64,000 bases of DNA. Origin: Myxococcota bacterium (GTDB lineage: Bacteria > Myxococcota_C > UBA6777). This document shows, in pieces, positions 1-64,000 of this stretch. The notes under the pieces are model-generated. The model made no database searches and was not told the DNA's origin. It saw nothing but the letters and a program-made list of their open reading frames with translations. The position numbers and the translations under genes were made by a program. The DNA lies in assembly GCA_023150835.1 (NCBI GenBank), contig JAKLKB010000007.1, forward strand, positions 23,115-87,114. Direction: 5' to 3'. The stretch's first letter is position 1. The number at the start of each line of letters is the position of its first letter.

Positions 1-1197
1 ATCCATCAACGGCAGATCTTCATCCTCGATCGCCTCCGCAGCTTCGGCTTTTTTGGATCCCTCCACAGATTCCTTCACATCCGTAGATTCGGACGTTTTC
101 GATGATTCCACAGCTTTCGCATCTTCGGGCGTTTTCGATGCTTCCACAACCTCGGCCTCTTCGGACGATTTCGATGCCTCTACAACCTCGGCCTCTTCGG
201 ACGATTTCGATGCCTCTACAACCTCGGCCTCTTCGGACGATTTGTCCGTTTCCGAACAAGCGCGTTCGGTCGAAGGTTCGGCCTGTTCAGCAGGAGAAGT
301 TTGGGAAGAAGCTGAAGCACGGGATTTGTTTTTTTTGCGATGTTTGCGCTTTTTACGACGTTCCGTTTCTTCGAGCAGATGCTTTTGGGCGTCTTCGGGC
401 GATGGATAGGGCTGTTTGTCGTGGCCTTCAAGAAAGAAAAAGGTGGAGTGGTCAGGAAAACGAATGGCATCGATCAGGCCGGATTGGAGGGCTTCTTGTG
501 GAGAGAACACGCCACGATCGAAGATCGCAGCGATCTCTTCGGTGGTGCGTTGTTTGCTTTTTGCGATACGCTCGAAACAGAGCGCCCGATAATCCGCGAT
601 CAGCTCGTCGAGATCTTGGCGATTGGTTGCGGAAGGATAGGCGCGTGTAAACAGTTCGGGGGCGTTTTTGTGTTTTCCCTGCTGGATAAAGTCAGGTTTG
701 ATCCCGAGGTGTTGGAGCATCTCTCCAAAAAAGAAAGGAGCGAGTGCGGGGCTGTGCAAAAAGACGGGTGCAGCAGGAGATATCACCAGTTTGTCAGCAG
801 CGGTGGCCAGATACACTTCGCTGAGCGTGAGTTGTTTTGGGACGATCGCAACAGACTTTCCCGTATCACGGAACTTTTGAAGGGCGATGCGCAACTCTTC
901 GAGAGCAGGCCAGTCAGCTTGAAGGTGTTCGATGGTGCAAACAATCCCTTTGACGCGATTGGATCGACCGATAGCTTCGAGAGATTCGCGCCACTCGTCA
1001 AGGGTCAGATCTAGGGCCTCGCCCCTCCAACGCTGCAACAAGCTCAGATGATGCCATCGAGGAAGCGTTTCGCGGAGGTTGACCATCAGCAACCGCCCTG
1101 TCTTGGGCGGAAAGAATGTGCGTATCACATTAAAAGGAAAGAAGAAGATCGTGCGCAAAAGATTCCAGATCAACAAAACGGGCCATCGCAGCAACAT
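1..1197 (-). CDS. sppA: SppA-like signal peptide peptidase (family S49), 3' end outside window
   Basis: Membrane-bound serine protease of family S49, which degrades signal peptides left in the inner membrane. The gene runs off the left edge, so only about 399 N-terminal residues are visible. Residues 1-28 are one hydrophobic anchor. YLATAADKL at about 129-137 is a typical S49 segment. GKHKNA, with Lys177, corresponds to the E. coli GTYKSA context that holds the catalytic lysine. FSPQEAL followed by GLID at about 230-240 normally closes the first S49 domain. From about residue 285 the chain becomes Lys/Arg-rich and then Glu/Ala/Ser/Lys-rich with 36-bp repeats. The second domain, which carries the serine nucleophile in long SppA proteins, would lie beyond the edge. 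The ATG at 1197 was chosen because GAGGTGA precedes it; an ATG at 1233 has no such site. The family call comes from motif recognition only. Confidence 0.8.
   Translation of the reverse strand, partial: MLLRWPVLLIWNLLRTIFFFPFNVIRTFFPPKTGRLLMVNLRETLPRWHHLSLLQRWRGEALDLTLDEWRESLEAIGRSNRVKGIVCTIEHLQADWPALEELRIALQKFRDTGKSVAIVPKQLTLSEVYLATAADKLVISPAAPVFLHSPALAPFFFGEMLQHLGIKPDFIQQGKHKNAPELFTRAYPSATNRQDLDELIADYRALCFERIAKSKQRTTEEIAAIFDRGVFSPQEALQSGLIDAIRFPDHSTFFFLEGHDKQPYPSPEDAQKHLLEETERRKKRKHRKKNKSRASASSQTSPAEQAEPSTERACSETDKSSEEAEVVEASKSSEEAEVVEASKSSEEAEVVEASKTPEDAKAVESSKTSESTDVKESVEGSKKAEAAEAIEDEDLPLMD
131..238 (-). repeat. 36-bp tandem repeat in the SppA linker (3 units)
   Basis: Three consecutive 36-bp units, the last two identical, encode the 12-residue motif EASKSSEEAEVV on the minus strand. 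They lie in the charged linker of the SppA-like protein, after its first catalytic domain. The unit length is a multiple of three, so gain or loss of units keeps the frame. Confidence 0.85.
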
Positions 1198-1349
1198 GCA
1201 CTTCACCTCAACAAGCAGTCGAACGCCCAACATCGGACACACGACGCGAAGCCCCCTTGATAAGCACGAAACACAGACCACACAAGATCGATCGTCGATC
1301 AGAGAACAAAGATCGGGAAGGGATAGGGAAAATGTCTGATCTGAGAAGA

Positions 1350-3941
1350 TTATGGGCGTGCAGGGGGCAGCGGAACAAAGAGTAGACTTTGGTTTCCATG
1401 CGCATCGATCAGGGCTCCCTGTGGAAGCGGCGTGATGGATGTCGGGAAACTATCGATCGCAAGGCGCTTGCGGATCTCTTGGCGGGATGGGTCAAACAGC
1501 AAGAGTTGGTTTTTGTAGGGGTCCGTCAGCAAGAGATCGCGCCCGTAGGGCTGCATCCGCCCCGAAAACAGGTCAAGCATCACGGCATGATCGAGATTGT
1601 TTTGCGGATCGATCAGCGCAAAGGCATCGATCTCGTAAATTCGGCCAAGCTGCGTCAGCAACGAAAAGCGCTGGTTGGAGCGTTTCAACAGTTGCTGTAA
1701 ACCGCTTTGGAGGCCGGGAAGTACGAGCTTTCGAGAGGGTTCGATCGGCTTGGTCGACTGTGCAGGGATCGGATACAAGGCAAGAAGCCGAGAGGCGGTG
1801 TCAAAGGTCAAGAGATAGAGCTGTTGTTGGTGTTCAAAAAGGCCGATCCCTTGGACTTGTAGATTCATATACTTGGCAGTCAAGCGCAGATGATCGAGAA
1901 AAAACAAGCGTGCAGGGTGTGTGTCTTGAAGAAATCGAAGCCGCGTCAACGAAGCGTCCCGACAATGCAGCAAGTACAACGTGCCATCGTTCAATTCACC
2001 GTCGCAGATATCTTGTTCTAGTGTGACAAACTGGACGGGTAGATCGGGATCTTGGAGCGAACGCACTCCCACACGACGCAAGGACTGATCGACAAAGACA
2101 AGATGATCTTTGTAAAGGCGAACCCATGCAGGTGTCGGGATCGAATCGATCGACTTCGGAAAGTCTTTTCTGCGCAGATCCAGCGCCAAAAGGCGTTGCG
2201 ATTCTTGCTGAAAGAGCCACACATAGGGCGTTTGAGAAGTTGCATCGGCCACCAAGGGCGTATGCGAAAACGTCCCCCATCTCCATTGCAAAAACCCCGA
2301 ATGTTCCGAGAAAACAAACGATCGAAGCGCTTTTTCATACTGCAAGGCTGCAAACACATGCGTTCCTGCAAGGGCGATCGGCGTACTCGGCTGGCGATAA
2401 AGCAACGGGAAAGAGTCTCTCGGCATCAACTGCGATCTTACATCCAACGAAAGGGTCGATGCCTTCGGAACCAACGAAGGTCGATGCAAAGAAAGGCGTT
2501 GGGTGGTGGTCTGCTGTTGCAAGTCGATCACAACAAGTTCTTCGCGATCAAGCATCGACAAGATGGCGGTGTGTCCGAGCAGTTGGATATGCCGAGGCGA
2601 AGTTCCTTGCGGGACAGAGAGATAACGCGGTGGGGTGTCGTCGCGCAAAGGAAGAGACCGAACCATGATGTTGTTTTCGGACGCGCTAAGTGTCACAAGA
2701 TAATGCGCATTGACGGCCATCTCCAACGGTTGTCGGTGTGTGCTGCGTGTCACTTCGGTGGTGATCTGCTCCGAGGCGATCGGCTCTTTGCGCGAGAGGT
2801 TTGGCGCGATGCGAAACGAAGAGATATCGTTGGAAAGGGCATTCAACACAAAAAACGATCCGTCCAAGTGCGCGAGGCGCACAGGGCCTTCTCCCACCGG
2901 CATCTTGAGCAAGACCGCCAGTTGTTCGTCACGGGGGTGCAGAAACAAGACCTCGTGGGTATCAAAACAAGCCACGACGAAACTGTCGCCCCAAAAACGC
3001 ACCGCGCTCGGCTGTTGGCAAGGAAGAGAAAAGCCCTTTGCAGGGGAATGTACACGCCACGGATCCTGCCGAAGCGCAGAAGCAAAGTCGAGCCAATGTA
3101 GACGAGCGGGCTGCACACAAAGGATCGCCGCCTGTGTACCAAACAGCGCAAGATCACGAGGCTGACAGTCTTTGGGCAGATCGAATGTTCCGATAGATTG
3201 GGGATATCCGACACGCAGATCCACAAGTCGCAAGGCAGGCGGAGAGGTTTGAAGCAAAAGAAGCTGCTGGCCATTGCTGTGCATCTGTAGAGGGAAAGCA
3301 GGCAGCGAAAGCACCGTCGGGAGTTGGTGAAGACGGCTTAATTGGGGAGTTTGTGGCGTTGTATCGGGCCGGCGAGGAAGTTCGGGGAGGCCATTTGTTG
3401 TTGGAGCAAGCCAAGGATACGCAGAGGAGGGCGTCGAAGGAAGCCATGATTCGGGGAGAACAGGCGGAGGCAAAGGAAGATCGAGGGGAGGCGGCAAAGC
3501 ACACAGCGCGTACAAGGGAGGTATCCCCTGCTGCAACGAAAGATCGGCGTAAGCCGCCGATGGCATGGTTCGCGTCCATCGCTGCCGAATAAACCCGATG
3601 GTCGGACCGTTCGAACTCCCCACAGCCTGTTTGGAAAAAGCTTCGACCAGCAGATCCACGTCCCCCAAAGGAAGCTGCGGTAAAAAGAAGTCCTCGACTC
3701 CAAGCGGAACTTCGACAGCCCGTTCTCGCAACAGCGGGGATTGCGTAGCACGTTCCCCCTGACAAGTCGTGATCTGGACACGCAACCACCGAACTTGATC
3801 GGAGTGGAGTTGTATCCGTAAGCGCGGATACATCGTCTGTATCTGCTCTACAGGCGCACAGCCACACAACCACAACAGCCACACACACAAACAGAGCCAA
3901 CCGCCCCACCACGAGGCTTTCCGCAAAAACGCACGCATCAT
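1350..3941 (-). CDS. large lipoprotein with predicted beta-propeller (YVTN-like) fold
   Basis: Predicted lipoprotein of 863 residues with no recognised enzymatic domain. The N-terminus has basic residues, a Trp/Leu-rich hydrophobic stretch and the lipobox LCGC with Cys28, so it should be anchored to a membrane after export. The rest has recurring strand-like segments of the type VDLRVGYPQSIGTF, a spacing typical of YVTN or NHL beta-propellers. Two propellers would fit the length. A Pro-rich stretch at about residues 145-200 separates the anchor from this part. I chose the ATG at 3941; an in-frame TTG at 3947 and an ATG at 3938 are alternatives, and Shine-Dalgarno support is weak for all. The gene is divergent from the TPR-like gene that follows. 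A surface scaffold or ligand-binding role is inference. Confidence 0.7.
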   Translation of the reverse strand: MMRAFLRKASWWGGWLCLCVWLLWLCGCAPVEQIQTMYPRLRIQLHSDQVRWLRVQITTCQGERATQSPLLRERAVEVPLGVEDFFLPQLPLGDVDLLVEAFSKQAVGSSNGPTIGFIRQRWTRTMPSAAYADLSLQQGIPPLYALCALPPPLDLPLPPPVLPESWLPSTPSSAYPWLAPTTNGLPELPRRPDTTPQTPQLSRLHQLPTVLSLPAFPLQMHSNGQQLLLLQTSPPALRLVDLRVGYPQSIGTFDLPKDCQPRDLALFGTQAAILCVQPARLHWLDFASALRQDPWRVHSPAKGFSLPCQQPSAVRFWGDSFVVACFDTHEVLFLHPRDEQLAVLLKMPVGEGPVRLAHLDGSFFVLNALSNDISSFRIAPNLSRKEPIASEQITTEVTRSTHRQPLEMAVNAHYLVTLSASENNIMVRSLPLRDDTPPRYLSVPQGTSPRHIQLLGHTAILSMLDREELVVIDLQQQTTTQRLSLHRPSLVPKASTLSLDVRSQLMPRDSFPLLYRQPSTPIALAGTHVFAALQYEKALRSFVFSEHSGFLQWRWGTFSHTPLVADATSQTPYVWLFQQESQRLLALDLRRKDFPKSIDSIPTPAWVRLYKDHLVFVDQSLRRVGVRSLQDPDLPVQFVTLEQDICDGELNDGTLYLLHCRDASLTRLRFLQDTHPARLFFLDHLRLTAKYMNLQVQGIGLFEHQQQLYLLTFDTASRLLALYPIPAQSTKPIEPSRKLVLPGLQSGLQQLLKRSNQRFSLLTQLGRIYEIDAFALIDPQNNLDHAVMLDLFSGRMQPYGRDLLLTDPYKNQLLLFDPSRQEIRKRLAIDSFPTSITPLPQGALIDAHGNQSLLFVPLPPARP

Positions 3942-4180
3942 ACCCAAGCAACCTACATCCCAAAAAGGAAGAACACAACGAAGACAAACCTTGCGCTTTG
4001 GGCGGTGTTGTGGTTAGGTGTGAAACATCCGCCTTGTCGTGCAGTTCTCGCCCTTGAGGGTAATCAAGCCGATCCAAGGGGTCAAGGGAGCGCACAAAAA
4101 CGCGACCGTAGCGATACGTCGCCGACGAGGTGGGTGTGAGGTTTGTTTTTCGCATTGATTTTTGGGGCATGAGGTTAGAG

Positions 4181-5212
4181 ATGCTTTGTCGATTCATCCC
4201 ACAACAAGCTCGTCTCCTTTTGTTGTTTTGCTCGTTCCTTGGTCTTGGGCTGCCCTCTTCCACTCCCTGCTTTGCCCAAGCAAATCGCGACTTTGTCACC
4301 AACCCTTTCCTCAACAAGGGATTGACGCTTTACAACGATCAGCGTTATCCCGAAGCCACACAAGAATTTCTCAAAGTCGCCACAAACAACCAATACGCCG
4401 TCAGAGAACGCAACCAAGCTCTCAAATACCTCGCCTTCATCCAACTGCTTCAACGCAAACCCAGCACAGCCCGCGATCACTTCATCGAAGCCCTCAAAAA
4501 TGATCCCAATTTTGAACTTGATTCCGTTCTCGATCCCCCCAAGTTTTTCGCCTTTTTTCAACTCGTTCGCAAAGACTTTTTGTCGCGCCGCCAAGTCGTG
4601 ATCGAAGATCGCTCCCCCACCGAACTCCCCACCGCACAAACCCTTTCGCTGCGCTTTGCGGTGCGCGACGAATTCCAAACCGCCAAGCGCTTTACGGTGT
4701 TCTATCGCGTCGAAGGCAGCGGCCCTTACCAACAAGGCAACCCCACCCTGATCACCGCACAACGCCTCCAAAAAGAACACACCACACAACTCGCACAACA
4801 AATCTTACAGCGTAGCGACTCTTTCTCTTCTTTTGCGTGTGCTGCCCTCTGCCAAGCCACCCCTGCGGTCACAAAGGCTTACGGCTTCGATGTCCCCACG
4901 CTCACTCCTCCCGATCCCACCGCAGCATACTTCGTCGAATACTACATCGAAGCCTACGACACCCAAGGCCGAACCATCGCAACACTCGGCAGTACAAGTG
5001 ATCCCAAACGTGTAAAACGCACCTTGCCCACCACAGGAAACACCAACTACCCCAACTCCAAAGCCACCCCTTTCTATCAAACATGGTGGTTTTGGACTGT
5101 CGTCGGTGTTGTCGTCGTGGGCGGCGTTGTCGCGGGGGTTGTCGTCGGAACCGCCCCCAAACCGATCCCTCCCGCCACCACAGGAACTGTGATCGTCACC
5201 ATCGTTCGTTAA
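4181..5212 (+). CDS. exported TPR-like protein with C-terminal membrane segment
   Basis: Protein of 343 residues of unknown function. Residues about 1-33 form a signal peptide (basic start, Leu-rich core, probable cleavage near CFAQ-AN). The following 100 residues (FLNKGLTLYNDQRYPEATQEF and the next repeat) look like two or three TPR helix pairs with the usual Gly, Tyr and Ala positions. A beta-rich middle with VFYRVEGSGPY follows. Near the C-terminus a Trp/Val/Gly-rich hydrophobic segment at about residues 305-325 looks like one membrane span, so the protein may be held in the envelope with its TPR part in the periplasm. I chose the ATG at 4181 because GAGG lies 6 bases upstream; the frame is open further up (ATG at 4169, GTG at 4130) without better signals. 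Confidence 0.7.
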   Translation: MLCRFIPQQARLLLLFCSFLGLGLPSSTPCFAQANRDFVTNPFLNKGLTLYNDQRYPEATQEFLKVATNNQYAVRERNQALKYLAFIQLLQRKPSTARDHFIEALKNDPNFELDSVLDPPKFFAFFQLVRKDFLSRRQVVIEDRSPTELPTAQTLSLRFAVRDEFQTAKRFTVFYRVEGSGPYQQGNPTLITAQRLQKEHTTQLAQQILQRSDSFSSFACAALCQATPAVTKAYGFDVPTLTPPDPTAAYFVEYYIEAYDTQGRTIATLGSTSDPKRVKRTLPTTGNTNYPNSKATPFYQTWWFWTVVGVVVVGGVVAGVVVGTAPKPIPPATTGTVIVTIVR

Positions 5213-5295
5213 ACTACGCGGCCTTTCTCCAAGCGCCTTTTGTGATCGTGGACGCGGAGAAAACGGCTTTTAAAGACATCGGCTAGGGAAAGAAG

Positions 5296-5763
5296 ATGCT
5301 TACGAGATATCGTTGTGTTGTTTGGTTGTTGGGCCTTTTGGCGTGGGTTGGCTTGGGTGCTTGCGCACCGATGGCTGAAGCCCCCGAGGTCGCGATCCGT
5401 GTCGGGGAGCTTCAAGATGGCGTCAACAGCGTGACGCTGTGGATTATCGCTCCCAATTATCCGGGAAGTTCGTCTGTTTCTTGCCAAGATCTACTCGATC
5501 GCAAAACGGTCTTTGATGCCAAAACCTTCGATCAAAAGAAAACCAAATCCGCCATCATCGCTTTCGGTCAGCAAGAAAGTGTGACGAGTACGATTGAAAG
5601 CATCCTGCCCGGAAACTACCTCTTTGTGGTGGGCGGCTACAAAGATGGCTTGCAAGAACTCCCCAACCTGCGCTATATCGGCTGCCAAGAAGCCAAGGTC
5701 GAGGTCGGCAAGAAGCTTGCCCTATCGATCTTTTTGGCGATGGTACCTGTAGCAAAGCCCTAG
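5296..5763 (+). CDS. small lipoprotein, unknown function
   Basis: Protein of 155 residues with a clear lipoprotein signal: MLTRYRC, a hydrophobic core, then LGAC with Cys23. The mature part holds only two further cysteines (in SVSCQDLL and YIGCQEA), which could form one disulfide, and a beta-rich pattern such as TLWIIAP and GNYLFVVGGYKDG that suggests a small Ig-like or carbohydrate-binding-like sandwich. I do not recognise a family. It starts at an ATG preceded by AGGGAAAGAAG and lies 83 bases after the TPR-like gene on the same strand, so the two may be co-transcribed. Confidence 0.7.
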   Translation: MLTRYRCVVWLLGLLAWVGLGACAPMAEAPEVAIRVGELQDGVNSVTLWIIAPNYPGSSSVSCQDLLDRKTVFDAKTFDQKKTKSAIIAFGQQESVTSTIESILPGNYLFVVGGYKDGLQELPNLRYIGCQEAKVEVGKKLALSIFLAMVPVAKP

Positions 5764-5784
5764 TATCGGGCGACTTGGATTTCG

Positions 5785-6555
5785 ATGACACGTTATCGCT
5801 CCCCTGCCTTTTGTTTTTCTAGCCATGCGCATCCTGACGCTCCTGTCCACCTTAAAGATGTTCAAACAGCGATATTCCGGGGACTTTGGATCTTTATCGT
5901 CTGGTGTGTTCTCTTTGGACTCTTGGGATGCCGCCCGATACTGCGCACCCAAGAGCAACTACAAGGCGCCCCCCCCGCACGTGATCTGCTTGCGGCCTAC
6001 GTCTTGGATCAACTTCAAACACACCCCGCCAAGTATTTTTCGGTCGGAGGTGTGCGTCTTGGCGATCCCAAAGAACGCGTAGAAGCGCTTTGGGGAAAAC
6101 CTTCCCGCCAGACGGGCGATCGTTCAACGTGGGGAGATGCCGATGGAAATCCCCTCTACTCCGTTCTTTGGAAAGAAGTGGTCACTCGCGTCAGCGCACA
6201 ATCTCCCCCAAAGCGCGAAAGTCTTGTGGTGCAAATCGACCTTTTTCCCGCTTGTTCCTCCGTCCTCCATCCCGACAACCGCGTGCTTCTTTCCGAAGCC
6301 ATCCGCCAAAGCGCTGTCCGTCAAAAACTCTTTGCCGCCATCCCCTTTCCACAACATACCCGACTGGCCAAGCGCTTCTTTTATCTTCAGCGCGGGTGGG
6401 CGGTCGTTTTGTTCTCTGAACTGATCCCCTCACAACAAAAGATCCCTTACGTTGTTCGTCTGTTTTTGGAAACACCCACAACCCCACTCCGCCAAGGCAC
6501 TTCACAGGCGAAACCCACCCAACAACCCCAAACGCACGTCACCGCGAGACTTTAA
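5785..6555 (+). CDS. predicted lipoprotein, unknown function
   Basis: Protein of 256 residues. A hydrophobic stretch ending in FGLLGC (Cys49) looks like a lipobox, but it is preceded by a long 30-residue N-region, unusual for a signal peptide. No alternative ATG, GTG or TTG lies closer, so either the long N-region is real or translation starts at a rare codon. The mature part contains GGVRLGDPKERVEALWGKP, which resembles short periplasmic domains (SmpA/BamE-like) in which a Gly-x-Ser/Arg-x-Gly/Asp segment is followed by a helix and WGxP. That match is from pattern memory and is weak. The gene lies 21 bases after the small lipoprotein gene and is probably in its operon. Confidence 0.6.
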   Translation: MTRYRSPAFCFSSHAHPDAPVHLKDVQTAIFRGLWIFIVWCVLFGLLGCRPILRTQEQLQGAPPARDLLAAYVLDQLQTHPAKYFSVGGVRLGDPKERVEALWGKPSRQTGDRSTWGDADGNPLYSVLWKEVVTRVSAQSPPKRESLVVQIDLFPACSSVLHPDNRVLLSEAIRQSAVRQKLFAAIPFPQHTRLAKRFFYLQRGWAVVLFSELIPSQQKIPYVVRLFLETPTTPLRQGTSQAKPTQQPQTHVTARL

Positions 6556-6675
6556 CACCGCGTATCCCCAACAGGCTTCCCATCCTTCCCTCTCGCTCAC
6601 AGGTTTGGCGTACAAGATCCGCCTTGCTTCGATGGGCCGATATCTGCCCAAATAAATGGGCCTTTGAGGTTTTTG

Positions 6676-8868
6676 ATGAAGATCGTATTCGCGACTAGCT
6701 TGGTCGGAAATGACCGTTTGATGCGCGCTGAAGCGCTACTCCGCTTTTGCAAAGAACAAGGACACGAAGTCTTTCTCGTCACGCGCAATCGTTTCGCCGA
6801 CGCATGGACACCCTCTATCCTTGAAACCTTTCAGATCGCCATCCCTCGACACTGCCCCCCCGAAGAGATGGCCGCAATGACCCTTGAAAAAAACCGCGCA
6901 CTGCTCGGAAGAATGGACTATTTTCGCCCGCTGTGCGCGATCATCGACGGCGAAGACTTTGTAGGAAAAGTCGCACAACGACTGAACATCCCGACTGTCT
7001 GCATCGATCCCAAACACGCTTTTGAAACCACCCGCCTCAGCATCACACTCCCTCCCTTTGCCCTCGAACAACTCCGCTCCTTGCGCGAAGAACTCCGTCA
7101 ACGCAGCTTTGAACCCCGCTGGTTTCTCTTGCCTGTCTTTTTCGATGCCCTACCGATCCGCCCCGAAGTGTTGCTTTGTCAGCCGATATCCACCTTCACC
7201 GATACCCCAAACACCGACACTTCTGACGAGGGGTGGCTGCTTTTGGTCGGATGGCAAGGCGTTGAAGAAGATGTCCGCCCTTTCCTTGAGCAGCAGATCC
7301 GCGTCCGTGTCCACTACCCTGTCCGCCTCGAAAGACCTCGCGAGATCAAACAAGAAGAATCCCTTGATGGCGAAGGAGCCGCTATGCGCAGACGGCGCTC
7401 AGCCCCCCTCTCCCGCTCTCCCGAAGAAGAAGCCGCTGCCGCACGCGCCATGCTCCCCAACTCCGATGCCTATGTTTCTTATTCCGTCGCCAACGCCGAA
7501 GCTTGGCAACAAGATCTCCCCCGCGCCAAAGCCGTGATCCTGCAAGGCGATGCTTCTCAACTTGCCGATGCCATCGCTCTACAAAAACCCACCCTCGTCA
7601 TCCCACAAAAAGATCACTTCGAACAATGGGTTTGCGGCCAATACATCGAAAAAATGGGCGTCGGTGAAACACACACCAAACTCAATCGCACCGCCCTCGA
7701 CGGCTTCCTCGAACGGCTCGACCGCTACAAAGACAAATTACATCAACTCCCCCCAAGCAAATCTCCCAAGATCACCCACGCCCTCCAAGAGATCTTGACC
7801 ACCCTCCAATCCGAAGCCACCGCACAACCCCGCCAATCCGAACGCTTCCCCTCTTCGCAACGAAACCGACCCACAACCCGAACCAACACATCCCCCACCA
7901 CACACACAGACGGCTCCCCACCAGAACGCCGCACACCTCGACAAGACGGCGATTCACCGAAACCTCGGACCTTCCGCCAAGATGGCGATGCCCCGAGACC
8001 TCGGACCTTCCGCCAAGATGGTGATGCTCCAAGACCTCGGACCTTCCGCCAAGATGGTGATGCTCCAAGACCTCGTTCTCCCCGCCCTGATGGTGATGCT
8101 CCGAGACCTCGGACCTTCCGCCAAGATGGTGATGCTCCAAGACCTCGGACCTTCCGCCAAGATGGTGATGCTCCGAGACCTCGGACCTTCCGCCAAGATG
8201 GTGATGCTCCGAGACCTCGGACCTTCCGACAAGATGGTGATGCTCCGAGACCTCGGACCTTCCGACAAGATGGTGATGCTCCAAGACCTCGTTTCTCCAA
8301 TAGAGAGAACGCCCCACGCCCACGGGCTGAGGAAGGGCGGCGCCCCGCATCTTCGGAACGCGGAGAACGCGCAGGCTCCATCGAGGTGTGGCGTCCTCCC
8401 TCGAAACAAGCCGACGAAACGCATTCCACAAACCAACCCCAGACAGCAGGTGGCGAACGGCTGCCACGCCGCAAAAACACCGAAGGTTCGGGCGAACAAA
8501 AGCCTTGGCGCAAAAACACCGAAGGTTCGAGCGAACAAAAGCCTTGGCGCAAAAACACCGAAGGTTCGAGCGAACAAAAGCCTTGGCGCAAAAACACCGA
8601 AGGTTCGGGCGAACAAAAGCCTTGGCGCAAAAACACCGAAGGTTCGGGCGAACAAAAGCCTTGGCGTAAAAACACCGAAGGTTCGGGCGAACAAAAGCCT
8701 TGGCGTAAAAACATCGAAGGTTCGGGTGAACGAAAGCCTTGGCGTAAAAACACCGAAGGTTCGGGTGAACGAAAGCCTTGGCGTAAAAACACCGAACCAA
8801 AAGAAACAAGCGAACGAGGAGCACCCAAACCCAAACCTCCGAAACGTACCCTCCCGCGAGACGAATAG
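6676..8868 (+). CDS. GT-B-type glycosyltransferase (MurG/UGT-like) with two repeat blocks at the C-terminus
   Basis: Protein of 730 residues. The first 400 residues resemble GT-B glycosyltransferases: MKIVFATSLVGNDRLMRAE at the N-terminus corresponds to the acceptor-side Rossmann start, and GDASQLADAIALQKPTLVIP followed by DHFEQWVCGQYIEKMGVG is the typical nucleotide-sugar donor-side motif. The sugar and acceptor cannot be told. From about residue 421 the chain is low-complexity: ten 12-residue units (FRQDGDAPRPRT type), a short linker, then eight full 13-residue units (WRKNTEGSGEQKP type). The tail is strongly basic and probably disordered. The ATG at 6676 has GAGG 6 bases upstream; a TTG at 6664 is less likely. 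Long antisense and shifted ORFs over the tail are by-products of the repeats. Confidence 0.75.
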   Translation: MKIVFATSLVGNDRLMRAEALLRFCKEQGHEVFLVTRNRFADAWTPSILETFQIAIPRHCPPEEMAAMTLEKNRALLGRMDYFRPLCAIIDGEDFVGKVAQRLNIPTVCIDPKHAFETTRLSITLPPFALEQLRSLREELRQRSFEPRWFLLPVFFDALPIRPEVLLCQPISTFTDTPNTDTSDEGWLLLVGWQGVEEDVRPFLEQQIRVRVHYPVRLERPREIKQEESLDGEGAAMRRRRSAPLSRSPEEEAAAARAMLPNSDAYVSYSVANAEAWQQDLPRAKAVILQGDASQLADAIALQKPTLVIPQKDHFEQWVCGQYIEKMGVGETHTKLNRTALDGFLERLDRYKDKLHQLPPSKSPKITHALQEILTTLQSEATAQPRQSERFPSSQRNRPTTRTNTSPTTHTDGSPPERRTPRQDGDSPKPRTFRQDGDAPRPRTFRQDGDAPRPRTFRQDGDAPRPRSPRPDGDAPRPRTFRQDGDAPRPRTFRQDGDAPRPRTFRQDGDAPRPRTFRQDGDAPRPRTFRQDGDAPRPRFSNRENAPRPRAEEGRRPASSERGERAGSIEVWRPPSKQADETHSTNQPQTAGGERLPRRKNTEGSGEQKPWRKNTEGSSEQKPWRKNTEGSSEQKPWRKNTEGSGEQKPWRKNTEGSGEQKPWRKNTEGSGEQKPWRKNIEGSGERKPWRKNTEGSGERKPWRKNTEPKETSERGAPKPKPPKRTLPRDE
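7936..8295 (+). repeat. 36-bp coding minisatellite, 10 units
   Basis: Ten contiguous 36-bp units encode (F/P)R(Q/P)DGD(A/S)P(R/K)PR(T/S/F). Units differ mostly at synonymous positions such as ggc/ggt and aga/cga; units 1 and 5 are the most divergent. The block is in frame with the glycosyltransferase gene. Confidence 0.95.
8464..8796 (+). repeat. 39-bp coding minisatellite, 8 units plus a partial one
   Basis: Eight contiguous 39-bp units and a truncated ninth encode PWRKNTEGS(G/S)E(Q/R)K. This is a second, unrelated minisatellite in the same gene, 168 bases after the 36-bp block. Confidence 0.95.
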
Positions 8869-8978
8869 GCCGAAGAAGCAAAACACGACAACCCAACAAG
8901 GGCGCTGTCTATGGCCCGATGTTGGCGGCCCACCATCGAACCTCGCATCGAAATAAACCAACAGAAAGGTCAAGTATC

Positions 8979-9917
8979 ATGGCATCCAATATCATCGAGG
9001 TTGTGCCGCTGCGCTACGATGTTGCTTTTAAAAAAGCGTTTGGGCAGGTCGATGTCTTCAATGCTTTTGTGCGCGATGTTTTGGGGATCGAGTTCGAGGT
9101 GGATGAAGTGATCCAAGAACACAGCTACCACGAACAGATCGGGCGCGTGAAGATCAAGTACGACCTCTTCGCCGAGGATGAAGAGCGTCGCATTATTGTT
9201 GAGATCCAACACGCCTATGAGTCTGATTTTTTCGACCGATTTCTTTACTACCACCTGCTTGGCATGATCGAACAAGTTCACAACTTTCACGACTACCGCT
9301 TCCAAAAAACCGTCTATACGATCGTCATGTTGACTTCCATGCCCAAAGATACCGAGCGTCTCTTTGCCTCTCTGAATGTTAACTTCGATTGCCGCGATGA
9401 ATCCGATCAAATCCACAACCTTTTTCCTCACCGCCTGATCTTTATCAACCCCAATCTGCTCAACGAACAGATCTCCCCACAGCTTCGCCTCTGGCTACAA
9501 GCTGTTCAAGACTCCCTTGATGCAAAGGTCAACCTCAACGATTACAAAAAACACCCTCTTCTCAAAAAAGCCCTTCTTTCGGTTCAAAAGCAATCCATGA
9601 CCCCCGAGGAACTCGCCAAACTCAAAGATGAATCCGCTTGGGAACGCACCAAACGCGAAAGCCGTCAAGAAGGACGCGAAGAAGGTATTCAACAAGGCAT
9701 CCAACAAGGCATCCAACAAGGCATCCAACAAGGCATCCAACAAGGCATCCAACAAGGCATCCAACAAACCCGCGAAACGACCGCCACAAAGCTGCTCGCC
9801 CAAGGTATCACACACGAGATCATCGCAACCGCCACAGGCCTCTCCCTCGAAGAGATCGCTTCCCTCGATTCCACCCACACGCCAACCAAGTCACCCACAC
9901 GAAAGAAAAAGTCATAG
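8979..9917 (+). CDS. Rpn/PD-(D/E)XK family transposase-like nuclease
   Basis: Protein of 312 residues of the Rpn family (recombination-promoting nuclease, PD-(D/E)XK fold), often annotated as putative transposase. The N-terminal part is characteristic: LRYDVAFKKAFG, then an Asp/Glu-rich KYDLFAEDEERRIIVEIQ, in which D, E-V-E and Q fit the nuclease core, then FFDRFLYYHLLGMIEQ. The C-terminal part has EGREEGIQQG followed by a run of seven GIQQ tetrapeptides (9684-9767) and a short helix-turn-helix-like segment, a usual ending of this family. The ATG at 8979 follows AAAGG; an upstream in-frame ATG at 8919 only adds residues without similarity. Family members promote RecA-independent recombination in E. 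coli. Whether this one acts on the repeats in the window is unknown. Confidence 0.85.
   Translation: MASNIIEVVPLRYDVAFKKAFGQVDVFNAFVRDVLGIEFEVDEVIQEHSYHEQIGRVKIKYDLFAEDEERRIIVEIQHAYESDFFDRFLYYHLLGMIEQVHNFHDYRFQKTVYTIVMLTSMPKDTERLFASLNVNFDCRDESDQIHNLFPHRLIFINPNLLNEQISPQLRLWLQAVQDSLDAKVNLNDYKKHPLLKKALLSVQKQSMTPEELAKLKDESAWERTKRESRQEGREEGIQQGIQQGIQQGIQQGIQQGIQQGIQQTRETTATKLLAQGITHEIIATATGLSLEEIASLDSTHTPTKSPTRKKKS
9684..9767 (+). repeat. 12-bp tandem repeat (GIQQ)7 in the Rpn-like gene
   Basis: Seven contiguous 12-bp units, six of them ggcatccaacaa, encode Gly-Ile-Gln-Gln. Such a run is common at this place in the family and probably forms a helix or coiled coil. Confidence 0.95.
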
Positions 9918-10088
9918 TATCCTATTGGGCGCGCACCCAGCGGGGTTTCACCGCCCGCGCAAACCTCGTATCACCCCAACAACGATGGGCGGCCTTTTTT
10001 TGAGATGCCCCGAACCGAGCGGGGGGATGATGCGTTGGGGGGACGTATCAAAGAGCCAGACACCTCACAGATTTGGAGGCCATTCGCG

Positions 10089-11300
10089 ATGAAGCAGGAA
10101 CATTCGATAGAGATCAGCAGGGTGCAAGATCAAGAAGAGTTGAAGGGGTTGGCGGATGCCTTGCGCCGATCGCTGTGGTTTCCGCGATTGGAAGACGATG
10201 ACTGGACGGTGCGCGAAGGCGTGGAGCGATTGCGGATCGCTCGATTAGACGGAGAAGTTGTGGGGGGGCTTTCGTGCCACCTGATGGGGCAGTGGTTTGG
10301 AGGCCGAAGCGTACCGATGGGAGCGATCCGAGCTGTGGGGATTCGTCCAGATGCGCGGATGTACGGGGTTGCACACACCATGTTGACATCCAACCTCACA
10401 GAGCTACGAGAAGCAGGCATCCCGTTGGCTTCGTTGTATCCCGCCACACAGCGGTTGTATCGCTCTGTCGGTTATGGGAGTGCAGGGACGATGGTTTGGT
10501 ACAGACAGCCGATCTCTGAGCTACATCCGACAACACGAACAGAGCTGCGCGTACGAGGATTGTCTGGTTCGATGGAGATGCTGCGCGAGGTCTTGGAACC
10601 GTTATATCGCGCTCGGGCAGAGCGGACCAACGGGCATTTGGAGCGCAGCGATTGGATGTGGGATCGTTGCTTTTTGAAGCCGGGGGGAAAACAACCCCGC
10701 GATGTCTATGTCGTCGATCGCGATGGAAAAGCCGAAGGATACGTCATCTGCGATCACGAGCGGATCCCAGATCAATTTCGAGGACGCTTGGAGATCCGTG
10801 ATTGGCAAGCCACGACGCCCGAAGCGATGCGTCAGCTCTGGTGCTTTGTGGCCGATCATCGCTCGCACATGGAATTTGTGCGATGGCACGGGCCACGCGC
10901 AGAGCCGATGTTGGCGATGCTCGATCAACACCAATGGGAGATCGATGTTTCCTTGACATGGATGACGCGGATCGTCGATGTGGTAGAAGCCTTGCGCAAG
11001 CGCGGTTATTCTCCTGCTCTCTCGACGCAAGTCAGCCTGCGCGTCGAAGATCCTTGCTTGCCTTGGAATCGCGGATGTTGGCGGCTAGTCGTCGAAAACG
11101 GCCTAGCCAACGTCACAGAAACCACTCCCGACTCCAAAACCGCCACGCTCCAAGTCCAAGGACTGTCCTCGTTATACACAGGCTATCTTTCACCCTATTC
11201 ACTCGAACAGATGGGCCTCTTGCAAGGTCCATCCGATACCTTGGCAGAGTTGGCGCTCTTGTTTGCAGGTGGAGAACCTTGGATGCCTGATATGTTCTAA
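10089..11300 (+). CDS. Eis-like GNAT family N-acetyltransferase
   Basis: Protein of 403 residues, about the length of mycobacterial Eis, which acetylates lysines and aminoglycosides with acetyl-CoA. The N-terminal GNAT domain shows VPMGAIRAVGIRPDARMYG, the beta4-to-CoA-binding loop, then LASLYPATQRLYRSVGYG, where Eis proteins have the catalytic Tyr region. A second GNAT-like domain and a C-terminal SCP2-like part ending in PWMPDMF follow; Eis proteins also end in Phe, whose carboxylate takes part in catalysis. The ATG at 10089 is supported by GGAGG 9 bases upstream. The gene stands alone, with an R1 repeat downstream. The true substrate cannot be inferred. Confidence 0.85.
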   Translation: MKQEHSIEISRVQDQEELKGLADALRRSLWFPRLEDDDWTVREGVERLRIARLDGEVVGGLSCHLMGQWFGGRSVPMGAIRAVGIRPDARMYGVAHTMLTSNLTELREAGIPLASLYPATQRLYRSVGYGSAGTMVWYRQPISELHPTTRTELRVRGLSGSMEMLREVLEPLYRARAERTNGHLERSDWMWDRCFLKPGGKQPRDVYVVDRDGKAEGYVICDHERIPDQFRGRLEIRDWQATTPEAMRQLWCFVADHRSHMEFVRWHGPRAEPMLAMLDQHQWEIDVSLTWMTRIVDVVEALRKRGYSPALSTQVSLRVEDPCLPWNRGCWRLVVENGLANVTETTPDSKTATLQVQGLSSLYTGYLSPYSLEQMGLLQGPSDTLAELALLFAGGEPWMPDMF

Positions 11301-11351
11301 GCCATCCCGACAAGTCTTTGCTCTTTGCTTGCGGCCTTCGTTGAAGACCTT

Positions 11352-11465
11352 ATACAAAATCCGCTCATCGTGTGATCGCAACACGTAGGGGCAGACAGGT
11401 GTGGCTGCCCAAGAACAGGGCGTCTACGCACGACCCTTCAACCACACATCTTGCGGATATCGTAT
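11352..11465 (+). repeat. R1 repeat, copy A (114 bp, ERIC-like palindrome)
   Basis: Intergenic palindromic element. Its ends are atacaaaatccgc and gcggatatcgtat, nearly perfect inverted repeats. A central hairpin has GGGGCAG on one side and CTGCCC on the other. Same length and order as copies at 27335, 46365 and 54179. It occupies part of the 348-base gap between the Eis-like gene and the next lipoprotein gene; I see nothing recognisable in the remainder. Confidence 0.9.
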
Positions 11466-11648
11466 TACACGCCACCTGAGCGCGTGGCATCCCCAAAGCC
11501 ATCGCAACAAGTGGGATTTCCTTTCTGGATCTTTTCGGCTCGATCCGCTATAACCCTTGGCCGTCCGCTCGAAGCACGCAGGAACAGCAAACGTGCGGAG
11601 CAAACGTTTCAAAAAACAAGTTTTTTCCATAAAAGAAAGGCATTTGAG

Positions 11649-12083
11649 ATGAGAACATGGCTCTTGTTTGTTAGCGGTTTTTTCTTTGCGTGCGTCTCTT
11701 TGGTCGCCTGTGGTCCGATCACACCCCAAGCTGCGTGCGAACGCGGCTTGCAAGCCAACTGCACTTACATTCATCGTTGTGCCACCGCAGAACAAAAACA
11801 AAGCAGTCACTTTGAGAAGCTTTTTGGAGCCGATGTTGCGGCCTGTGTCCGCATTCGCCAAGAAGGTGCCACTTCGACCCAAGGAGGCGTCACCCTCAGC
11901 ATCGAACCCGCCAAATGCAGCGAAAAAACCGAACAAACATACTGCAAGGATGCAAAGACGCCGATCTATCATCCAGAATTTGTGGCACAATGTCATTCCG
12001 ATTTTGAGACGCAAGCTTGCCCACCAAACCTACTCTTGCCGCCCACTCCCGCCAGTTGCGAAAAAGTTTGCCAAGCCACCTGA
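11649..12083 (+). CDS. small cysteine-containing lipoprotein
   Basis: Protein of 144 residues. MRTWLLFVSGFFFACVSLVAC is a lipoprotein signal with lipobox LVAC. The mature part has about ten cysteines spread at regular distances (CERG, CTYIHRC, ACVR, KCSE, YCKD, QCHS, QACPP, SCEKVC), so it should be disulfide-bonded and extracytoplasmic. I recognise no named family. The ATG at 11649 is preceded by AAAGG; the frame is open from 11451 but that part covers the non-coding stretch after R1 copy A. It lies upstream of serS with a 189-base gap. Confidence 0.7.
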   Translation: MRTWLLFVSGFFFACVSLVACGPITPQAACERGLQANCTYIHRCATAEQKQSSHFEKLFGADVAACVRIRQEGATSTQGGVTLSIEPAKCSEKTEQTYCKDAKTPIYHPEFVAQCHSDFETQACPPNLLLPPTPASCEKVCQAT

Positions 12084-12225
12084 TCATCCAAGGAAGAACG
12101 ATGCCCCCCACAACAGCATCCGCCCATCCCAAACAGATCGAGTCCGATCCCATCGCCTCTTGGTGCATTCTGCCTTGTGCGGTTGTTTTTTTTGATGACA
12201 ACCCTCAAAAACCGACGTAAACAAA

Positions 12226-12241
12226 GGGGCATCTTTGCCCC
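12226..12241 (+). promoter_or_regulatory. short hairpin in the serS leader
   Basis: GGGGCA and TGCCCC form a 6-bp perfect stem with a 4-base loop about 30 bases before the serS start. It is too far from the start to hide the Shine-Dalgarno AAAGGAGG directly. It may be chance or a local mRNA structure. Confidence 0.35.
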
Positions 12242-12272
12242 CAAGCAGCGCAGCCAAAGGAGGCCCCCGCGT

Positions 12273-13574
12273 ATGTTAGATCTGCATTATATCTTGTCGA
12301 ATCTCGAAGAGATCCGTGAAAATAACCAACAGCGCAAAGTCCAAGTCGATATGGATCGTTTCGTCGCACTCGCCGAAGAACGCCGCTTCTTGATCCAAGA
12401 CGTCGAAGACAAGCGAAGCCGCCGCAACGAAGTGTCCCGCTTGATGAAGGACAAGATCTCCCAAGAACAACGGCAAGCCTTGATCGAAGAAGGCCGTCAA
12501 CTCAAAGACGACCTCGAAAACCTCGAGATACGGATGAAACAGGCGCAAGATGATCTTCACGCGCTCCAGCTTCAAATCCCCAACCTGACCCATCCTGAAG
12601 CCCCACGCGGACACACCGACGAAGACAACAAAGAAGTCAAACGTTGGGGTACACCCACCCGTTTTGATTTCACCCCCAAAGATCACGTCGAGATCGCCGA
12701 AGCCTTGGGCTTGATCGACTGGGAACAAGCCTCGAAAGTGACAGGCTCCAAGTTTTACTTTTTGCGTGGCGATGCGGTTTGGCTAGAGCTTGCGCTACAA
12801 CAGTACGCCCTGCGCATCCTCGAACAAGAAGGATTCCAACTGTTCACGACGCCCGATCTCGCTCGCCGCGATATCCTCGAAGGCATCGGCTTTAACCCAC
12901 GCGGCGAAGGCACGCAGATCTATTCGATCGAAAACACAGACCTTTGTCTGATCGCCACCGCCGAGATCACACTCGGCGGATTCCACCAAGACCAGATCCT
13001 CGAAGAGACCAGCGCCCCCATCCTTTGTGCAGGTCTGTCCCACTGCTTTCGCACCGAAGCAGGTGCGCCCGGGCGCGCCTCGCGTGGGCTATACCGCGTT
13101 CACCAGTTCTCCAAAGTCGAGATGTTCGCCTTTACCACCCCCGAACAATCCAACGCCACCCTCGAACGCTTTCTCGCCATCGAAGAACGCATCTTCCAAG
13201 GACTGGGCATCCCCTATCGTGTGGTCGACTGCTGCACGGGTGATCTCGGCGGCCAAGCCTACCGCAAATACGATATCGAAGCATGGATGCCGGGGCGCGG
13301 TGAAGGCGGATCTTACGGCGAAGTGACGAGTGCCTCCAATTGCACAGACTATCAAGCCCGCCGCCTGATGATCCGCTATCGCAAAGAAGGCGAGAAAAAA
13401 CCGCTCTTTATGCACACGCTCAACGGCACGGCGATCGCCGCCAGCCGTGGGATCATCGCCGTCCTCGAAAACTATCAACAAGCCGATGGCAGCGTCGTGA
13501 TCCCCGAAGCCCTCCGCCCCTTCGTTGGAAAAGATATCCTCCGCCCCAAAACAGCCCCCTCTTCCGCCGCTTAA
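12273..13574 (+). CDS. serS: seryl-tRNA synthetase
   Basis: Class II aminoacyl-tRNA synthetase of 433 residues, normal for the family, charging tRNA-Ser (and tRNA-Sec where present). MLDLHYILSNLEEIRENN is the usual N-terminus. Residues about 30-105 are charged and helical, the antiparallel coiled-coil arm that contacts the tRNA long variable arm. Motif 2 is visible as CFRTEAGAPGRASRGLYRVH followed by QFSKVEMF, and motif 3 as NGTAIAASRGIIAVLENYQ. The ATG at 12273 has AAAGGAGG 9-10 bases upstream. The gene converges with the membrane-protein gene that ends 20 bases downstream on the other strand. Confidence 0.97.
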   Translation: MLDLHYILSNLEEIRENNQQRKVQVDMDRFVALAEERRFLIQDVEDKRSRRNEVSRLMKDKISQEQRQALIEEGRQLKDDLENLEIRMKQAQDDLHALQLQIPNLTHPEAPRGHTDEDNKEVKRWGTPTRFDFTPKDHVEIAEALGLIDWEQASKVTGSKFYFLRGDAVWLELALQQYALRILEQEGFQLFTTPDLARRDILEGIGFNPRGEGTQIYSIENTDLCLIATAEITLGGFHQDQILEETSAPILCAGLSHCFRTEAGAPGRASRGLYRVHQFSKVEMFAFTTPEQSNATLERFLAIEERIFQGLGIPYRVVDCCTGDLGGQAYRKYDIEAWMPGRGEGGSYGEVTSASNCTDYQARRLMIRYRKEGEKKPLFMHTLNGTAIAASRGIIAVLENYQQADGSVVIPEALRPFVGKDILRPKTAPSSAA

Positions 13575-13594
13575 ACGCTCTCCATCGAACTTTT

Positions 13595-14677
13595 TTACGG
13601 GCGCAAAAACACCATCGCAGGGAAGCCCAAGACAAACAACGCCATACAAAAAAACATCATACCACGAAACCAAACGCCCCATCCTTCGAGGCTTTGCGTG
13701 TCGTATAGACGTTCAAACACCAACAACGCACCGTACAACAAGCCCTGCGCAACGAACCATCCCAAAACGGGCATCATCTCCATCGAGGCCCCTTGACGGA
13801 TCGCAGAGCGCCGCACGATCTCCCACGCCCACAACGCACACAAACACGCCCAAGGAACCGATGTCGCAAACAAAGCCGCATCAAGGCTCCAAGCCTGAAA
13901 CAACCGCTGCTCTCGAATCATCCGCACACTACGCCACAGCATCCGCCCCCCCAAAACCGCCCACGCCCCCAACAACCCCCACCACGCAAGGCGTTGTCCG
14001 ACCTGCAAAGCCCCTGCACGCTCCACCCAAAGCCCCACGAAACCCAACCCCAGCCCCAACCACCAAGCGATCTGGAACGAAGAACGAAAAGCCCATTCTC
14101 CCCGCAGATAGCGCAAGATCACACCACACCACACCACAAACACACCGCCCAATCCCAACAGCCACCCGCCCGAGGCTCCCCAAAGCTTCCAGACTTCGCG
14201 AGGCCCAGCCCACCATGTGACGCCACCCGCGACCATCACCCCCACCCCAAACCACCACGCTCGACGGCGAAAGATCCACACCGAGATCGCCACCGCCACC
14301 CACAACAACACAGCACTCCCCCTCCATCGCTCGTTCCCCACGACCGCGACCTTCTGGCCCCACGCCAACGGCCACAAACACACACCCAACCAAGGCAACA
14401 ACCACAGCGCACGACGCGCATCCCGCCATTGTGACAAGGCATCTTCTGCCGAAACAACAGGCACTGACATCTCAAAAACAGGTGCTTCTTCCCAAAAAGC
14501 CCCCCATGCTTCGGCCACAAGCAACAGCGCCCCCCCCCACAGCGGCAACCATAACAGCCAACTCAAACGCTCCGATGGGGACGGAAATCCCACCGCGACG
14601 CCCCCGCCCCCCAAAACAACCAACGTCCACAACACCACACTCCACCCCACCGCACGCGGCATCGGGTGCCTTGTCAT
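13595..14677 (-). CDS. polytopic membrane protein, unknown function
   Basis: Protein of 360 residues, extremely rich in Trp, Leu, Gly and Val, with roughly ten hydrophobic segments separated by short Arg-rich loops; it must be an integral inner-membrane protein. I recognise no family. Its ATG overlaps the stop of the kinase gene as ATGA, so the two are translationally coupled, and GGACGAAGCAAG lies just before the start. This places it in one transcript with the kinase-ATPase and suggests a membrane partner or output, which is inference. A run of nine C on the plus strand (14530-14538) lies inside the gene and could slip. An upstream start at 14731 would overlap the kinase by more than 50 bases and is less likely. 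Confidence 0.7.
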   Translation of the reverse strand: MTRHPMPRAVGWSVVLWTLVVLGGGGVAVGFPSPSERLSWLLWLPLWGGALLLVAEAWGAFWEEAPVFEMSVPVVSAEDALSQWRDARRALWLLPWLGVCLWPLAWGQKVAVVGNERWRGSAVLLWVAVAISVWIFRRRAWWFGVGVMVAGGVTWWAGPREVWKLWGASGGWLLGLGGVFVVWCGVILRYLRGEWAFRSSFQIAWWLGLGLGFVGLWVERAGALQVGQRLAWWGLLGAWAVLGGRMLWRSVRMIREQRLFQAWSLDAALFATSVPWACLCALWAWEIVRRSAIRQGASMEMMPVLGWFVAQGLLYGALLVFERLYDTQSLEGWGVWFRGMMFFCMALFVLGFPAMVFLRP

Positions 14678-17600
14678 CTTGCTTCGTCCTCCAAAAACCA
14701 CTGTAATCCTGAAAAACGCAAAGCAGGCCACAAGATCGGTAGCGCTTCAGCCGCTTGTTGCCAGCTTTCTCGCGAACGGATCTCACAAGCCCGCAGCGCG
14801 TTGTGCAAACCTTTTTGCAAGCCTTTCCATTGATCTTCGAGACGTAAAGCGTACAGGCAGCCCATCCACAGTAGGTAATACACAAGGCTCGTCCATTCGG
14901 CTTCAAGCTGCGGATTGTGTTCTTGCATCAACGAAGGGATCATGTTGATCAAAAGCTCTTGTTCCCCAAGGGCCGACCAATGCGTCAGCATCTCACGAAG
15001 CACGCGCAGACTTTGCTCTAGCGCATCGGGCAACCGAAGTTGGATCGCGTATTCGACAGCCTTGAATTGCCAATAAAAGGCTTCTTTGGGGGCCGCTCCC
15101 TGTGAACAAAGCATCGCCACCACAGGAGCGATCGCGACAAGCTCCCGATATCCGCGAGATTGCAACATGGCTTGCGCAGCACGAAGCGCAAAAGGCGATT
15201 GTTCCTGCACAGACAAGGCTGATCGTGCGATATCCCGCAGTATCGGGAAAGAAAAAGCATAGCGTTCATCGTCTCCCCACGAACGCAACTGGAAAAAACG
15301 CAAGCGCAACAACTGATTGATCAGATCCAAGGTTTCAGTACGTTCCGATGCACACACCGCTTGGATCTCTTCGACAGAGAAAGGCTCGACCAAAAAGGCA
15401 CAGCCACGCACAGGAACGATCAATTGCGGTGGCAACATCGCCATCCGACTCTCAAGCAACGGACGAATCGCAAGATCCGACGAAGAAAGTGTGTCCACCC
15501 CGTTGGCATCGGCAACCCGCATGAGTGGCTTCGCAGGGCTGTTTCTCCCCAGAGGATGGGGTTTTGCGTAATGGGAGAGGTCGGATGAAGTTTGTTGCGT
15601 GTGCGTGTAAGTGTTCGTCGGAGACAGCACAGGAGCGTCGACTTCGGTGGTGGCGGGGTATCGGCGAAGATGGGGCGGTGGAGAAGAAAGCTTGTGTTGG
15701 GCCGAGAACGGGGCGGGGCTTTCTTGCAAGAAAGGTTGTTCGCTGGTATCCGCAAATCCCTCCGCACGAGAGGACTCTGCGTGCGATGACGAAGCAAATA
15801 CCGCACGTTGTGAAAGGTTCGATGAAGCCGATGTTTGCGATGACGAAGCAAATACCGCACGTTGCGAAAGGTTCGATGAAGCCGATGTTTGCGATGACGA
15901 AGCAAATACCGCACGTTGTGGTGGTGGCGATGGGATCGACGTTTGTGATGGCGCAACAAACACCGAATGTTGTGGAGCGGGTGATGCGGTAGAGGGCGCA
16001 ACCAAGGGGTTCTCCGAAGGATAGGGAGAAAGGGCATTCACGCCTGTTTGATCGCCTTCTTCATCCTCTTCCAAGGCGAGTTCCTGCCCGATGCCTTGTT
16101 CTGGCTTGTGTTGAGTGGCTTCCCGCCAAGCGATCTCTGCTCGCAGAGCTTCCAACATCGGCATCTTGGACATCACCATCGTCTGCTCAGAAGACGCCGC
16201 ATCGACGGCATGTTGTTGTGTACGCGCCAACAAAGCCTGCCCGACGGGGCTTGCGGGATGGATGCCTCCTCCAGAAACGAGATCCTGCGACCACACACCG
16301 AGTCCACCCGAAGGGACATCACGCTGTGATGTACCCAGTCCACCCGAAGGGACATCACGCTGTGATGTACCCAGTCCACCCGAAGGGACATCGCGCTGTG
16401 ATGTACCCAGTCCACCCGAAGGGACATCGCGCTGTGATGTACCCAGTCCACCCGAAGGGAGATCACGACGCTGCGCTGAAAGTCCTTTTGAAGCGGCATC
16501 TTTCGGATCTTCGATCTCCAGATCCAGTTCCAATTCCTCGATCTCTCCGGGCTGAAAGAACAAGGGCGGCAAGCTCATCGAAGGTTTTTGCTGCACAACC
16601 ACAGCAGGCGAAGAGGACGGTTCACCCGAAACATCCGAAGACTCAGCCCGAACAGAAAACGAAGAGGACGGTTCACCCGAAACATCCGAAGACTCGGCCC
16701 GCGCAGGAGAAGGGAGCCGATCAGTGCTGTCTGGATCGCGATCGTGGCGGTTTGCCTTCCCGTACAGCCCACGCGAAGAAGACGCACTATCGACATCCCC
16801 TTCGGAGGACAAGACCTTCGCCCTTTTTGTGGGTGGGGACTCGAAAGTTCGCTCTGTCACACGAGGGAGATTGTGTGGTGTCGAATCGCTGTTGAGTTCA
16901 GAAAGAAGCTCTGCGTCTTCGGCTTGGGAGATCGCAAACAAACCATCTTGCGTGTGGCTTGCTTGTTCTGTAGCCCACGGATTCGGCTCCATCGTATGAC
17001 GAGGCTTTTCGCGACGAGCAGACGCCTGCTTCTCGGATCTCGATGACGGCAGAGCCGCAGGATCGGGTGTATGCGACACCGCAGGCTCCGATCGCATCCC
17101 AGCCATCGGCGACGTATCGGCAGCGAATGGCGATTGAAGATCCAAAAGCGTGGCTTTTTCGGCCAACTTTCGGGCAGAAGAGGTCGCTACGGCAGAAGAG
17201 GTCGCTACGGCAGAAGAGGCCGCTGCGGCAGAAGAGGCCGCTGCGGATGCTTTGGTAAAGAGGGGCGGAGCGTTTTGCGAGAAAGAATCGACATGAATGG
17301 TGGTGAGTTGTGGCCCTGTGACATCCGACTCAAGGGGGGGCAAGCTGGCGACAAGAGAAGAGGATTCGTCGTCTGTGAGCGTGCGCACCAAAAGCTTACG
17401 GCGGGCATCGGCATCGGAAGTGGAAGTACGGTTGGAAGAGGGCAAGGAAGAGGGGGCGCGCTCAGAAACAGGAGAGAGTGAACGCTCAGAAACAGGAGAG
17501 GGTGAGACCATCTCTTCTTCAAAGAACAGATCAGACAATTGAAGAACTTGTGTTCCTTCGGAGAGAGGAGGTTGTGTGGTGGGCGCGGTTTCTTGTTGGG

Positions 17601-19365
17601 GTGTGGGTTGATCGGGGCGGGCTGTCCACGAAGGGTTGTCTTGTGTGGCGATCCCTACGGCGTGTTCGGCTTGTTGTAACCACCATCCTTGGTGCAAAAA
17701 CTCCAAAGTACGCAGGGGAACTCCATCACTCAAGCGACGTAGCTCTTGCATCGCTTCGGGGCGCGGCCAATGCCCATGAATCTGGGCCACCAAGGCTGTT
17801 TCTTCTTCTTCGGAGAGCGGAGGCAAGGCGATGCGCAACACGCGATCGTCTTGTGGCAAAACAAACCCCGCTTCGGCTTGGCGGCTGATCGCTCCAACCA
17901 CCAACAAAGGCAACGAACCCTCTTCCAAAAAGAAAGACATCATCTTGCGCAGGATCAGCAACGAAGCCGCATCCGCATGGTGAAGATCATCCAAGAACCA
18001 AGCCTGCGGCCCTTCGGCAAACAGATCCAACAACAACGGATACAGCAGGCCCCAGATCTCTTCGGAAGGTTGGCGCAGAGGGGGCATCTCCATCGACGGG
18101 ATATCGAGATGCTCGCGCATCAAAGGCAGGTAATGCGCCAAGATCTGGATACAAGGATCGTGTTGTAGCGCGGTCGGAAGATGAGGAAACAAACCGAGTA
18201 AAAACTCTGCAAGGCTCTGAAACGGCGCATGATGGGGGCGAAACGCCAAGTGGATCACATGATCTAAAGCGTGATGTGCTTGGCGGGTCATCTCTTCCAA
18301 AAACAGGCTCTTGCCGATGCCTGTAGAACCCGAAACCAACACCAAGCCGCCTTGGTGCTTGCGCGACAGCATCTCCAAACGCGCCTCGATCTCGGCCCGT
18401 TCGGGTTCGCGCCCCACCATATCGGGCAACCAATCCCCCACCATCGGAACGCTCGGAACCACCGACGCCGGCAACGACAACGCCATCGCAGGGGCCGCTT
18501 TGTCTCCGAAAAAATCTTGGTACATCGGGCGCAACGCTGCCCACAAGGCTTTGGCGTTGACATAACGTTTCGTTGCGTCTTTTTGCATACAGCGGTGGAT
18601 CGCTTCGGCCATCAGCGGCGGAAGATCGGGGCAAAACGACGATATCGGCGGAGGTTCTTCTTCCAAGACGGCCATCGCGATCTCGTGCAAAGCCCGTCCC
18701 TTGACGGGGATCGGACGGCGATCCGCAAAACAGATGTACAAGATCACACCCAACGAATACAGATCGGCCCGCCCATCCAATCGCCCACGTTCGACGATCT
18801 CGGGTGGGGCATACCCCAATGTCCCCAAGAATCCGGCATGTGTGACCATGCTGATATCGTGTCTGAGTTCACGGGCCAAACCAAAGTCCGCCAAAAAAGC
18901 CCGCTCATAGGTTCCATCCAACAAGATGTTGGCAGGCTTGAGATCTTGGTGAACCACCCGATGCGTGTGGATGTAATCCAGCGCCGAGATGATCTGCGCC
19001 ATCAACGGCAACAACAAGCGTACCCGCCCCTCCGTCGTGTGGTTTCGCAACTGCTTTTGATAAAAGCTCCACAGATCCGTCCCTTCGATGTAGTCCATCA
19101 CAAAAAAGGGGTAATCTTCGTGTTGACCGTAATCATGCACTGCAATCAAGTTCGGATGGCGCAGCTTGGAAAGTAGCCGAAACTCCCGCTCGAATCGCAC
19201 ACTCCACTTCTTGTCGTTGTTTTGTGGGCCTTGGTGCAACAGCTTGAGCGCGTAGGTCTGCCCTGCGCTGTTTTCCACTTGAAAGACCGTCGCCATCCCT
19301 CCCCGACCGATCTCTCTGACGATGTGATAGCCGCCTATCTGCTCAAATGGGGGTTGATTTGCCAA
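14674..19365 (-). CDS. Ser/Thr protein kinase fused to an AAA ATPase, with long repetitive linker
   Basis: Giant cytoplasmic signalling protein of about 1563 residues. The N-terminal 280 residues are a Hanks-type kinase: GRGGMA glycine loop (about 20-25), YALK lysine (41), HQDLKPAN catalytic loop (Asp141, HQD instead of HRD), DFG (160) and GTLGYAPPE. An ATPase domain of the AAA_16 kind follows, with Walker A GSTGIGKS at about 346-353 and Walker B-like FLDDLHHAD at about 455. Residues about 580-1265 are Ser/Ala/Gln/Pro-rich and repetitive, probably disordered. The last 300 residues are helical, as in PknK- or MalT-like regulators. No ATG is available. I chose the TTG at 19365, with AAGGAAAGG about 9 bases upstream; a TTG at 19404 is the alternative. 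It is coupled to the downstream membrane protein and divergent from uvrA. Confidence 0.85.
15786..15950 (-). repeat. 54-bp tandem repeat in the kinase linker (about 3 units)
   Basis: Two near-identical 54-bp units and a diverged third encode the 18-residue motif [18 protein letters not shown] and variants. In frame; part of the low-complexity linker. Confidence 0.85.
16295..16474 (-). repeat. 36-bp tandem repeat in the kinase linker (5 units)
   Basis: Five units of 36 bp encode [12 protein letters not shown]. The three inner units are almost identical and the two edge units have diverged. In frame with the kinase gene. Confidence 0.9.
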
Positions 19366-19602
19366 GACTTCGGGCCTTTCCTTCGCAAAAGCGATCCTCG
19401 CCAAGCCACCTGATTCTGCGTGATACCTCTTCCTTGTTCCTGTCTTTGGGATGCTGTTCTCTGCGCTTCGTCACATACCGCGCATTTTATGACAAAAGCA
19501 AAGAACGGCGCAACATTCATCTCGACATCGTGCCAAATTCCTGCACCACACAAGACCGCGCCCCCCCCCCAACGCATCTCTACGCAAGGCACACCAAAAG
19601 CC

Positions 19603-19630
19603 TTGCCAAACAAAAAACCTTCGCTATCAT
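19603..19630 (+). promoter_or_regulatory. candidate sigma-70-type promoter for uvrA
   Basis: TTGCCA (19603-19608) and TATCAT (19625-19630) are separated by 16 bases and point towards uvrA. Each hexamer is one or two bases from the E. coli consensus. Confidence 0.45.
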
Positions 19631-19640
19631 GCAATCCTTA

Positions 19641-19656
19641 CTGTTCGCCCGTACAG
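19641..19656 (+). promoter_or_regulatory. candidate LexA (SOS) box upstream of uvrA
   Basis: CTGTTCGCCCGTACAG has the CTGT-N8-ACAG form of the E. coli-type LexA box and is preceded by TA, as in the consensus. It begins 10 bases after the predicted -10 hexamer, at the expected transcription start, where a repressor would block initiation. Confidence 0.55.
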
Positions 19657-19778
19657 GCGAAGACACTTCACACAAAGCCCGAAACCACAAGGCTTTTCGA
19701 CAAGATCGAACGCTTGCTTGGCAGACAACGCAACCCACGCTTTCTTTGCAGACAACGCACGCCAAAAGGTACGAAGAC

Positions 19779-22700
19779 ATGGCCCAAGACCGCATTGTGA
19801 TACGCGGCGCACGCGAACACAACCTCAAAAACATTGACGTGGATATCCCACGCGATCAACTGGTCGTGATCACGGGGCTGAGTGGTAGCGGCAAAAGCTC
19901 ACTCGCCTTTGACACGATCTACGCGGAAGGACAACGGCGCTACGTCGAGTCGTTGTCTGCTTACGCACGCCAATTCCTTCCGCAGATGAACAAGCCCGAT
20001 GTCGATCTGATCGAAGGGCTGAGTCCAGCGATCTCGATCGAACAAAAGACGACGCACCGAAACCCCCGTTCTACGGTCGGAACCGTCACGGAGATCTACG
20101 ATTATCTGCGCCTATTGTACGCACGCATCGGCGTTCCGCATTGCTTTCGGACAGGACTCCCGATCCAAGGCCAAACCACCGAGCAGATGGTGGATCGGCT
20201 GATCGCGCTCGAAGAAGGTACGCGGATCGTGGTGCTTGCACCTGTTGTGCGCGGTCGCAAGGGCGAATACCGCAAAGAACTCGATCAATTTCGCCGAGAT
20301 GGTTTTGTGCGCGTGCGGATCGATGGCAAAACATTCGAGCTATCGGACGAGATCGAGATCGACAAAAACAAAAAGCACGATATCGATATCTACATCGACC
20401 GCCTCTCGATCCGCGAAGGTGTGCGCAGCCGCCTCGCAGACTCGATCGAAACAGCCCTAAAACTCGGCGAAGGCGTCCTCAAGATCCTATTTCAAGATGA
20501 AAGCGAGTGGCTGTTGAGCCAACACCACGCTTGCATGATGTGCGGGATGTCGTTTCCCGAGATCACCCCACAGATGTTTTCGTTCAATTCTCCACAAGGA
20601 GCCTGCCCAACCTGCGATGGCATCGGCTTTGAGTCCTACATCGATCCCGACCTTGTGATCCCGAACCCCCGCCTTTCGATCGCCCAAGGAGCGATCGCGA
20701 TCTATGGACGCAGCAAAGACTCTCGCATGGGCCAAGTGATCGAAGATATCTGCAAAGCCTACGGCGGCGATATCGAACTTCCCTTCGAGGAACTTGACGA
20801 AGATATCCGCAATCTTTTGCTGCACGGAAGCGGAAACAACAAGCCCAAACGCGGGCGAGGCCGAAGCGCCCCAAGCACCCGATGGTTCGAGGGGATCATC
20901 CCGATGCTTGAGCGTACCCTCCGAGAATCGGACTCCGAAGAGCGCAAAGAAGGCATCGAACCTTATACCCGACAACGGCCCTGTGAGACCTGCAAAGGAA
21001 ACCGACTGCGCAAAGAAAGCATGCACATCCTTGTCGGCAAAAAAGATATCGCCGCGATCACCCAACTCGCGATCCGCGAAGCACTCGACTTTTTCGACCA
21101 CCTCCAACTCTCCACCCGCGACGAAGAGATCGCCCGCCGCATCCTCAAAGAGATCCGCGAACGCTTGCGTTTTCTCGTCGATGTCGGCCTTGACTACCTT
21201 TCCCTCGCACGCACCGCAGGCACACTCTCGGGCGGCGAAGCCCAGCGCATCCGCCTCGCAACGCAGATCGGTTCTTCTCTGACAGGCGTGTTGTACGTCC
21301 TCGACGAGCCTTCGATCGGCCTCCATCCACGCGACAACAACCGCCTGATCCGCACGCTGACCCATCTACGCGATCTCGGAAATACGGTGCTGGTCGTCGA
21401 ACACGACGAAGAGACCATGCGTTACGCCGATCACTTGATCGATATGGGTCCGGGCGCAGGAGTTCATGGTGGTGCGATCATCGCCCAAGGCCCCGTTGCA
21501 TCCGTGATCAACGACCCCAACAGCCTTACAGGGCAATACCTTTCGGGAGCCCGCAGTATCGAGATCCCAACCAAACGAAGGAATGGCTCAGGTCGGATGC
21601 TCTCGATACGCGGCGCTTTTCATAACAACCTCAAGCAACTCAACGTCGATCTCCCCCTTGGGATGCTGATCTGCGTCACAGGCGTATCGGGATCTGGAAA
21701 GTCCAGCCTAATCATCGACACCCTTTATCGCTACACCGCGCTCCATCTTCACGGCTCACGTGGCCGCCTCGGTGAAGTCGAGTCCATCGAAGGACTCGAA
21801 CACATCGACAAAGTCATCAACATCGATCAATCCCCCATCGGTCGTACTCCGCGCTCCAACCCCGCCACCTACGTCGATCTCTTTGGGCCGATCCGCCAGC
21901 TCTTTACGCAGCTTCCCGAGTCCAAGGTGCGCGGCTACGCCGCAGGTCGTTTCTCCTTTAACGTCCCGGGTGGGCGATGCGAATCCTGCGAAGGGGCGGG
22001 CGTGATCCGTATCGAGATGCACTTTCTCCCCGATGTCTTCGTCACTTGCGAAGCCTGCCGAGGACAACGCTTCAACCGCGAAACACTCGATGTCAAATAC
22101 AAAGGCAAGCATATCTCCGAAGTCCTCGACATGAGCGTCGAAGAGGCCCTCGAATTTTTCAACGCACAACCCCCGATACGCCGCCGCCTTGAAACACTCC
22201 ATGACGTCGGGCTCGACTACATCAAACTCGGTCAAGCCGCCACCACGCTTTCCGGCGGCGAAGCCCAACGCATCAAACTCTCCAAAGAACTTTCCCGCCG
22301 CTCCACAGGCAATACCCTTTACATCCTCGACGAACCCACTACGGGACTCCACTTTGAGGATATCAAGCGCCTGCTCACCGTCCTCCATCGCCTCGTAGAC
22401 AACGGCAATACCGTGATCGTCATTGAGCATCAACTTGATGTGATCAAGACAGCTGACTGGATCATCGATATCGGACCCGAAGGCGGCGCACGCGGCGGTG
22501 AACTCGTCGCTGCCGGAACCCCCGACACGATCGCACAACACCCCTCCAGTCACACAGGCCGCTTTCTCAAAGACCTTCTCCGTCCCTCTACCACCACCAC
22601 CAACGGCACGCACAAACCACCTGACCATGCCTCCTCCACCCCAACAAACATCACCTTGATAAACAACAACGCGGCATCCACCGACAAGCTCAACGCTCTT

Positions 22701-22952
22701 TCCGACAAGATCGCCACATCCACCGACAAGATCGCCACGTCCACCGACAAGATCGCCACGTCCACCGACAAGATCACCACGTCCACCGACAAGATCGCCA
22801 CGTCCACCGACAAGATCACCACGTCCACCGACAAGATCGCCACTTCCACCGAAAAGATCACCGCATCCACCGAGGAAGCCCCCACCGTTGCAACCCTCCC
22901 GACAGAAGCGATGGCTCCAAAACGCGCACCACGAAAAAGAAAGGCGATCTGA
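19779..22952 (+). CDS. uvrA: UvrABC system protein A, with repetitive C-terminal tail
   Basis: DNA damage sensor of nucleotide excision repair, acting as a dimer with UvrB. It has 1057 residues, about 100 more than usual. First Walker [10 protein letters not shown] near the N-terminus ([18 protein letters not shown] before it), first zinc finger CMMC with a later CPTC, ABC signature [12 protein letters not shown], second Walker [10 protein letters not shown], second zinc finger CESC with CEAC, and second signature [12 protein letters not shown] are all visible. The extra residues are a C-terminal tail of (S)TDKIAT-type heptads ending in [10 protein letters not shown]. The ATG at 19779 follows AAAAGG; the frame upstream to 19347 is open but not UvrA-like. 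Its stop overlaps the next start (TGATG). A candidate LexA box lies upstream. Confidence 0.97.
22676..22885 (+). repeat. 21-bp tandem repeat in the uvrA tail
   Basis: About nine units of 21 bp encode DKIATST and close variants ([14 protein letters not shown]). In frame, low-complexity, and outside the conserved UvrA domains. The same region is open on the opposite strand because of its periodicity. Confidence 0.85.
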
Positions 22953-23794
22953 TGGTTTTTGCTTATGTGTTGACGTTGCTTGCAGGCTTTGGGATCTTCA
23001 TGGGAAAAGGATTGCAAAAACGGGGAGTTCGAGATCTTCCGCCGATATCTTTGCGTTGGCCTGTGTTGCGGTTGTTTTTGCGCAATCCGTTTTGGGGGGG
23101 GGGGTTTGCGCTGGAAATGTTCTGCTCGGTGTTGTCGATCGTTGCGATCGGGATGATACCGATATCGATCTACCAGCCCCTGCTTGCGACCGGCTTGATC
23201 GCGCTTGTGGTGTACGATCGCATCGTCTTGCGCGATCCCACCGCACCGCACGAATGGCTCGGACTTGCGTTGCTCGCTTCGGGTGCGATCTTGATGGCCG
23301 CCACGCTCCAAAAAGGCCCCGACCTCTTCCGCGCCACCCGTTTGTTTGTTGCGTTTGGCTTACTCGTTTTCCTGCTTGGATTCCTTGAATTTTTGTTTCG
23401 CCGACGATGGTGGCTTGAGCTTTCAACAGGTATGATGTCAGGCACCTGCTTTTCGCTCTCCACCATCGCGATGCGTGCTGCGCATCTCAGCGCTCAACAA
23501 GGCGCACACAAGGCTTGGATCGTCGCGGGTGCAAGCGTGAGCTTGATGTGGGCCATCTTCGGATTTTTTCTACAAACGCGCGGCCTCCGTGTCGGACGAG
23601 CTGTACCCATCGTCACTTACGACTCGCTTTGCGCGTGTACGGTATCGATCCTCGTTGGATTGTTTGCCTTTGACGAACCCTTCCCCACGTCTCCCCTTCC
23701 CCTTTTCTTACGAACCGCTGCACTTGCGTTGATCTTCTTGGGCGTCCCGCTTCTCGCAAAGCAACAAGCCCAACTCAACCAAGCCGCTCTCTAA
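22952..23794 (+). CDS. DMT/EamA-like membrane transporter with an 11-G tract
   Basis: Integral membrane protein of 280 residues with about nine or ten hydrophobic segments arranged as two similar halves, as in drug/metabolite transporters of the EamA or NIPA type. GMIPISIYQPLLATGLIAL and later YDSLCACTVSILVGLFAFDE are typical of helices near the end of each half. The substrate is unknown. The ATG overlaps the uvrA stop (TGATG), so translation is coupled. The codons TGG GGG GGG GGG form an uninterrupted run of 11 G at 23094-23104; slippage by one base would abolish the protein. The gene converges with the cysteine-rich gene 11 bases downstream. Confidence 0.75.
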   Translation: MVFAYVLTLLAGFGIFMGKGLQKRGVRDLPPISLRWPVLRLFLRNPFWGGGFALEMFCSVLSIVAIGMIPISIYQPLLATGLIALVVYDRIVLRDPTAPHEWLGLALLASGAILMAATLQKGPDLFRATRLFVAFGLLVFLLGFLEFLFRRRWWLELSTGMMSGTCFSLSTIAMRAAHLSAQQGAHKAWIVAGASVSLMWAIFGFFLQTRGLRVGRAVPIVTYDSLCACTVSILVGLFAFDEPFPTSPLPLFLRTAALALIFLGVPLLAKQQAQLNQAAL

Positions 23795-23805
23795 TCCCAC
23801 AAGGA

Positions 23806-25389
23806 TCAGGGGAATCCCCCGCACTTGGCCTTGCAGGACTTCGGGAAAAGACCGGGAATCAAACCATCGCAACACTTCGGCGCTGCGGGATCTTTGCAAT
23901 CGGCATCCGAAACACAAGAGCCACTGCCGCCACCACACAACAACGCAGCGGTGGGATCGCTCCCTGCGATGCACATCTTTTGAAGACCAAAGAAGTCGCA
24001 GCACTTGTCGCCAGAGTTCGGACAATCCGAATCGGTCTTACAACCGCCACCTGTGCTTGCGGGGCATTGGCCTTTGGGAACGCACTGGGCTTGACCGCCA
24101 AACAGCTCACAGCAGTCTTGTGTGTTGGCATCGCAGGCAGGGCTGCACTTGGCCGAAGCACAGGCGCTCGCGGTGCATTGGAGCGTGGTGGTATTGCAGC
24201 AGGTTCCGGGCTGACAGGCTTGGGGACAAGGGCCGCTGCTACCGCCTTTGCATTGACCATCTTTGGGATCGCAAGCTTGACCGGTGGGACAGGTTTTTCC
24301 GGCGCATTTGTTGTCTTCGCAGATGTACGTGACGTTGTTGCAGATCTTGGGAGCTTGGCAGTCTTGGTTTCCGCAACACTCTTGACAAGCACCTGTATTG
24401 GCGCAGCACTTGGTCCCTGCGGTCGTGCATTTCACTCCCAAGCAAGGGCAAAAACCGAGGATCGGTTTGCAGTACTTGTTGGTGCCGTCAAAGAAGCAGG
24501 TGTAGTTGGCGGTGTCGCTGCATTGGCCTTGTTGCGCACCGCGATTGGCTCCACAGTCCTCCGCACAAAACTTGTTGCCTTTTTCGTCGGTGACGCAAAG
24601 CCCGTCAAGACCGCATTCTTCCTTGCGTGTGCAAGTCTGACAATACGCCACTTTCGGGATGCACTGGCAATTGTTGCTTGGATCGGGCGTTTGACCTGCT
24701 TGGCAATTGGCCGAAGCGCAAGGGCGCGGGCAATTGCCTTGGGCATCAGGCTTTTCTCCGCCCGGGCAGACTTTATCCGCGAGGCACTTTCCTGAAGTCC
24801 CGTCGCACTTTTCACCAACACCACACTCACAAGGCTTGTCTGCACAAAGGTTTTTGTCACAGCGTTTGATCAACGAGGTGGAGCAATTCGCAGTAGCCGA
24901 ACAAAGAGACGAGGCCGTCCCGCAGTCCGCATCCACCAAACAAGGAACACAGCGACCTGTGGTCACGTCACACTTGAGCGCACCCGGACAGGGGTTCTTG
25001 GCGTCACAAGTCGGCGCGCAACAGCCCGCTGTACAAGTCTCCCCGTTAGCGCAGTCGCTAAAGTTTGCGCAAGGCTTGAGCGTTCCACAAACGCCGCTAT
25101 TTTCGGGGGCTTGCTCGGTTGGTCCGCCATCGTTGGTGGATTTTTCGGTATTTGTCGTGGCTTGGCAATCGCCGCTCACGCACTTCTTGCCATTCTCGCA
25201 GTCCACGTCCGTTGTACAGGTCGCCAACTTCACGCATTTTTGGCTCTTGCAAAAAAAGCCCGTCTTGCAATCATTGTTTTTTTCGCATTCGGGCTTGTTT
25301 CCGCCATCGCAGGCCCACATCAAGCTCGGAAACAAAAACGCCCCCAACAACAACCAACGCAAAAACATCTGACTTCCATTCACACGCAT
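23806..25389 (-). CDS. large exported cysteine-rich protein
   Basis: Protein of 527 residues, exported and very rich in Cys (about 70). MRVNGSQMFLRWLLLGAFLFPSLMWAC gives a signal peptide; MWAC could be a weak lipobox. The mature chain is a string of small knots of the pattern C-x4-DC-x6-C-x5-C, such as CEKNNDCKTGFFC, CTTDVDCENGKKC and CKTDSDCPNSGDKCC, similar to the Cys-rich modules found in many myxobacterial surface proteins and resembling EGF or colipase knots. No catalytic residues are recognisable. The ATG at 25389 has GGAGGG 5 bases upstream. It is the first of four large secreted-protein genes on this strand and converges with the DMT-type gene. Confidence 0.75.
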   Translation of the reverse strand: MRVNGSQMFLRWLLLGAFLFPSLMWACDGGNKPECEKNNDCKTGFFCKSQKCVKLATCTTDVDCENGKKCVSGDCQATTNTEKSTNDGGPTEQAPENSGVCGTLKPCANFSDCANGETCTAGCCAPTCDAKNPCPGALKCDVTTGRCVPCLVDADCGTASSLCSATANCSTSLIKRCDKNLCADKPCECGVGEKCDGTSGKCLADKVCPGGEKPDAQGNCPRPCASANCQAGQTPDPSNNCQCIPKVAYCQTCTRKEECGLDGLCVTDEKGNKFCAEDCGANRGAQQGQCSDTANYTCFFDGTNKYCKPILGFCPCLGVKCTTAGTKCCANTGACQECCGNQDCQAPKICNNVTYICEDNKCAGKTCPTGQACDPKDGQCKGGSSGPCPQACQPGTCCNTTTLQCTASACASAKCSPACDANTQDCCELFGGQAQCVPKGQCPASTGGGCKTDSDCPNSGDKCCDFFGLQKMCIAGSDPTAALLCGGGSGSCVSDADCKDPAAPKCCDGLIPGLFPKSCKAKCGGFP

Positions 25390-25758
25390 CGAACTCCCTC
25401 CGATCCTTCTCTCTACACAAATAAGTTACACATCGAACCTTTATACAAACCAACAGGTTACACATCTCGTTCGCACAAAACAAGTTCGCACAAACCGATC
25501 TCGCACAAATCAAACCTTACCACACCTTCTTGACAACACAAACCAAACCTTACCTGTTTTTTTGTTTTTCTCCGTCCTGTCGGACGTTACGAAACACAAC
25601 ATTCCATTACAAGATCGCTGCGCGGCTTGTAGCATAAGCCGCACAACTGCGCAAGTACAAACAAAGAACACCAAACGGTTTTTTGATATAACACACGTTC
25701 AAAGAAAAAGAAAAGAAGAAAATGCAAGCAGGCGAGGATTTGCAAGAACGGCAGGAGG
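25390..25758. other. upstream region of the cysteine-rich gene with short direct repeats
   Basis: A stretch of 369 bases without a gene, more AT-rich than its surroundings. TCGCACAAA occurs at 25471, 25486 and 25501, exactly 15 bases apart, and GTTACACATC occurs at 25425 and 25457. Read on the minus strand, these lie 35-120 bases before the start of the gene at 25389, where regulators usually bind. TATAAA lies between the two groups and may be a -10 element. Confidence 0.55.
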
Positions 25759-27192
25759 TCAGGGGCAGGTGGTCGCACAATAGCGCCGCATCTGGCCTGA
25801 GAGGGTTTTGGTGCAACACGAAGTGGGAACGAAGCCGCCGATCTTTGGGCAATCCGAATCGGAAGCGCAAGGCTCGCAGTTGCGTCCCAAGCCCGCAGCA
25901 ACGCAGGTTTGACCAGCACAGCACTCGCTATCGGACGAGCAAGATCCCAAAGGATCGGATAATTTGCAGTTTCGGACGGGTGGCCCACAGGTGCCGTTGT
26001 TGCAGACCAGTCCGCTGCCACCGCAATCGGCGTCCGAACAACAGGCGCGACAAGCGCTGAGGTTCACGCAACACTTGGTTCCGCCGCTACATGGGGGATT
26101 ACAGCCCCCCCCGCTGGTTTTGCAGGTGAAGCTTTGGAGATCGCAAGTGGACAAAGGGCAGTGGCTGTCTTGGCAACAATCGTGGCATTGGCCGTCTTTT
26201 GGGCAGCAATAAAGACCCGAGGGGCATTGGCGGCCCGCGCATTTGTCGAGGCTACAAGAGCCGCTTGTGGGGACGCATTGACGGCCATAATCGCCGAGGA
26301 CTTTGCATGTAAAGCCCGAGGGGCAAGAGTTGACGGTGCATTCTCGTGTGCAAAACTTGGAACCACCGCCAAGATCATTGCATGCGTTTCCATCGCCGCA
26401 GTCGGCGGCTTTTTGGCAGGGATCACAGATCTTGCTGCTTCCGCAGGGCGTACAAGAGCCGTCTTCGTTGCAGCAGTCACCGCTTTTGGGGCATCCTTTG
26501 ATCGGCAAGCATCCGGGAGTTTTGCACTTTCCATCGTTGGGATCGCAGCGTTGATCAGCGGGACAGGTCACGCCATCACAGACAGGGATACATTGATCTT
26601 TGTCGTTGCACTTTTGGCCTGTGGGACACTTGCAAGGTGTGGTTCCGCCCTTGCATCGGAAGGTTTGGGGATCGCATTTTTGCCCCGTGATCGGGCATTC
26701 GGCGTCGGACAAACATTGGATGCAAAACCCGGTGGCTCCGCAGCGTGGAGCTTCTTTGGGGCATGAACTATCCCGCAAACAGACGCAGATATTGCGCGAA
26801 GCATCGCAGATCAAGCCGGGTTTGCAGTCTTCTCGAACCGTGCAATTTTCCCCAGTATCCGCTCCATCGGGGTTTTGTTCTGTGTTGGTGGTTTGTTCGG
26901 GAGTGACTTCTGTTCCGCCATCAGCGGGAGAAGGCTCGCGTCCACACAGGCCCCCTTGAAGACACGGTCGACAGCAATTGTCGGTGTCGCAAAACTCGTT
27001 GTTGGCGCAGTCGGCGTTTTTTCCGCACGAGACTCCGCAGGTGTTGGGGCGAGGGATACAAGCCCCTTTGTCGACGTCGCAGATCTCGTTGGCTGCGCAC
27101 TTTGGACAGGCGGTTTTGGGCGGATCTTTTTGACATCCCGCCCCCCAAAAAAGACCGAACAAGATGAAACCACAAAGTAGAATCTTACGCAT
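25759..27192 (-). CDS. cysteine-rich lipoprotein
   Basis: Protein of 477 residues. MRKILLCGFILFGLFWGAGC is a lipoprotein signal with lipobox GAGC, so the chain should be lipid-anchored outside the cytoplasm. The mature part carries about 65 cysteines in the same C-x(4-6)-DC type modules as its neighbour, for instance CGVSCGKNADCANNEFC, CTVREDCKPGLIC and CLSDAECPITGQKC. The two proteins are likely paralogues. A Thr/Glu/Asp/Pro-rich spacer at about residues 90-120 separates the first module from the rest. I chose the ATG at 27192, with GGAG 8 bases upstream. The frame stays open to 27432 only because it reads through repeat R1 copy B, which should not be annotated as protein. Confidence 0.75.
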   Translation of the reverse strand: MRKILLCGFILFGLFWGAGCQKDPPKTACPKCAANEICDVDKGACIPRPNTCGVSCGKNADCANNEFCDTDNCCRPCLQGGLCGREPSPADGGTEVTPEQTTNTEQNPDGADTGENCTVREDCKPGLICDASRNICVCLRDSSCPKEAPRCGATGFCIQCLSDAECPITGQKCDPQTFRCKGGTTPCKCPTGQKCNDKDQCIPVCDGVTCPADQRCDPNDGKCKTPGCLPIKGCPKSGDCCNEDGSCTPCGSSKICDPCQKAADCGDGNACNDLGGGSKFCTRECTVNSCPSGFTCKVLGDYGRQCVPTSGSCSLDKCAGRQCPSGLYCCPKDGQCHDCCQDSHCPLSTCDLQSFTCKTSGGGCNPPCSGGTKCCVNLSACRACCSDADCGGSGLVCNNGTCGPPVRNCKLSDPLGSCSSDSECCAGQTCVAAGLGRNCEPCASDSDCPKIGGFVPTSCCTKTLSGQMRRYCATTCP

Positions 27193-27334
27193 TCCTCGGC
27201 TCCGTACAGACAAACACAAACCAGCGGCGAAAACGCCATACAGAGCAAAGTAGAACGAATTAGCGAGCTTTGGCAAGTCCCTGTTGCACACAAAGGCTTG
27301 CGCGAAAACAGCAGACGACTTGGAAGGAGTGGTT

Positions 27335-27448
27335 ATACGAAATCCGCCCATTGTGTGATCGTAAAACGTAGGGGCAGACAGGTGTGGCTGCCCAACCGTA
27401 GGGCATCTATGCACGATCCTTCGATCACACATCTTGCGGATATCGTAT
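27335..27448 (+). repeat. R1 repeat, copy B (114 bp)
   Basis: Ends atacgaaatccgc and gcggatatcgtat; inner inverted pair GTGTGATCG and CGATCACAC; central GGGGCAG/CTGCCC hairpin. It lies in the 314-base gap between the YhbY gene and the cysteine-rich lipoprotein gene. It has the same orientation as copies A and E. Confidence 0.92.
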
Positions 27449-27506
27449 TATGCGTTTGGCGAAAGAGATACCTGTTCTTTTTGGGAGGGCGCACAAATCG
27501 TTCGGA

Positions 27507-27827
27507 CTACTCGGTAGGAGCGGCGGTGCGTTTGGCGGAAGGAAAGGTAATCTTCGGATTTTCACGGTCGCGCAAGTACAACAAGACCATCCGACCGAGG
27601 ACTTGGACGAGAGAGGCGCGGGTGGATTTTGCGAGTTGTTCGGCGATCTCAAGGCGTTCTTCGGCGACATCCATTTGGGGGATCTTCACTTTGACCAGTT
27701 CGTGGGCTTTGAGGCTTTGGCTGATCTGCTTGATCACGTTGGGAGTGACGCCTTGTTTGCCGATAATCAAGCAAGGTTCGAGATGATGTCCGAGAGAACG
27801 CAAATAGAGTACTTGTTTGCCTGTCAT
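27507..27827 (-). CDS. yhbY: YhbY-like CRM-domain RNA-binding protein
   Basis: Small protein of 106 residues of the YhbY/CRM family, which binds pre-50S ribosomal RNA. The usual order is seen: LTGKQ-like start (MTGKQVLYLRSLGHHLEP), the RNA-binding loop GKQG (family GxxG) in LIIGKQGVTPNVIKQISQSL, then AHELVKVKIP and a final GRMVLLYLRDRENPKI. The length is normal. It starts at the ATG at 27827 with a purine-rich GAAGAAAG upstream. The gene sits between a propeller lipoprotein gene and R1 copy B and has no obvious functional link to them. Confidence 0.93.
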   Translation of the reverse strand: MTGKQVLYLRSLGHHLEPCLIIGKQGVTPNVIKQISQSLKAHELVKVKIPQMDVAEERLEIAEQLAKSTRASLVQVLGRMVLLYLRDRENPKITFPSAKRTAAPTE

Positions 27828-27902
27828 GATTTTTCTTTCTTCGAGATTCCGCGCGGCGGGAAAAGACGGGGCGAGAGCAAAGAGGGCCTTCGACGGTCTG
27901 CC

Positions 27903-29963
27903 TTAGCGCAAGGCTCCAACAGTAGAGATTTGGAGCGACTGGTTGACTTGGATGTGGATAACGCGATTGCTGCTACTGTCAAGCATCCACAGACGCACGC
28001 ATCCGTTTTTTTGTTCGCAAGCTGCATCTTCGCCGTGTACCGCAAAGGTCGGGACACCCGCAAGGCTTGGGGCGGTCAGCGTGACACCGCTGAGCGTATC
28101 GAATTCAAAGCGCGTATCTTGGGGGATATCCGCGCTTTCGCCCTGCAAGATCTTCAACGAAAAATACGGTGTCACGAGGCTTTCACCCACTTTGGTACGC
28201 TCTTTTAACATACCCGTCACGCTCCCCACCGCCAAAAACGCCGACTTTGCGCGCACAGCATAACGCCAACGCGCAGGAGGCGGCAACACAGCACCGCCAC
28301 GATCGACCACGACGCGATGTCCGCTGACTTCTTTGATCGGCAATGGGTACAAGGGACAGTCCATCTTGGGGATATCTTCGCCGTCCAACTCGCCCGTACA
28401 GACGACAAAATCGCACGATTCCCCCAAGCGATACGAACAACTGCGTAGGGCCGCTTGGCTCGTCGGTTCCGCAAAACTTGCCAAGATCGCGCATTTGCAA
28501 GAGGTCAGCGAACGCTTTTGATAAAGCACCAACTGATCGTCGACTTTGACACCTTCTTCTTGAAGATTCAGGTCTTTGTCCACGAAGCGACCTGCGGAAA
28601 GGCTCTCAAACTCTCCTTCTCGGACTTCAAACAATTGGCCTTCGTAGGTCAAGCGCCAGATCTCATCGCGGGTTTGACCATGAAAAACTTTGATCGCCTC
28701 GCGGGTAAGGGGTTTTCCGTCTTCCCCGTTGACCACATTTCCATCTGTGTCGCGTATCGGCTCACGCTCAAGCTGCGGAAGAACCGCAAGATTGGTTGGA
28801 GTGCGTCCGTTGATCGTGACTTTGACTGGGAGATTGACCGATGCAGCGGGATTCTCATAAAACAAGCGATGATGAAAGCCATCGATCAAAAAGCCTCTTC
28901 CGCTCGTTGCGGTAGCCCACGCAAAGAAGCCGTTTCCATTTTTTTGTCGGTATGCGTCTACGACGGGCAAAAAATGGACGGTGGAAAACTGAGCGCTGCG
29001 ATCTTGGGGATAGAGATTGCGCTCTTCTGGGAAGCGCGTGTCGCCTTGGGGGATCTGTGCGCGCTGCGCGATATCGAACAGAAAGATTCCGCCCTCGCGC
29101 AGATCAAGCAAATAAAGCACCCGTCCATCGGGCGTAATCGAACCTCCGTTAGAGAGGGTTCCGACATAGATCTCTTTTGTTGCGAAGGTCGCAAGATCGA
29201 TCTGATGCACGACCTCACGCGTCGAGTTGGTGACGTACAAGCGTGCGAGGGCCTGATCGAGGATCATCTGTGTGGGGGTTCCTGAAAGCGCGATGCGCTG
29301 GACTTCTTGCCCATAATCGGCCTGCCCTTCGGTCAAGTTGATCACCGCGATCGTTTGAAGGGCTGGGATCAACACAAACCCAAGCAACCGCCCCCCTACT
29401 TCCCGCACGATGATCTGACGGGGACTCGGCCAGCAATTGCGCTGCACTTCACAACGCGGCAGACGCAACGGCTTTCCGTCATCCAAAACCTGCGTGCGCT
29501 TTTCGGTATCCCAAACACCGATATCCCCGTCCACACCGTGCAAAACAAACATCCGCTTTTGATCGGGCGACACCGCCACGCTGATCGGATAACGTCCCGT
29601 TCGCAAGTACATGATCCCGGGATGACTAAAATCCCGCCCCACCAACACAAATGGAAATCCCGTTCCATCTACATCCACCGCCGTCAGCCGATCCATATCG
29701 GCATTCGCGACGTACAACAAACGCCGTTGCGTCGGGATACACTGCCGACCTGTCGCGCAATGCTTGTCTTGCGTACAAAACGCCCCACCCAGATCCCCCG
29801 GGAGAGTCGAACACATGAGTGATGTCGTCGTCAAAAAAGCCCCAGACAACGGGCGTTTTAGGTGGGAGATCGGTGGCACAACCGTTTGTGTGCAAGCTCC
29901 CATCATGCTCAACAAGCCGAACACCGCCGCCAAAAACACCAGATACCGCAAAGGCTTTCGCAT
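27903..29963 (-). CDS. beta-propeller lipoprotein
   Basis: Protein of 686 residues. MRKPLRYLVFLAAVFGLLSMMGAC is a lipoprotein signal with lipobox MGAC. The mature part shows propeller blades of the YVTN kind: RLLYVANADMDRLTAVDVDG, TGRYPISVAVSPDQKRMFVLHG and GTPTQMILDQALARLYVTNS. Near the N-terminus and at about 490-545 a few cysteines (CTQDKHCATGRQC, CKC, CSYRLGESC) may cross-link loops. No enzymatic motif is seen. I chose the ATG at 29963, preceded by AAGGA; GTG and TTG codons up to 29984 are alternatives. It lies downstream of a second propeller lipoprotein on the same strand, and the two are probably distant paralogues in one surface-protein cluster. Confidence 0.75.
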   Translation of the reverse strand: MRKPLRYLVFLAAVFGLLSMMGACTQTVVPPISHLKRPLSGAFLTTTSLMCSTLPGDLGGAFCTQDKHCATGRQCIPTQRRLLYVANADMDRLTAVDVDGTGFPFVLVGRDFSHPGIMYLRTGRYPISVAVSPDQKRMFVLHGVDGDIGVWDTEKRTQVLDDGKPLRLPRCEVQRNCWPSPRQIIVREVGGRLLGFVLIPALQTIAVINLTEGQADYGQEVQRIALSGTPTQMILDQALARLYVTNSTREVVHQIDLATFATKEIYVGTLSNGGSITPDGRVLYLLDLREGGIFLFDIAQRAQIPQGDTRFPEERNLYPQDRSAQFSTVHFLPVVDAYRQKNGNGFFAWATATSGRGFLIDGFHHRLFYENPAASVNLPVKVTINGRTPTNLAVLPQLEREPIRDTDGNVVNGEDGKPLTREAIKVFHGQTRDEIWRLTYEGQLFEVREGEFESLSAGRFVDKDLNLQEEGVKVDDQLVLYQKRSLTSCKCAILASFAEPTSQAALRSCSYRLGESCDFVVCTGELDGEDIPKMDCPLYPLPIKEVSGHRVVVDRGGAVLPPPARWRYAVRAKSAFLAVGSVTGMLKERTKVGESLVTPYFSLKILQGESADIPQDTRFEFDTLSGVTLTAPSLAGVPTFAVHGEDAACEQKNGCVRLWMLDSSSNRVIHIQVNQSLQISTVGALR

Positions 29964-30009
29964 CTTATCAGAATCCTTCACCAAGAAAGCAAGAAAACTA
30001 TGCTCACAA

Positions 30010-30177
30010 CGTCCGCTCTCATCGCACCCACAACATCCGCTCTCATCGCCGCCACAATGTCCGCTCTCATCGCACCCACAACATCCGCTCTCATCGCACC
30101 CACAACATCCGCTCTCATCGCACCCACAACATCCGCTCTCATCGCACCCACAACATCCGCTCTCATCGCACCTGCAC
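30010..30177 (+). repeat. 24-bp intergenic minisatellite, 7 units
   Basis: Seven contiguous 24-bp units (catccgctctcatcgcaccc plus acaa) fill most of the 228-base gap between two propeller lipoprotein genes. On the minus strand they read as (MRADVVGA)7 and on the plus strand as SALIAPTT repeats. Neither frame has a convincing start, so I treat it as non-coding. Confidence 0.9.
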
Positions 30178-30191
30178 CAGCAGGGTCTTTG

Positions 30192-32237
30192 CTATGGGGT
30201 GACCTTGAGCGTGGTGTCAATCCCCCGCAGCGCTCCGATCACTTGGTGGCTATTGAGATCGATGATCGAGATCAGCGTGTTGAGAAAGTTCGCAACATAG
30301 GCACGCGGCTTAGGATTGGGCGTCCCTGCGGGCGGATCGTAGATCACCATAAAGTAAGGCCGCTCTCCCACAGGGATCTGATAGATCGTCTGCATCGCTT
30401 CGACATCGATCACATCGACACGACCGCGCCGCGAAGACACCACATACAACAGATCTGGATAGGGAGCGGGACGATGGCGATACAACAGTTGCGCAGGCTC
30501 CGTTCCGACGGGCAACGTCGCAACAAGACGCATCGTCAACGGGCTGTCGGGACGTTCACGCAACAGATCGTACACCAACACCACCGAAGGCAGGCGGCTT
30601 GCAACATACAGTCGCGCCCATCCATGCTTGCGATTGATCGCAGCCGTAATCCCCCGCATATCCGCCTGAATCGTCGTCGAAGGTGGAGCCGTCATATCGA
30701 CGTTGGTAAACACGACTTGCCCGATATCACGCGGCAACAAGGGGGTGTCTTTGAGCGGTAAGGCGTACACGCGGTTGCTTTGGCGCGATACCAAGAACAA
30801 TTCACCCTTCCCACCGAGATCTGTGTGATTGGGCAATAACGCGATCCCTGTCATCCCCAACGGCAAGCCCAACGATTCTTTGTTCGCGACGATCCCCATC
30901 TCTCGGCGATCTTGGGAAGTTGCAGGCAACGACAGCTTGCTCAGATCCAGATCCGCATAACCGCCTTGTTCCAACAACGAAGCAAACAACCGCGTATCTT
31001 TGCAGCTTTCGTAAGACGCGCAATCGCCGTCCCCTTCGCAATAACGCGGCACTTCCGCCATCGCTGTCCGACAATGCCCGCTTTCGCAGATCTCGCCTTC
31101 CGCGCAGCTTGTGCTGTCGGTGCAACCTTCGATACAACGGCCTTCATCACAACGTGTCCCTTGCGGACAATCGAGATCGACGGCGCACAGCTTTCGCGCA
31201 CAACGCCCCGCAAAACAAGCCAGTCCAATCGGACAATCTGTCGGGGCAACACAAGTCCGCGTCACACAACGTCCCCCCTCGCAGCGTTCTTCGGCAAGAC
31301 ACGCGCTGTCTTGTTGGCAAGGCTTGCCCGTAGGCCGTTTGGTTCGACAACGCCCGAAAGAACAGCTTTGTCCTTCGGGGCATTGTGTATCGCCGACGCA
31401 TCCCGCGACACATCGGCTCACATCGCAACGCTCTCCCGCTTTACAAGCGCCTTTTTGCTGATCGTCTGCGCTACAAACACAGTCGTTGTCGACTTTGCAC
31501 GCCCGACGGGCCGTACACACCGCGCCGATCACCAAGCCATACGGATAAAAGTTGGTGGTGCAGTACCCGACGCCTGCGCCCAAACCCGTTGCAGAGTCTC
31601 GCAAACAGCGTTCTTGTCGCGCAAAGACACAATCCGCATCCGTCTCACAGCGCTTGCCAAGCAAAAAGATCTTGTTTTCATCGCCACAACGCGGCGCGGG
31701 ATCCACCTCAAACTTGCCTTCGGCTCCCACGCCACCTGATTTTTCTTTTGGGATGGCCTTTTGCGAGCAAGACAGATGCTCCGCCCCCCTCTTGTCTGGA
31801 TCGATACCAAAATGCAAGATCTCCGAAAAGCCGATCGCTCCGCCTTCTCGGCTGTCGTTTCGGATCGAAACAAACCCGCGCCGCCCGTCCCGAGAAAGCA
31901 ACACCTCACCCGCAAACGAACCGATCTCGACCGTCGTTCCGGCAACTTGTTTGAGTGTCTTGTACGTCGTCTTCACCCCCAGCAGATCCCCCGTGACCTC
32001 TTCGTCCTCTGCGGTGTCAAAGACCATCAACGTCCCGCCCGTATAAGCGAGGTCAAAGTTGGAGTTGGCGATGTACAAAAAGCGACCGCTCGGATGCACC
32101 GCAAGGCCGATCGGATAATGGATCTTGGTGGGATCAGGCGAGATGCCGTTGTATTCGGAGACACAACTGAAGGAGAACAACGTCCCCATCCATGCAAGCA
32201 ACAAGATCATCATCAAAGGAATGCGTCTGTTTCTCAT
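30192..32237 (-). CDS. beta-propeller lipoprotein with a cysteine-rich insert
   Basis: Protein of 681 residues. The N-terminal signal ends in LFSFSC, a probable lipobox. Propeller blades frame the protein: YPIGLAVHPSGRFLYIANSN after the signal, and VGTEPAQLLYRHRPAPYPD plus VGERPYFMVIYDPP near the C-terminus. Between them, residues about 200-400 are a cysteine-rich array of 35-45-residue modules (CETDADCVFARQERC, CVGDTQCPEGQSC, CAVDLDCPQGTRC) of the same type as in the two Cys-rich proteins of this cluster. So the gene links both architectures. The ATG at 32237 is my choice; TTG at 32246 and ATG at 32213 are possible, and ribosome-binding signals are weak. The function is unknown; surface display is inference. 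Confidence 0.75.
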   Translation of the reverse strand: MRNRRIPLMMILLLAWMGTLFSFSCVSEYNGISPDPTKIHYPIGLAVHPSGRFLYIANSNFDLAYTGGTLMVFDTAEDEEVTGDLLGVKTTYKTLKQVAGTTVEIGSFAGEVLLSRDGRRGFVSIRNDSREGGAIGFSEILHFGIDPDKRGAEHLSCSQKAIPKEKSGGVGAEGKFEVDPAPRCGDENKIFLLGKRCETDADCVFARQERCLRDSATGLGAGVGYCTTNFYPYGLVIGAVCTARRACKVDNDCVCSADDQQKGACKAGERCDVSRCVAGCVGDTQCPEGQSCSFGRCRTKRPTGKPCQQDSACLAEERCEGGRCVTRTCVAPTDCPIGLACFAGRCARKLCAVDLDCPQGTRCDEGRCIEGCTDSTSCAEGEICESGHCRTAMAEVPRYCEGDGDCASYESCKDTRLFASLLEQGGYADLDLSKLSLPATSQDRREMGIVANKESLGLPLGMTGIALLPNHTDLGGKGELFLVSRQSNRVYALPLKDTPLLPRDIGQVVFTNVDMTAPPSTTIQADMRGITAAINRKHGWARLYVASRLPSVVLVYDLLRERPDSPLTMRLVATLPVGTEPAQLLYRHRPAPYPDLLYVVSSRRGRVDVIDVEAMQTIYQIPVGERPYFMVIYDPPAGTPNPKPRAYVANFLNTLISIIDLNSHQVIGALRGIDTTLKVTP

Positions 32238-32297
32238 CAAGATCAACGTACTTTCGGCATCCCTTGCGATGTTCGTTTCGGCGCATGCAAGGGAGGA

Positions 32298-35054
32298 TCA
32301 GGGTTGTTGGGCCTTTTGCAAGGCAGCTTGTCCAGCCGCCATCAGCGCGATCGGCACACGGTACGGAGAACAACTAACATAATGCAAACCAAGGTTGTGG
32401 CAAAACTGCACAGAACGCGGATCGCCGCCATGTTCGCCACAGATCCCAAGGTGAAGATCAGGTCGGGTGCTACGGCCTTTTTCCAGAGCGATCTTCATCA
32501 ACCCCCCAACGCCCTTGGTATCGAGGGTTTGAAAGGGATCATCCGTCAACAAACGTTGCTCGATGTACGCAGGCAAAAACTTGCCGATGTCATCGCGGCT
32601 AAAACCGTAGGTTGTTTGCGTCAGGTCGTTGGTCCCAAAAGAGAAAAAGTCTGCGTGGCGTGCGATGGCGTCCGCCACCATACAAGCCCGAGGCAGCTCG
32701 ATCATCGTTCCAACAGAGTACTTGATCGACAAACCTTCGTCTTGCAAGATCTGATCGGCCACACGGCAGGTGAGAACACGCAAAGAAGCCAACTCTTCTT
32801 CGATCCCCACAAGCGGGATCATGATCGCAGGCAGGACTTTTACACCCTCTTTGGCGATCCGACAAGCCGCACGCATCACTGCCGCCACTTGCATCTCCGC
32901 AATCTCGGGATATGTCAAGAGCAATCGACAGCCACGATGCCCAAGCATCGGATTCGATTCGTGCAACGCATCGACCAGTTGCTTCAATCGCTCTGCCCGA
33001 CAACCGATCTTTTCCGCAAGCTCCGCGACTTGTTTGGGTTCGTGTGGCAAAAACTCATGCAGCGGCGGATCCAACAAACGGATCGTCACCTTGCGTTCAC
33101 CCAGCGCACGAAATAACCCAACAAAGTCTTCTTCTTGTAACGGGGCCAGTTTGGCCAACGCCGCCTCACGACCCGCCCGATCCGTCGCCAAGATCATCTC
33201 TCGCACGCTATCGATGCGATCGCCCTCAAAGAACATGTGTTCGGTGCGACACAGCCCGATGCCCTGCGCACCAAAAGCCACCGCAGCGACGGCTTGATCG
33301 GGCTGATCGGCGTTGGTCCACACTTCCAAACGCCGCGCTTCGCTCGCCCAACGCATCAGCTTTTCGTAAAGCCGATACAACGGCGCATCTTCGGGGCGCA
33401 GCGACTTTTCCAACAGCACCTGCACCACCTCCGACGCCTTGGTCTTGATCTTTCCATCATAGACCTTGCCTTCAAAGCCATCCAACGACAACCAGTCGCC
33501 CTGCTTGAGTATACGATCCTTGATCCGAAGCTGCTTGGCGGAATAATCCAGATCCAACGCTTGACAGCCCGAAACACAGACCTTTCCCATCTGCCTTGCC
33601 ACCAGCGCCGCGTGCGAAGTCGCCCCGCCTCGCGCCGTCAAGATCCCTTTGGAAACCGCCATCCCACGGATATCTTCGGGGGAGGTTTCGGTGCGCACCA
33701 ACAGGATATCATGGCCGTGTTTCGCCATCTCTTCGGCTTCTTCGGCGGAAAACACGATCATCCCACTCGCAGCCCCCGGCCCTGCGGCCAGACCTCGCGC
33801 CAACAATCGACCCGATGTTTCCGCCTTTTTCTTTTCACTCGGATCAAAGATCGGTTGAAGTAGCTGTTGCAAATGACGCTCTGGATCGATACGCAAGATC
33901 GCTTCCTGCGGCGTAATCAATCCCTCTTCCACCATCTCCACCGCGATCCGCGCCGCCGCGATCCCTGTTCGCTTTCCTGTCCGTGTTTGCAACATCCAAA
34001 GCTGGCCGTCTTGGATCGTAAACTCGATATCTTGCATATCACGATAATGCTTTTCCAACACATCGCGGATACGCAAAAGCTCCGCATACAAGGCAGGTTG
34101 CATCTCCTCAAGAGACAACACCGTGTCACCTTCGGCTTTTTGGTGCTTTGACAGCGGCATCGGCGTACGTGTCCCCGCCACCACATCCTCGCCTTGGGCG
34201 TTGTTCAAAAACTCCCCATGCAGCGCGTTGTCACCCAGCGACGAATCCCGCGTAAAAGCCACACCTGTCGCACAATCATCGTTCATATTGCCGTACACCA
34301 TCGCCTGTATATTGACCGCTGTCCCCAAGTCATGGGCAATTCGGTTCAATTGGCGATAAGACACCGCACGCGGATTGTTCCACGAACCAAAGACCGCCCC
34401 TGCGGCTTGGCGAAGCTGCGCACGCGGATCGTCGGGGATATCCTGCCCCGTTCTGGTGCGGATAATCGAGCGAAACTCCACGCAAAGCTGTTTGAGATCG
34501 TCGGTGGACATCTCGGTGTCTTGTTGGATGCCGCGTGCGTGTTTGAGCCGATCGATCGCCTTCTCAAAGGGATCGATCCCCTCGTGTTGTTCGGCTTTTA
34601 CACCCAACACCACGTCACCATACATCTTGAGAAAACGTCGGTAAGCATCGTACGCAAACCGCGCATTGGTCTGTTTCGCCAAACCTTCGACGATCACATC
34701 GTTCAGTCCGAGGTTCAAAACGGTGTCCATCATCCCCGGCATCGAGACGGGCGCACCCGAGCGCACCGACACCAACATCGGACTGCTTGGATCGCCAAAA
34801 CGACGGCCCATGATCTTTTCCATGCGCGCCAACACCTCGTCCACTTGGGGCCTGAGATCATCTGGATAGGTGTGGTTGTTTTTCAAATAGTAGTGGCACA
34901 TCTCTGTCGAGATCGTAAACCCCGGAGGGACGGGAAGTTTCAACCGCGTCATCTCTGCCAGATTCGCGCCTTTTCCGCCCAACAGCGCCTTCATGCTTGC
35001 GTCGCCATCGGCTTCGCCACCACCAAAGAAATAAACGTACTTTTTGCTTACCAC
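32298..35054 (-). CDS. ppdK: pyruvate, phosphate dikinase
   Basis: Cytoplasmic enzyme of 918 residues interconverting ATP, phosphate and pyruvate with AMP, pyrophosphate and phosphoenolpyruvate. The N-terminal nucleotide-binding domain begins KKYVYFFGGGEADG and GGKGANLAEM, with SVRSGAPVSMPGMMDTVLNLG. The swivelling domain shows the phosphohistidine motif LTARGGATSHAALVARQMGK (His in TSHAA). The C-terminal PEP/pyruvate domain has CRTEHMF, ESNPMLGHRGCRL, IMIPLVG and FFSFGTNDLTQ. The start is a GTG at 35054 with AGGAGG 8 bases upstream; a longer frame to 35165 overlaps glyS. It follows glyS by 22 bases and is likely co-transcribed with glyQS, an order I recall from other deltaproteobacteria. Confidence 0.97.
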   Translation of the reverse strand: MVSKKYVYFFGGGEADGDASMKALLGGKGANLAEMTRLKLPVPPGFTISTEMCHYYLKNNHTYPDDLRPQVDEVLARMEKIMGRRFGDPSSPMLVSVRSGAPVSMPGMMDTVLNLGLNDVIVEGLAKQTNARFAYDAYRRFLKMYGDVVLGVKAEQHEGIDPFEKAIDRLKHARGIQQDTEMSTDDLKQLCVEFRSIIRTRTGQDIPDDPRAQLRQAAGAVFGSWNNPRAVSYRQLNRIAHDLGTAVNIQAMVYGNMNDDCATGVAFTRDSSLGDNALHGEFLNNAQGEDVVAGTRTPMPLSKHQKAEGDTVLSLEEMQPALYAELLRIRDVLEKHYRDMQDIEFTIQDGQLWMLQTRTGKRTGIAAARIAVEMVEEGLITPQEAILRIDPERHLQQLLQPIFDPSEKKKAETSGRLLARGLAAGPGAASGMIVFSAEEAEEMAKHGHDILLVRTETSPEDIRGMAVSKGILTARGGATSHAALVARQMGKVCVSGCQALDLDYSAKQLRIKDRILKQGDWLSLDGFEGKVYDGKIKTKASEVVQVLLEKSLRPEDAPLYRLYEKLMRWASEARRLEVWTNADQPDQAVAAVAFGAQGIGLCRTEHMFFEGDRIDSVREMILATDRAGREAALAKLAPLQEEDFVGLFRALGERKVTIRLLDPPLHEFLPHEPKQVAELAEKIGCRAERLKQLVDALHESNPMLGHRGCRLLLTYPEIAEMQVAAVMRAACRIAKEGVKVLPAIMIPLVGIEEELASLRVLTCRVADQILQDEGLSIKYSVGTMIELPRACMVADAIARHADFFSFGTNDLTQTTYGFSRDDIGKFLPAYIEQRLLTDDPFQTLDTKGVGGLMKIALEKGRSTRPDLHLGICGEHGGDPRSVQFCHNLGLHYVSCSPYRVPIALMAAGQAALQKAQQP

Positions 35055-35076
35055 GTTCTCGACCTCCTGTGAGAGG

Positions 35077-37224
35077 TTATGTGTCTGTTTCGGCTTCAGT
35101 TTCAATGCGCGCAAAGTCAAGGAAGGCCAGCCGTGCCACCGCACGCAACATCGCAAGGCGCGCATCCCGCAACGTCGTATCCTCGGCCATCACCATCACT
35201 TGATCAAAGATGCGATCGATCGGCCCTTGCAAGGTACACAAAGCATCAAATGCACTCTGAAAATCCGCTTGTTCCAGTCCTTTTTCGAGCTTCCCTGTGG
35301 CGGCGTCGTAGGCATCCAACAGCGCCACTTCTGCGCTTTCCTTCAACAGCGAACGCTCCAACACAGGCGCTTCTTCGCGATAATACAGCGCCCCCAAACC
35401 CGCATACGCCGCGATCACCTCTTTCTTTGCCGCAGCCCGCAAGATATTGTTGACGCGCTTAAAGCTGTAAGCCAGACCCGACAAGACACCCGAATGTACG
35501 GCATCTTGCAGCGCTTTAAGCAGCCCATCCAGCGCAGGCAACGGATGATGCGCCACCAGATCATCCACACACACCGCATCCACCAGATCGCGCTGCCAAC
35601 CGTCTTTCAGATAAAGACCACTCAAGCGCGTCGTCAAAAACTGGATCACTTCTGCCCGCACCACCGCAGGTTCCGCGAGCCGCTCGCCCAAGGACGACAA
35701 CGCCAGATCCACCATCGCTCCCAACGTCCCCTGTAGATGGTTCTCGCGTAAGATGCGCAAGATCCCGATGGCTTGACGACGCAGACCATACGGATCCGCA
35801 CTTCCGCTCGGCTTGAGTCCCACACCAAAACCACCCACCAACGTATCGAGACGATCCGCAAGCGCCAACAATTGACCCACAGGATGCGTCGGCACAGCAT
35901 CCTCTTGGCCCGCAGGCAGATAATGATCGCGCAAAGCATCGGCCACCGCCGCTGTTTCGCCATCATGAAGCGCATAATAACGCCCCATGATCCCCTGCAA
36001 CTCGGTGAACTCAAAGACCATCCCTGTCACCAGATCGGCCTTTGAAAGATGCGCCGCTCGACGCGCTTCTTCCGCGTGTGTGGACATCCCCAACAACTGC
36101 GCCAACACAGGCACTTGCGCTTCCAAACGCCGCACCTTGTCCCCATAACTGCCTAGCTTCGACTGAAACACCACGCCGTCCAAGCGCGAAACACGGCTCG
36201 CCAAGGTCTTTTTGCGATCTTCGTTAAAGAAAAACTGCGCATCCGAAAGCCGCGCACGCAACACCCGTTGGTTTCCATGCAAGACTTTTTCTTCATCCTT
36301 CGAGGGTAGCGCAGACACCAACACAAAATGCCGCATCAATCGGCCTTCTTGATCCACCACCACAAAACATTTTTGATGCGCACGCAAGCTCGTCTGCAAG
36401 ACTTCACGCGGAAGCTCCAAGAAAGCCGCATCAAACGTCGCCAATAACGGACGCGCATACTCGACCAAAAAGGCGTTGGTATCGACCAGCCCTTCATCTT
36501 CGACCAAACGCCCACCACACGCCTCCGCCAAACGATGAGCTTCTTCTCGGATCGTCTTGCGCCGAGATGCCGGGTCCAACACGACATAGCGTGCAGCTTG
36601 CTCAGCACGATAGCCCGCAGCATCCTTGACCACAAACGGCTCAGGAAACAGAAAACGATGTCCCCGTGATGTCTCTCCGCTCGCAACACCCGCATACACA
36701 AACGGGATCACCTTCCCCTCAAACAACGCGCACAACCAACGGATCGGTCGCGCAAACGTCTCTTTGATCCGCCCCCAACGCATCGACTTTGGAAAACTGA
36801 TCTGACCCAAAATGCGCGGCAACGCTTCTTGCAAAAGCGCCCTTGTATCCGCGCCTTCTCGCACCACATACGCACAAAGATAAGCCCCTTTCGGTGTCTC
36901 TTTGTGCTCCAAAGCTTCCACCGTCCGACCCACTTTTTCCGCAAACTTTTGCGCCGCCACTTTGGGCCGACCATCCGCCTCAAAAGCCACCCGCACAGGC
37001 GGTCCCAAGACTTCTTCCGTCTCATCCCGCCCGCGCAAACCGACGTCCGCGATCACCACACCCAAACGACGCGGCGTTGCAAACGTCTCGATCGACCCGT
37101 AGCTCACTCGACCTTCTCGCAACGCACCTTCCAACAGCGACACCAACTGCTGCAACGCTGGTTCCACATAACTCGCGGGCAACTCTTCGCTGCCCACCTC
37201 GAAAAACAATTCTGCGCCTGTCAT
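35077..37224 (-). CDS. glyS: glycyl-tRNA synthetase beta subunit
   Basis: Beta subunit of the heterotetrameric glycyl-tRNA synthetase, 715 residues, close to the usual 690. It carries the tRNA-recognition part of the enzyme. The conserved start MTGAELFFEVGSEELPASYV, the block FPKSMRWG, the HD-type region with HLSKADLVTGMVFEFTELQG and MGRYYA, GSADPYGLRRQAIGILRI and a DALR-like C-terminal anticodon domain are all visible. The ATG at 37224 lies 2 bases after the glyQ stop, with GGAGG upstream, so translation is coupled. The in-frame extension to 37455 reads the glyQ sequence out of frame and is rejected. Confidence 0.97.
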   Translation of the reverse strand: MTGAELFFEVGSEELPASYVEPALQQLVSLLEGALREGRVSYGSIETFATPRRLGVVIADVGLRGRDETEEVLGPPVRVAFEADGRPKVAAQKFAEKVGRTVEALEHKETPKGAYLCAYVVREGADTRALLQEALPRILGQISFPKSMRWGRIKETFARPIRWLCALFEGKVIPFVYAGVASGETSRGHRFLFPEPFVVKDAAGYRAEQAARYVVLDPASRRKTIREEAHRLAEACGGRLVEDEGLVDTNAFLVEYARPLLATFDAAFLELPREVLQTSLRAHQKCFVVVDQEGRLMRHFVLVSALPSKDEEKVLHGNQRVLRARLSDAQFFFNEDRKKTLASRVSRLDGVVFQSKLGSYGDKVRRLEAQVPVLAQLLGMSTHAEEARRAAHLSKADLVTGMVFEFTELQGIMGRYYALHDGETAAVADALRDHYLPAGQEDAVPTHPVGQLLALADRLDTLVGGFGVGLKPSGSADPYGLRRQAIGILRILRENHLQGTLGAMVDLALSSLGERLAEPAVVRAEVIQFLTTRLSGLYLKDGWQRDLVDAVCVDDLVAHHPLPALDGLLKALQDAVHSGVLSGLAYSFKRVNNILRAAAKKEVIAAYAGLGALYYREEAPVLERSLLKESAEVALLDAYDAATGKLEKGLEQADFQSAFDALCTLQGPIDRIFDQVMVMAEDTTLRDARLAMLRAVARLAFLDFARIETEAETDT

Positions 37225-37226
37225 GG

Positions 37227-38180
37227 TCAGCCCTCCACACCCGCTGTTTTCGCCGCATTCGTCGCATTCGCCGCATCCATCGCATCTGCCGCATCTACCG
37301 CATCTTTGAGCAACGGGAACCCCAACGCCCCACGCTGCGCCAACCACGCCTCCGCACAACCTCGCGCCAAAGCCCGCACCCGCCCAATATAACGCTGCCG
37401 CTCTGTCACAGAGATCGCCCCCCGCGCATCCAACATATTGAACGCATGGCTGCACTTCATACAGTGATCATACGCAGGCATCACCAACGCAGGAGAACGC
37501 TCCAACAAACGCTTGCACTCGCGCTCATTCATCTCAAACAGATAGCTGTACGAAGGGATATCCGAGGCCTCAAAGCTATACCCCGAAAACTCCACCTCAT
37601 CGCGGTGATGCACATCCCCGTACGTAAACGGTGCGCACCACTCCAGATCGTACACGTTATCCACGTCCTGCAAGTACATCGCGATGCGCTCCAAACCGTA
37701 CGTCAACTCGCCCGCGATCACATCCAACTCTATCCCTCCGCACTGTTGAAAGTACGTAAACTGCGAGATCTCCATCCCATCCGCCCACACTTCCCATCCC
37801 AAACCCCACGCACCAAGCGTCGGCGATTCCCAATCGTCCTCCACAAATCGCAGATCATGAACCAGCGGATCGATATCCAACGCTCGCAACGAATCCAAAT
37901 ACAGCTCTTGGATATTGTCTGGCGATGGCTTCAAGATCACCTGAAACTGATAATACTTTCCCAATCGATTGGGGTTTTCTCCATAACGACCATCCGTCGG
38001 ACGACGACACGGCTCCACATACGCCACATTCCAAGGCTCTGGACCCAATGCACGCAAAAACGTGGCCGGATGAAACGTCCCCGCACCCTTCTCCAAGTCA
38101 TACGGCTGCAAGATCACACATCCTTGCTCCGCCCAAAAACGCTGCAAGCGTAAGATCAACTCCTGAAAATTCAGCGCCAT
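37227..38180 (-). CDS. glyQ: glycyl-tRNA synthetase alpha subunit
   Basis: Class II catalytic alpha subunit of glycyl-tRNA synthetase, 317 residues, slightly longer than the usual 290-300. It forms Gly-AMP and charges tRNA-Gly with GlyS. Typical sequence is seen from [20 protein letters not shown] through [51 protein letters not shown] and [20 protein letters not shown]. The excess is a C-terminal Ala/Asp/Asn stretch ([19 protein letters not shown]) encoded by an imperfect 9-bp repeat, not conserved in the family. The ATG at 38180 follows GAGGAG. It is the first gene of glyQ-glyS-ppdK. Confidence 0.97.
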
Positions 38181-38642
38181 CGCTTCTTCTCTGCTCCTCT
38201 TGATCTTGCGCGCCTTTACCCTTTGATCTCATCCAAGTTTCTCTTGGACTGAATCGCGATTCATTTTTGTACACGAAAAATGGCGCGCTGCCAACTAGAA
38301 AATCATCGCCCTACCTATCGCTTAGAGCGCGTAGGGATATCTGCCATCGGAATCGTTTGGGGATAGAAGGGAAACAGACCCTATCCGCGCTTCTCTGCCC
38401 TTGTCAAGGGGCGAAACGTACCATGCCGAGATCATGCGCAAAAGCCTACACAAAAAGCAGTCACGCCGTTGGCCAAAAAACTCCCGTGTTCACAGTCGTC
38501 CAAGCGAGAACGTCGTTGGTTTGGAAAGCAGCGATCTTTCCGCCGATAGGGGGTCAAGGGACGCGAGTCTATGGCGAGGTATGGGGTGGCACCCCACAAA
38601 AACCATCGAACCGCACAAGTTCCGCAGAAAAAAACGAAGCGA
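38181..38642. other. intergenic region before glyQ
   Basis: A stretch of 462 bases without a gene. Near glyQ, on the leader side, lie two small inverted repeats: TCCAAG/CTTGGA and the palindrome GAATCGCGATTC (about 38233-38262). They may be leader structures or a weak bidirectional terminator. R2 fills 38461-38600. Confidence 0.5.
38461..38600 (-). repeat. R2 repeat (GC-rich, hairpin-forming), copy 1
   Basis: Shares with the other R2 copies the blocks ccaaaaaactcccgtgttc, a gggtcaaggg core and a terminal ATGGGGTGGCACCCCAC hairpin. More diverged than the copies at 54041 and 60602. Confidence 0.75.
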
Positions 38643-39650
38643 TCAAGACGGGCGTCGCAGGCGTACAGACAAGGGAGACAAGCAGGCTTCGATCTCGTCG
38701 GCTTCGGGCGGTCGCGTTCCCCATGCCGACAGAGAGGACGCTTCTTCGGAGGGAGACGGGGTGGGGTGCGAAGGAAAGGAGGTCTCTGCATCAGAAAGCA
38801 TCGTCTGCACGGAGGGTTCAAATAAGCGCTGATCGAGATCTTCCAGATAAGGGCGGAGCGCTCGATGAACACGGGACTGAAGGGCAGATTGCAGATCATC
38901 AAGAACAGAGCGAAAAGCCAGAGATTCTGGGCTTTGGAGCGGAAACGAAGCCAGCGCCAATTGAAACAGATGCACAAAGTCCTCGTGCGGAAAACGCAGC
39001 ATCCACCGCGCAACTTGCACACGCATCGCAAGATGCGGACTCAGCAAAAGCTCGCGCAAGATATCACGCGCCTCGATCAACGGCATCTGCGCCAAAGCCT
39101 GCACCAAACGCTCCAAACGCACCGATGTTGCGCCTTCTCGGATCATCCGCGCCATCTTCGGGACAGCTTCTGCTACCTGCCAACGCCCCAAGGTCTCCAT
39201 CGCAAGATGCTGGCAGCGCTGTTGCGGAGAATCCAACATCTCCAAAAATAACCTTGCGCTTCGTGGATGCGGATACAGCGCAAGACAAGACAACACTTCC
39301 AAGCGCATCTGTACAGGCACCGAAGGATCGGACGCGATCACGCACAACAGATCGAACGCACGCAGCGACGCCAACGCCCGAAGCAACGCACGTTGCGCCT
39401 CCAACGAGACTGGCAACGCATCCAAAGCCCGCTTCAACAACGGTACGGCTTTCGACTCCCCCAGCGCTTGCATCCCCATCGCTCCCGCGCTCCAAGCCTC
39501 TTGATACAAACACTCACAGAAAAAGATCCACGCCTGCACACGATCTTCTTCGATCAGTCTGCGCGCTGTATCCTCCGAAGGAGCCGCCATATAACGCGAC
39601 GCCAGATGACGCCAATGCTCTGTTCCGCCTTCCCATGCGAACGCTGCCAT
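38643..39650 (-). CDS. HEAT-repeat-like helical protein
   Basis: Protein of 335 residues made almost entirely of short amphipathic helices in pairs, with recurring Leu/Ala-rich segments about 30-35 residues apart (ALRALASLRAFDLLCVIAS, LEVLSCLALYPHPRSARLF, LAMETLGRWQVAEAVPKMA). This is the look of HEAT or PBS-lyase repeats, which bind proteins. No signal peptide, so cytoplasmic. The last 45 residues are Ser/Pro/Glu-rich. It starts at the ATG at 39650 with GAAAGAAG upstream. It is the last gene of the minus-strand run that begins with moxR, but an R2 repeat of about 140 bases separates it from the VWA gene. Confidence 0.7.
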   Translation of the reverse strand: MAAFAWEGGTEHWRHLASRYMAAPSEDTARRLIEEDRVQAWIFFCECLYQEAWSAGAMGMQALGESKAVPLLKRALDALPVSLEAQRALLRALASLRAFDLLCVIASDPSVPVQMRLEVLSCLALYPHPRSARLFLEMLDSPQQRCQHLAMETLGRWQVAEAVPKMARMIREGATSVRLERLVQALAQMPLIEARDILRELLLSPHLAMRVQVARWMLRFPHEDFVHLFQLALASFPLQSPESLAFRSVLDDLQSALQSRVHRALRPYLEDLDQRLFEPSVQTMLSDAETSFPSHPTPSPSEEASSLSAWGTRPPEADEIEACLSPLSVRLRRPS

Positions 39651-39690
39651 CTTCTTTCAAACCTTTTTCTTTCAGAAGCGACGCCGTCGG

Positions 39691-39829
39691 TGGGGTGGGG
39701 TTGAAACCCCACGCCCCGCCATAGAGCCTTGCCCCCTTGACCCCGTGTTGGCGGGGCGATCGAGGGTGTTTCAAACAAACGGCACAGCCGCTTGAAGCTC
39801 TGCGAACACGGCTTTTTTTGTCAACTGCG
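39691..39829 (+). repeat. R2 repeat, copy 2
   Basis: Begins with the hairpin TGGGGTTGAAACCCCA, contains CCTTGACCCCGTGTTGGCGG, and ends with GCGAACACGGCTTTTTTTG. It fills the gap between the VWA gene, whose stop codon touches it, and the HEAT-repeat gene. Confidence 0.88.
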
Positions 39830-42800
39830 TCACTTCTCTTCTTTTCTGCGTTTCTGTTTTGCTTTTTTTCCTCGCTTGGTCTGTGTGCTTTTGGCTTGTT
39901 TGGTCTTGGGTGGATCTTCGGCCTTGGGTTCGGCCACAAAGGTCAACTGGGCTTGGACTTTGCGCTTGTCTTGCGGGGGGAAAAACTTGCGCCCACGCAG
40001 CTTCCATAAGAAACAGTCACCGAATCCTTCGGGAAGCGTCGAAGCATCGAGATGGGTGGTTAGTGCGCGCCCATAGCCGCTGATCTGCAAAGATACGGTG
40101 GCTTGGCCTTCTTCGAGGGAGGTTGTTTTTGAGGGCGATGCTGCGGGCTTTTTCTCCGCAGCGTAGCGCTTGCGCATCTGGCGATAACACACCGAAAGCG
40201 ACAAGAGGCGGGCTTCGACGGACTGTTTGAATTTCTCACGGTCGATCACGCCCTTCACACGCACAGAAATCAAACGCACCCGCCCCTCGGGCAAGACCAG
40301 CGGCTTGGTGCGGTATCTTTGATAACGACGACGGATGGAATAGCCACGATAAGGCATCGAACAGGGGGCTGCTTGCGCTAAAAATTCCGCCGAAGAACGG
40401 GCCGATTGAGCAGACCAAGCGGCTGCATCGGTTTGCGCAAAAGCCTTCGCCCCACCGAGATCACCGCCCCACACCCACAACAAAGCGATCCCTGTGAGAC
40501 TTGCCGCACGACCAAAGATCCGCACCCGCCGCAAAAAGATATCCAGCAAAAACAAGCAAAGCGCCAAAAACACCAGATACGGCCACAAGGGTTTGTGCGC
40601 AAGCAAGCGCTCATCAGACTTCCGCGCCCAGATATCGGACTCTTTGGGTTCAAAGAACCCACCGCCCACTTGGGCCGCCGCACGAAGGCGCGGGATATCG
40701 GGACTCGCGCTCAGCCACTCCGCAGGATACGAAAAAGAAGCTGAAGCCTGCGAACGACCGACCGTTTGGCCGTTGCGCTTAAAGGTGGCTTTGATCACAT
40801 AAGCTCCGTGGCTCGTCGCGGGGAAGGTTCCTTCGTAAAACCCGGGTCCTGTTTGACGCATCGTCGCTTTGACAGATCGCAGTTTGGGATCAAGGATCGT
40901 CGCGAGACCATCGAGCTTATCGATAAAAACGCCGTTGTTGTCGATCGCATCGACCGTCAAATAACCGATCCCATCGCGGATCGTCGCTTTCATCCGAAGC
41001 TCACGACTTGGCCCTTGGCGCATATACTCACGGATCGTCTGCGCCCAAAACTGCCCATACCCCCGCCAAGGCAACCACTGCACCGACCATCGGTTTTTAA
41101 CATCCGAAGTAAAGGCCGCCACGTTGCCCAAACCCACGCGCCAATGCGCCAACAACGGCTCTCCAAGATCCGTACTCAAGATCACTTGCGCTCCGCGCTT
41201 CGGCTTTGTGGAGACATAACCAAGCAGATACGGCGCAGAAGAAAAATCCAAGCCTCGGATCGCCTGTGCGCGGGCATTCAAAACACGCGGTCGGAAGGGT
41301 TCTTCCACAAACGATGATCGGCTCACCTTGCTCGTCTCCTTCGTAAAGATCTTGGGGATGCTGTAGACATCGTTGGTCGCATAAAAACGCCCGCTTCCTT
41401 GTTGCGCCATCTGCTGCAAGATATCGACGCGACTCCCTGCGCCTACAGCCACCGTCGAGATCGTCATGCTTTCGGCGGTCATCATCTGCACCACTTCCAA
41501 GATGCTCGACGGCGATTCCGAAGGCGCACCATCCGTCAACAAGATCACATGCTTGACCCGCGCATTGACTCCCGACAGCATCGTATGCGCCATCCGTAGG
41601 GCCGGAATGAAGTTCGTCCCACCGTCCGAACGCAAACGGCCAATGTCGTAAAGGATCCGAGACTTGTTGCTTGCAGACTGCATCGCAACCAACTCTTCGG
41701 ACTGGTGATTAAACGCCACCACTCCGACATAATCGTTGTCCCCCAGTAGCCGCACCGTCGCTTTCGCAGCATCCCGCGCCAACGCGATCCGATCGCTTCC
41801 CATCGAACACGACTTGTCGATCACCATCACCAACGCCAACGACGGCGACTCTTTCTTCTTTTCGATATCCAAACGCACCGGCAAGATCTTTTCCATCTGT
41901 GTCTGAAAATATCCCCCCGGGCCAAAGCTATTTTCCCCGCCCACCATGATCAAACCACCCCCCAGATCGCGAACATACGCCTGCATCAAGCTCATCTGAC
42001 CCGTAGAAAGCTGATAGGCCGGTATATCGGACAACAGCACCAGATCATAACGCTCCAGATCCGCCAGACGCGAAGGGACACCGTACCCACTTCTCACTTC
42101 CACAGAAAACTTCTCTTTTTGCAGCGCTTGCGTCAGATAATGCGCTCGTTCGGGCGTCCCCTCCAAGTACAACACACGTGGTTCGCCCAAGATCGAAGCC
42201 GCTCGCACAAAAAAGTTGTTTCCTCGAAAACGATCACGACGTGGGCGGATAATCGCCTGAAACGACGTAGCCCCCGCTTCATCGACTTGGGCCTTAAAAC
42301 GCACTTGATTGATGCCTTTGACCAGATCCACACGGCGCGCTGCAAACACAAACCCGTCCTTGTAAATCACCAAAGGCACCGCCTTGTCCGCGTAGGTTGA
42401 AAAGATCTGCACGTCCATGTGAAAAGGCGCACGAAGGCGGATATTCTCGGGGATACGCACATCTTGGATCAAGACTTCATCGGGATAAGGGCCTCGGATC
42501 GCCACCGTCGACAGTTTGATACCGAGCCGTTTGGCCCGCGCTGCTTCTTGCAGCAAACTCCCCTGTGTCTCCCGACCATCCGAGATCAACACCATCCGAC
42601 GGATCGTATCCGCCGGAAAGATCCCGTATGCGTGGCGGATCGCCGCTTGGAGATTCGAGGCATTCTCGTTTTTGTGCCGCTTGATCTGCGGGGCTTTTTT
42701 CTGCTCTCCCTTTAACAGGCGTGTGCTCGAAGAAAAAGTCAAAACACGGATATCATCTTTTCCTTTTCGACTTTTCCACAATGTATCGATGTACTCTTGC

Positions 42801-43090
42801 GCCTTCATCAAGGCGGCCCCCGGCACAGACGGCGAGACATCCACCAACACCACCACCGCCATCCGATCGCTGTAGCTGCGGCTCGCAAGGCCCGAAACCG
42901 ACAGCGCCAACAACGCGATCACCAACGCACGCGCCAAAAAAGACAACGCTTGTTGAAATCGACTGAGGTCCACAAGAGAAAAACGCTGTACCAATAAAAG
43001 CAGCGGGATCAGCAACAACAACCACAACCACGATGGCTGCGTCAGACTGATCTCCTCCCAGCGGAGGTGGACAAGCTCGTTTAGATCCAT
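39830..43090 (-). CDS. membrane protein with two VWA domains and a C-terminal AgmX/PglI-like domain
   Basis: Large envelope protein of 1086 residues. Two hydrophobic segments lie in the first 70 residues. A first VWA domain follows with MIDAS-like DVSPS (about 84-88). A beta-rich part leads to a glutamine-amidotransferase-like segment (YDLVLLSDIPAY, GGGLIMVGGENSFGPGG). A second VWA domain has DKSCSMG at about 424 and LLTDGAPSES. Another hydrophobic region lies at about 860-910, and then a C-terminal domain with CYRQMRKR and FGDCFLWKLRGRKFFPP, which resembles AgmX/PglI C-terminal domains of myxobacteria. The end is Lys-rich. VWA proteins of this type work with MoxR ATPases, here in the same cluster, to assemble or activate partners. 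It lies 14 bases after the BatA-like gene. Confidence 0.85.
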   Translation of the reverse strand: MDLNELVHLRWEEISLTQPSWLWLLLLIPLLLLVQRFSLVDLSRFQQALSFLARALVIALLALSVSGLASRSYSDRMAVVVLVDVSPSVPGAALMKAQEYIDTLWKSRKGKDDIRVLTFSSSTRLLKGEQKKAPQIKRHKNENASNLQAAIRHAYGIFPADTIRRMVLISDGRETQGSLLQEAARAKRLGIKLSTVAIRGPYPDEVLIQDVRIPENIRLRAPFHMDVQIFSTYADKAVPLVIYKDGFVFAARRVDLVKGINQVRFKAQVDEAGATSFQAIIRPRRDRFRGNNFFVRAASILGEPRVLYLEGTPERAHYLTQALQKEKFSVEVRSGYGVPSRLADLERYDLVLLSDIPAYQLSTGQMSLMQAYVRDLGGGLIMVGGENSFGPGGYFQTQMEKILPVRLDIEKKKESPSLALVMVIDKSCSMGSDRIALARDAAKATVRLLGDNDYVGVVAFNHQSEELVAMQSASNKSRILYDIGRLRSDGGTNFIPALRMAHTMLSGVNARVKHVILLTDGAPSESPSSILEVVQMMTAESMTISTVAVGAGSRVDILQQMAQQGSGRFYATNDVYSIPKIFTKETSKVSRSSFVEEPFRPRVLNARAQAIRGLDFSSAPYLLGYVSTKPKRGAQVILSTDLGEPLLAHWRVGLGNVAAFTSDVKNRWSVQWLPWRGYGQFWAQTIREYMRQGPSRELRMKATIRDGIGYLTVDAIDNNGVFIDKLDGLATILDPKLRSVKATMRQTGPGFYEGTFPATSHGAYVIKATFKRNGQTVGRSQASASFSYPAEWLSASPDIPRLRAAAQVGGGFFEPKESDIWARKSDERLLAHKPLWPYLVFLALCLFLLDIFLRRVRIFGRAASLTGIALLWVWGGDLGGAKAFAQTDAAAWSAQSARSSAEFLAQAAPCSMPYRGYSIRRRYQRYRTKPLVLPEGRVRLISVRVKGVIDREKFKQSVEARLLSLSVCYRQMRKRYAAEKKPAASPSKTTSLEEGQATVSLQISGYGRALTTHLDASTLPEGFGDCFLWKLRGRKFFPPQDKRKVQAQLTFVAEPKAEDPPKTKQAKSTQTKRGKKAKQKRRKEEK

Positions 43091-43104
43091 GATTTCTCAG
43101 CACC

Positions 43105-45456
43105 TTATACAGTAAGGCGGCGGTTGTAAGTCCACCACTCGATGCTTAGCAACACCAACGCCAGTAACAAAAGAAACAGCCAGATCGGGCGTGGGATCGG
43201 GATACGGAAACCTGCGATATCAAACTCCGTTCGCAACGCTTCTTGCTGCTTTTTCTTCGCCTTCTTCTCAAGCGCCGCCAACATCTGACGCGGTTGGATC
43301 GTGGATTCTTGCACATCCGCAAGATTCGCACCCAGCCACTGCTCAAATCCCGGAGCCGAAAGACGATAAAATCCTGCATACTTTCCTGCAAACGTCACCT
43401 GTCCGTCTCGAACGGGGATCTCCACAGCGGGTTGCCCTGCTTCTTTGGGCATCTCGATACGCACTTGGTTCACGTTCGCAGGCAGATCGATCTCCCAAAG
43501 CTCCCCTGTCACCCGCGTCGTCGGTGGTTCGGGCCGTCCACCGCGCACCATCCATTGGATCGCGTTGCGCACAAACAGCGGAAACGCTACACGCAAGGGC
43601 AGATCCGTTTCGCGCAAAGAAAAGCCGATCACCATACTGATCCGATCTTTCTCTTTGCGCGCCAGAATCAACGGATCAGTAAAGGCTCCCACCAACACGA
43701 TATCATTGGGTTGTTTTGTCAGCCGCACCGCCCGTGCGATGTTGATATCGCTCATCGTCACAAACTGCATTACAGGGTGCGATTGCCGTTGCTCCGTCAC
43801 CAAGGGCTGTTTCAACATCTTTTCGGGATCGCGCACCACCTCAAACGGCGTTCCTTGTTCGGGCGGATCAAAGAACAGAAAACGCCCTTCTCGCGGAAGC
43901 GTCGGCGGCGCGCAACGATTAAAGATCACGATATCAAAACGGCCTTGTGTTGTCGGATAAGCCGCGCAGGTGACGTTGCGATAAGAGATCTGAGGATCCG
44001 AAAGCAACGCCGCGTGAAGATAGAGGTTTTCGTCACTGACCATCAAAACGGAAGGAGGCTCTGTTTTGGGTAGGACTGCATACGCCCGATTGTCGGCCTC
44101 AAAGTGATCTTTTCCTTGCTTGATCACCAAACGCGCTTCGAGTTTTTGCCCTTGTGCCAAGAGTTTGGGAAATGTCTTGCGCAGGCGCTCTCCTGCGCGC
44201 ATCTGCATCTGCACGCTTTCCACAATCAAATCATTGACATACAGGTCCAAAAAGCCCGAAGCAGGCTCTTTGGAAAAATTCTGAACCTCGATATACGCCG
44301 CAAAGTGCAAAGGATGTTCGGGTTGACGGCGTGCGCTGAGTGCCACGATCCCGACGTTGTCGGCGCTTTTTCCGATGCTTACAAGGCGAAACGGCGGCAG
44401 CTTTCGTGCGGCTTCGACTTCGCTTGTGTAGGCGCTGAGATCGAGTTTTCGTTCGATGCCTTCGGGAAGTTCGATCTCACGGCGAGGGGGAGGCTGGCGT
44501 GCGATGGTTTTTCGCCCTTTTGCTTTGGCGGCCTTTCCTCGACGCACCCGTTTCTTTCCTCGACGCACCCGGCCTTTGCGTGCGGTTGTTTTTTTCTTTC
44601 GCTTGCTTGTACTTTTTCTTTTACTTGTTCGCTTCTTTTTCTTGCTGGCTTTTTTTCGTGGCGAAGGCGGGCGTTGTTGGGTGGGTTCTCTTTGGGTCGC
44701 GGCCCTTGGTTCGATGTCTTTCGATGGAGACGCATCTTTCGGACGTGCGGTGTCTTTGGGGGAAACAGCGGCGCGAGACTTGGGTTCAAGCGCGGGAGAA
44801 GACGGCGACTTTTTTTGGTCAGGCAACGGTTCGAGCAGATCTTCGTGCAACGAACCCAAAGCACCGTCCGATATCACAAGGATCTCACCGCGCTTGCGCC
44901 CGATCAGCGCATCTTCGGCCAACCACAGCGCCCGTCGCAGATCGGACGAAGTATCCGAAGCCTTGAGATGGTCGATTTGTCGCCGCAATAGCGCCTTGTC
45001 GGTCGTAAAGGGCGTGAGCGGGATGACTTCGCGATCCATCGCAACCAACATCATCCGATCTTGCCCAACCAAGGAGCCCACTTGGCGTAGGGCCTCTTCT
45101 TTGGCAGACGCAAAGCGCGTGGTCGAGCCTTCTTGGGCTTTCATGCTTGCCGAAGTATCCAACACCACCACCAGATTGCGACCGCTCAAAAGCTCCGCCC
45201 GTAGGCGCGGATCCGCCAAAGCCAACAGCAACAGCCCCCAAAAAAACAACTGCAACAGCCACGAGATCAAGCGCTTTAATCGCTCAAAAAGGCTCTGGTA
45301 TTGCTTGCGTTGCACGACACGATGCCACAACGGAAGATAAGGAACCACCAACTGACGCCGCCGCAAACGCAACAAATACAACAGGCTGATCACACCCAAA
45401 CCCGCGAGACCCAAGCCCATCAGCCACGGTGTCGAAAGCCCTGCCAAGGAGATCAT
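43105..45456 (-). CDS. BatA-like VWA membrane protein with a lysine/arginine-rich insert
   Basis: Protein of 783 residues of the BatA type: membrane segments at about 10-30 and 60-82 flanking LRRRQLVVPYLPLW, then a VWA domain with LDTSASM (about 98-104) and ILVISDG. Inside the VWA fold, between ISDG and VSIGKSADNVGI, lies an insert of roughly 120 residues, first Ser/Pro-rich and then extremely basic (runs such as KKASKKKKRTSKRKSTSKRK). A beta-rich part, an Ala/Leu-rich C-terminal span and YNRRLTV close the protein. The ATG at 45456 overlaps the DUF58 gene stop (ATGA) and has GGAGG 9 bases upstream, so the two are coupled. The role, in a MoxR-VWA system, is inferred from the family. Confidence 0.85.
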   Translation of the reverse strand: MISLAGLSTPWLMGLGLAGLGVISLLYLLRLRRRQLVVPYLPLWHRVVQRKQYQSLFERLKRLISWLLQLFFWGLLLLALADPRLRAELLSGRNLVVVLDTSASMKAQEGSTTRFASAKEEALRQVGSLVGQDRMMLVAMDREVIPLTPFTTDKALLRRQIDHLKASDTSSDLRRALWLAEDALIGRKRGEILVISDGALGSLHEDLLEPLPDQKKSPSSPALEPKSRAAVSPKDTARPKDASPSKDIEPRAATQREPTQQRPPSPRKKASKKKKRTSKRKSTSKRKKKTTARKGRVRRGKKRVRRGKAAKAKGRKTIARQPPPRREIELPEGIERKLDLSAYTSEVEAARKLPPFRLVSIGKSADNVGIVALSARRQPEHPLHFAAYIEVQNFSKEPASGFLDLYVNDLIVESVQMQMRAGERLRKTFPKLLAQGQKLEARLVIKQGKDHFEADNRAYAVLPKTEPPSVLMVSDENLYLHAALLSDPQISYRNVTCAAYPTTQGRFDIVIFNRCAPPTLPREGRFLFFDPPEQGTPFEVVRDPEKMLKQPLVTEQRQSHPVMQFVTMSDINIARAVRLTKQPNDIVLVGAFTDPLILARKEKDRISMVIGFSLRETDLPLRVAFPLFVRNAIQWMVRGGRPEPPTTRVTGELWEIDLPANVNQVRIEMPKEAGQPAVEIPVRDGQVTFAGKYAGFYRLSAPGFEQWLGANLADVQESTIQPRQMLAALEKKAKKKQQEALRTEFDIAGFRIPIPRPIWLFLLLLALVLLSIEWWTYNRRLTV

Positions 45457-46340
45457 GCCAAAAAGCCTCCGCGCCGAAAGATGTCCAACACCAGATCTTC
45501 AAACGGCACTTGGATCGACGTCCGAAACAACGTGATCTCACTTTGCAAACAGTACTGCTCAAGCTCTTGACAGTATTGCTCAAATGCCTCTTGGTACGCT
45601 TTGATCAAACGCGGCGACAGCGTTGTCGTTAAGCGCTCGCCCGTCTCGTGGTCGATCAACTCGACATCTCCCCGAACATCGGGGTTTAATTCGCGTTCGT
45701 CAAACAGTTGGATCGCAAAGATATCGTAGCGAAAATAACGCAGATAATCGAGCGCTTGGCGGTAGCCCTTTTCATCGTAAAAGTCACTCAACAACACCGC
45801 GATCCCGCGCCTTTTGCTTTGATGCACAAAGGCTTGAAGGCTATCCTCCATCCGCGTTCCTTTGGTATCAGGGATGCGCTCCAAGAACTTGAGTACTTTA
45901 AAAATGTTGGGTTTTCCACGACTTGGGGGCAGCCGTCCTTCGACTTTTTCCCCAAACGTCAACAGGCTCACACGATCCAGATTGCTCAACGTGATGTACG
46001 CCAATGCCGCCGCCACACGCAGCGCATAATCTAGGCGGCTTGGTGTCCCCATCCGCATCGACGGGCTGATATCGATCAACAAGTAGACATACAAGTCTTC
46101 TTCTTCTTCAAAAAGACGTAAGAATAACTTCTGAAGTCGTGCGTACAATGTCCAGTCGATGTGGCGAAGATCATCCCCCGGCATATATTCCCGATAATCC
46201 GCAAACTCGATCCCCGATCCCACTTTCCGACTTCTGCGCTCTGCGCGGTTCTGGCCGCTCAAGATCTTTTTGGAAATAAGATAAAGATACTCCAGCTTTT
46301 CCAAAAATTCGTTTTCAAACAAACTGTCTGCCACCGACAT
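45453..46340 (-). CDS. DUF58 (VWA-like) protein of a MoxR cluster
   Basis: Cytoplasmic protein of 295 residues of the DUF58 family, regularly encoded beside MoxR ATPases. The characteristic block is complete: ILSGQNRAERRSRKVGSGIEF, ADYREYMPGDDLRHIDWTLYAR, then DLYVYLLIDISPSMRMG, a VWA-like segment with a DISPS metal-site motif, and VLLSDFYDEKGY. The start at 46340 is an ATG with GAGAGGG directly before it, a tight spacing. It overlaps the BatA-like gene by ATGA. Its natural partner moxR lies upstream on the same strand but is separated by a 348-base gap filled with R1 copy C and an R2 repeat. Confidence 0.92.
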   Translation of the reverse strand: MSVADSLFENEFLEKLEYLYLISKKILSGQNRAERRSRKVGSGIEFADYREYMPGDDLRHIDWTLYARLQKLFLRLFEEEEDLYVYLLIDISPSMRMGTPSRLDYALRVAAALAYITLSNLDRVSLLTFGEKVEGRLPPSRGKPNIFKVLKFLERIPDTKGTRMEDSLQAFVHQSKRRGIAVLLSDFYDEKGYRQALDYLRYFRYDIFAIQLFDERELNPDVRGDVELIDHETGERLTTTLSPRLIKAYQEAFEQYCQELEQYCLQSEITLFRTSIQVPFEDLVLDIFRRGGFLA

Positions 46341-46364
46341 CCCTCTCTTTTTAGGATAGGAGTG

Positions 46365-46478
46365 ATACGATATTCGAGTGATCCATGATCGAAGGATAGC
46401 GCGTAGACGCCCGACTGTTGGGCAGCCACACTTGTCTGCCCCTACGTTTTGCGATCACACGATGGGCGGATTTCGTAT
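46365..46478 (-). repeat. R1 repeat, copy C (114 bp)
   Basis: Reverse orientation relative to copy B: begins atacgatattcg and ends gcggatttcgtat. Contains GGGCAGCC and TGTCTGCCCC as the central pair and GCGATCACAC near the end. It directly abuts R2. Confidence 0.92.
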
Positions 46479-46616
46479 GACTTGTTGCCAAAAAAGCCGT
46501 GTTCGCGACCGTTCAAGCGACAGAGTCGTTGTCTTGAAAAACTTGCGATCTCTTCGCCAATACGGGGTCCATAGAGCCGCGCCAAGGAAGTGGGGCATGG
46601 GGTGAAACCCCACCCC
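46479..46616 (-). repeat. R2 repeat, copy 3
   Basis: Begins ttgccaaaaaagccgtgttc, has gccaatacggggtcc in the middle and ends with the hairpin GGGGTGAAACCCCACCCC. It abuts R1 copy C with the same junction as at 54178/54179. Confidence 0.88.
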
Positions 46617-46688
46617 ATCTGTCCAACTGCGTAAGTCCATTCGGCTCGACGCAGCCGACACCAGCGCTCGCCCGCCGTGTTGCGGGTG

Positions 46689-47690
46689 TTAGCGCTCCAT
46701 CTCGGGGACAGCGTCCAGCAATCCTTGTAAGATGCTGTCATGGCTGACATTTTTATCCGCCTCTCCTTCAAAGCTCAAGATAATGCGGTGACGCAAAGCC
46801 AGCTTTGCGACGAAGCGGATATCTTCGTTGGACACCGCAAAACGACCTTCGATCAAAGCACGTGCTTTTGCGCCCAACAAGATCGCCTGTGCGCCCCGAG
46901 GACTCGAACCAAAGCGCACATAACGCTTGACGATCGGCGGTGCTTTGGGCGCTTCGGGATGGGTGGATTCGACGATCCGCACGACATAATCGCGGCGCAA
47001 CCGATCGACTTCGACTTCACGAATCAGCTTTTGCATCTCGATGATGCGATCCCCCGTAATCACGGGACTTACCGAAGGAAACACCGTCCCTGTGGTTTGC
47101 TCCAAGATGCGGTGCATATCGTCGCGGGTGGGGCGCGGGACGTTCAGCTTAAACAAAAAGCGGTCAAGCTGCGCTTCGGGGAGCGGATACGTCCCTTCCA
47201 TCTCGATGGGGTTTTGGGTCGCCATCACCAAAAAAGGCTCTTTGAGCCGATGGGTCTGGCGGAAGATCGTGACGGAGTGTTCTTGCATGGCTTCGAGCAT
47301 CGCCGACTGGGTCTTGGGGATGGCGCGGTTGATCTCGTCCGCCATGACGATGTTTGCGAAGATCGGCCCTTGAATCAGCTTGTACTCGCGCTGTCCGCCC
47401 TCTCCCTCCACGATCATGTTCGTGCCCAAGATATCCGCAGGCATCAAGTCCGGCGTGAACTGGATACGACTAAACGTCAGTCGCATCGCTTCGGACAACG
47501 TCTTCACAAGCAACGTCTTTCCAAGGCCCGGTGTCCCTTCAAGCAGAACATGCCCCCCCGAAAGCATCCCCAACATCACGCCGCGCACGATCTCTTTTTG
47601 TCCTACAATAACTTTCCCGATCTCTTCTTCTAAACGCAACAAATCCTGACGAAATGTATCGACCATCGCTGCGACTGATGCTTGCGCCAT
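46689..47690 (-). CDS. MoxR-family AAA ATPase
   Basis: AAA+ ATPase of 333 residues, the normal length of MoxR proteins, which act as chaperones for VWA-domain partners. Walker A is LEGTPGLGKT (about 51-60), Walker B IVMADEINRA (about 114-123), then ATQNPIEMEGTYPLPEAQLD, the sensor-1 region highly typical of this family, and a C-terminal lid with RFGSSPRGAQAIL. It starts at the ATG at 47690 with GGGAG upstream. It heads the minus-strand set moxR, DUF58, BatA-like, VWA, interrupted by repeats after moxR. Its substrates are probably complexes assembled by the VWA proteins encoded downstream. Confidence 0.95.
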   Translation of the reverse strand: MAQASVAAMVDTFRQDLLRLEEEIGKVIVGQKEIVRGVMLGMLSGGHVLLEGTPGLGKTLLVKTLSEAMRLTFSRIQFTPDLMPADILGTNMIVEGEGGQREYKLIQGPIFANIVMADEINRAIPKTQSAMLEAMQEHSVTIFRQTHRLKEPFLVMATQNPIEMEGTYPLPEAQLDRFLFKLNVPRPTRDDMHRILEQTTGTVFPSVSPVITGDRIIEMQKLIREVEVDRLRRDYVVRIVESTHPEAPKAPPIVKRYVRFGSSPRGAQAILLGAKARALIEGRFAVSNEDIRFVAKLALRHRIILSFEGEADKNVSHDSILQGLLDAVPEMER

Positions 47691-47920
47691 TCCCTAACTC
47701 CCGTCTCGTTTGCGACCTTGCTTTCGTGCGCAAAGGCCCCAAAGCCTCGCACGTCTGACAACCGCGCCAAGTTAGCACTCGCGATCCCACCGGTCAAGCC
47801 AACCACTTTTCACCCGAAGACCGCTCCACCACAAGGTCATCCCCACTCCCAAACGCCCTTCCATCGCTCACGATCTAATCTCCCCACCTCTCCACATTGG
47901 GCTTCCTTAGATTCGGCTTG

Positions 47921-48288
47921 ATACGATATCCGAGCGATGTGTGATCGTAAGATATTGCGTAGACGCCCGATTCTTGGGCAGCCACAGGGGGCTGCCCCCA
48001 TACGCGCCTTGTTAAGGTGCAAACACCGGATAGTCTAGCCTGATCGCCGTTTCTTTTTCTCCCCCCCTCAATCCCCCCGTGAACGGGGGGAAGTTGGAAC
48101 GGGCAGCGTCTGCGTCTCGTGCAAACAGCGTGCGTCATGAAAAAACAAAATCCCCGATGCTTCCGACTTTCGCTCCCTCCCCTGTTCACGGGGGAGGGCT
48201 GGGGTGGGGGGGCCAACAAGCGCTTCACCTAACGCCTATGGGGGCTGCCCCTACACCGTTACGGTTGCACGCCCTGCGGATTTCGTAT
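47921..48288 (-). repeat. R1 repeat, copy D, interrupted by R3
   Basis: The left part (47921-47998) begins atacgatatccgagcg and reaches the central GGGGGCTGCCCC. The right part (48240-48288) resumes with GGGGGCTGCCCC and ends gcggatttcgtat. The 241 bases between are R3. Removing R3 and one 12-base copy restores an R1 of about the standard length. Confidence 0.88.
47999..48239 (+). mobile_element. R3 element (about 240 bp, MITE-like) inside R1 copy D
   Basis: Flanked by identical 12-base direct repeats GGGGGCTGCCCC (47987-47998 and 48240-48251). The ends are imperfect inverted repeats: CATACGCGCCTTGTTAAGG on the left; the right end, reverse-complemented, reads ATAGGCGTTAGGTGAAGCGC. Inside are two strong hairpins, CCCCCCGTGAACGGGGGG and CCCTCCCCTGTTCACGGGGG. 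No ORF. About 136 bases are almost identical to the right end of the window. Confidence 0.85.
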
Positions 48289-48300
48289 GACGCCATCCGA

Positions 48301-48440
48301 TGGTGTTGTGGGGTTGGAACCGCACACCCCGCAAGGGAACTCCGTCCCCTTGACCCCGTATAAATGGGGCGATCAGCGTTTTTCAAACCCACAACACCGC
48401 CGCTTGAACGTCCGCGAACACAGGGGTATTTTGCCCACAA
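48301..48440 (+). repeat. R2 repeat, copy 4
   Basis: Contains ggggttggaaccgcacaccc, ccttgaccccgtataaatgg and cgcttgaacgtccgcgaaca. It lies 12 bases after R1 copy D, in the opposite orientation to the copy next to R1 copy C. Confidence 0.85.
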
Positions 48441-48506
48441 GTCCGCCCGATCAACCATCATGCCCTTTGAGTACCCGAAAAAACCGAGGTTTTTATCGGA
48501 AAGTTT

Positions 48507-50267
48507 TTATTGTCTCTTGCGTTGGAGACGTCGTCGGATCTTTTCTGTGGCACGCTGCAACTCGGGGATACGAAACAACACCGCGAGGCAAAAGAACAAT
48601 CCCCCCCCCAAGCCGATCACGCCGGTTATCCACACCAAACGCGGAACCATACCGAGCGAGCGATACGGCTCCCACCACAGCCCCACACACAACACCAAGG
48701 CCATCCCCGCCGACGCCAACGACACCTGCCCTGTGAGTTTCCAAAAGCCAAGCATCGGAAGTTCTCCCAATCGTCGACGCAAGGCCACCAACGACAACAC
48801 CACGCTGATCAACGCAGTTGCGGCATTTGCAAGCGTCAACCCAAAAGCCCCCCACCGAAAACCAAAAGCAAATACCCACGACAACGCGGCATTCAAAACA
48901 AACGAAACAAACGCGATCCTGACGGGAGTTCGGGTGTCTTTGAGCGCATAAAAACCGGGCGTGATGTTTCGCAACATCGCCACAAACAACAAACCACACG
49001 CCGCTGGCGCGAAGATATGCGCGCATTGGGCCACATCATAATGCGTGAATTGCCCACGCTCAAACAGCAACGAAACGATCGGTTCGCGCAACACCAACAA
49101 GCCGATCGCTGCGGGCAAACAGACAAAGATCACACCGCGAATCCCAAAACCAAATACATCGCGAAAACCATCCCAATCGGACTTTTCCGCACGCGCCGCC
49201 AACGCAGGCAGATTCACCGTCGCAAAAGCCACCGCGATCACTCCAAGCGGCAACTCCGTGAGACGATCCGAATAATACAAGTACGTCATCGCACCCGTCG
49301 GCAAAAACGATGCAAAAGCCCGACTCACCAACAAATTCAACTGATAGATCCCCAAACCGATCAACGTCGGCCCCATCAACAACAAGATCTCTTGGATCGC
49401 TGGGTGTTTTGGCTGCCAAGACCACCCAAACCGAATCCCCAAACGCCACCACGCCACCACCTGCAACATCCATTGTAAGATCCCCCCCACCAAAACCCCT
49501 ACAGCCATCGCCGTCACCGCGATGGATTCATGAAAGATCCGATGCGCATAAAGCGCACAAGCAATCATCCCTAGATTCAACATCACAGGCCCCAATGCAG
49601 GGGCCGCAAAATGGCCGCGTGTATGCAACAAGCCGAACCAAAAAGCCGAGACACCCGCCAAAAACAAAAATGGAAAAACGATCCGTGTCAAATAGATCGT
49701 CATCTGCAATTTTGCGCCAACAAACCCCGGCGCAAACAACTTCACCAACCAAGGCGCAGCCCACACACACAAGACCGTCACACACGCCAAGACCAACACA
49801 AACAGCGTAAAGACCGCGCTATAGGCTTTGCGCTGCTCCTCTTCCGACTTTTCCTGATAGCCTGAAAACACAGGAACAAAGGCCGTCGACAAGATGCCCT
49901 CGGCAAGCAAACGCCGCAACAAGTTCGGTAATGTAAAAGCCAGAAAAAAAGCGTCCGTTGCACGGCGATCAAACAGCGCCGCAAAGATCATATCACGCGC
50001 CAAACCCGCCACACGCGACAACATCGTCGCCAAACCCACGATCCCCACGGATCGCCAACCTCCACCCTTCTTTGCTGTTTGGGCGTTCGCGCTCGTAGGC
50101 TGCGCCGAGAGCGGAGGCGTCTGTTCTATCCCTGACGGTGCGGCTGTTTCTATCGGACCGCTCGGATCTGTCGATGTTTCTGCGGGTGCGCTTTGTGCGG
50201 TGGGTGTTTCTGTCGATGCGCTCGAATGGATCGGTGTATCTGTTTTGGATGGGACTTCTTTGGTCAT
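48507..50267 (-). CDS. murJ: lipid II flippase MurJ
   Basis: Integral membrane protein of 586 residues of the MOP superfamily that moves lipid II across the inner membrane for peptidoglycan synthesis. MurJ hallmarks are present: GLATMLSRVAGLARDMIFAALFD, DAFFLAFTLPNLLRRLLAEG, AFVPVF near the N-terminus, and about fourteen hydrophobic spans. GAMTYLYYSDRLTELPLGV is the region in the second half with the conserved Tyr/Arg set. An N-terminal extension of some 65 Ser/Thr/Pro/Ala-rich residues precedes the conserved start and is unusual. The ATG at 50267 follows AAAGGAG by about 11 bases. A run of nine C on the plus strand (48601-48609) lies near the 3' end. Confidence 0.95.
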   Translation of the reverse strand: MTKEVPSKTDTPIHSSASTETPTAQSAPAETSTDPSGPIETAAPSGIEQTPPLSAQPTSANAQTAKKGGGWRSVGIVGLATMLSRVAGLARDMIFAALFDRRATDAFFLAFTLPNLLRRLLAEGILSTAFVPVFSGYQEKSEEEQRKAYSAVFTLFVLVLACVTVLCVWAAPWLVKLFAPGFVGAKLQMTIYLTRIVFPFLFLAGVSAFWFGLLHTRGHFAAPALGPVMLNLGMIACALYAHRIFHESIAVTAMAVGVLVGGILQWMLQVVAWWRLGIRFGWSWQPKHPAIQEILLLMGPTLIGLGIYQLNLLVSRAFASFLPTGAMTYLYYSDRLTELPLGVIAVAFATVNLPALAARAEKSDWDGFRDVFGFGIRGVIFVCLPAAIGLLVLREPIVSLLFERGQFTHYDVAQCAHIFAPAACGLLFVAMLRNITPGFYALKDTRTPVRIAFVSFVLNAALSWVFAFGFRWGAFGLTLANAATALISVVLSLVALRRRLGELPMLGFWKLTGQVSLASAGMALVLCVGLWWEPYRSLGMVPRLVWITGVIGLGGGLFFCLAVLFRIPELQRATEKIRRRLQRKRQ

Positions 50268-50407
50268 GTTCTACACGCTCCTTTGGCGGTGCTTATGGCT
50301 CGCTCGTGCTTGTAGCATATCCCCCCGAAAAGGCGCAAAAAGCACACAAGTCCTCTGCCGCGATCAGGTGGGCGTGACGCCGTTGCCCCAAAAAACCACG
50401 TTCTGCG

Positions 50408-50716
50408 CTACTTGGTGATGGCGGTACACATCTTGTCTTTGCACGCGATCTTGTCGAGCACCATGCAGTCATAAGCGCAGGTTTCTTTGTAGCCCTTCAA
50501 CAAAGCGCGGATAGACTCAGCATCTTTCTTGTGGACGACCACATAGCAACCAAAAGGGCACTTGCTACCGACGTTTTCACAATCTTGATCTGCCGCGCAG
50601 GTTCGGGCTTTTTCGATCTCTTGTTGGATCGCGTCTTTGCTCATCCCACACGCGGCCCCCCAAAGCATCCCTGCGATCCCACAAACCATCCAAAGCGCCC
50701 GACGTACCGATACCAT
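50408..50716 (-). CDS. small cysteine-rich lipoprotein
   Basis: Protein of 102 residues. MVSVRRALWMVCGIAGMLWGAAC is a lipoprotein signal with lipobox GAAC. The mature 80 residues contain eight cysteines in a regular pattern, CAADQDCENVGSKCPFGCYV, then CAYDC, ACKDKMC. I have seen similar small Cys-rich lipoproteins with a CPFGCY-like core in proteobacteria, but know no function. The ATG at 50716 is supported by GGGAGG about 8 bases upstream; the frame is open to 50812, overlapping the TPR gene, and is rejected. It lies 16 bases downstream of the TPR gene, so it is likely in its operon, upstream of murJ. Confidence 0.75.
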   Translation of the reverse strand: MVSVRRALWMVCGIAGMLWGAACGMSKDAIQQEIEKARTCAADQDCENVGSKCPFGCYVVVHKKDAESIRALLKGYKETCAYDCMVLDKIACKDKMCTAITK

Positions 50717-50732
50717 GCAACACCTCCCTTGT

Positions 50733-52382
50733 TCACGAAGGGCTGACTTGGCTTTTCTGTTGCAAAGCCCCCGTGTGTCCGCCTTGTTGGGACGCTCGCA
50801 CAAGCTCTGCATAAAAGTCCCTCAAGCCCTTGCCAAAAAGCTCGATCACGACCTTCTTTCGACGCACAAATCGCGCCCCAAACCGCTCCGTCAACGAGAT
50901 ATCCCGCAAAGCTTCTAAGGCTTCTTTTCCTGCCTTCGCTCCTTCTAGCGCCGCTGTGATCCGCCCGATCCCTGCCAAACAGCCAAACCATTCTTCCAAC
51001 TCCAGATCCGAGACCTGCGCAGGCAAGATCTGCGTCCCTCGCTGATACAACAACAGCGCCTCTTCCAAAGCCCCCTCTTGTTCGAGACGCCCTCCAAGAC
51101 GCCGATGGCACGAGATCAAGGTCTCCGAACAAGCACAAGCCGCGTACAGATGATGACGTGCGATCTCTTCGTCCCCCCGGTCTTGATAGATCGCTGCTAA
51201 CGCAAGATGCGAAAATGCATTGTTCGGATCTTTTTCTAGCGCATACAAGAAATACTCTTCGGCTTGCAACACCCCTTCCAGCCGCGCCGCCAACCACCCC
51301 CGAATGTGCAAGATCCGACTGTCCAAACGGCCTGCCGCCAGCACAGCATCGCAAAGAGCCGCCACTTCGGCCAAGCCGTCTTCTGTGTAAGCCGCGTCTC
51401 GCCGCCCTCGCAACAGATCCACCAACTCGTCCTCTTCGAGCAACAGCGCTTCCTCCACAGAAGACGCCGTGATCAAGATCAACAACATATTGGCCTCGGC
51501 AGCCCGTCCCACCTCGCCGATCCCTCGATAGTGTTGCGAAAAACGCCGCAGCGGGGCCGCCCATTGGGGATAACGGTACGGACGAAGGCGGCGGATCGCC
51601 CGAAGCACCGCTCCCACCGTCGCCTTGATCGGTGCGTCCGCTTGTTCGGGGTTGCAAGCCGCAAGAAAGTCAAAAAACACCTGTACACCTTCGTAATAGG
51701 CACTTTCCACAAAGATCCCTGCCGCTTCTTGGAACAAAGACAACGAGCGAAGATCCATCAGATAACGCTCTTCAAGCGCTTCGTACAAAAGCTGCTCGAT
51801 CGCATAACATCCCGTCTTTCCGAGGCTTGCAAGTTCGCGCAGAGACAGGCTCATCTCTTCAAAGCCGTATCCGGGAGCATTCAACCAAAGCTGAAAGCGC
51901 ACACGCTCCATCCCATGTTCCAACGCCGCTTTTCGCTGCGTCGGACGCTCCGCCGAGGCCCACGTCGGATCTTGCCAAAACTGCCGCAACAGCTCCATAC
52001 GACGGCGAATCAACGGCTGATAGTACGCAGGAGCCAACAGATCTTCCAACACAGGCAAGATCTCCACGCGGCTTTGTGAGGCCGCTGCCAGTCGAAGCGC
52101 ATCATAACGCAGCGCAAGTTGCATCTCGGTGCGCAAGATGCTCTCCAAACCTTCGGCGATGTGGGTATGCTCGACCAAGAGAGATTCAAAACGAGCTTGG
52201 TGTTCTTCGCGGTTGAGTCCCGCCCCATCGGAGCGTTCGTTTAGCATCGTGCGCAGCCAGTCAAAATAAGCCGACACAAGGCCATCTTGCTCTACATTCT
52301 TGGCTTGTTTGTCGGATGCTGCGGATTCTACAGCTTTTTGTATCTGTTCTTCTGCCATGTGCGCTTTCTCGCTTTCCGTCAT
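50733..52382 (-). CDS. TPR-like helical repeat protein
   Basis: Cytoplasmic protein of 549 residues without signal peptide. The second half has clear TPR-like helix pairs, for example EEYFLYALEKDPNNAFSHLA with LAAIYQDRGDEEIARHHLYA and EGALEEALLLYQRGTQILPA. The first half is helical and rich in Arg, Glu and Leu. No catalytic motif is visible, so a protein-binding scaffold is likely. I chose the ATG at 52382, with GAGG 11 bases upstream; a TTG just before it and an ATG at 52358 are alternatives. It is followed by the small lipoprotein gene. Upstream lies a 24-bp minisatellite, then the divergent MATE gene. Confidence 0.7.
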   Translation of the reverse strand: MTESEKAHMAEEQIQKAVESAASDKQAKNVEQDGLVSAYFDWLRTMLNERSDGAGLNREEHQARFESLLVEHTHIAEGLESILRTEMQLALRYDALRLAAASQSRVEILPVLEDLLAPAYYQPLIRRRMELLRQFWQDPTWASAERPTQRKAALEHGMERVRFQLWLNAPGYGFEEMSLSLRELASLGKTGCYAIEQLLYEALEERYLMDLRSLSLFQEAAGIFVESAYYEGVQVFFDFLAACNPEQADAPIKATVGAVLRAIRRLRPYRYPQWAAPLRRFSQHYRGIGEVGRAAEANMLLILITASSVEEALLLEEDELVDLLRGRRDAAYTEDGLAEVAALCDAVLAAGRLDSRILHIRGWLAARLEGVLQAEEYFLYALEKDPNNAFSHLALAAIYQDRGDEEIARHHLYAACACSETLISCHRRLGGRLEQEGALEEALLLYQRGTQILPAQVSDLELEEWFGCLAGIGRITAALEGAKAGKEALEALRDISLTERFGARFVRRKKVVIELFGKGLRDFYAELVRASQQGGHTGALQQKSQVSPS

Positions 52383-52446
52383 CAAGCCGCATCCGGCCTC
52401 AAACCGTTCCTTGACCGATCCGTTTCCGCGCAGCTTGCCAAGATCT

Positions 52447-52542
52447 GCCGCACAAAGTCAAGGCGACCCCGCCGCACAAAGCCAAGGCCACCCCCTCGCA
52501 CAAAGCCAAGGCCACCCCCTCGCATAAAGTCAAGGCCGCATC
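52447..52542 (+). repeat. 24-bp intergenic minisatellite, 4 units
   Basis: Four contiguous imperfect units of 24 bp, with core cacaaagccaaggccacccc, lie in the 271-base divergent region between the TPR gene and the MATE gene. All plus-strand frames are open over it, but no start is convincing. Confidence 0.88.
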
Positions 52543-52653
52543 GCTGCACAAACACACTGCACCCACACACAAGCCGATGCGCTAGACAGATCCGACCGCA
52601 CATCCTAGGATGACGACCGCCCACAAACCCCGCACCCAAAGAAGGAAGCCGCG

Positions 52654-54012
52654 ATGACCTCCGAAACGCCCTCTCACCAACCTTGGTGGCCCCCAAAAGA
52701 ACGCAGCCAGACCGTGATCACGCTCGCCCTCCCGATCATCGGGGGGATGCTCTCCCAAAATGTGATGAACCTTGTAGACACCGCGATGGTCGGGCATTTG
52801 GGAAACAATGCCCTTGCAGGCGTTGGGATGGGCAGCTTCGCCAACTTTATGGCGAGTGCTTTCATTATGGGTGTCTCTGTGGGTGTCCAAGCGATCGCCG
52901 CACGACGGCTCGGTGAAGGCCGCGAAAGCGAAACCGCCATCGGACTCAATGGTGGACTCCTGCTTGCGCTGCTTCTTGGTATCCCGTCTGCGCTCGTGCT
53001 TTTTCTGCTGACGCCCAGCTTTTTTCCCTACTTGATCTCCGACCCTGCCGTGATCGCCATCGGCATCCCTTACTTTCAATCTCGACTGATCGCCTTGCCC
53101 GGCGTCGGGATGAACTTCGCCTTTCGTGGTTATTGGAATGGTGTCAATCGCTCAAGTATCTACATGCGCACGATCATCGTGATCCATGCAACCAACCTTT
53201 TCTTGAACTGGGTGCTGATCTACGGAAATCTCGGGATGCCCGCCTATGGGGCCACAGGTGCGGGTGTCGCCACCACCATCGCAACCTACATCGGCACCCT
53301 TTACTACTTTTGGCAAGGCTTCTCTTATGCCCGCCCTTCGGGCTTTTTTCGTGGCCTTCCTGACAAAGAAACCTTTCTCAACACCGTACGCTTGACCATC
53401 CCCAACGGGCTGCAACAATTCTTCTTTGCCGCCGGAATGACCGTCTTTTTCTGGATTATCGGAAAAGTCGGAACACGCGAACTCGCGGCCTCAAATGTAT
53501 TGATCACTCTGATGCTTGTGGGTTTGCTGCCGTCGATCGGCTTTGGCTTGGTGACGACTTCGCTTGTGGGACAGGCCCTCGGTCGAAAAGACCCCGAAGA
53601 TGCGGTGCGTTGGGGATGGGATATCGCCAAGATCGCGGGTGTGCTGCTGTTTCTCTTGTCGCTACCGGGTGTATTCTTTCCCGATCTGATGCTCAACGTC
53701 TTTCTCAAAGATCCTCTCACCCTCGAACTTGCACGCATCCCGCTCCAGCTTCTTGCCCTCACTCTTTTCATCGAAGCCGTTGGCCGGATCTTTATGCACG
53801 CCCTGCTTGGAGCGGGTGACAGTGGTCGTGTGATGCGTTACTCGATCTTTCTTCAATGGGGTATCTTTCTTCCTTGCGCCTACATCACAGGCCCTTTGCT
53901 CGGCTTTGGGATGCTCGCGATCTGGAGCGGCCAGATCGTCTATCGCGTCGCTCTCACCGTCGTCTTCGCCGCCTTTTGGCACGATGGTTCTTGGAAAAGG
54001 ATCCAGCTCTAA
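52654..54012 (+). CDS. MATE family efflux transporter
   Basis: Inner-membrane multidrug or metabolite exporter of 452 residues, normal for the MATE (MOP superfamily) family, driven by Na+ or H+. Typical regions are LALPIIGGMLSQNVMNLVDTAMVGHLG at the start of the first half, GVQAIAARRLGEG, PGVGMNFAFRGYWNGVN, and in the second half PNGLQQFFFAAGMTVFF and SLVGQALGRKDPEDA, with twelve hydrophobic spans in two similar halves. The substrate is not deducible. The ATG at 52654 has AAGGAAG upstream. The gene is monocistronic, divergent from the TPR gene, and followed by an R2-R1 pair that may also end transcription. Confidence 0.95.
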   Translation: MTSETPSHQPWWPPKERSQTVITLALPIIGGMLSQNVMNLVDTAMVGHLGNNALAGVGMGSFANFMASAFIMGVSVGVQAIAARRLGEGRESETAIGLNGGLLLALLLGIPSALVLFLLTPSFFPYLISDPAVIAIGIPYFQSRLIALPGVGMNFAFRGYWNGVNRSSIYMRTIIVIHATNLFLNWVLIYGNLGMPAYGATGAGVATTIATYIGTLYYFWQGFSYARPSGFFRGLPDKETFLNTVRLTIPNGLQQFFFAAGMTVFFWIIGKVGTRELAASNVLITLMLVGLLPSIGFGLVTTSLVGQALGRKDPEDAVRWGWDIAKIAGVLLFLLSLPGVFFPDLMLNVFLKDPLTLELARIPLQLLALTLFIEAVGRIFMHALLGAGDSGRVMRYSIFLQWGIFLPCAYITGPLLGFGMLAIWSGQIVYRVALTVVFAAFWHDGSWKRIQL

Positions 54013-54040
54013 CAACGCGTGGTGCAGTGGGATGGTCTTT

Positions 54041-54178
54041 GGTGGGGTTGGAACTCCACGCCCCGCAAGGGACCACAGGCCCCTTGACCCCGTTTTGGCG
54101 GGGTGATCGACGGTGTTTCTCACCAACAGCGCAGCCGCTTGAGCGTTCGCGAACACAGCTTTTTTTGGCAACTGCGTC
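54041..54178 (+). repeat. R2 repeat, copy 5
   Basis: Well preserved: ggtggggttggaactccacg, a CAAGGG/CCCTTG pair, the hairpin ACCCCGTTTTGGCGGGGT, and an end with GTTCGCGAACACAGC followed by seven T. The last element resembles a rho-independent terminator for plus-strand transcription from the MATE gene. Confidence 0.9.
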
Positions 54179-54293
54179 ATACGAAATCCGCCCGTTGCGT
54201 GATCATAAAAATGTAGGGGCAGCCCCCTGTGGCTGCCCAAGCACAGGGCGTCTTCGCGCTCTCCTTCGATCACAGATCACTCAAATATCGTAT
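54179..54293 (+). repeat. R1 repeat, copy E (115 bp)
   Basis: Ends atacgaaatccgc and caaatatcgtat; central GGGGCAGCCCCCTGTGGCTGCC. Directly continuous with the preceding R2. One base longer than the other intact copies. Confidence 0.9.
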
Positions 54294-54371
54294 CACTCCG
54301 ACGAAGAAAAAAGAGAACATATCTCCTTTCACGTGCCCGAGTATGAAAGGCAGGTTGCTATAAACACGGCG

Positions 54372-55061
54372 CTATTGTTCACTTGGCCTTACGATATTGA
54401 GTATATGATTCTTATAGATTTGCGGCATCAATTCCAGCACGAGTTCTTTTCCTAAAATTTCAGACTCTTGTGTGATCTCAGTAAGCAATTCGATTGTAAG
54501 GCACTCGATGGCTTGCTCGGAGATGGGTGCATAACTCAAATGCCAAGGCTCAGGATACATACCACCTCTATCGTATTTATAGGGGCGAAAGAAGCCGAAC
54601 CGTTCGATATTTTCGTCCAACCAACCATGCAAAGAGTAGAAAATCCCGCTCTCTTTGACTTCTTCGGGTAACAGCTTCGGTTGATAGCCTTCAGGCATGA
54701 CGGCCCCATCGATCACGTCGATCTCAGTACCCCAATGATGACGGCTACCACCCGGCAAAGCAGACCAGTTGAGGATGCAGTCGATGATTTGAAGCTCAGA
54801 CAAAGACGAATATTCGTACGGATTACCTTCGATATCATACAAAGGCTTTTTGCCGCGAAACTTCTGATTCCAGATGCGCAACTGGGTGTCGTAGTCACGA
54901 AATGAACTAAACGGCAACAGGTCAAATCCATCTTTTTGCGCTGCGATACGCATCTCTAAAAAAGCCTGCGCAGCTTCTTGATGGGCAGCAAACCTCGGCT
55001 GCTCCATCTGAACGACATGTGTTCTTTCTCGGCCTGTGATTTCGAGTTCGTTAAAGAGCAT
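54372..55061 (-). CDS. VanY-like D-alanyl-D-alanine carboxypeptidase (family M15B)
   Basis: Zinc peptidase of 229 residues that trims D-Ala from peptidoglycan stem peptides. The zinc motif SRHHWGTEIDV fits S-x-H-x(6)-D, and EPWHLSY supplies the last His of the M15B site; FSSFRDYDTQLRIWNQKF is the substrate-side motif around Ser/Arg. No signal peptide is visible, unusual for a periplasmic enzyme; it could be a cytoplasmic LD/DD-peptidase-like protein, be exported otherwise, or use a different start. The ATG at 55061 has GGAGG 8 bases upstream. It is convergent with the MATE gene and lies just after the remnant GIY-YIG gene on the same strand, at the edge of the AT-rich island. Confidence 0.88.
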   Translation of the reverse strand: MLFNELEITGRERTHVVQMEQPRFAAHQEAAQAFLEMRIAAQKDGFDLLPFSSFRDYDTQLRIWNQKFRGKKPLYDIEGNPYEYSSLSELQIIDCILNWSALPGGSRHHWGTEIDVIDGAVMPEGYQPKLLPEEVKESGIFYSLHGWLDENIERFGFFRPYKYDRGGMYPEPWHLSYAPISEQAIECLTIELLTEITQESEILGKELVLELMPQIYKNHILNIVRPSEQ

Positions 55062-55087
55062 ACCTTACACCTCCCACCGCTGCGCTT

Positions 55088-55603
55088 CTAACGCCGCGCC
55101 TTACGATCAATCTGAAGCGCAGCGGAAACAGCCTCCACCAACTTCGCCGCCTCAGGATCATAGACATAGTCGGTAATCGTTCCGTCCTTGATGCGATCGA
55201 CGACCTCATCGATCACAAACAAAGGAACGAGGAACCATTCTTGGGGCTGCGCTGGATGACCGAAGCGGTCGTTGATGGTAATGTCCGATCGGGCTGGCGC
55301 AAGCAGCCTGTGGAATAGGCTCTCCATACGAGTGCGGTTAATTCCTGCAAGCTTGTAGATCGCTACTACTTGGACTTTTGCTAAAAGATAATGTGTTGGG
55401 CGCTTGGACTTGCCAGCGAGAGCGAGCGCGAAACCTTCCCTTGCGTCGGTCTTTCCGAACAAATCGAAGCGGTGTTCTCCTGAAACCTCCTGCCCTTCGG
55501 AAAGTGAACATGCTTGCCCGCGTATCTCCCCTTGCCTCCGAATTCCACGAACATTCTCACGCGATTCTTTCCTGAAACGCCCTGCCCTTCGGGGTTTGAA
55601 CAT
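55088..55603 (-). pseudogene. C-terminal remnant of a GIY-YIG (T5orf172-like) nuclease gene, N-terminus replaced by repeats
   Basis: The last 100 residues (from about 55390 down) read PTHYLLAKVQVVAIYKLAG, MESLFHRLLAPARSDITI and QPQEWFLVPLFVIDEVVDRI. This matches the second half of GIY-YIG/T5orf172 proteins, where an EWF-x-VPL block ends the domain. The first half, with the GIY/KIG catalytic segment, is absent. Upstream in the same frame the sequence is made of the 91-bp repeat units, giving SEGQEVSGEHRFDLFGKTD. I read this as a gene truncated by recombination or insertion at about 55390-55450. A short expressed protein from an internal start cannot be excluded. The remnant ends 26 bases before the VanY-like gene start on the same strand. 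Confidence 0.6.
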
Positions 55604-55633
55604 CCAGCGCGAAATAGTCTTCTTGCTTCGAAA
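55452..55633 (-). repeat. 91-bp direct repeats at the island edge (units u1, u2)
   Basis: Two adjacent units of 91 bp (55452-55542 and 55543-55633) share cctgaaac, cctgcccttcgg, a TGAACAT block and a final cttgc-tccgaa. Related units occur at 55958, near 58305 and near 58450. The minus strand can read as CSLSEGQEVSGEHRFDLF-like peptides, without a sustained frame across units. Confidence 0.75.
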
Positions 55634-55700
55634 CCTCCCGACTTGCCTACGCTTTGGAAGAAGTTAGCTTACGCAATAAACGAACTTACCAAAATATTGC

Positions 55701-55728
55701 TTGACATCAAAACAACTTTAATTACAAT
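55701..55728 (+). promoter_or_regulatory. promoter-like sequence in the island flank
   Basis: TTGACA (55701-55706) and TACAAT (55723-55728) with 16 bases between. The match to the sigma-70 consensus is strong, but no gene starts within 400 bases, and AT-rich DNA gives chance hits. Confidence 0.35.
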
Positions 55729-55957
55729 GTAAAAGCTTTATTTTTTTACTAGACATTAAAAATAAAAGAAAAGGAATTTAATTTGATTGGGTATACCTAT
55801 TCTTATTGATAGTACCCATTTTTATCGTTCGACTATATCAAATTAAAGGAATTTTTCTTCTTTTTGTCGAATTATTTTTCATAATGCTTCCTTTGCTATT
55901 TGTTCATTTTTATGAGTTACTTACACCTGCTCTAAAACATACAGCAGAGCCTTTGCA

Positions 55958-56049
55958 TTCCACGAACAATTCAAACCGAATATCGCTTGAAACTTCCTGC
56001 CCTTCGGAGTTTGAACAGATTTTTCTGCGTTGTTCTTTTTGCCTCCGCA
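55958..56049 (-). repeat. 91-bp repeat unit u3
   Basis: Begins ttccacgaacaattcaaacc, contains TGAAACTTCCTGCCCTTCGG and gtttgaaca and ends ttgcctccgca, matching units u1 and u2. It lies between the truncated GIY-YIG gene and the restriction-modification operon. Confidence 0.75.
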
Positions 56050-56132
56050 TCAATCTGGTGCTCTTGTCGTTGTTGTTTTCGTCAATTTTCAACGTTAAGA
56101 TAGCAACAAAATAATCATCTCTCAAAAAATCC

Positions 56133-56162
56133 TTGACAGCAGAACGGCTCTTGGTGTAAAGA
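56133..56162 (+). promoter_or_regulatory. candidate promoter of the restriction-modification operon
   Basis: TTGACA (56133-56138) and TAAAGA (56157-56162), 18 bases apart, end 63 bases before the EVE gene. The -10 element is imperfect, so this is only a candidate. Confidence 0.4.
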
Positions 56163-56225
56163 TGCCCGGAGAAGCTGATGTTGATTCCTTAACAAAGAAC
56201 AAACAAAAATGAAGCAAGGCTCGAT

Positions 56226-56651
56226 ATGAAATTTTGGATACTTAGCACCAATCAAGACAATTTAGATATTACTTTAAAATATAAAGTTTTTGGACTTTCT
56301 TCAAAAAAAAGAGCTTCTTTTAACAAAATACAGCAAGAAGATAACGTCGCTTTTTATGTCAGCAGAAAATCAAATGAAAAAACAAGCTTTCAAATTCAAA
56401 AATTTCTTTGCTTGGCTTCAGTCAAAGAAAAGCACGAAAGTGACCAAATTTTATGGAAACAGGAAGAAGATACATTTCCTCTAAGATTAGTTCTAGGTGA
56501 GATAAAAAAAACAGATATTTTAGCTCCTCCTCTCATTTGTGATTTTTCCGTTGTCAAAAATCCCCTTTACTGGATGTTGCCTTTCCGATCTGGTGTGACT
56601 GAGATATCACAAACAGACTGGTCTTTGTTGCTCGATGCCATGAAAGGTTGA
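56226..56651 (+). CDS. EVE/PUA-like domain protein of an R-M operon
   Basis: Protein of 141 residues with the look of an EVE domain: MKFWILSTNQDN at the start (EVE proteins begin with a YW-type strand), KIQQEDNVAFYVSRKSN corresponding to the GDxVVFYVS strand, and PLYWMLPFRSGVTEISQTDW near the end, where the family ends in a Ser-x-x-Asp-Trp-like block. EVE domains bind modified bases or RNA and are frequent neighbours of restriction and methylation genes. The ATG at 56226 has AAGG 7 bases upstream. The gene lies 3 bases before the methyltransferase gene and is the first of a three-gene operon. Its GC content is much lower than that of the surrounding chromosome. Confidence 0.7.
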   Translation: MKFWILSTNQDNLDITLKYKVFGLSSKKRASFNKIQQEDNVAFYVSRKSNEKTSFQIQKFLCLASVKEKHESDQILWKQEEDTFPLRLVLGEIKKTDILAPPLICDFSVVKNPLYWMLPFRSGVTEISQTDWSLLLDAMKG

Positions 56652-56654
56652 AAC

Positions 56655-57455
56655 ATGATGAATAACTTACAAAATTTTATGAATCAAATAATTTGCGGCG
56701 ATTGCCTCGATATAATGAAACAAATGCCATCCAATTCAGTGGATCTAGTTGTCACAAGTCCGCCATATAATTTAAAAAATTCAACCGGAAATGGAATGAA
56801 AGATGGCAGAGGTGGCAAATGGTCAAATGCTGCTCTTATCGAAGGTTATAGTCACTACGACGATAACCTGCCACACGAAGAATATGTCGAATGGCAAAGA
56901 CAGTGCATTAATGAAATGATGAGAATTTTACATGAAGATGGAGCTATATTCTACAACCACAAATGGCGAGTTCAAGGCGGCTTATTGCAAGACCGGCATG
57001 ATATTGTATCAGGTTTTCCCGTAAGACAAATTATTATTTGGAAAAGAAAAGGAGGAATAAATTTTAATAAAGGATATTTTCTTCCCACATACGAAGTGAT
57101 ATATTTGATTGCAAAAAAGGGATTTGAATTAGCGCCGAAAGCAAATAGTGTTGGAGATGTTTGGGAATTCACACAAGAATTAAACAATGAACATCCTGCT
57201 CCATTTCCGTTGGCCTTACCCGAACGGTGTATTTCATCTACTCTTGCAAAAACAATATTGGATCCCTTTTCGGGTTCTGGAACAACTGCTCTGGCAGCCA
57301 AAAAACTGGGACGTAACTTCATCGGAATCGAAATATCACCGCTGTACTGCGAATCTTCTAAGAAAAGATTAGCTTCTGGCTCTTCCACCTTCGAGTTGAC
57401 TTCTACTGAAGAACCACAGAAGGCTCAGCTCTCTTTACTGGACATGGGAAAATGA
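56655..57455 (+). CDS. site-specific DNA methyltransferase (N4-cytosine or N6-adenine type)
   Basis: DNA amino-methyltransferase of 266 residues. Motif IV, the catalytic TSPPYN, comes early (about 34-39), and motif I, the AdoMet-binding DPFSGSGTT, comes late (about 205-213), followed by GRNFIGIEI; this order defines the beta class. SPPY fits either N4-cytosine or N6-adenine methylation. Since the next gene is an MvaI/BcnI-like nuclease, whose known members cut CC(N)GG-type sites protected by cytosine methylation, N4-cytosine is my inference. Two ATGs (56655, 56658) follow AAAGG. The restriction nuclease gene starts 1 base after its stop, so they form one operon. Confidence 0.92.
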   Translation: MMNNLQNFMNQIICGDCLDIMKQMPSNSVDLVVTSPPYNLKNSTGNGMKDGRGGKWSNAALIEGYSHYDDNLPHEEYVEWQRQCINEMMRILHEDGAIFYNHKWRVQGGLLQDRHDIVSGFPVRQIIIWKRKGGINFNKGYFLPTYEVIYLIAKKGFELAPKANSVGDVWEFTQELNNEHPAPFPLALPERCISSTLAKTILDPFSGSGTTALAAKKLGRNFIGIEISPLYCESSKKRLASGSSTFELTSTEEPQKAQLSLLDMGK

Positions 57456-57456
57456 A

Positions 57457-58245
57457 ATGAAAACCTATACAAAAGAAAGCTTGATTCAGGAATTACAACA
57501 AATTCGGGAAATTGGATGGCACGAAAGTATCAGAACAGGAAAAGGCAGAAATGATGGATCTGTGGGGAATACCTTAGAACAGCTTTTGGGAATAGAAGAA
57601 AATAACCTGCCTATCCCCAACGCTTCTGAGTGGGAGCTAAAAGCCCAAAGAATCAACACTAGCAGCCTTACAACATTGTTCCATATGGAGCCTTCGCCTA
57701 GAGCTTTAAAATTCATTCCTTCTATTCTTTTGCCTATTTATGGTTGGGAACATCAAGAAGCTGGTGAGAAACATTCGAAAGCAGAAAAAAGCTTCCGCCA
57801 AACAATTAACGCGAATAGCTTTTCTAGTAGAGGCTTTTCTGTGTTTGTGAATAGAGAGGAAGAAAAAATAGAAATTATATTTGATTCTGAACGTGTTGAT
57901 GAATCGCATCAGGGATGGCTGAGTGAAGTGATTGAAAAAGGAGGAAAAACACTTCCAGAAACTCCATATTGGGGATTCAAAGACATTTTTCACAAAGTAG
58001 GCTCTAAACTCCATAATTGCTTTTTTATACAAGCTGAATCAAAGCAAGAAAATAATAAAGAATATTTTTATTATAAAAATATTTTAATGTTGAAAAACAT
58101 TTCTTTAGAAAAATTTATTGATGCAATAGAAAGTGGTTATCTATATATTGATTTTGATGCTCGTACTGGCCATAATCATGGAACAAAATTTCGTATACGA
58201 GAGAAAAGTATTCCCGATTTATACGAGACCTCGATCTCTTATTAA
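57457..58245 (+). CDS. MvaI/BcnI-like type II restriction endonuclease
   Basis: Restriction enzyme of 262 residues. IREIGWHESIRTG, GSVGNTLEQLLGIEENNLPI, EWELKAQR, then SFRQTINANSF and HNHGTKFRIRE correspond to MvaI-type proteins, which act as monomers on CCWGG, CCSGG or similar sites. ELK in EWELKAQ is the E-x-K of the catalytic site. In the alignment I can make from memory, the Asp five residues before that Glu is Asn here (PNASEW); this may be normal for a subfamily or may reduce activity. Last gene of the EVE-methyltransferase-nuclease operon, one base after the methyltransferase stop. AT-rich and probably horizontally acquired. Confidence 0.85.
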   Translation: MKTYTKESLIQELQQIREIGWHESIRTGKGRNDGSVGNTLEQLLGIEENNLPIPNASEWELKAQRINTSSLTTLFHMEPSPRALKFIPSILLPIYGWEHQEAGEKHSKAEKSFRQTINANSFSSRGFSVFVNREEEKIEIIFDSERVDESHQGWLSEVIEKGGKTLPETPYWGFKDIFHKVGSKLHNCFFIQAESKQENNKEYFYYKNILMLKNISLEKFIDAIESGYLYIDFDARTGHNHGTKFRIREKSIPDLYETSISY

Positions 58246-58605
58246 AGCAAGTTCTTTTGAGTTTCAAACATTCTATCGTTGTCCTCATCCCACCAAATAT
58301 TCCAACGTACTCTGCTCCCCAAACCTCGCGCCCTTTGGGAGGTGAATATCTCACATCTCATTGTTTCTGCAATTTCAAACACTTACCACAACGCTAAAGC
58401 AAAAAGTTTGAGCATTTAGGCTCGCCACAGCGAGTGAAGATTCATCGATTGTGTCGGTCTTTCCAAATATTTCAAACGAATCACCAAAAGTCTTTGAATA
58501 TTAAGCAGCTACAAAAATCTTGCTAAAACCTCTTGATTTTTGTTGTGCGTCTTGTAAATTTTATGTTTCAACTTTTGCCACCCTGACAGCGAGGCTTGTT
58601 GCACG
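58246..58605. other. AT-rich gap between the nuclease and the Dam-like methyltransferase
   Basis: 360 bases with no gene. It contains the hairpin CCCAAA/TTTGGG at about 58312-58335 within a degenerate repeat unit (u4), and a partial unit (u5) at about 58450-58500 beginning tgtcggtctttcc. The arrangement suggests a separate insertion event for the next gene. Confidence 0.6.
58309..58500 (-). repeat. degenerate copies of the 91-bp unit (u4, u5)
   Basis: u4 (58309-58345) keeps aaacctc, gcccttt and aggtgaa. u5 (about 58450-58500) keeps tgtcggtctttcc, which precedes unit u1 as cgtcggtctttcc. They are clearly weaker than u1-u3. Confidence 0.5.
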
Positions 58606-59709
58606 TTGATATTGTCAAAACAAATTTCTCTATTTGAGCAACCAGCAGAACAAGTTTCTGTGAAAGACTTTTCACAACCGTCTTCTAAAAAGTTTCCAAA
58701 AACGCGGTACCAAGGAAGCAAATACAAACTGTTGCCGTGGTTAAAAGAAAATTTGGAACGAATTGATTTTGCAACAGTTTTGGACGCATTTGGAGGAACA
58801 GGTTCCGTTTCATTCCTCTTCAAACAGATGGGAAAAACAGTTTACTACAACGATATACTGCAATTTAATTTTCTTACTGGAAAAGCTCTCATCGAAAACA
58901 ACATTGAAACGTTGAACACAAACGACATTTCTCTTTTGGTATCGAAAGATGCTAATTTCTCTTATTTAAACTTTATAGAATCGACATTTCCGGACATTTA
59001 CTACACAAACGAAGAGAATCAATGGCTTGATATTTTACTGCAAAATATTTCAAAATTAAAAAACGAATACAAACAAGCTCTTGCTTTTTGGGCATTATTT
59101 CAATCATGTATTATCAAACGACCTTACAACCTCTTTCATAGAAAAAATTTGTATGTTCGAACCTCTGAGGTAAAAAGATCTTTTGGAAACAAAAAAACTT
59201 GGGATACTCCTTTTGAGCAGCATTTTTTCAAGTTTATAAAAGAAGCGAATCAAGCGATACTTGATAACAAAAAACGAAACAAAGCCTACAACCAAGACGC
59301 CCAACAATTAAACCTTTCCCCTGATTTAGTATATATTGATCCTCCTTATATTCCAGCAAAAGGCACATTAACTTTCTATCGAGACTTCTATCATTTTTTG
59401 GAAGGAATGACTGACTATCATAATTGGCCAAAATATATTGATTTTGAATCGAAACATAAAAAACTTTTTTCGATTTCTTCACCTTGGGAGAATAAAGAGA
59501 ATATCACTTTCGCATTCAAGGAACTTCTCGAAAAATATAAAGATTCTATCCTCGCAATTTCTTATCGAATTGATGGGATTCCTAGTATCGAAGAAATAAA
59601 AAAAGCATTATCCTATTTAAATAAAAAGGTGACTGTACAAGAAATCGACTACAAATACGTTCTGTCTACAAAAAGCGACAGCAAAGAAGTACTCATCATC
59701 GCGGAGTAA
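58606..59709 (+). CDS. Dam-like (D12 class) DNA adenine methyltransferase
   Basis: N6-adenine methyltransferase of 367 residues of the alpha class. TRYQGSKYKLLPWL (about 33-46) is the Dam-type N-terminal motif. VLDAFGGTGSVSFLF is the AdoMet-binding motif I. DPPYIP (about 245-250) is the catalytic motif IV, and RDFYHFLEG follows it. The frame starts with a TTG at 58606; another TTG at 58612 and a GTG at residue 19 are possible, and no ATG exists upstream of the conserved part. It lies 360 bases after the restriction gene, so it may be an additional or orphan methyltransferase. A perfect hairpin follows its stop. Confidence 0.9.
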   Translation: MILSKQISLFEQPAEQVSVKDFSQPSSKKFPKTRYQGSKYKLLPWLKENLERIDFATVLDAFGGTGSVSFLFKQMGKTVYYNDILQFNFLTGKALIENNIETLNTNDISLLVSKDANFSYLNFIESTFPDIYYTNEENQWLDILLQNISKLKNEYKQALAFWALFQSCIIKRPYNLFHRKNLYVRTSEVKRSFGNKKTWDTPFEQHFFKFIKEANQAILDNKKRNKAYNQDAQQLNLSPDLVYIDPPYIPAKGTLTFYRDFYHFLEGMTDYHNWPKYIDFESKHKKLFSISSPWENKENITFAFKELLEKYKDSILAISYRIDGIPSIEEIKKALSYLNKKVTVQEIDYKYVLSTKSDSKEVLIIAE

Positions 59710-59715
59710 AGAGAT

Positions 59716-59757
59716 GGGCTCATGTTGTGTTAAGACCTCAAAACACAACATGAGCCC
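59716..59757 (+). terminator. 16-bp perfect inverted repeat after the methyltransferase gene
   Basis: GGGCTCATGTTGTGTT (59716-59731) pairs perfectly with 59742-59757 around a 10-base loop, 6 bases after the stop codon. No T-run follows, so it may be a Rho-dependent end, an mRNA stabiliser or an island boundary. Confidence 0.65.
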
Positions 59758-59863
59758 CTTGCAAAACAACAAGGCGGTTATTCTAGGTTTCTCTTTATCA
59801 ATTGCGTCGCTCCTATGGAAAAAGCACTTGCGTTCCTCCTGACCGCGTGCTATCTCTTCACTT

Positions 59864-59895
59864 ACCGAACGGTCAGTTTTAAGAGACCGACTGGT
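59864..59895 (+). promoter_or_regulatory. tandem TetR-type operators before the TetR gene
   Basis: ACCGAACGGTCAGT (59864-59877) and ACCGACTGGT (59886-59895) are pseudo-palindromes of the ACCG-CGGT kind used by many TetR/FadR-like repressors. Their centres are 20 bases, two helical turns, apart. TTAATA just after the second may be the -10 box, so binding would be autorepressive. Confidence 0.55.
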
Positions 59896-59932
59896 TAATA
59901 CACAACGAAGCATATGAAAACAAAAGGAGATC

Positions 59933-60580
59933 GTGTTGTCAGGAGACGCACGAGAGCAAGTGATCAAGATCGCGATGCGATGTTTTGCGGCCCAAGGATA
60001 CGAAGGGACTTCACTACAGTGGATCGCCGAAGAGATGGGTGTGACGAAGTCTGCGATCTTGCATCATTTTTCGAGCAAAGAGCAGTTGCGGATGGCGGTA
60101 TTGTCGTCGATCTTGGCGCATTGGAAAGAGACATTACCTCGGGTGCTGTTGGCGGCGACGGCGGCGAGTCGGCGTTTTGATGCGGTATTTGATGCGTTGT
60201 ACAGTTTTTTTTCGGAAGATCCGGATCGTGCGAAGTTGATCTTGCGCGAGACGATGGATCGCCCGGAAGAGACGAAGGTGTTGTTGCGAGAGCAAGTGCG
60301 GACGTGGCTGGATGTGATCGCGGCCTATATTCGGGAAGGTCAAGAAAAAGGCCGGCATCATGGGGACGTGGATGCGGATCTGTACGTATTTTTGATCTTG
60401 CGCTGCGTGTTGGCCGTCACAGCTTCGGTCGGATTATCCGAGGCTTTGTACGGATCTGACGCCGCACAACGCCAAGCCCGCGAGATGGCGCGTATCGCCA
60501 AGATCAGCCTGTTTCGCCAAGCCGACGAAAGCGAACGCGAGAACACATACGCCAAAGGGCGCGAGGTCGATCCGCCGTAG
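59933..60580 (+). CDS. TetR family transcriptional regulator
   Basis: Repressor of 215 residues. Residues about 8-55 form the TetR helix-turn-helix: REQVIKIAMRCFAAQGYEGT followed by SLQWIAEEMGVTKSAILHHF. The rest is an all-helical ligand-binding and dimerisation domain. The start is a GTG at 59933 with AAAAGGAG 5-6 bases upstream; a TTG follows at 59936. Operator-like palindromes precede it, so it is probably autoregulated. Its genomic neighbour is an acyl-CoA dehydrogenase gene, so a fatty-acyl-CoA ligand is a plausible inference, although an R2 repeat lies between them. Confidence 0.92.
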   Translation: MLSGDAREQVIKIAMRCFAAQGYEGTSLQWIAEEMGVTKSAILHHFSSKEQLRMAVLSSILAHWKETLPRVLLAATAASRRFDAVFDALYSFFSEDPDRAKLILRETMDRPEETKVLLREQVRTWLDVIAAYIREGQEKGRHHGDVDADLYVFLILRCVLAVTASVGLSEALYGSDAAQRQAREMARIAKISLFRQADESERENTYAKGREVDPP

Positions 60581-60601
60581 AGGCGTATTGAGGATGTCCA
60601 A

Positions 60602-60734
60602 GGTTGAAAAACGCCGTGTTCACGGCCTTTGGAGATAGCGGCGTGGTTGGTTTGAAAAACGCCCGTTCACCCCAACAATATGGGGTCAAGGGAGCCGCGC
60701 TTCCTTGCGGGGCGTGGGGCAGCGCCCCACAAAA
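60602..60734 (-). repeat. R2 repeat, copy 6
   Basis: Begins ggttgaaaaacgccgtgttc, contains AACAATATGGGGTCAAGGG and ends with the hairpin GTGGGGCAGCGCCCCAC. It ends 27 bases before the acyl-CoA dehydrogenase start and so covers its upstream region. Confidence 0.88.
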
Positions 60735-60761
60735 GTAAAGTAAAGAAGAAAGGATTGATCG

Positions 60762-62675
60762 ATGGCGAATTTTTATACAGATAATGAAGACTTACTCTTT
60801 TATATGCGAGATGGTGTGGATTGGGCCTCGCTGGTGGAGATTACCGAGTACGGATTCCGGACTGCGGAGGGCTACAAGGATGTGAAAGAGGCGTTGGCGT
60901 CTTACCACGAGATCGCCGAGATGGTGGGGGATTTGATTGGGAACGAGTTGGCCCCACGTGCGGCCAAGATCGACGCCGAGCATCCGAGCGTGAAAGATGG
61001 CGAAGTGGTCGAAGGTCGAGCGATGCGGGATATCTTCAAAAAGATGCGCGAAGCAGAGTTGCATCGTTTGTGCTTGCCGCGAGAGTTGGGGGGATTGAAT
61101 GCCCCGCTGATGGTGTATTTTTTATGTGGCGAGATGATCGCACGTGCGGATGTTTCGTCGATGACGCACTTCTCTTTTCATGGTGGGATGGGGCTTGCGA
61201 TGTTGGCCTTTTCGATCCACGAAGGCACGACGCGATTTGATACAAAGCAAGCCCAGATCGCACAAACGCGCTTTGAAAAAGAGATCGAAGAGATCGCCAG
61301 CGGCAAAGCGTGGGGCTGTATGGATATCACAGAGCCCGACGCAGGTTCGGATATGGCGAAGTTGCGCGCACGAGCCGAACAAGATGCCGAAGGGAATTGG
61401 TACATCACGGGACAAAAGATCTTTATCACTTCGGGGCATGGGAAATATCACTTTGTGATCGCACGAACCGAACCCGCCGCACGCGAAGAAGATACATTTG
61501 CCGGACTCAAGGGGCTTTCGATGTTTCTGGTCAAAGCCTATGAAGACTTGCCGGGTGGCAAGCGCGAGCGGTATGTGACCATTGAGCGCGTCGAAGAAAA
61601 GCTCGGACATAACGGCTCTGTGACGGCTGCGCTGTCGTTTGAACGCACACCTGCGGCGTTGATCGGCAAGCGCGGTGAGGGCTTTCGCTATATGCTCACG
61701 TTGATGAACAATGCACGAGTCGGCGTAGGATTCGAGAGCATCGGCCTGATGGAAGCGGCGTATCGGATGGCTTGCGCCTATGCAGAAGAACGCCATTCGA
61801 TGGGCAAAGCCATCGGACGTCACGAGATGATCGCCGATTATCTGGACGAGATGAAAACAGATCTCCAAGCGATCCGCGCTCTTTGCGTCACCGCAGCCTA
61901 CCACGAAGAGATGTCGCAAAAGCTCCGTTTGCTCGAACGTTTCGGCGAAGAGATGAGCGAGTCCGAACGTCAGCGCGTGCGCAAAGATCAACCACGCCAC
62001 CAACGCATGGCCCGCCGCCTGACCCCCTTGCTCAAATACATCGCCGCAGAAAAGGCCGTCGATCATGCCCGTCGTGCCGTACAGATACATGGCGGAGTTG
62101 GATACACCCGCGAATACGGTGCAGAAAAGCTCCTGCGCGATGCGATGGTGCTTCCGATCTACGAAGGGACCAGCCAGATCCAATCCTTGATGGCGATGAA
62201 AGACACGCTCACGGGCATCTTGCAACACCCCCGCGAATTTGTCACACGCCAAGCCAAAGCCCGACTTCAATCCATCTCCGCCGAAGATACGCTTGTTCGG
62301 CGTGTCGCCAAGATCCAAGTGTTGTCCTTGTCAGCCCAACAGCACTTGATGACACGCACGATCTTCGCGAAGCTCAAGCAACTTCCTGAAAAGCCCTTCT
62401 CAGCGTGGTTTGAGACGCTCTCCAAAGACTGGGATCCCAAGCGAGACTTTGCGATGGCAATGCTTCATGCCGAACGACTGACGCGGATCTTGACCGATGA
62501 AGCGATCTGCGAAGTCTTGCTCGAACAAAGTCAAAAACACACCCAACGCCGCGCCCTGCTCTCGGCATGGTTGGATCGCGCAGAGACCCGATGCCGCGGG
62601 CTTTACGACGAGATCGTTTCGCTCGGAGAAGACCACCTCGCACGCTTGCAAGGCCAAGATCGGGAGGCTCAATGA
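60762..62675 (+). CDS. acyl-CoA dehydrogenase
   Basis: FAD-dependent acyl-CoA dehydrogenase of 637 residues, longer than the classical 380 and more like the FadE/DmdC-type large forms. It introduces an alpha-beta double bond into acyl-CoA. GCMDITEPDAGSDMAKL is the substrate/FAD motif, RVGVGFESIGLMEAAYRMACAYAEERHSMGK the helical FAD site, and QIHGGVGYTREYGAEKLLRDA with LPIYEGTSQIQ supplies the catalytic Glu (about residue 467). A C-terminal helical extension of about 150 residues follows. The ATG at 60762 has AAAGG upstream. The stop overlaps an ATG of a 25-codon ORF (ATGA), which in turn overlaps the MaoC-like gene, giving one coupled operon. Confidence 0.95.
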   Translation: MANFYTDNEDLLFYMRDGVDWASLVEITEYGFRTAEGYKDVKEALASYHEIAEMVGDLIGNELAPRAAKIDAEHPSVKDGEVVEGRAMRDIFKKMREAELHRLCLPRELGGLNAPLMVYFLCGEMIARADVSSMTHFSFHGGMGLAMLAFSIHEGTTRFDTKQAQIAQTRFEKEIEEIASGKAWGCMDITEPDAGSDMAKLRARAEQDAEGNWYITGQKIFITSGHGKYHFVIARTEPAAREEDTFAGLKGLSMFLVKAYEDLPGGKRERYVTIERVEEKLGHNGSVTAALSFERTPAALIGKRGEGFRYMLTLMNNARVGVGFESIGLMEAAYRMACAYAEERHSMGKAIGRHEMIADYLDEMKTDLQAIRALCVTAAYHEEMSQKLRLLERFGEEMSESERQRVRKDQPRHQRMARRLTPLLKYIAAEKAVDHARRAVQIHGGVGYTREYGAEKLLRDAMVLPIYEGTSQIQSLMAMKDTLTGILQHPREFVTRQAKARLQSISAEDTLVRRVAKIQVLSLSAQQHLMTRTIFAKLKQLPEKPFSAWFETLSKDWDPKRDFAMAMLHAERLTRILTDEAICEVLLEQSQKHTQRRALLSAWLDRAETRCRGLYDEIVSLGEDHLARLQGQDREAQ

Positions 62676-62749
62676 TCTCTCTGAACGATACACAAACGCC
62701 GATCAATCAGCCTTTTCCAGCAAGACTTCAAACGGGAGGTGCGGGATGA
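62672..62749 (+). CDS. 25-codon ORF coupling the dehydrogenase and MaoC-like genes
   Basis: MISLNDTQTPINQPFPARLQ plus five residues. Its ATG overlaps the dehydrogenase stop as ATGA, and its stop overlaps the MaoC-like ATG as ATGA. GGGAGG lies 4 bases before its start, and a second GGGAGG near its 3' end serves the next gene. The perfect fit between two coding genes argues for translation. The role could be coupling only, since the peptide has no hydrophobic stretch or motif. Too short for normal gene finders. Confidence 0.55.
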   Translation: MISLNDTQTPINQPFPARLQTGGAG

Positions 62750-63735
62750 GATGGTCTTATTTGCAGCATCTTGGGAGCCAATGGCCCGTCATCCGAGCGA
62801 TGGGCCTTGCTGTGCTTTCTGGAGCCAAAAGCCACTCGACGCAAGATCCCGAAACACCCGGACCTTGGTTCGAGGCTACGCTTCCCCCTCGAAGCGAAAA
62901 GCTGCTTCAAGATATCGTCCGTTGGTCTGGGGGAGATCCTTCGGTGTATCGGGGCATCACACCCGCATATCTGTTTCCGCAATGGAGTTTTCCCCTCGTC
63001 ACCGAAGCCATGCGCACACTGCCCTATCCGCTCACACGCATCCTGAATGCGGGCTGCCTCTTGCGCTTCCACGCCGCCTTGCCTGCAAACCAACCGCTGC
63101 GATGCCGCACACGACTTCTCCAGATCGAACCCACCCCCAAAGGAAAGCGCTTTACAGTCGAGATCGAAACAGGCACAACCGAGACACCCCAAGCCCTGTA
63201 CGCGGCGTTGCAAACATTCTTGCCCCATCCGAAAACAGCGCAAGACAAAGACAAACATCACAAAGAAAACACCGAGAAAAACATCGAGAAAAAAGAGTCT
63301 TTGCGTGTTCCTCTCGATGCACGAGAGATCCATTTTTTAGATCTCAAGGCCGATGCAGGAACCAACTTTGCTCTATTGACGGGCGATATCAACCCGATCC
63401 ACTGGTTGCCCTTGTACGCCAAGATCGCGGGATTTTCACGGTGCATCTTGCACGGATTCGGAACCCTTGCCCTCACCTACGAAGCCCTTCATCGCAACTT
63501 ATTGTCGGGCAAGACCGATGCCTTGCAAGAGCTTGAAGTGCGCTTCCGTAAGCCGCTCACTCTCCCCAAACGTGTCGGGATCTACACCAACGAAGCACAA
63601 GAGCTCTTTGTCGGCGATGCACCCGGTGGAACGGTCTATCTACAAGGCCGCTTTTCCATGAAACCCACCGAACCTTCGACATCTTCGACATCTTCGACAT
63701 CTTCGACATCTTCGGAAATACCCGATGCTTCGTAA
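62746..63735 (+). CDS. MaoC-like (R)-specific enoyl-CoA hydratase
   Basis: Protein of 329 residues with a double hot-dog layout. The C-terminal half carries the MaoC signature: FALLTGDINPIHWLPLYAKI, in which Asp and His are the catalytic pair, then AGFSRCILHGFGTLALTYEAL. The N-terminal half (GGDPSVYRGITPAYLFPQWSF) is a degenerate hot-dog. It hydrates enoyl-CoA, the step after acyl-CoA dehydrogenation, which matches its neighbour. The ATG at 62746 has GGGAGG 6 bases upstream and overlaps the preceding short ORF; the long frame back to 62497 only re-reads the dehydrogenase gene. The C-terminus is a Ser/Thr repeat (STSSTSSTSS). Confidence 0.88.
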   Translation: MRWSYLQHLGSQWPVIRAMGLAVLSGAKSHSTQDPETPGPWFEATLPPRSEKLLQDIVRWSGGDPSVYRGITPAYLFPQWSFPLVTEAMRTLPYPLTRILNAGCLLRFHAALPANQPLRCRTRLLQIEPTPKGKRFTVEIETGTTETPQALYAALQTFLPHPKTAQDKDKHHKENTEKNIEKKESLRVPLDAREIHFLDLKADAGTNFALLTGDINPIHWLPLYAKIAGFSRCILHGFGTLALTYEALHRNLLSGKTDALQELEVRFRKPLTLPKRVGIYTNEAQELFVGDAPGGTVYLQGRFSMKPTEPSTSSTSSTSSTSSEIPDAS

Positions 63736-63740
63736 TCACC

Positions 63741-63864
63741 CAATTTTCCCCCCGTGTTTGTGCAAGTTCAAGCGGTGCGGAGGTTTGTTTGAAAAGCAAT
63801 GATCACCCCGCCGATACGGGGTCAAGGGGGCCGCGACCCCTTGCGGGGTGTGGGGCGTTGCCCC
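63741..63864 (-). repeat. R2 repeat, copy 7, followed by R3
   Basis: Contains gccgatacggggtcaagggg and the end hairpin GGGGCGTTGCCCC. At exactly this hairpin the sequence changes to R3. Confidence 0.85.
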
Positions 63865-64000
63865 ATACGCGCTAGGTTAAGCGCTTGTTGGCCCCCCCAC
63901 CCCAGCCCTCCCCCGTGAACAGGGGAGGGAGCGAAAGTCGGAAGCAGCGGGGATTTTGTTTTTTCATGACGCACGCTGTTTGCACGAGACGCAGACGCTG
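63865..64000 (-). mobile_element. R3 element, cut by the right window edge
   Basis: Begins atacgcgctaggttaagcgc and continues for at least 136 bases almost identical to the reverse complement of 48104-48239, including cttgttggccccccc and the hairpin CCCTCCCCCGTGAACAGGGG. About 105 more bases would be expected beyond the edge. No ORF. Confidence 0.85.

Follow-up and report, generated by a model that had tools for sequence, protein, structure and literature searches.

Correia, ERIC, RUP and Nezha elements are short and non-coding, have inverted ends and occur in many intergenic copies, and to our knowledge MITEs of this type duplicate TA or other short targets. MIC231 elements carry passenger genes, and the target consensus of IS231A, from the work of Hallet et al. 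in 1994, is reportedly GGG-N5-CCC. The IS231 subgroup has ends of the form CAT-------AA--TAA---, duplications of 10-12 bp and target-specific insertion, and is confined almost only to the Bacillus cereus group; the ISH8 subgroup of IS4 makes a 10-bp duplication without target specificity (PMC2266710). IS231L has been found inserted into the ends of other transposons, and according to the same source MIC231 elements are transposase-less and are moved in trans by the IS231 transposase (PMC1196294).

The element described here, R3, lies inside a copy of another repeat, R1, in a stretch of 64,000 nucleotides from an uncultured Myxococcota bacterium. The whole of this stretch, referred to as the window, is C104:23115-87114 and its right edge coincides with the contig end. 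The genome to which it belongs (G000) comprises 7.56 Mb in 239 contigs, and comparison was made with a same-genus MAG, KLAP109, 'Myxococcota bacterium' (G001). Both are draft assemblies that are repeatedly broken inside R3-family elements, which are thus recurrent break points of the two MAG assemblies.

R3 resembles the IS231 subgroup in its duplication of 11 bp, which is inside the range of 10-12 bp, in its left end, with CAT at positions 1-3 and TAA at positions 15-17, and in its GGG-N5-CCC target; like IS231L it lands in other transposable elements. It differs in being without a transposase, in positions 11-12, which are TT at the left end and AG at the right end versus the AA of the IS231 consensus, in its host, an unrelated uncultured lineage, and in its targets, which are palindromes inside dispersed repeats. 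With MIC231 it shares the lack of its own transposase and, probably, IS231-type ends and movement in trans, but R3 is non-coding, is ~240 bp long and numbers well over 100 copies, whereas MIC231 has passenger genes. It is also as short, non-coding, inverted-ended and abundant in intergenic copies as the Correia, ERIC, RUP and Nezha elements, but the duplication that it makes is of 11 bp and falls in a GC-rich palindrome. The ISH8 subgroup was considered as well, and was ruled out by the 11-bp duplication and the strict target motif.

The reading preferred here, with a probability of about 0.72, is that R3 is a MITE that depends for its movement on an IS4-family DDE transposase of the IS231 type, supplied in trans and missing from the assembly as it stands. 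If this is true, the target behaviour of IS231 (11 bp, GGG-N5-CCC) would be extended to a very different uncultured lineage. The original prediction, made from the window alone, had been unable to assign the duplication to a common MITE family, a view that must now be revised, as the 11 bp, the GGG-N5-CCC and the ends together match the IS231 subgroup. By analogy R3 would work like an IS231-driven MITE and may belong to IS231 itself; it is not filed as a member because a transposase was not found and the AA at positions 11-12 is lacking. There is good support for R3 as a MITE family that is new but of a known kind, and whose nested ecology is unusual.

Structure of the interrupted repeat

The two copies of GGGGGCTGCCCC, at 47987-47998 and 48240-48251, are spaced by exactly 241 bases, so that R1 is interrupted at this sequence and resumes with it just as the original prediction had described. 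The repeat is real, but the 12-bp duplication deduced from it is not, as only 11 bp (GGGGCTGCCCC) are truly duplicated, the element is 242 bp and not 241, and the 12th base of the apparent repeat is R3's own terminal C/G. The features of the locus, and the related copies in the window, are as follows.

47919-47921, TGA flanking R1 on the left, a 3-bp duplication
47922-47998, plus strand, left part of R1, with the end TACGATATCCG... and including the left target copy
47988-47998, left copy of the target, GGGGCTGCCCC, GGG-N5-CCC, 11 bp
47999-48240, plus strand, inserted element R3, CATACGCG...CGCCTATG, 242 bp, non-coding
47999-48016, plus strand, left end of R3, CATACGCGCCTTGTTAAG (used in the exact-end search, with a reversed control)
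48223-48240, minus strand, right end of R3, CATAGGCGTTAGGTGAAG when read inwards, which matches the left end as an imperfect inverted repeat
48241-48251, right copy of the target, GGGGCTGCCCC, 11 bp
48252-48287, plus strand, right part of R1, ...CGGATTTCGTA; R1 minus the insert and the second target is 113 bp
48288-48290, TGA flanking R1 on the right, a 3-bp duplication
48299-48438, plus strand, R2 copy beside R1; an R2 copy is also found here in G001
54180-54292, minus strand, R1 copy without R3 (paralogous empty site), with GGGGCAGCCCC present once, at 54216-54226, and TCA as the flanking duplication
63864-64000, minus strand, another R3 copy, truncated at the contig end, in the R2 palindrome GGGCGTTGCCC (63853-63863)

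Three further claims about the insert stood up. The ends of R3 are imperfect inverted repeats of ~18 bp (CATACGCGCCTTGTTAAG / CATAGGCGTTAGGTGAAG); there is no transposase ORF in its 242 bp, the longest open stretch being of 76 codons and without supporting evidence; and the near-identical sequence at the right window edge is an inverted copy with 97% identity to R3 over 136 bp, which was truncated by the assembly because the window edge is the contig end. An Rfam search of R3 gave nothing credible (best E 0.48). Single-strand folding was only moderately better than that of shuffles, with z of -1.7 as DNA and -2.6 as RNA, and therefore no RNA function is claimed for R3.

R1 is itself a MITE of ~113 bp. 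Its ends read TACGAWATCCG and 3-bp TNA duplications flank 5/5 window copies (11353-11464, TTA; 27336-27447, TTA; 46366-46477, TGA; 47922-48287, TGA; 54180-54292, TCA), a combination that recalls IS5-type elements. R2 is a dispersed intergenic repeat with a palindrome of the GGGG-N5-CCCC type at one end, and its window copies are at 38459-38607, 39686-39835, 48299-48438, 54031-54180, 60607-60735 and 63746-63870. Among R1 copies at another locus is a segment (L053 1463-1875) with the ends TTAGAGGGTGTTTGCGAAAAAGTG / CACTTTTTCGCAAACACCCTCTTA and a degenerate PF01609 remnant inside, looking like another decayed insertion sequence; it was rejected as a source of the R3 transposase, since this remnant is all that its PF01609 match amounts to.

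Search for a transposase

A transposase gene with the terminal repeats of R3, for which the original prediction had suggested looking, was not found among the PF01609 matches of five genomes, its own and those of the family included, two close drafts among which break in elements. There were no PF01609 matches at all in G001, and no IS4-family DDE transposase with the YREK motif was found at R3 ends in the assemblies searched. As both close assemblies break inside elements, a multicopy autonomous copy of 1-2 kb could easily be missing from them.

R3 ends around a different interior that carries open reading frames were found at L202 1371-1637 (267 bp, in R3's own genome), at L198 1-137 and at the contig ends L203 and L204. 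Three contig ends of G001 (C178:1, C481:11775 and C39:3641) run into an element that shares the R3 end but has other, possibly coding, content. The elements at L202, L198, L203 and L204 are a possible trace of the autonomous element. The L202 element and the three G001 contig ends could also be called upon for the alternative that the transposase behind this MITE is another or an undescribed one, which likewise gives duplications of 11 bp at GGG-N5-CCC. They share the R3 ends, their frames have no Pfam or NCBIfam match in either reading direction, and the search for an IS4-type transposase with such ends was negative. This alternative is nevertheless considered unlikely: the L202-type frames are only ~70 codons long and ambiguous as to strand, and the duplication length, the target motif and the positions of CAT and TAA together match IS231.

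With an IS231-type transposase the insertion might have proceeded as follows. The enzyme would bind the ~18-bp ends (CAT...TTAAG) and excise the element, R3 would be joined to the strands of a GGG-N5-CCC target cut with an 11-bp stagger, and repair of the gaps would leave the 11-bp duplication. The target in this case was the palindromic centre of R1, a MITE that would itself have entered this intergenic DNA once the lineages of the two same-genus genomes had parted.

Copies, duplications and target choice

Exact matches to the R3 ends numbered 258 (128 + 130) in the element's own genome, and the end pattern with <=1 mismatch gave 144 + 150 matches, the reversed controls giving 0 in both searches. 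The number of elements with R3 ends in this genome is roughly 130-150, many of them cut by contig ends. There were 47 exact ends in G001 and 0 in three other genomes of the phylum, and the end sequence had no exact match in viral contigs. The copies that were read were mostly 161-277 bp in size, with one of 343 bp, and the median pairwise identity of 31 R3 copies of standard length was 90%. R3 thus has features that characterise a MITE, being short and transposase-less, with inverted ends and many dispersed copies that have target duplications. A 567-bp form in G001 keeps the R3 ends but has a different interior. At the loci where this form was found (L064 1218-1784 and L162) an R1-like module, TACGACCTCCG...CGGATGTGGTA, lies inside it, e.g. 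at L064 1428-1539. The R1 and R3 families appear to be nested in both directions.

Both flanks were read for 46 elements, 44 from G000 and two from G001. A perfect 11-bp duplication surrounds 34/46 of them; when the right flanks were shuffled among the 46 copies in 20,000 trials the mean was 3.4 and the maximum 14. If the element is taken as CATA...TATG, an 11-bp duplication accounts for 34/46 copies. Exact 12- and 13-bp duplications were rejected as they fit only 26-31 copies, failing where a base other than G stands outside or a base other than C comes next. The 11-bp reading is the best because the bases outside the duplication vary, the preceding base being A in 5/34 and the following base T or A in 3/34. 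The motif GGG-N5-CCC is present at 33/34 of the sites with a perfect duplication, the exception (L035) having GTG-N5-CCC with GTG on both sides. The N5 centre takes 14 different forms among the 34 sites and within each site is identical on both sides. The copies of R3 form a large natural collection of insertions that shows the choice of target at single-base resolution.

The palindromes of R2 are the commonest target of R3 elsewhere: 32 of the 46 insertion sites are in R2, 12 are in R1 and two are in neither, so that ~95% lie in R1/R2 palindromes and one mobile repeat supplies the target of another. One of the sites outside both repeats (L181) has a perfect duplication, and it is therefore the motif, rather than the repeat around it, that R3 targets. 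R1 and R2 contain 11/21 occurrences of GGG-N5-CCC and 5/5 of GGGG-N5-CCCC in the window, and it is largely this location of the extended palindrome that explains the preference of R3 for the two repeats, to which an avoidance of genes may add.

In 12/46 copies the duplication is absent or imperfect. Several of these have unlike targets on the left and right (L087, L179, L202, L026), the pattern that recombination between copies would leave, and in others the mismatch between the flanks is of one or two bases. As an explanation of the whole family, exchange among scattered palindromic repeats by recombination or gene conversion also has to be weighed, with R3 a spacer and not mobile, the more so as three orthologous sites have different interiors in the two species (see below). 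As such it is highly improbable given the constant ends, the constant 11-bp duplication with a locus-specific N5, the insertion outside R1 and R2 and the empty sites. That R3 is an ancestral part of R1, the plain R1 copies being deletion forms, can be practically discounted even though a second locus (C201) has R3 at the same place in R1, since most copies are elsewhere (32/46 in R2, 2/46 in neither), R1 copies that lack R3 retain a single clean target and the 11-bp repeat characterises all host sites.

Empty and shared insertion sites

R1 copies in G001 (for example C232:10441-10560 and C162:35-152), which match the left half of the interrupted copy at 95-100%, run through the insertion site without R3 and have one target only, with an overlap the size of GGGGGCTGCCCC. 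The original prediction had staked itself on two points, that R3 copies elsewhere would be flanked by duplications and that R1 would not always contain R3 in relatives, and it came through on both, most copies having the duplication (34/46 perfect) and the G001 copies of R1 being empty. Its view of R3 as a small non-autonomous mobile element that duplicates its target is likewise upheld by the 34/46 duplications with locus-specific N5 and by the empty R1 and orthologous sites.

The orthologous intergenic region of G001, with flanks that are 95% and 91% identical, contains neither R1 nor R3, and both insertions therefore appear to be recent. The R2 copy at this locus is common to the two genomes, and the neighbouring genes, as read from their ORFs, we take to encode a MoxR-type ATPase and a MurJ-type flippase. 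The most likely order would be that R1 entered after the split from the same-genus relative and that R3 then entered R1, but the composite of R1 and R3 could, less probably, have been lost in G001 instead of gained here. An orthologue test of L037 found no orthologous flank.

A comparison of 39 flanks from G001 with 114 from G000 revealed three orthologous sites (L072/L064, L171/L122, and L070 with L124 and L198) at which both species have elements whose interiors differ, and at the L070 site the arrangement of the element ends differs between the genomes. Among the GGGG-N5-CCCC sites of the window three are empty and two filled, from which it may be guessed, as a rough estimate, that at least a quarter of these sites are occupied; about three coincidences could therefore arise by independent insertion. 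The shared sites may reflect independent re-insertion or an exchange of interiors between fixed ends. It is suggested, as a less likely reading and with considerable doubt, that R1 and R2 spread GGGG-N5-CCCC landing pads and that the R3 family fills them until orthologous sites are refilled independently or interiors are exchanged, in which case the ecology of R3 is possibly target-saturated.

The window also contains tandem arrays, at 52-267, 7867-8841, 15782-16503, 22629-22873 and 29981-30203, with units of 12 to 54 nt that are mostly multiples of three.
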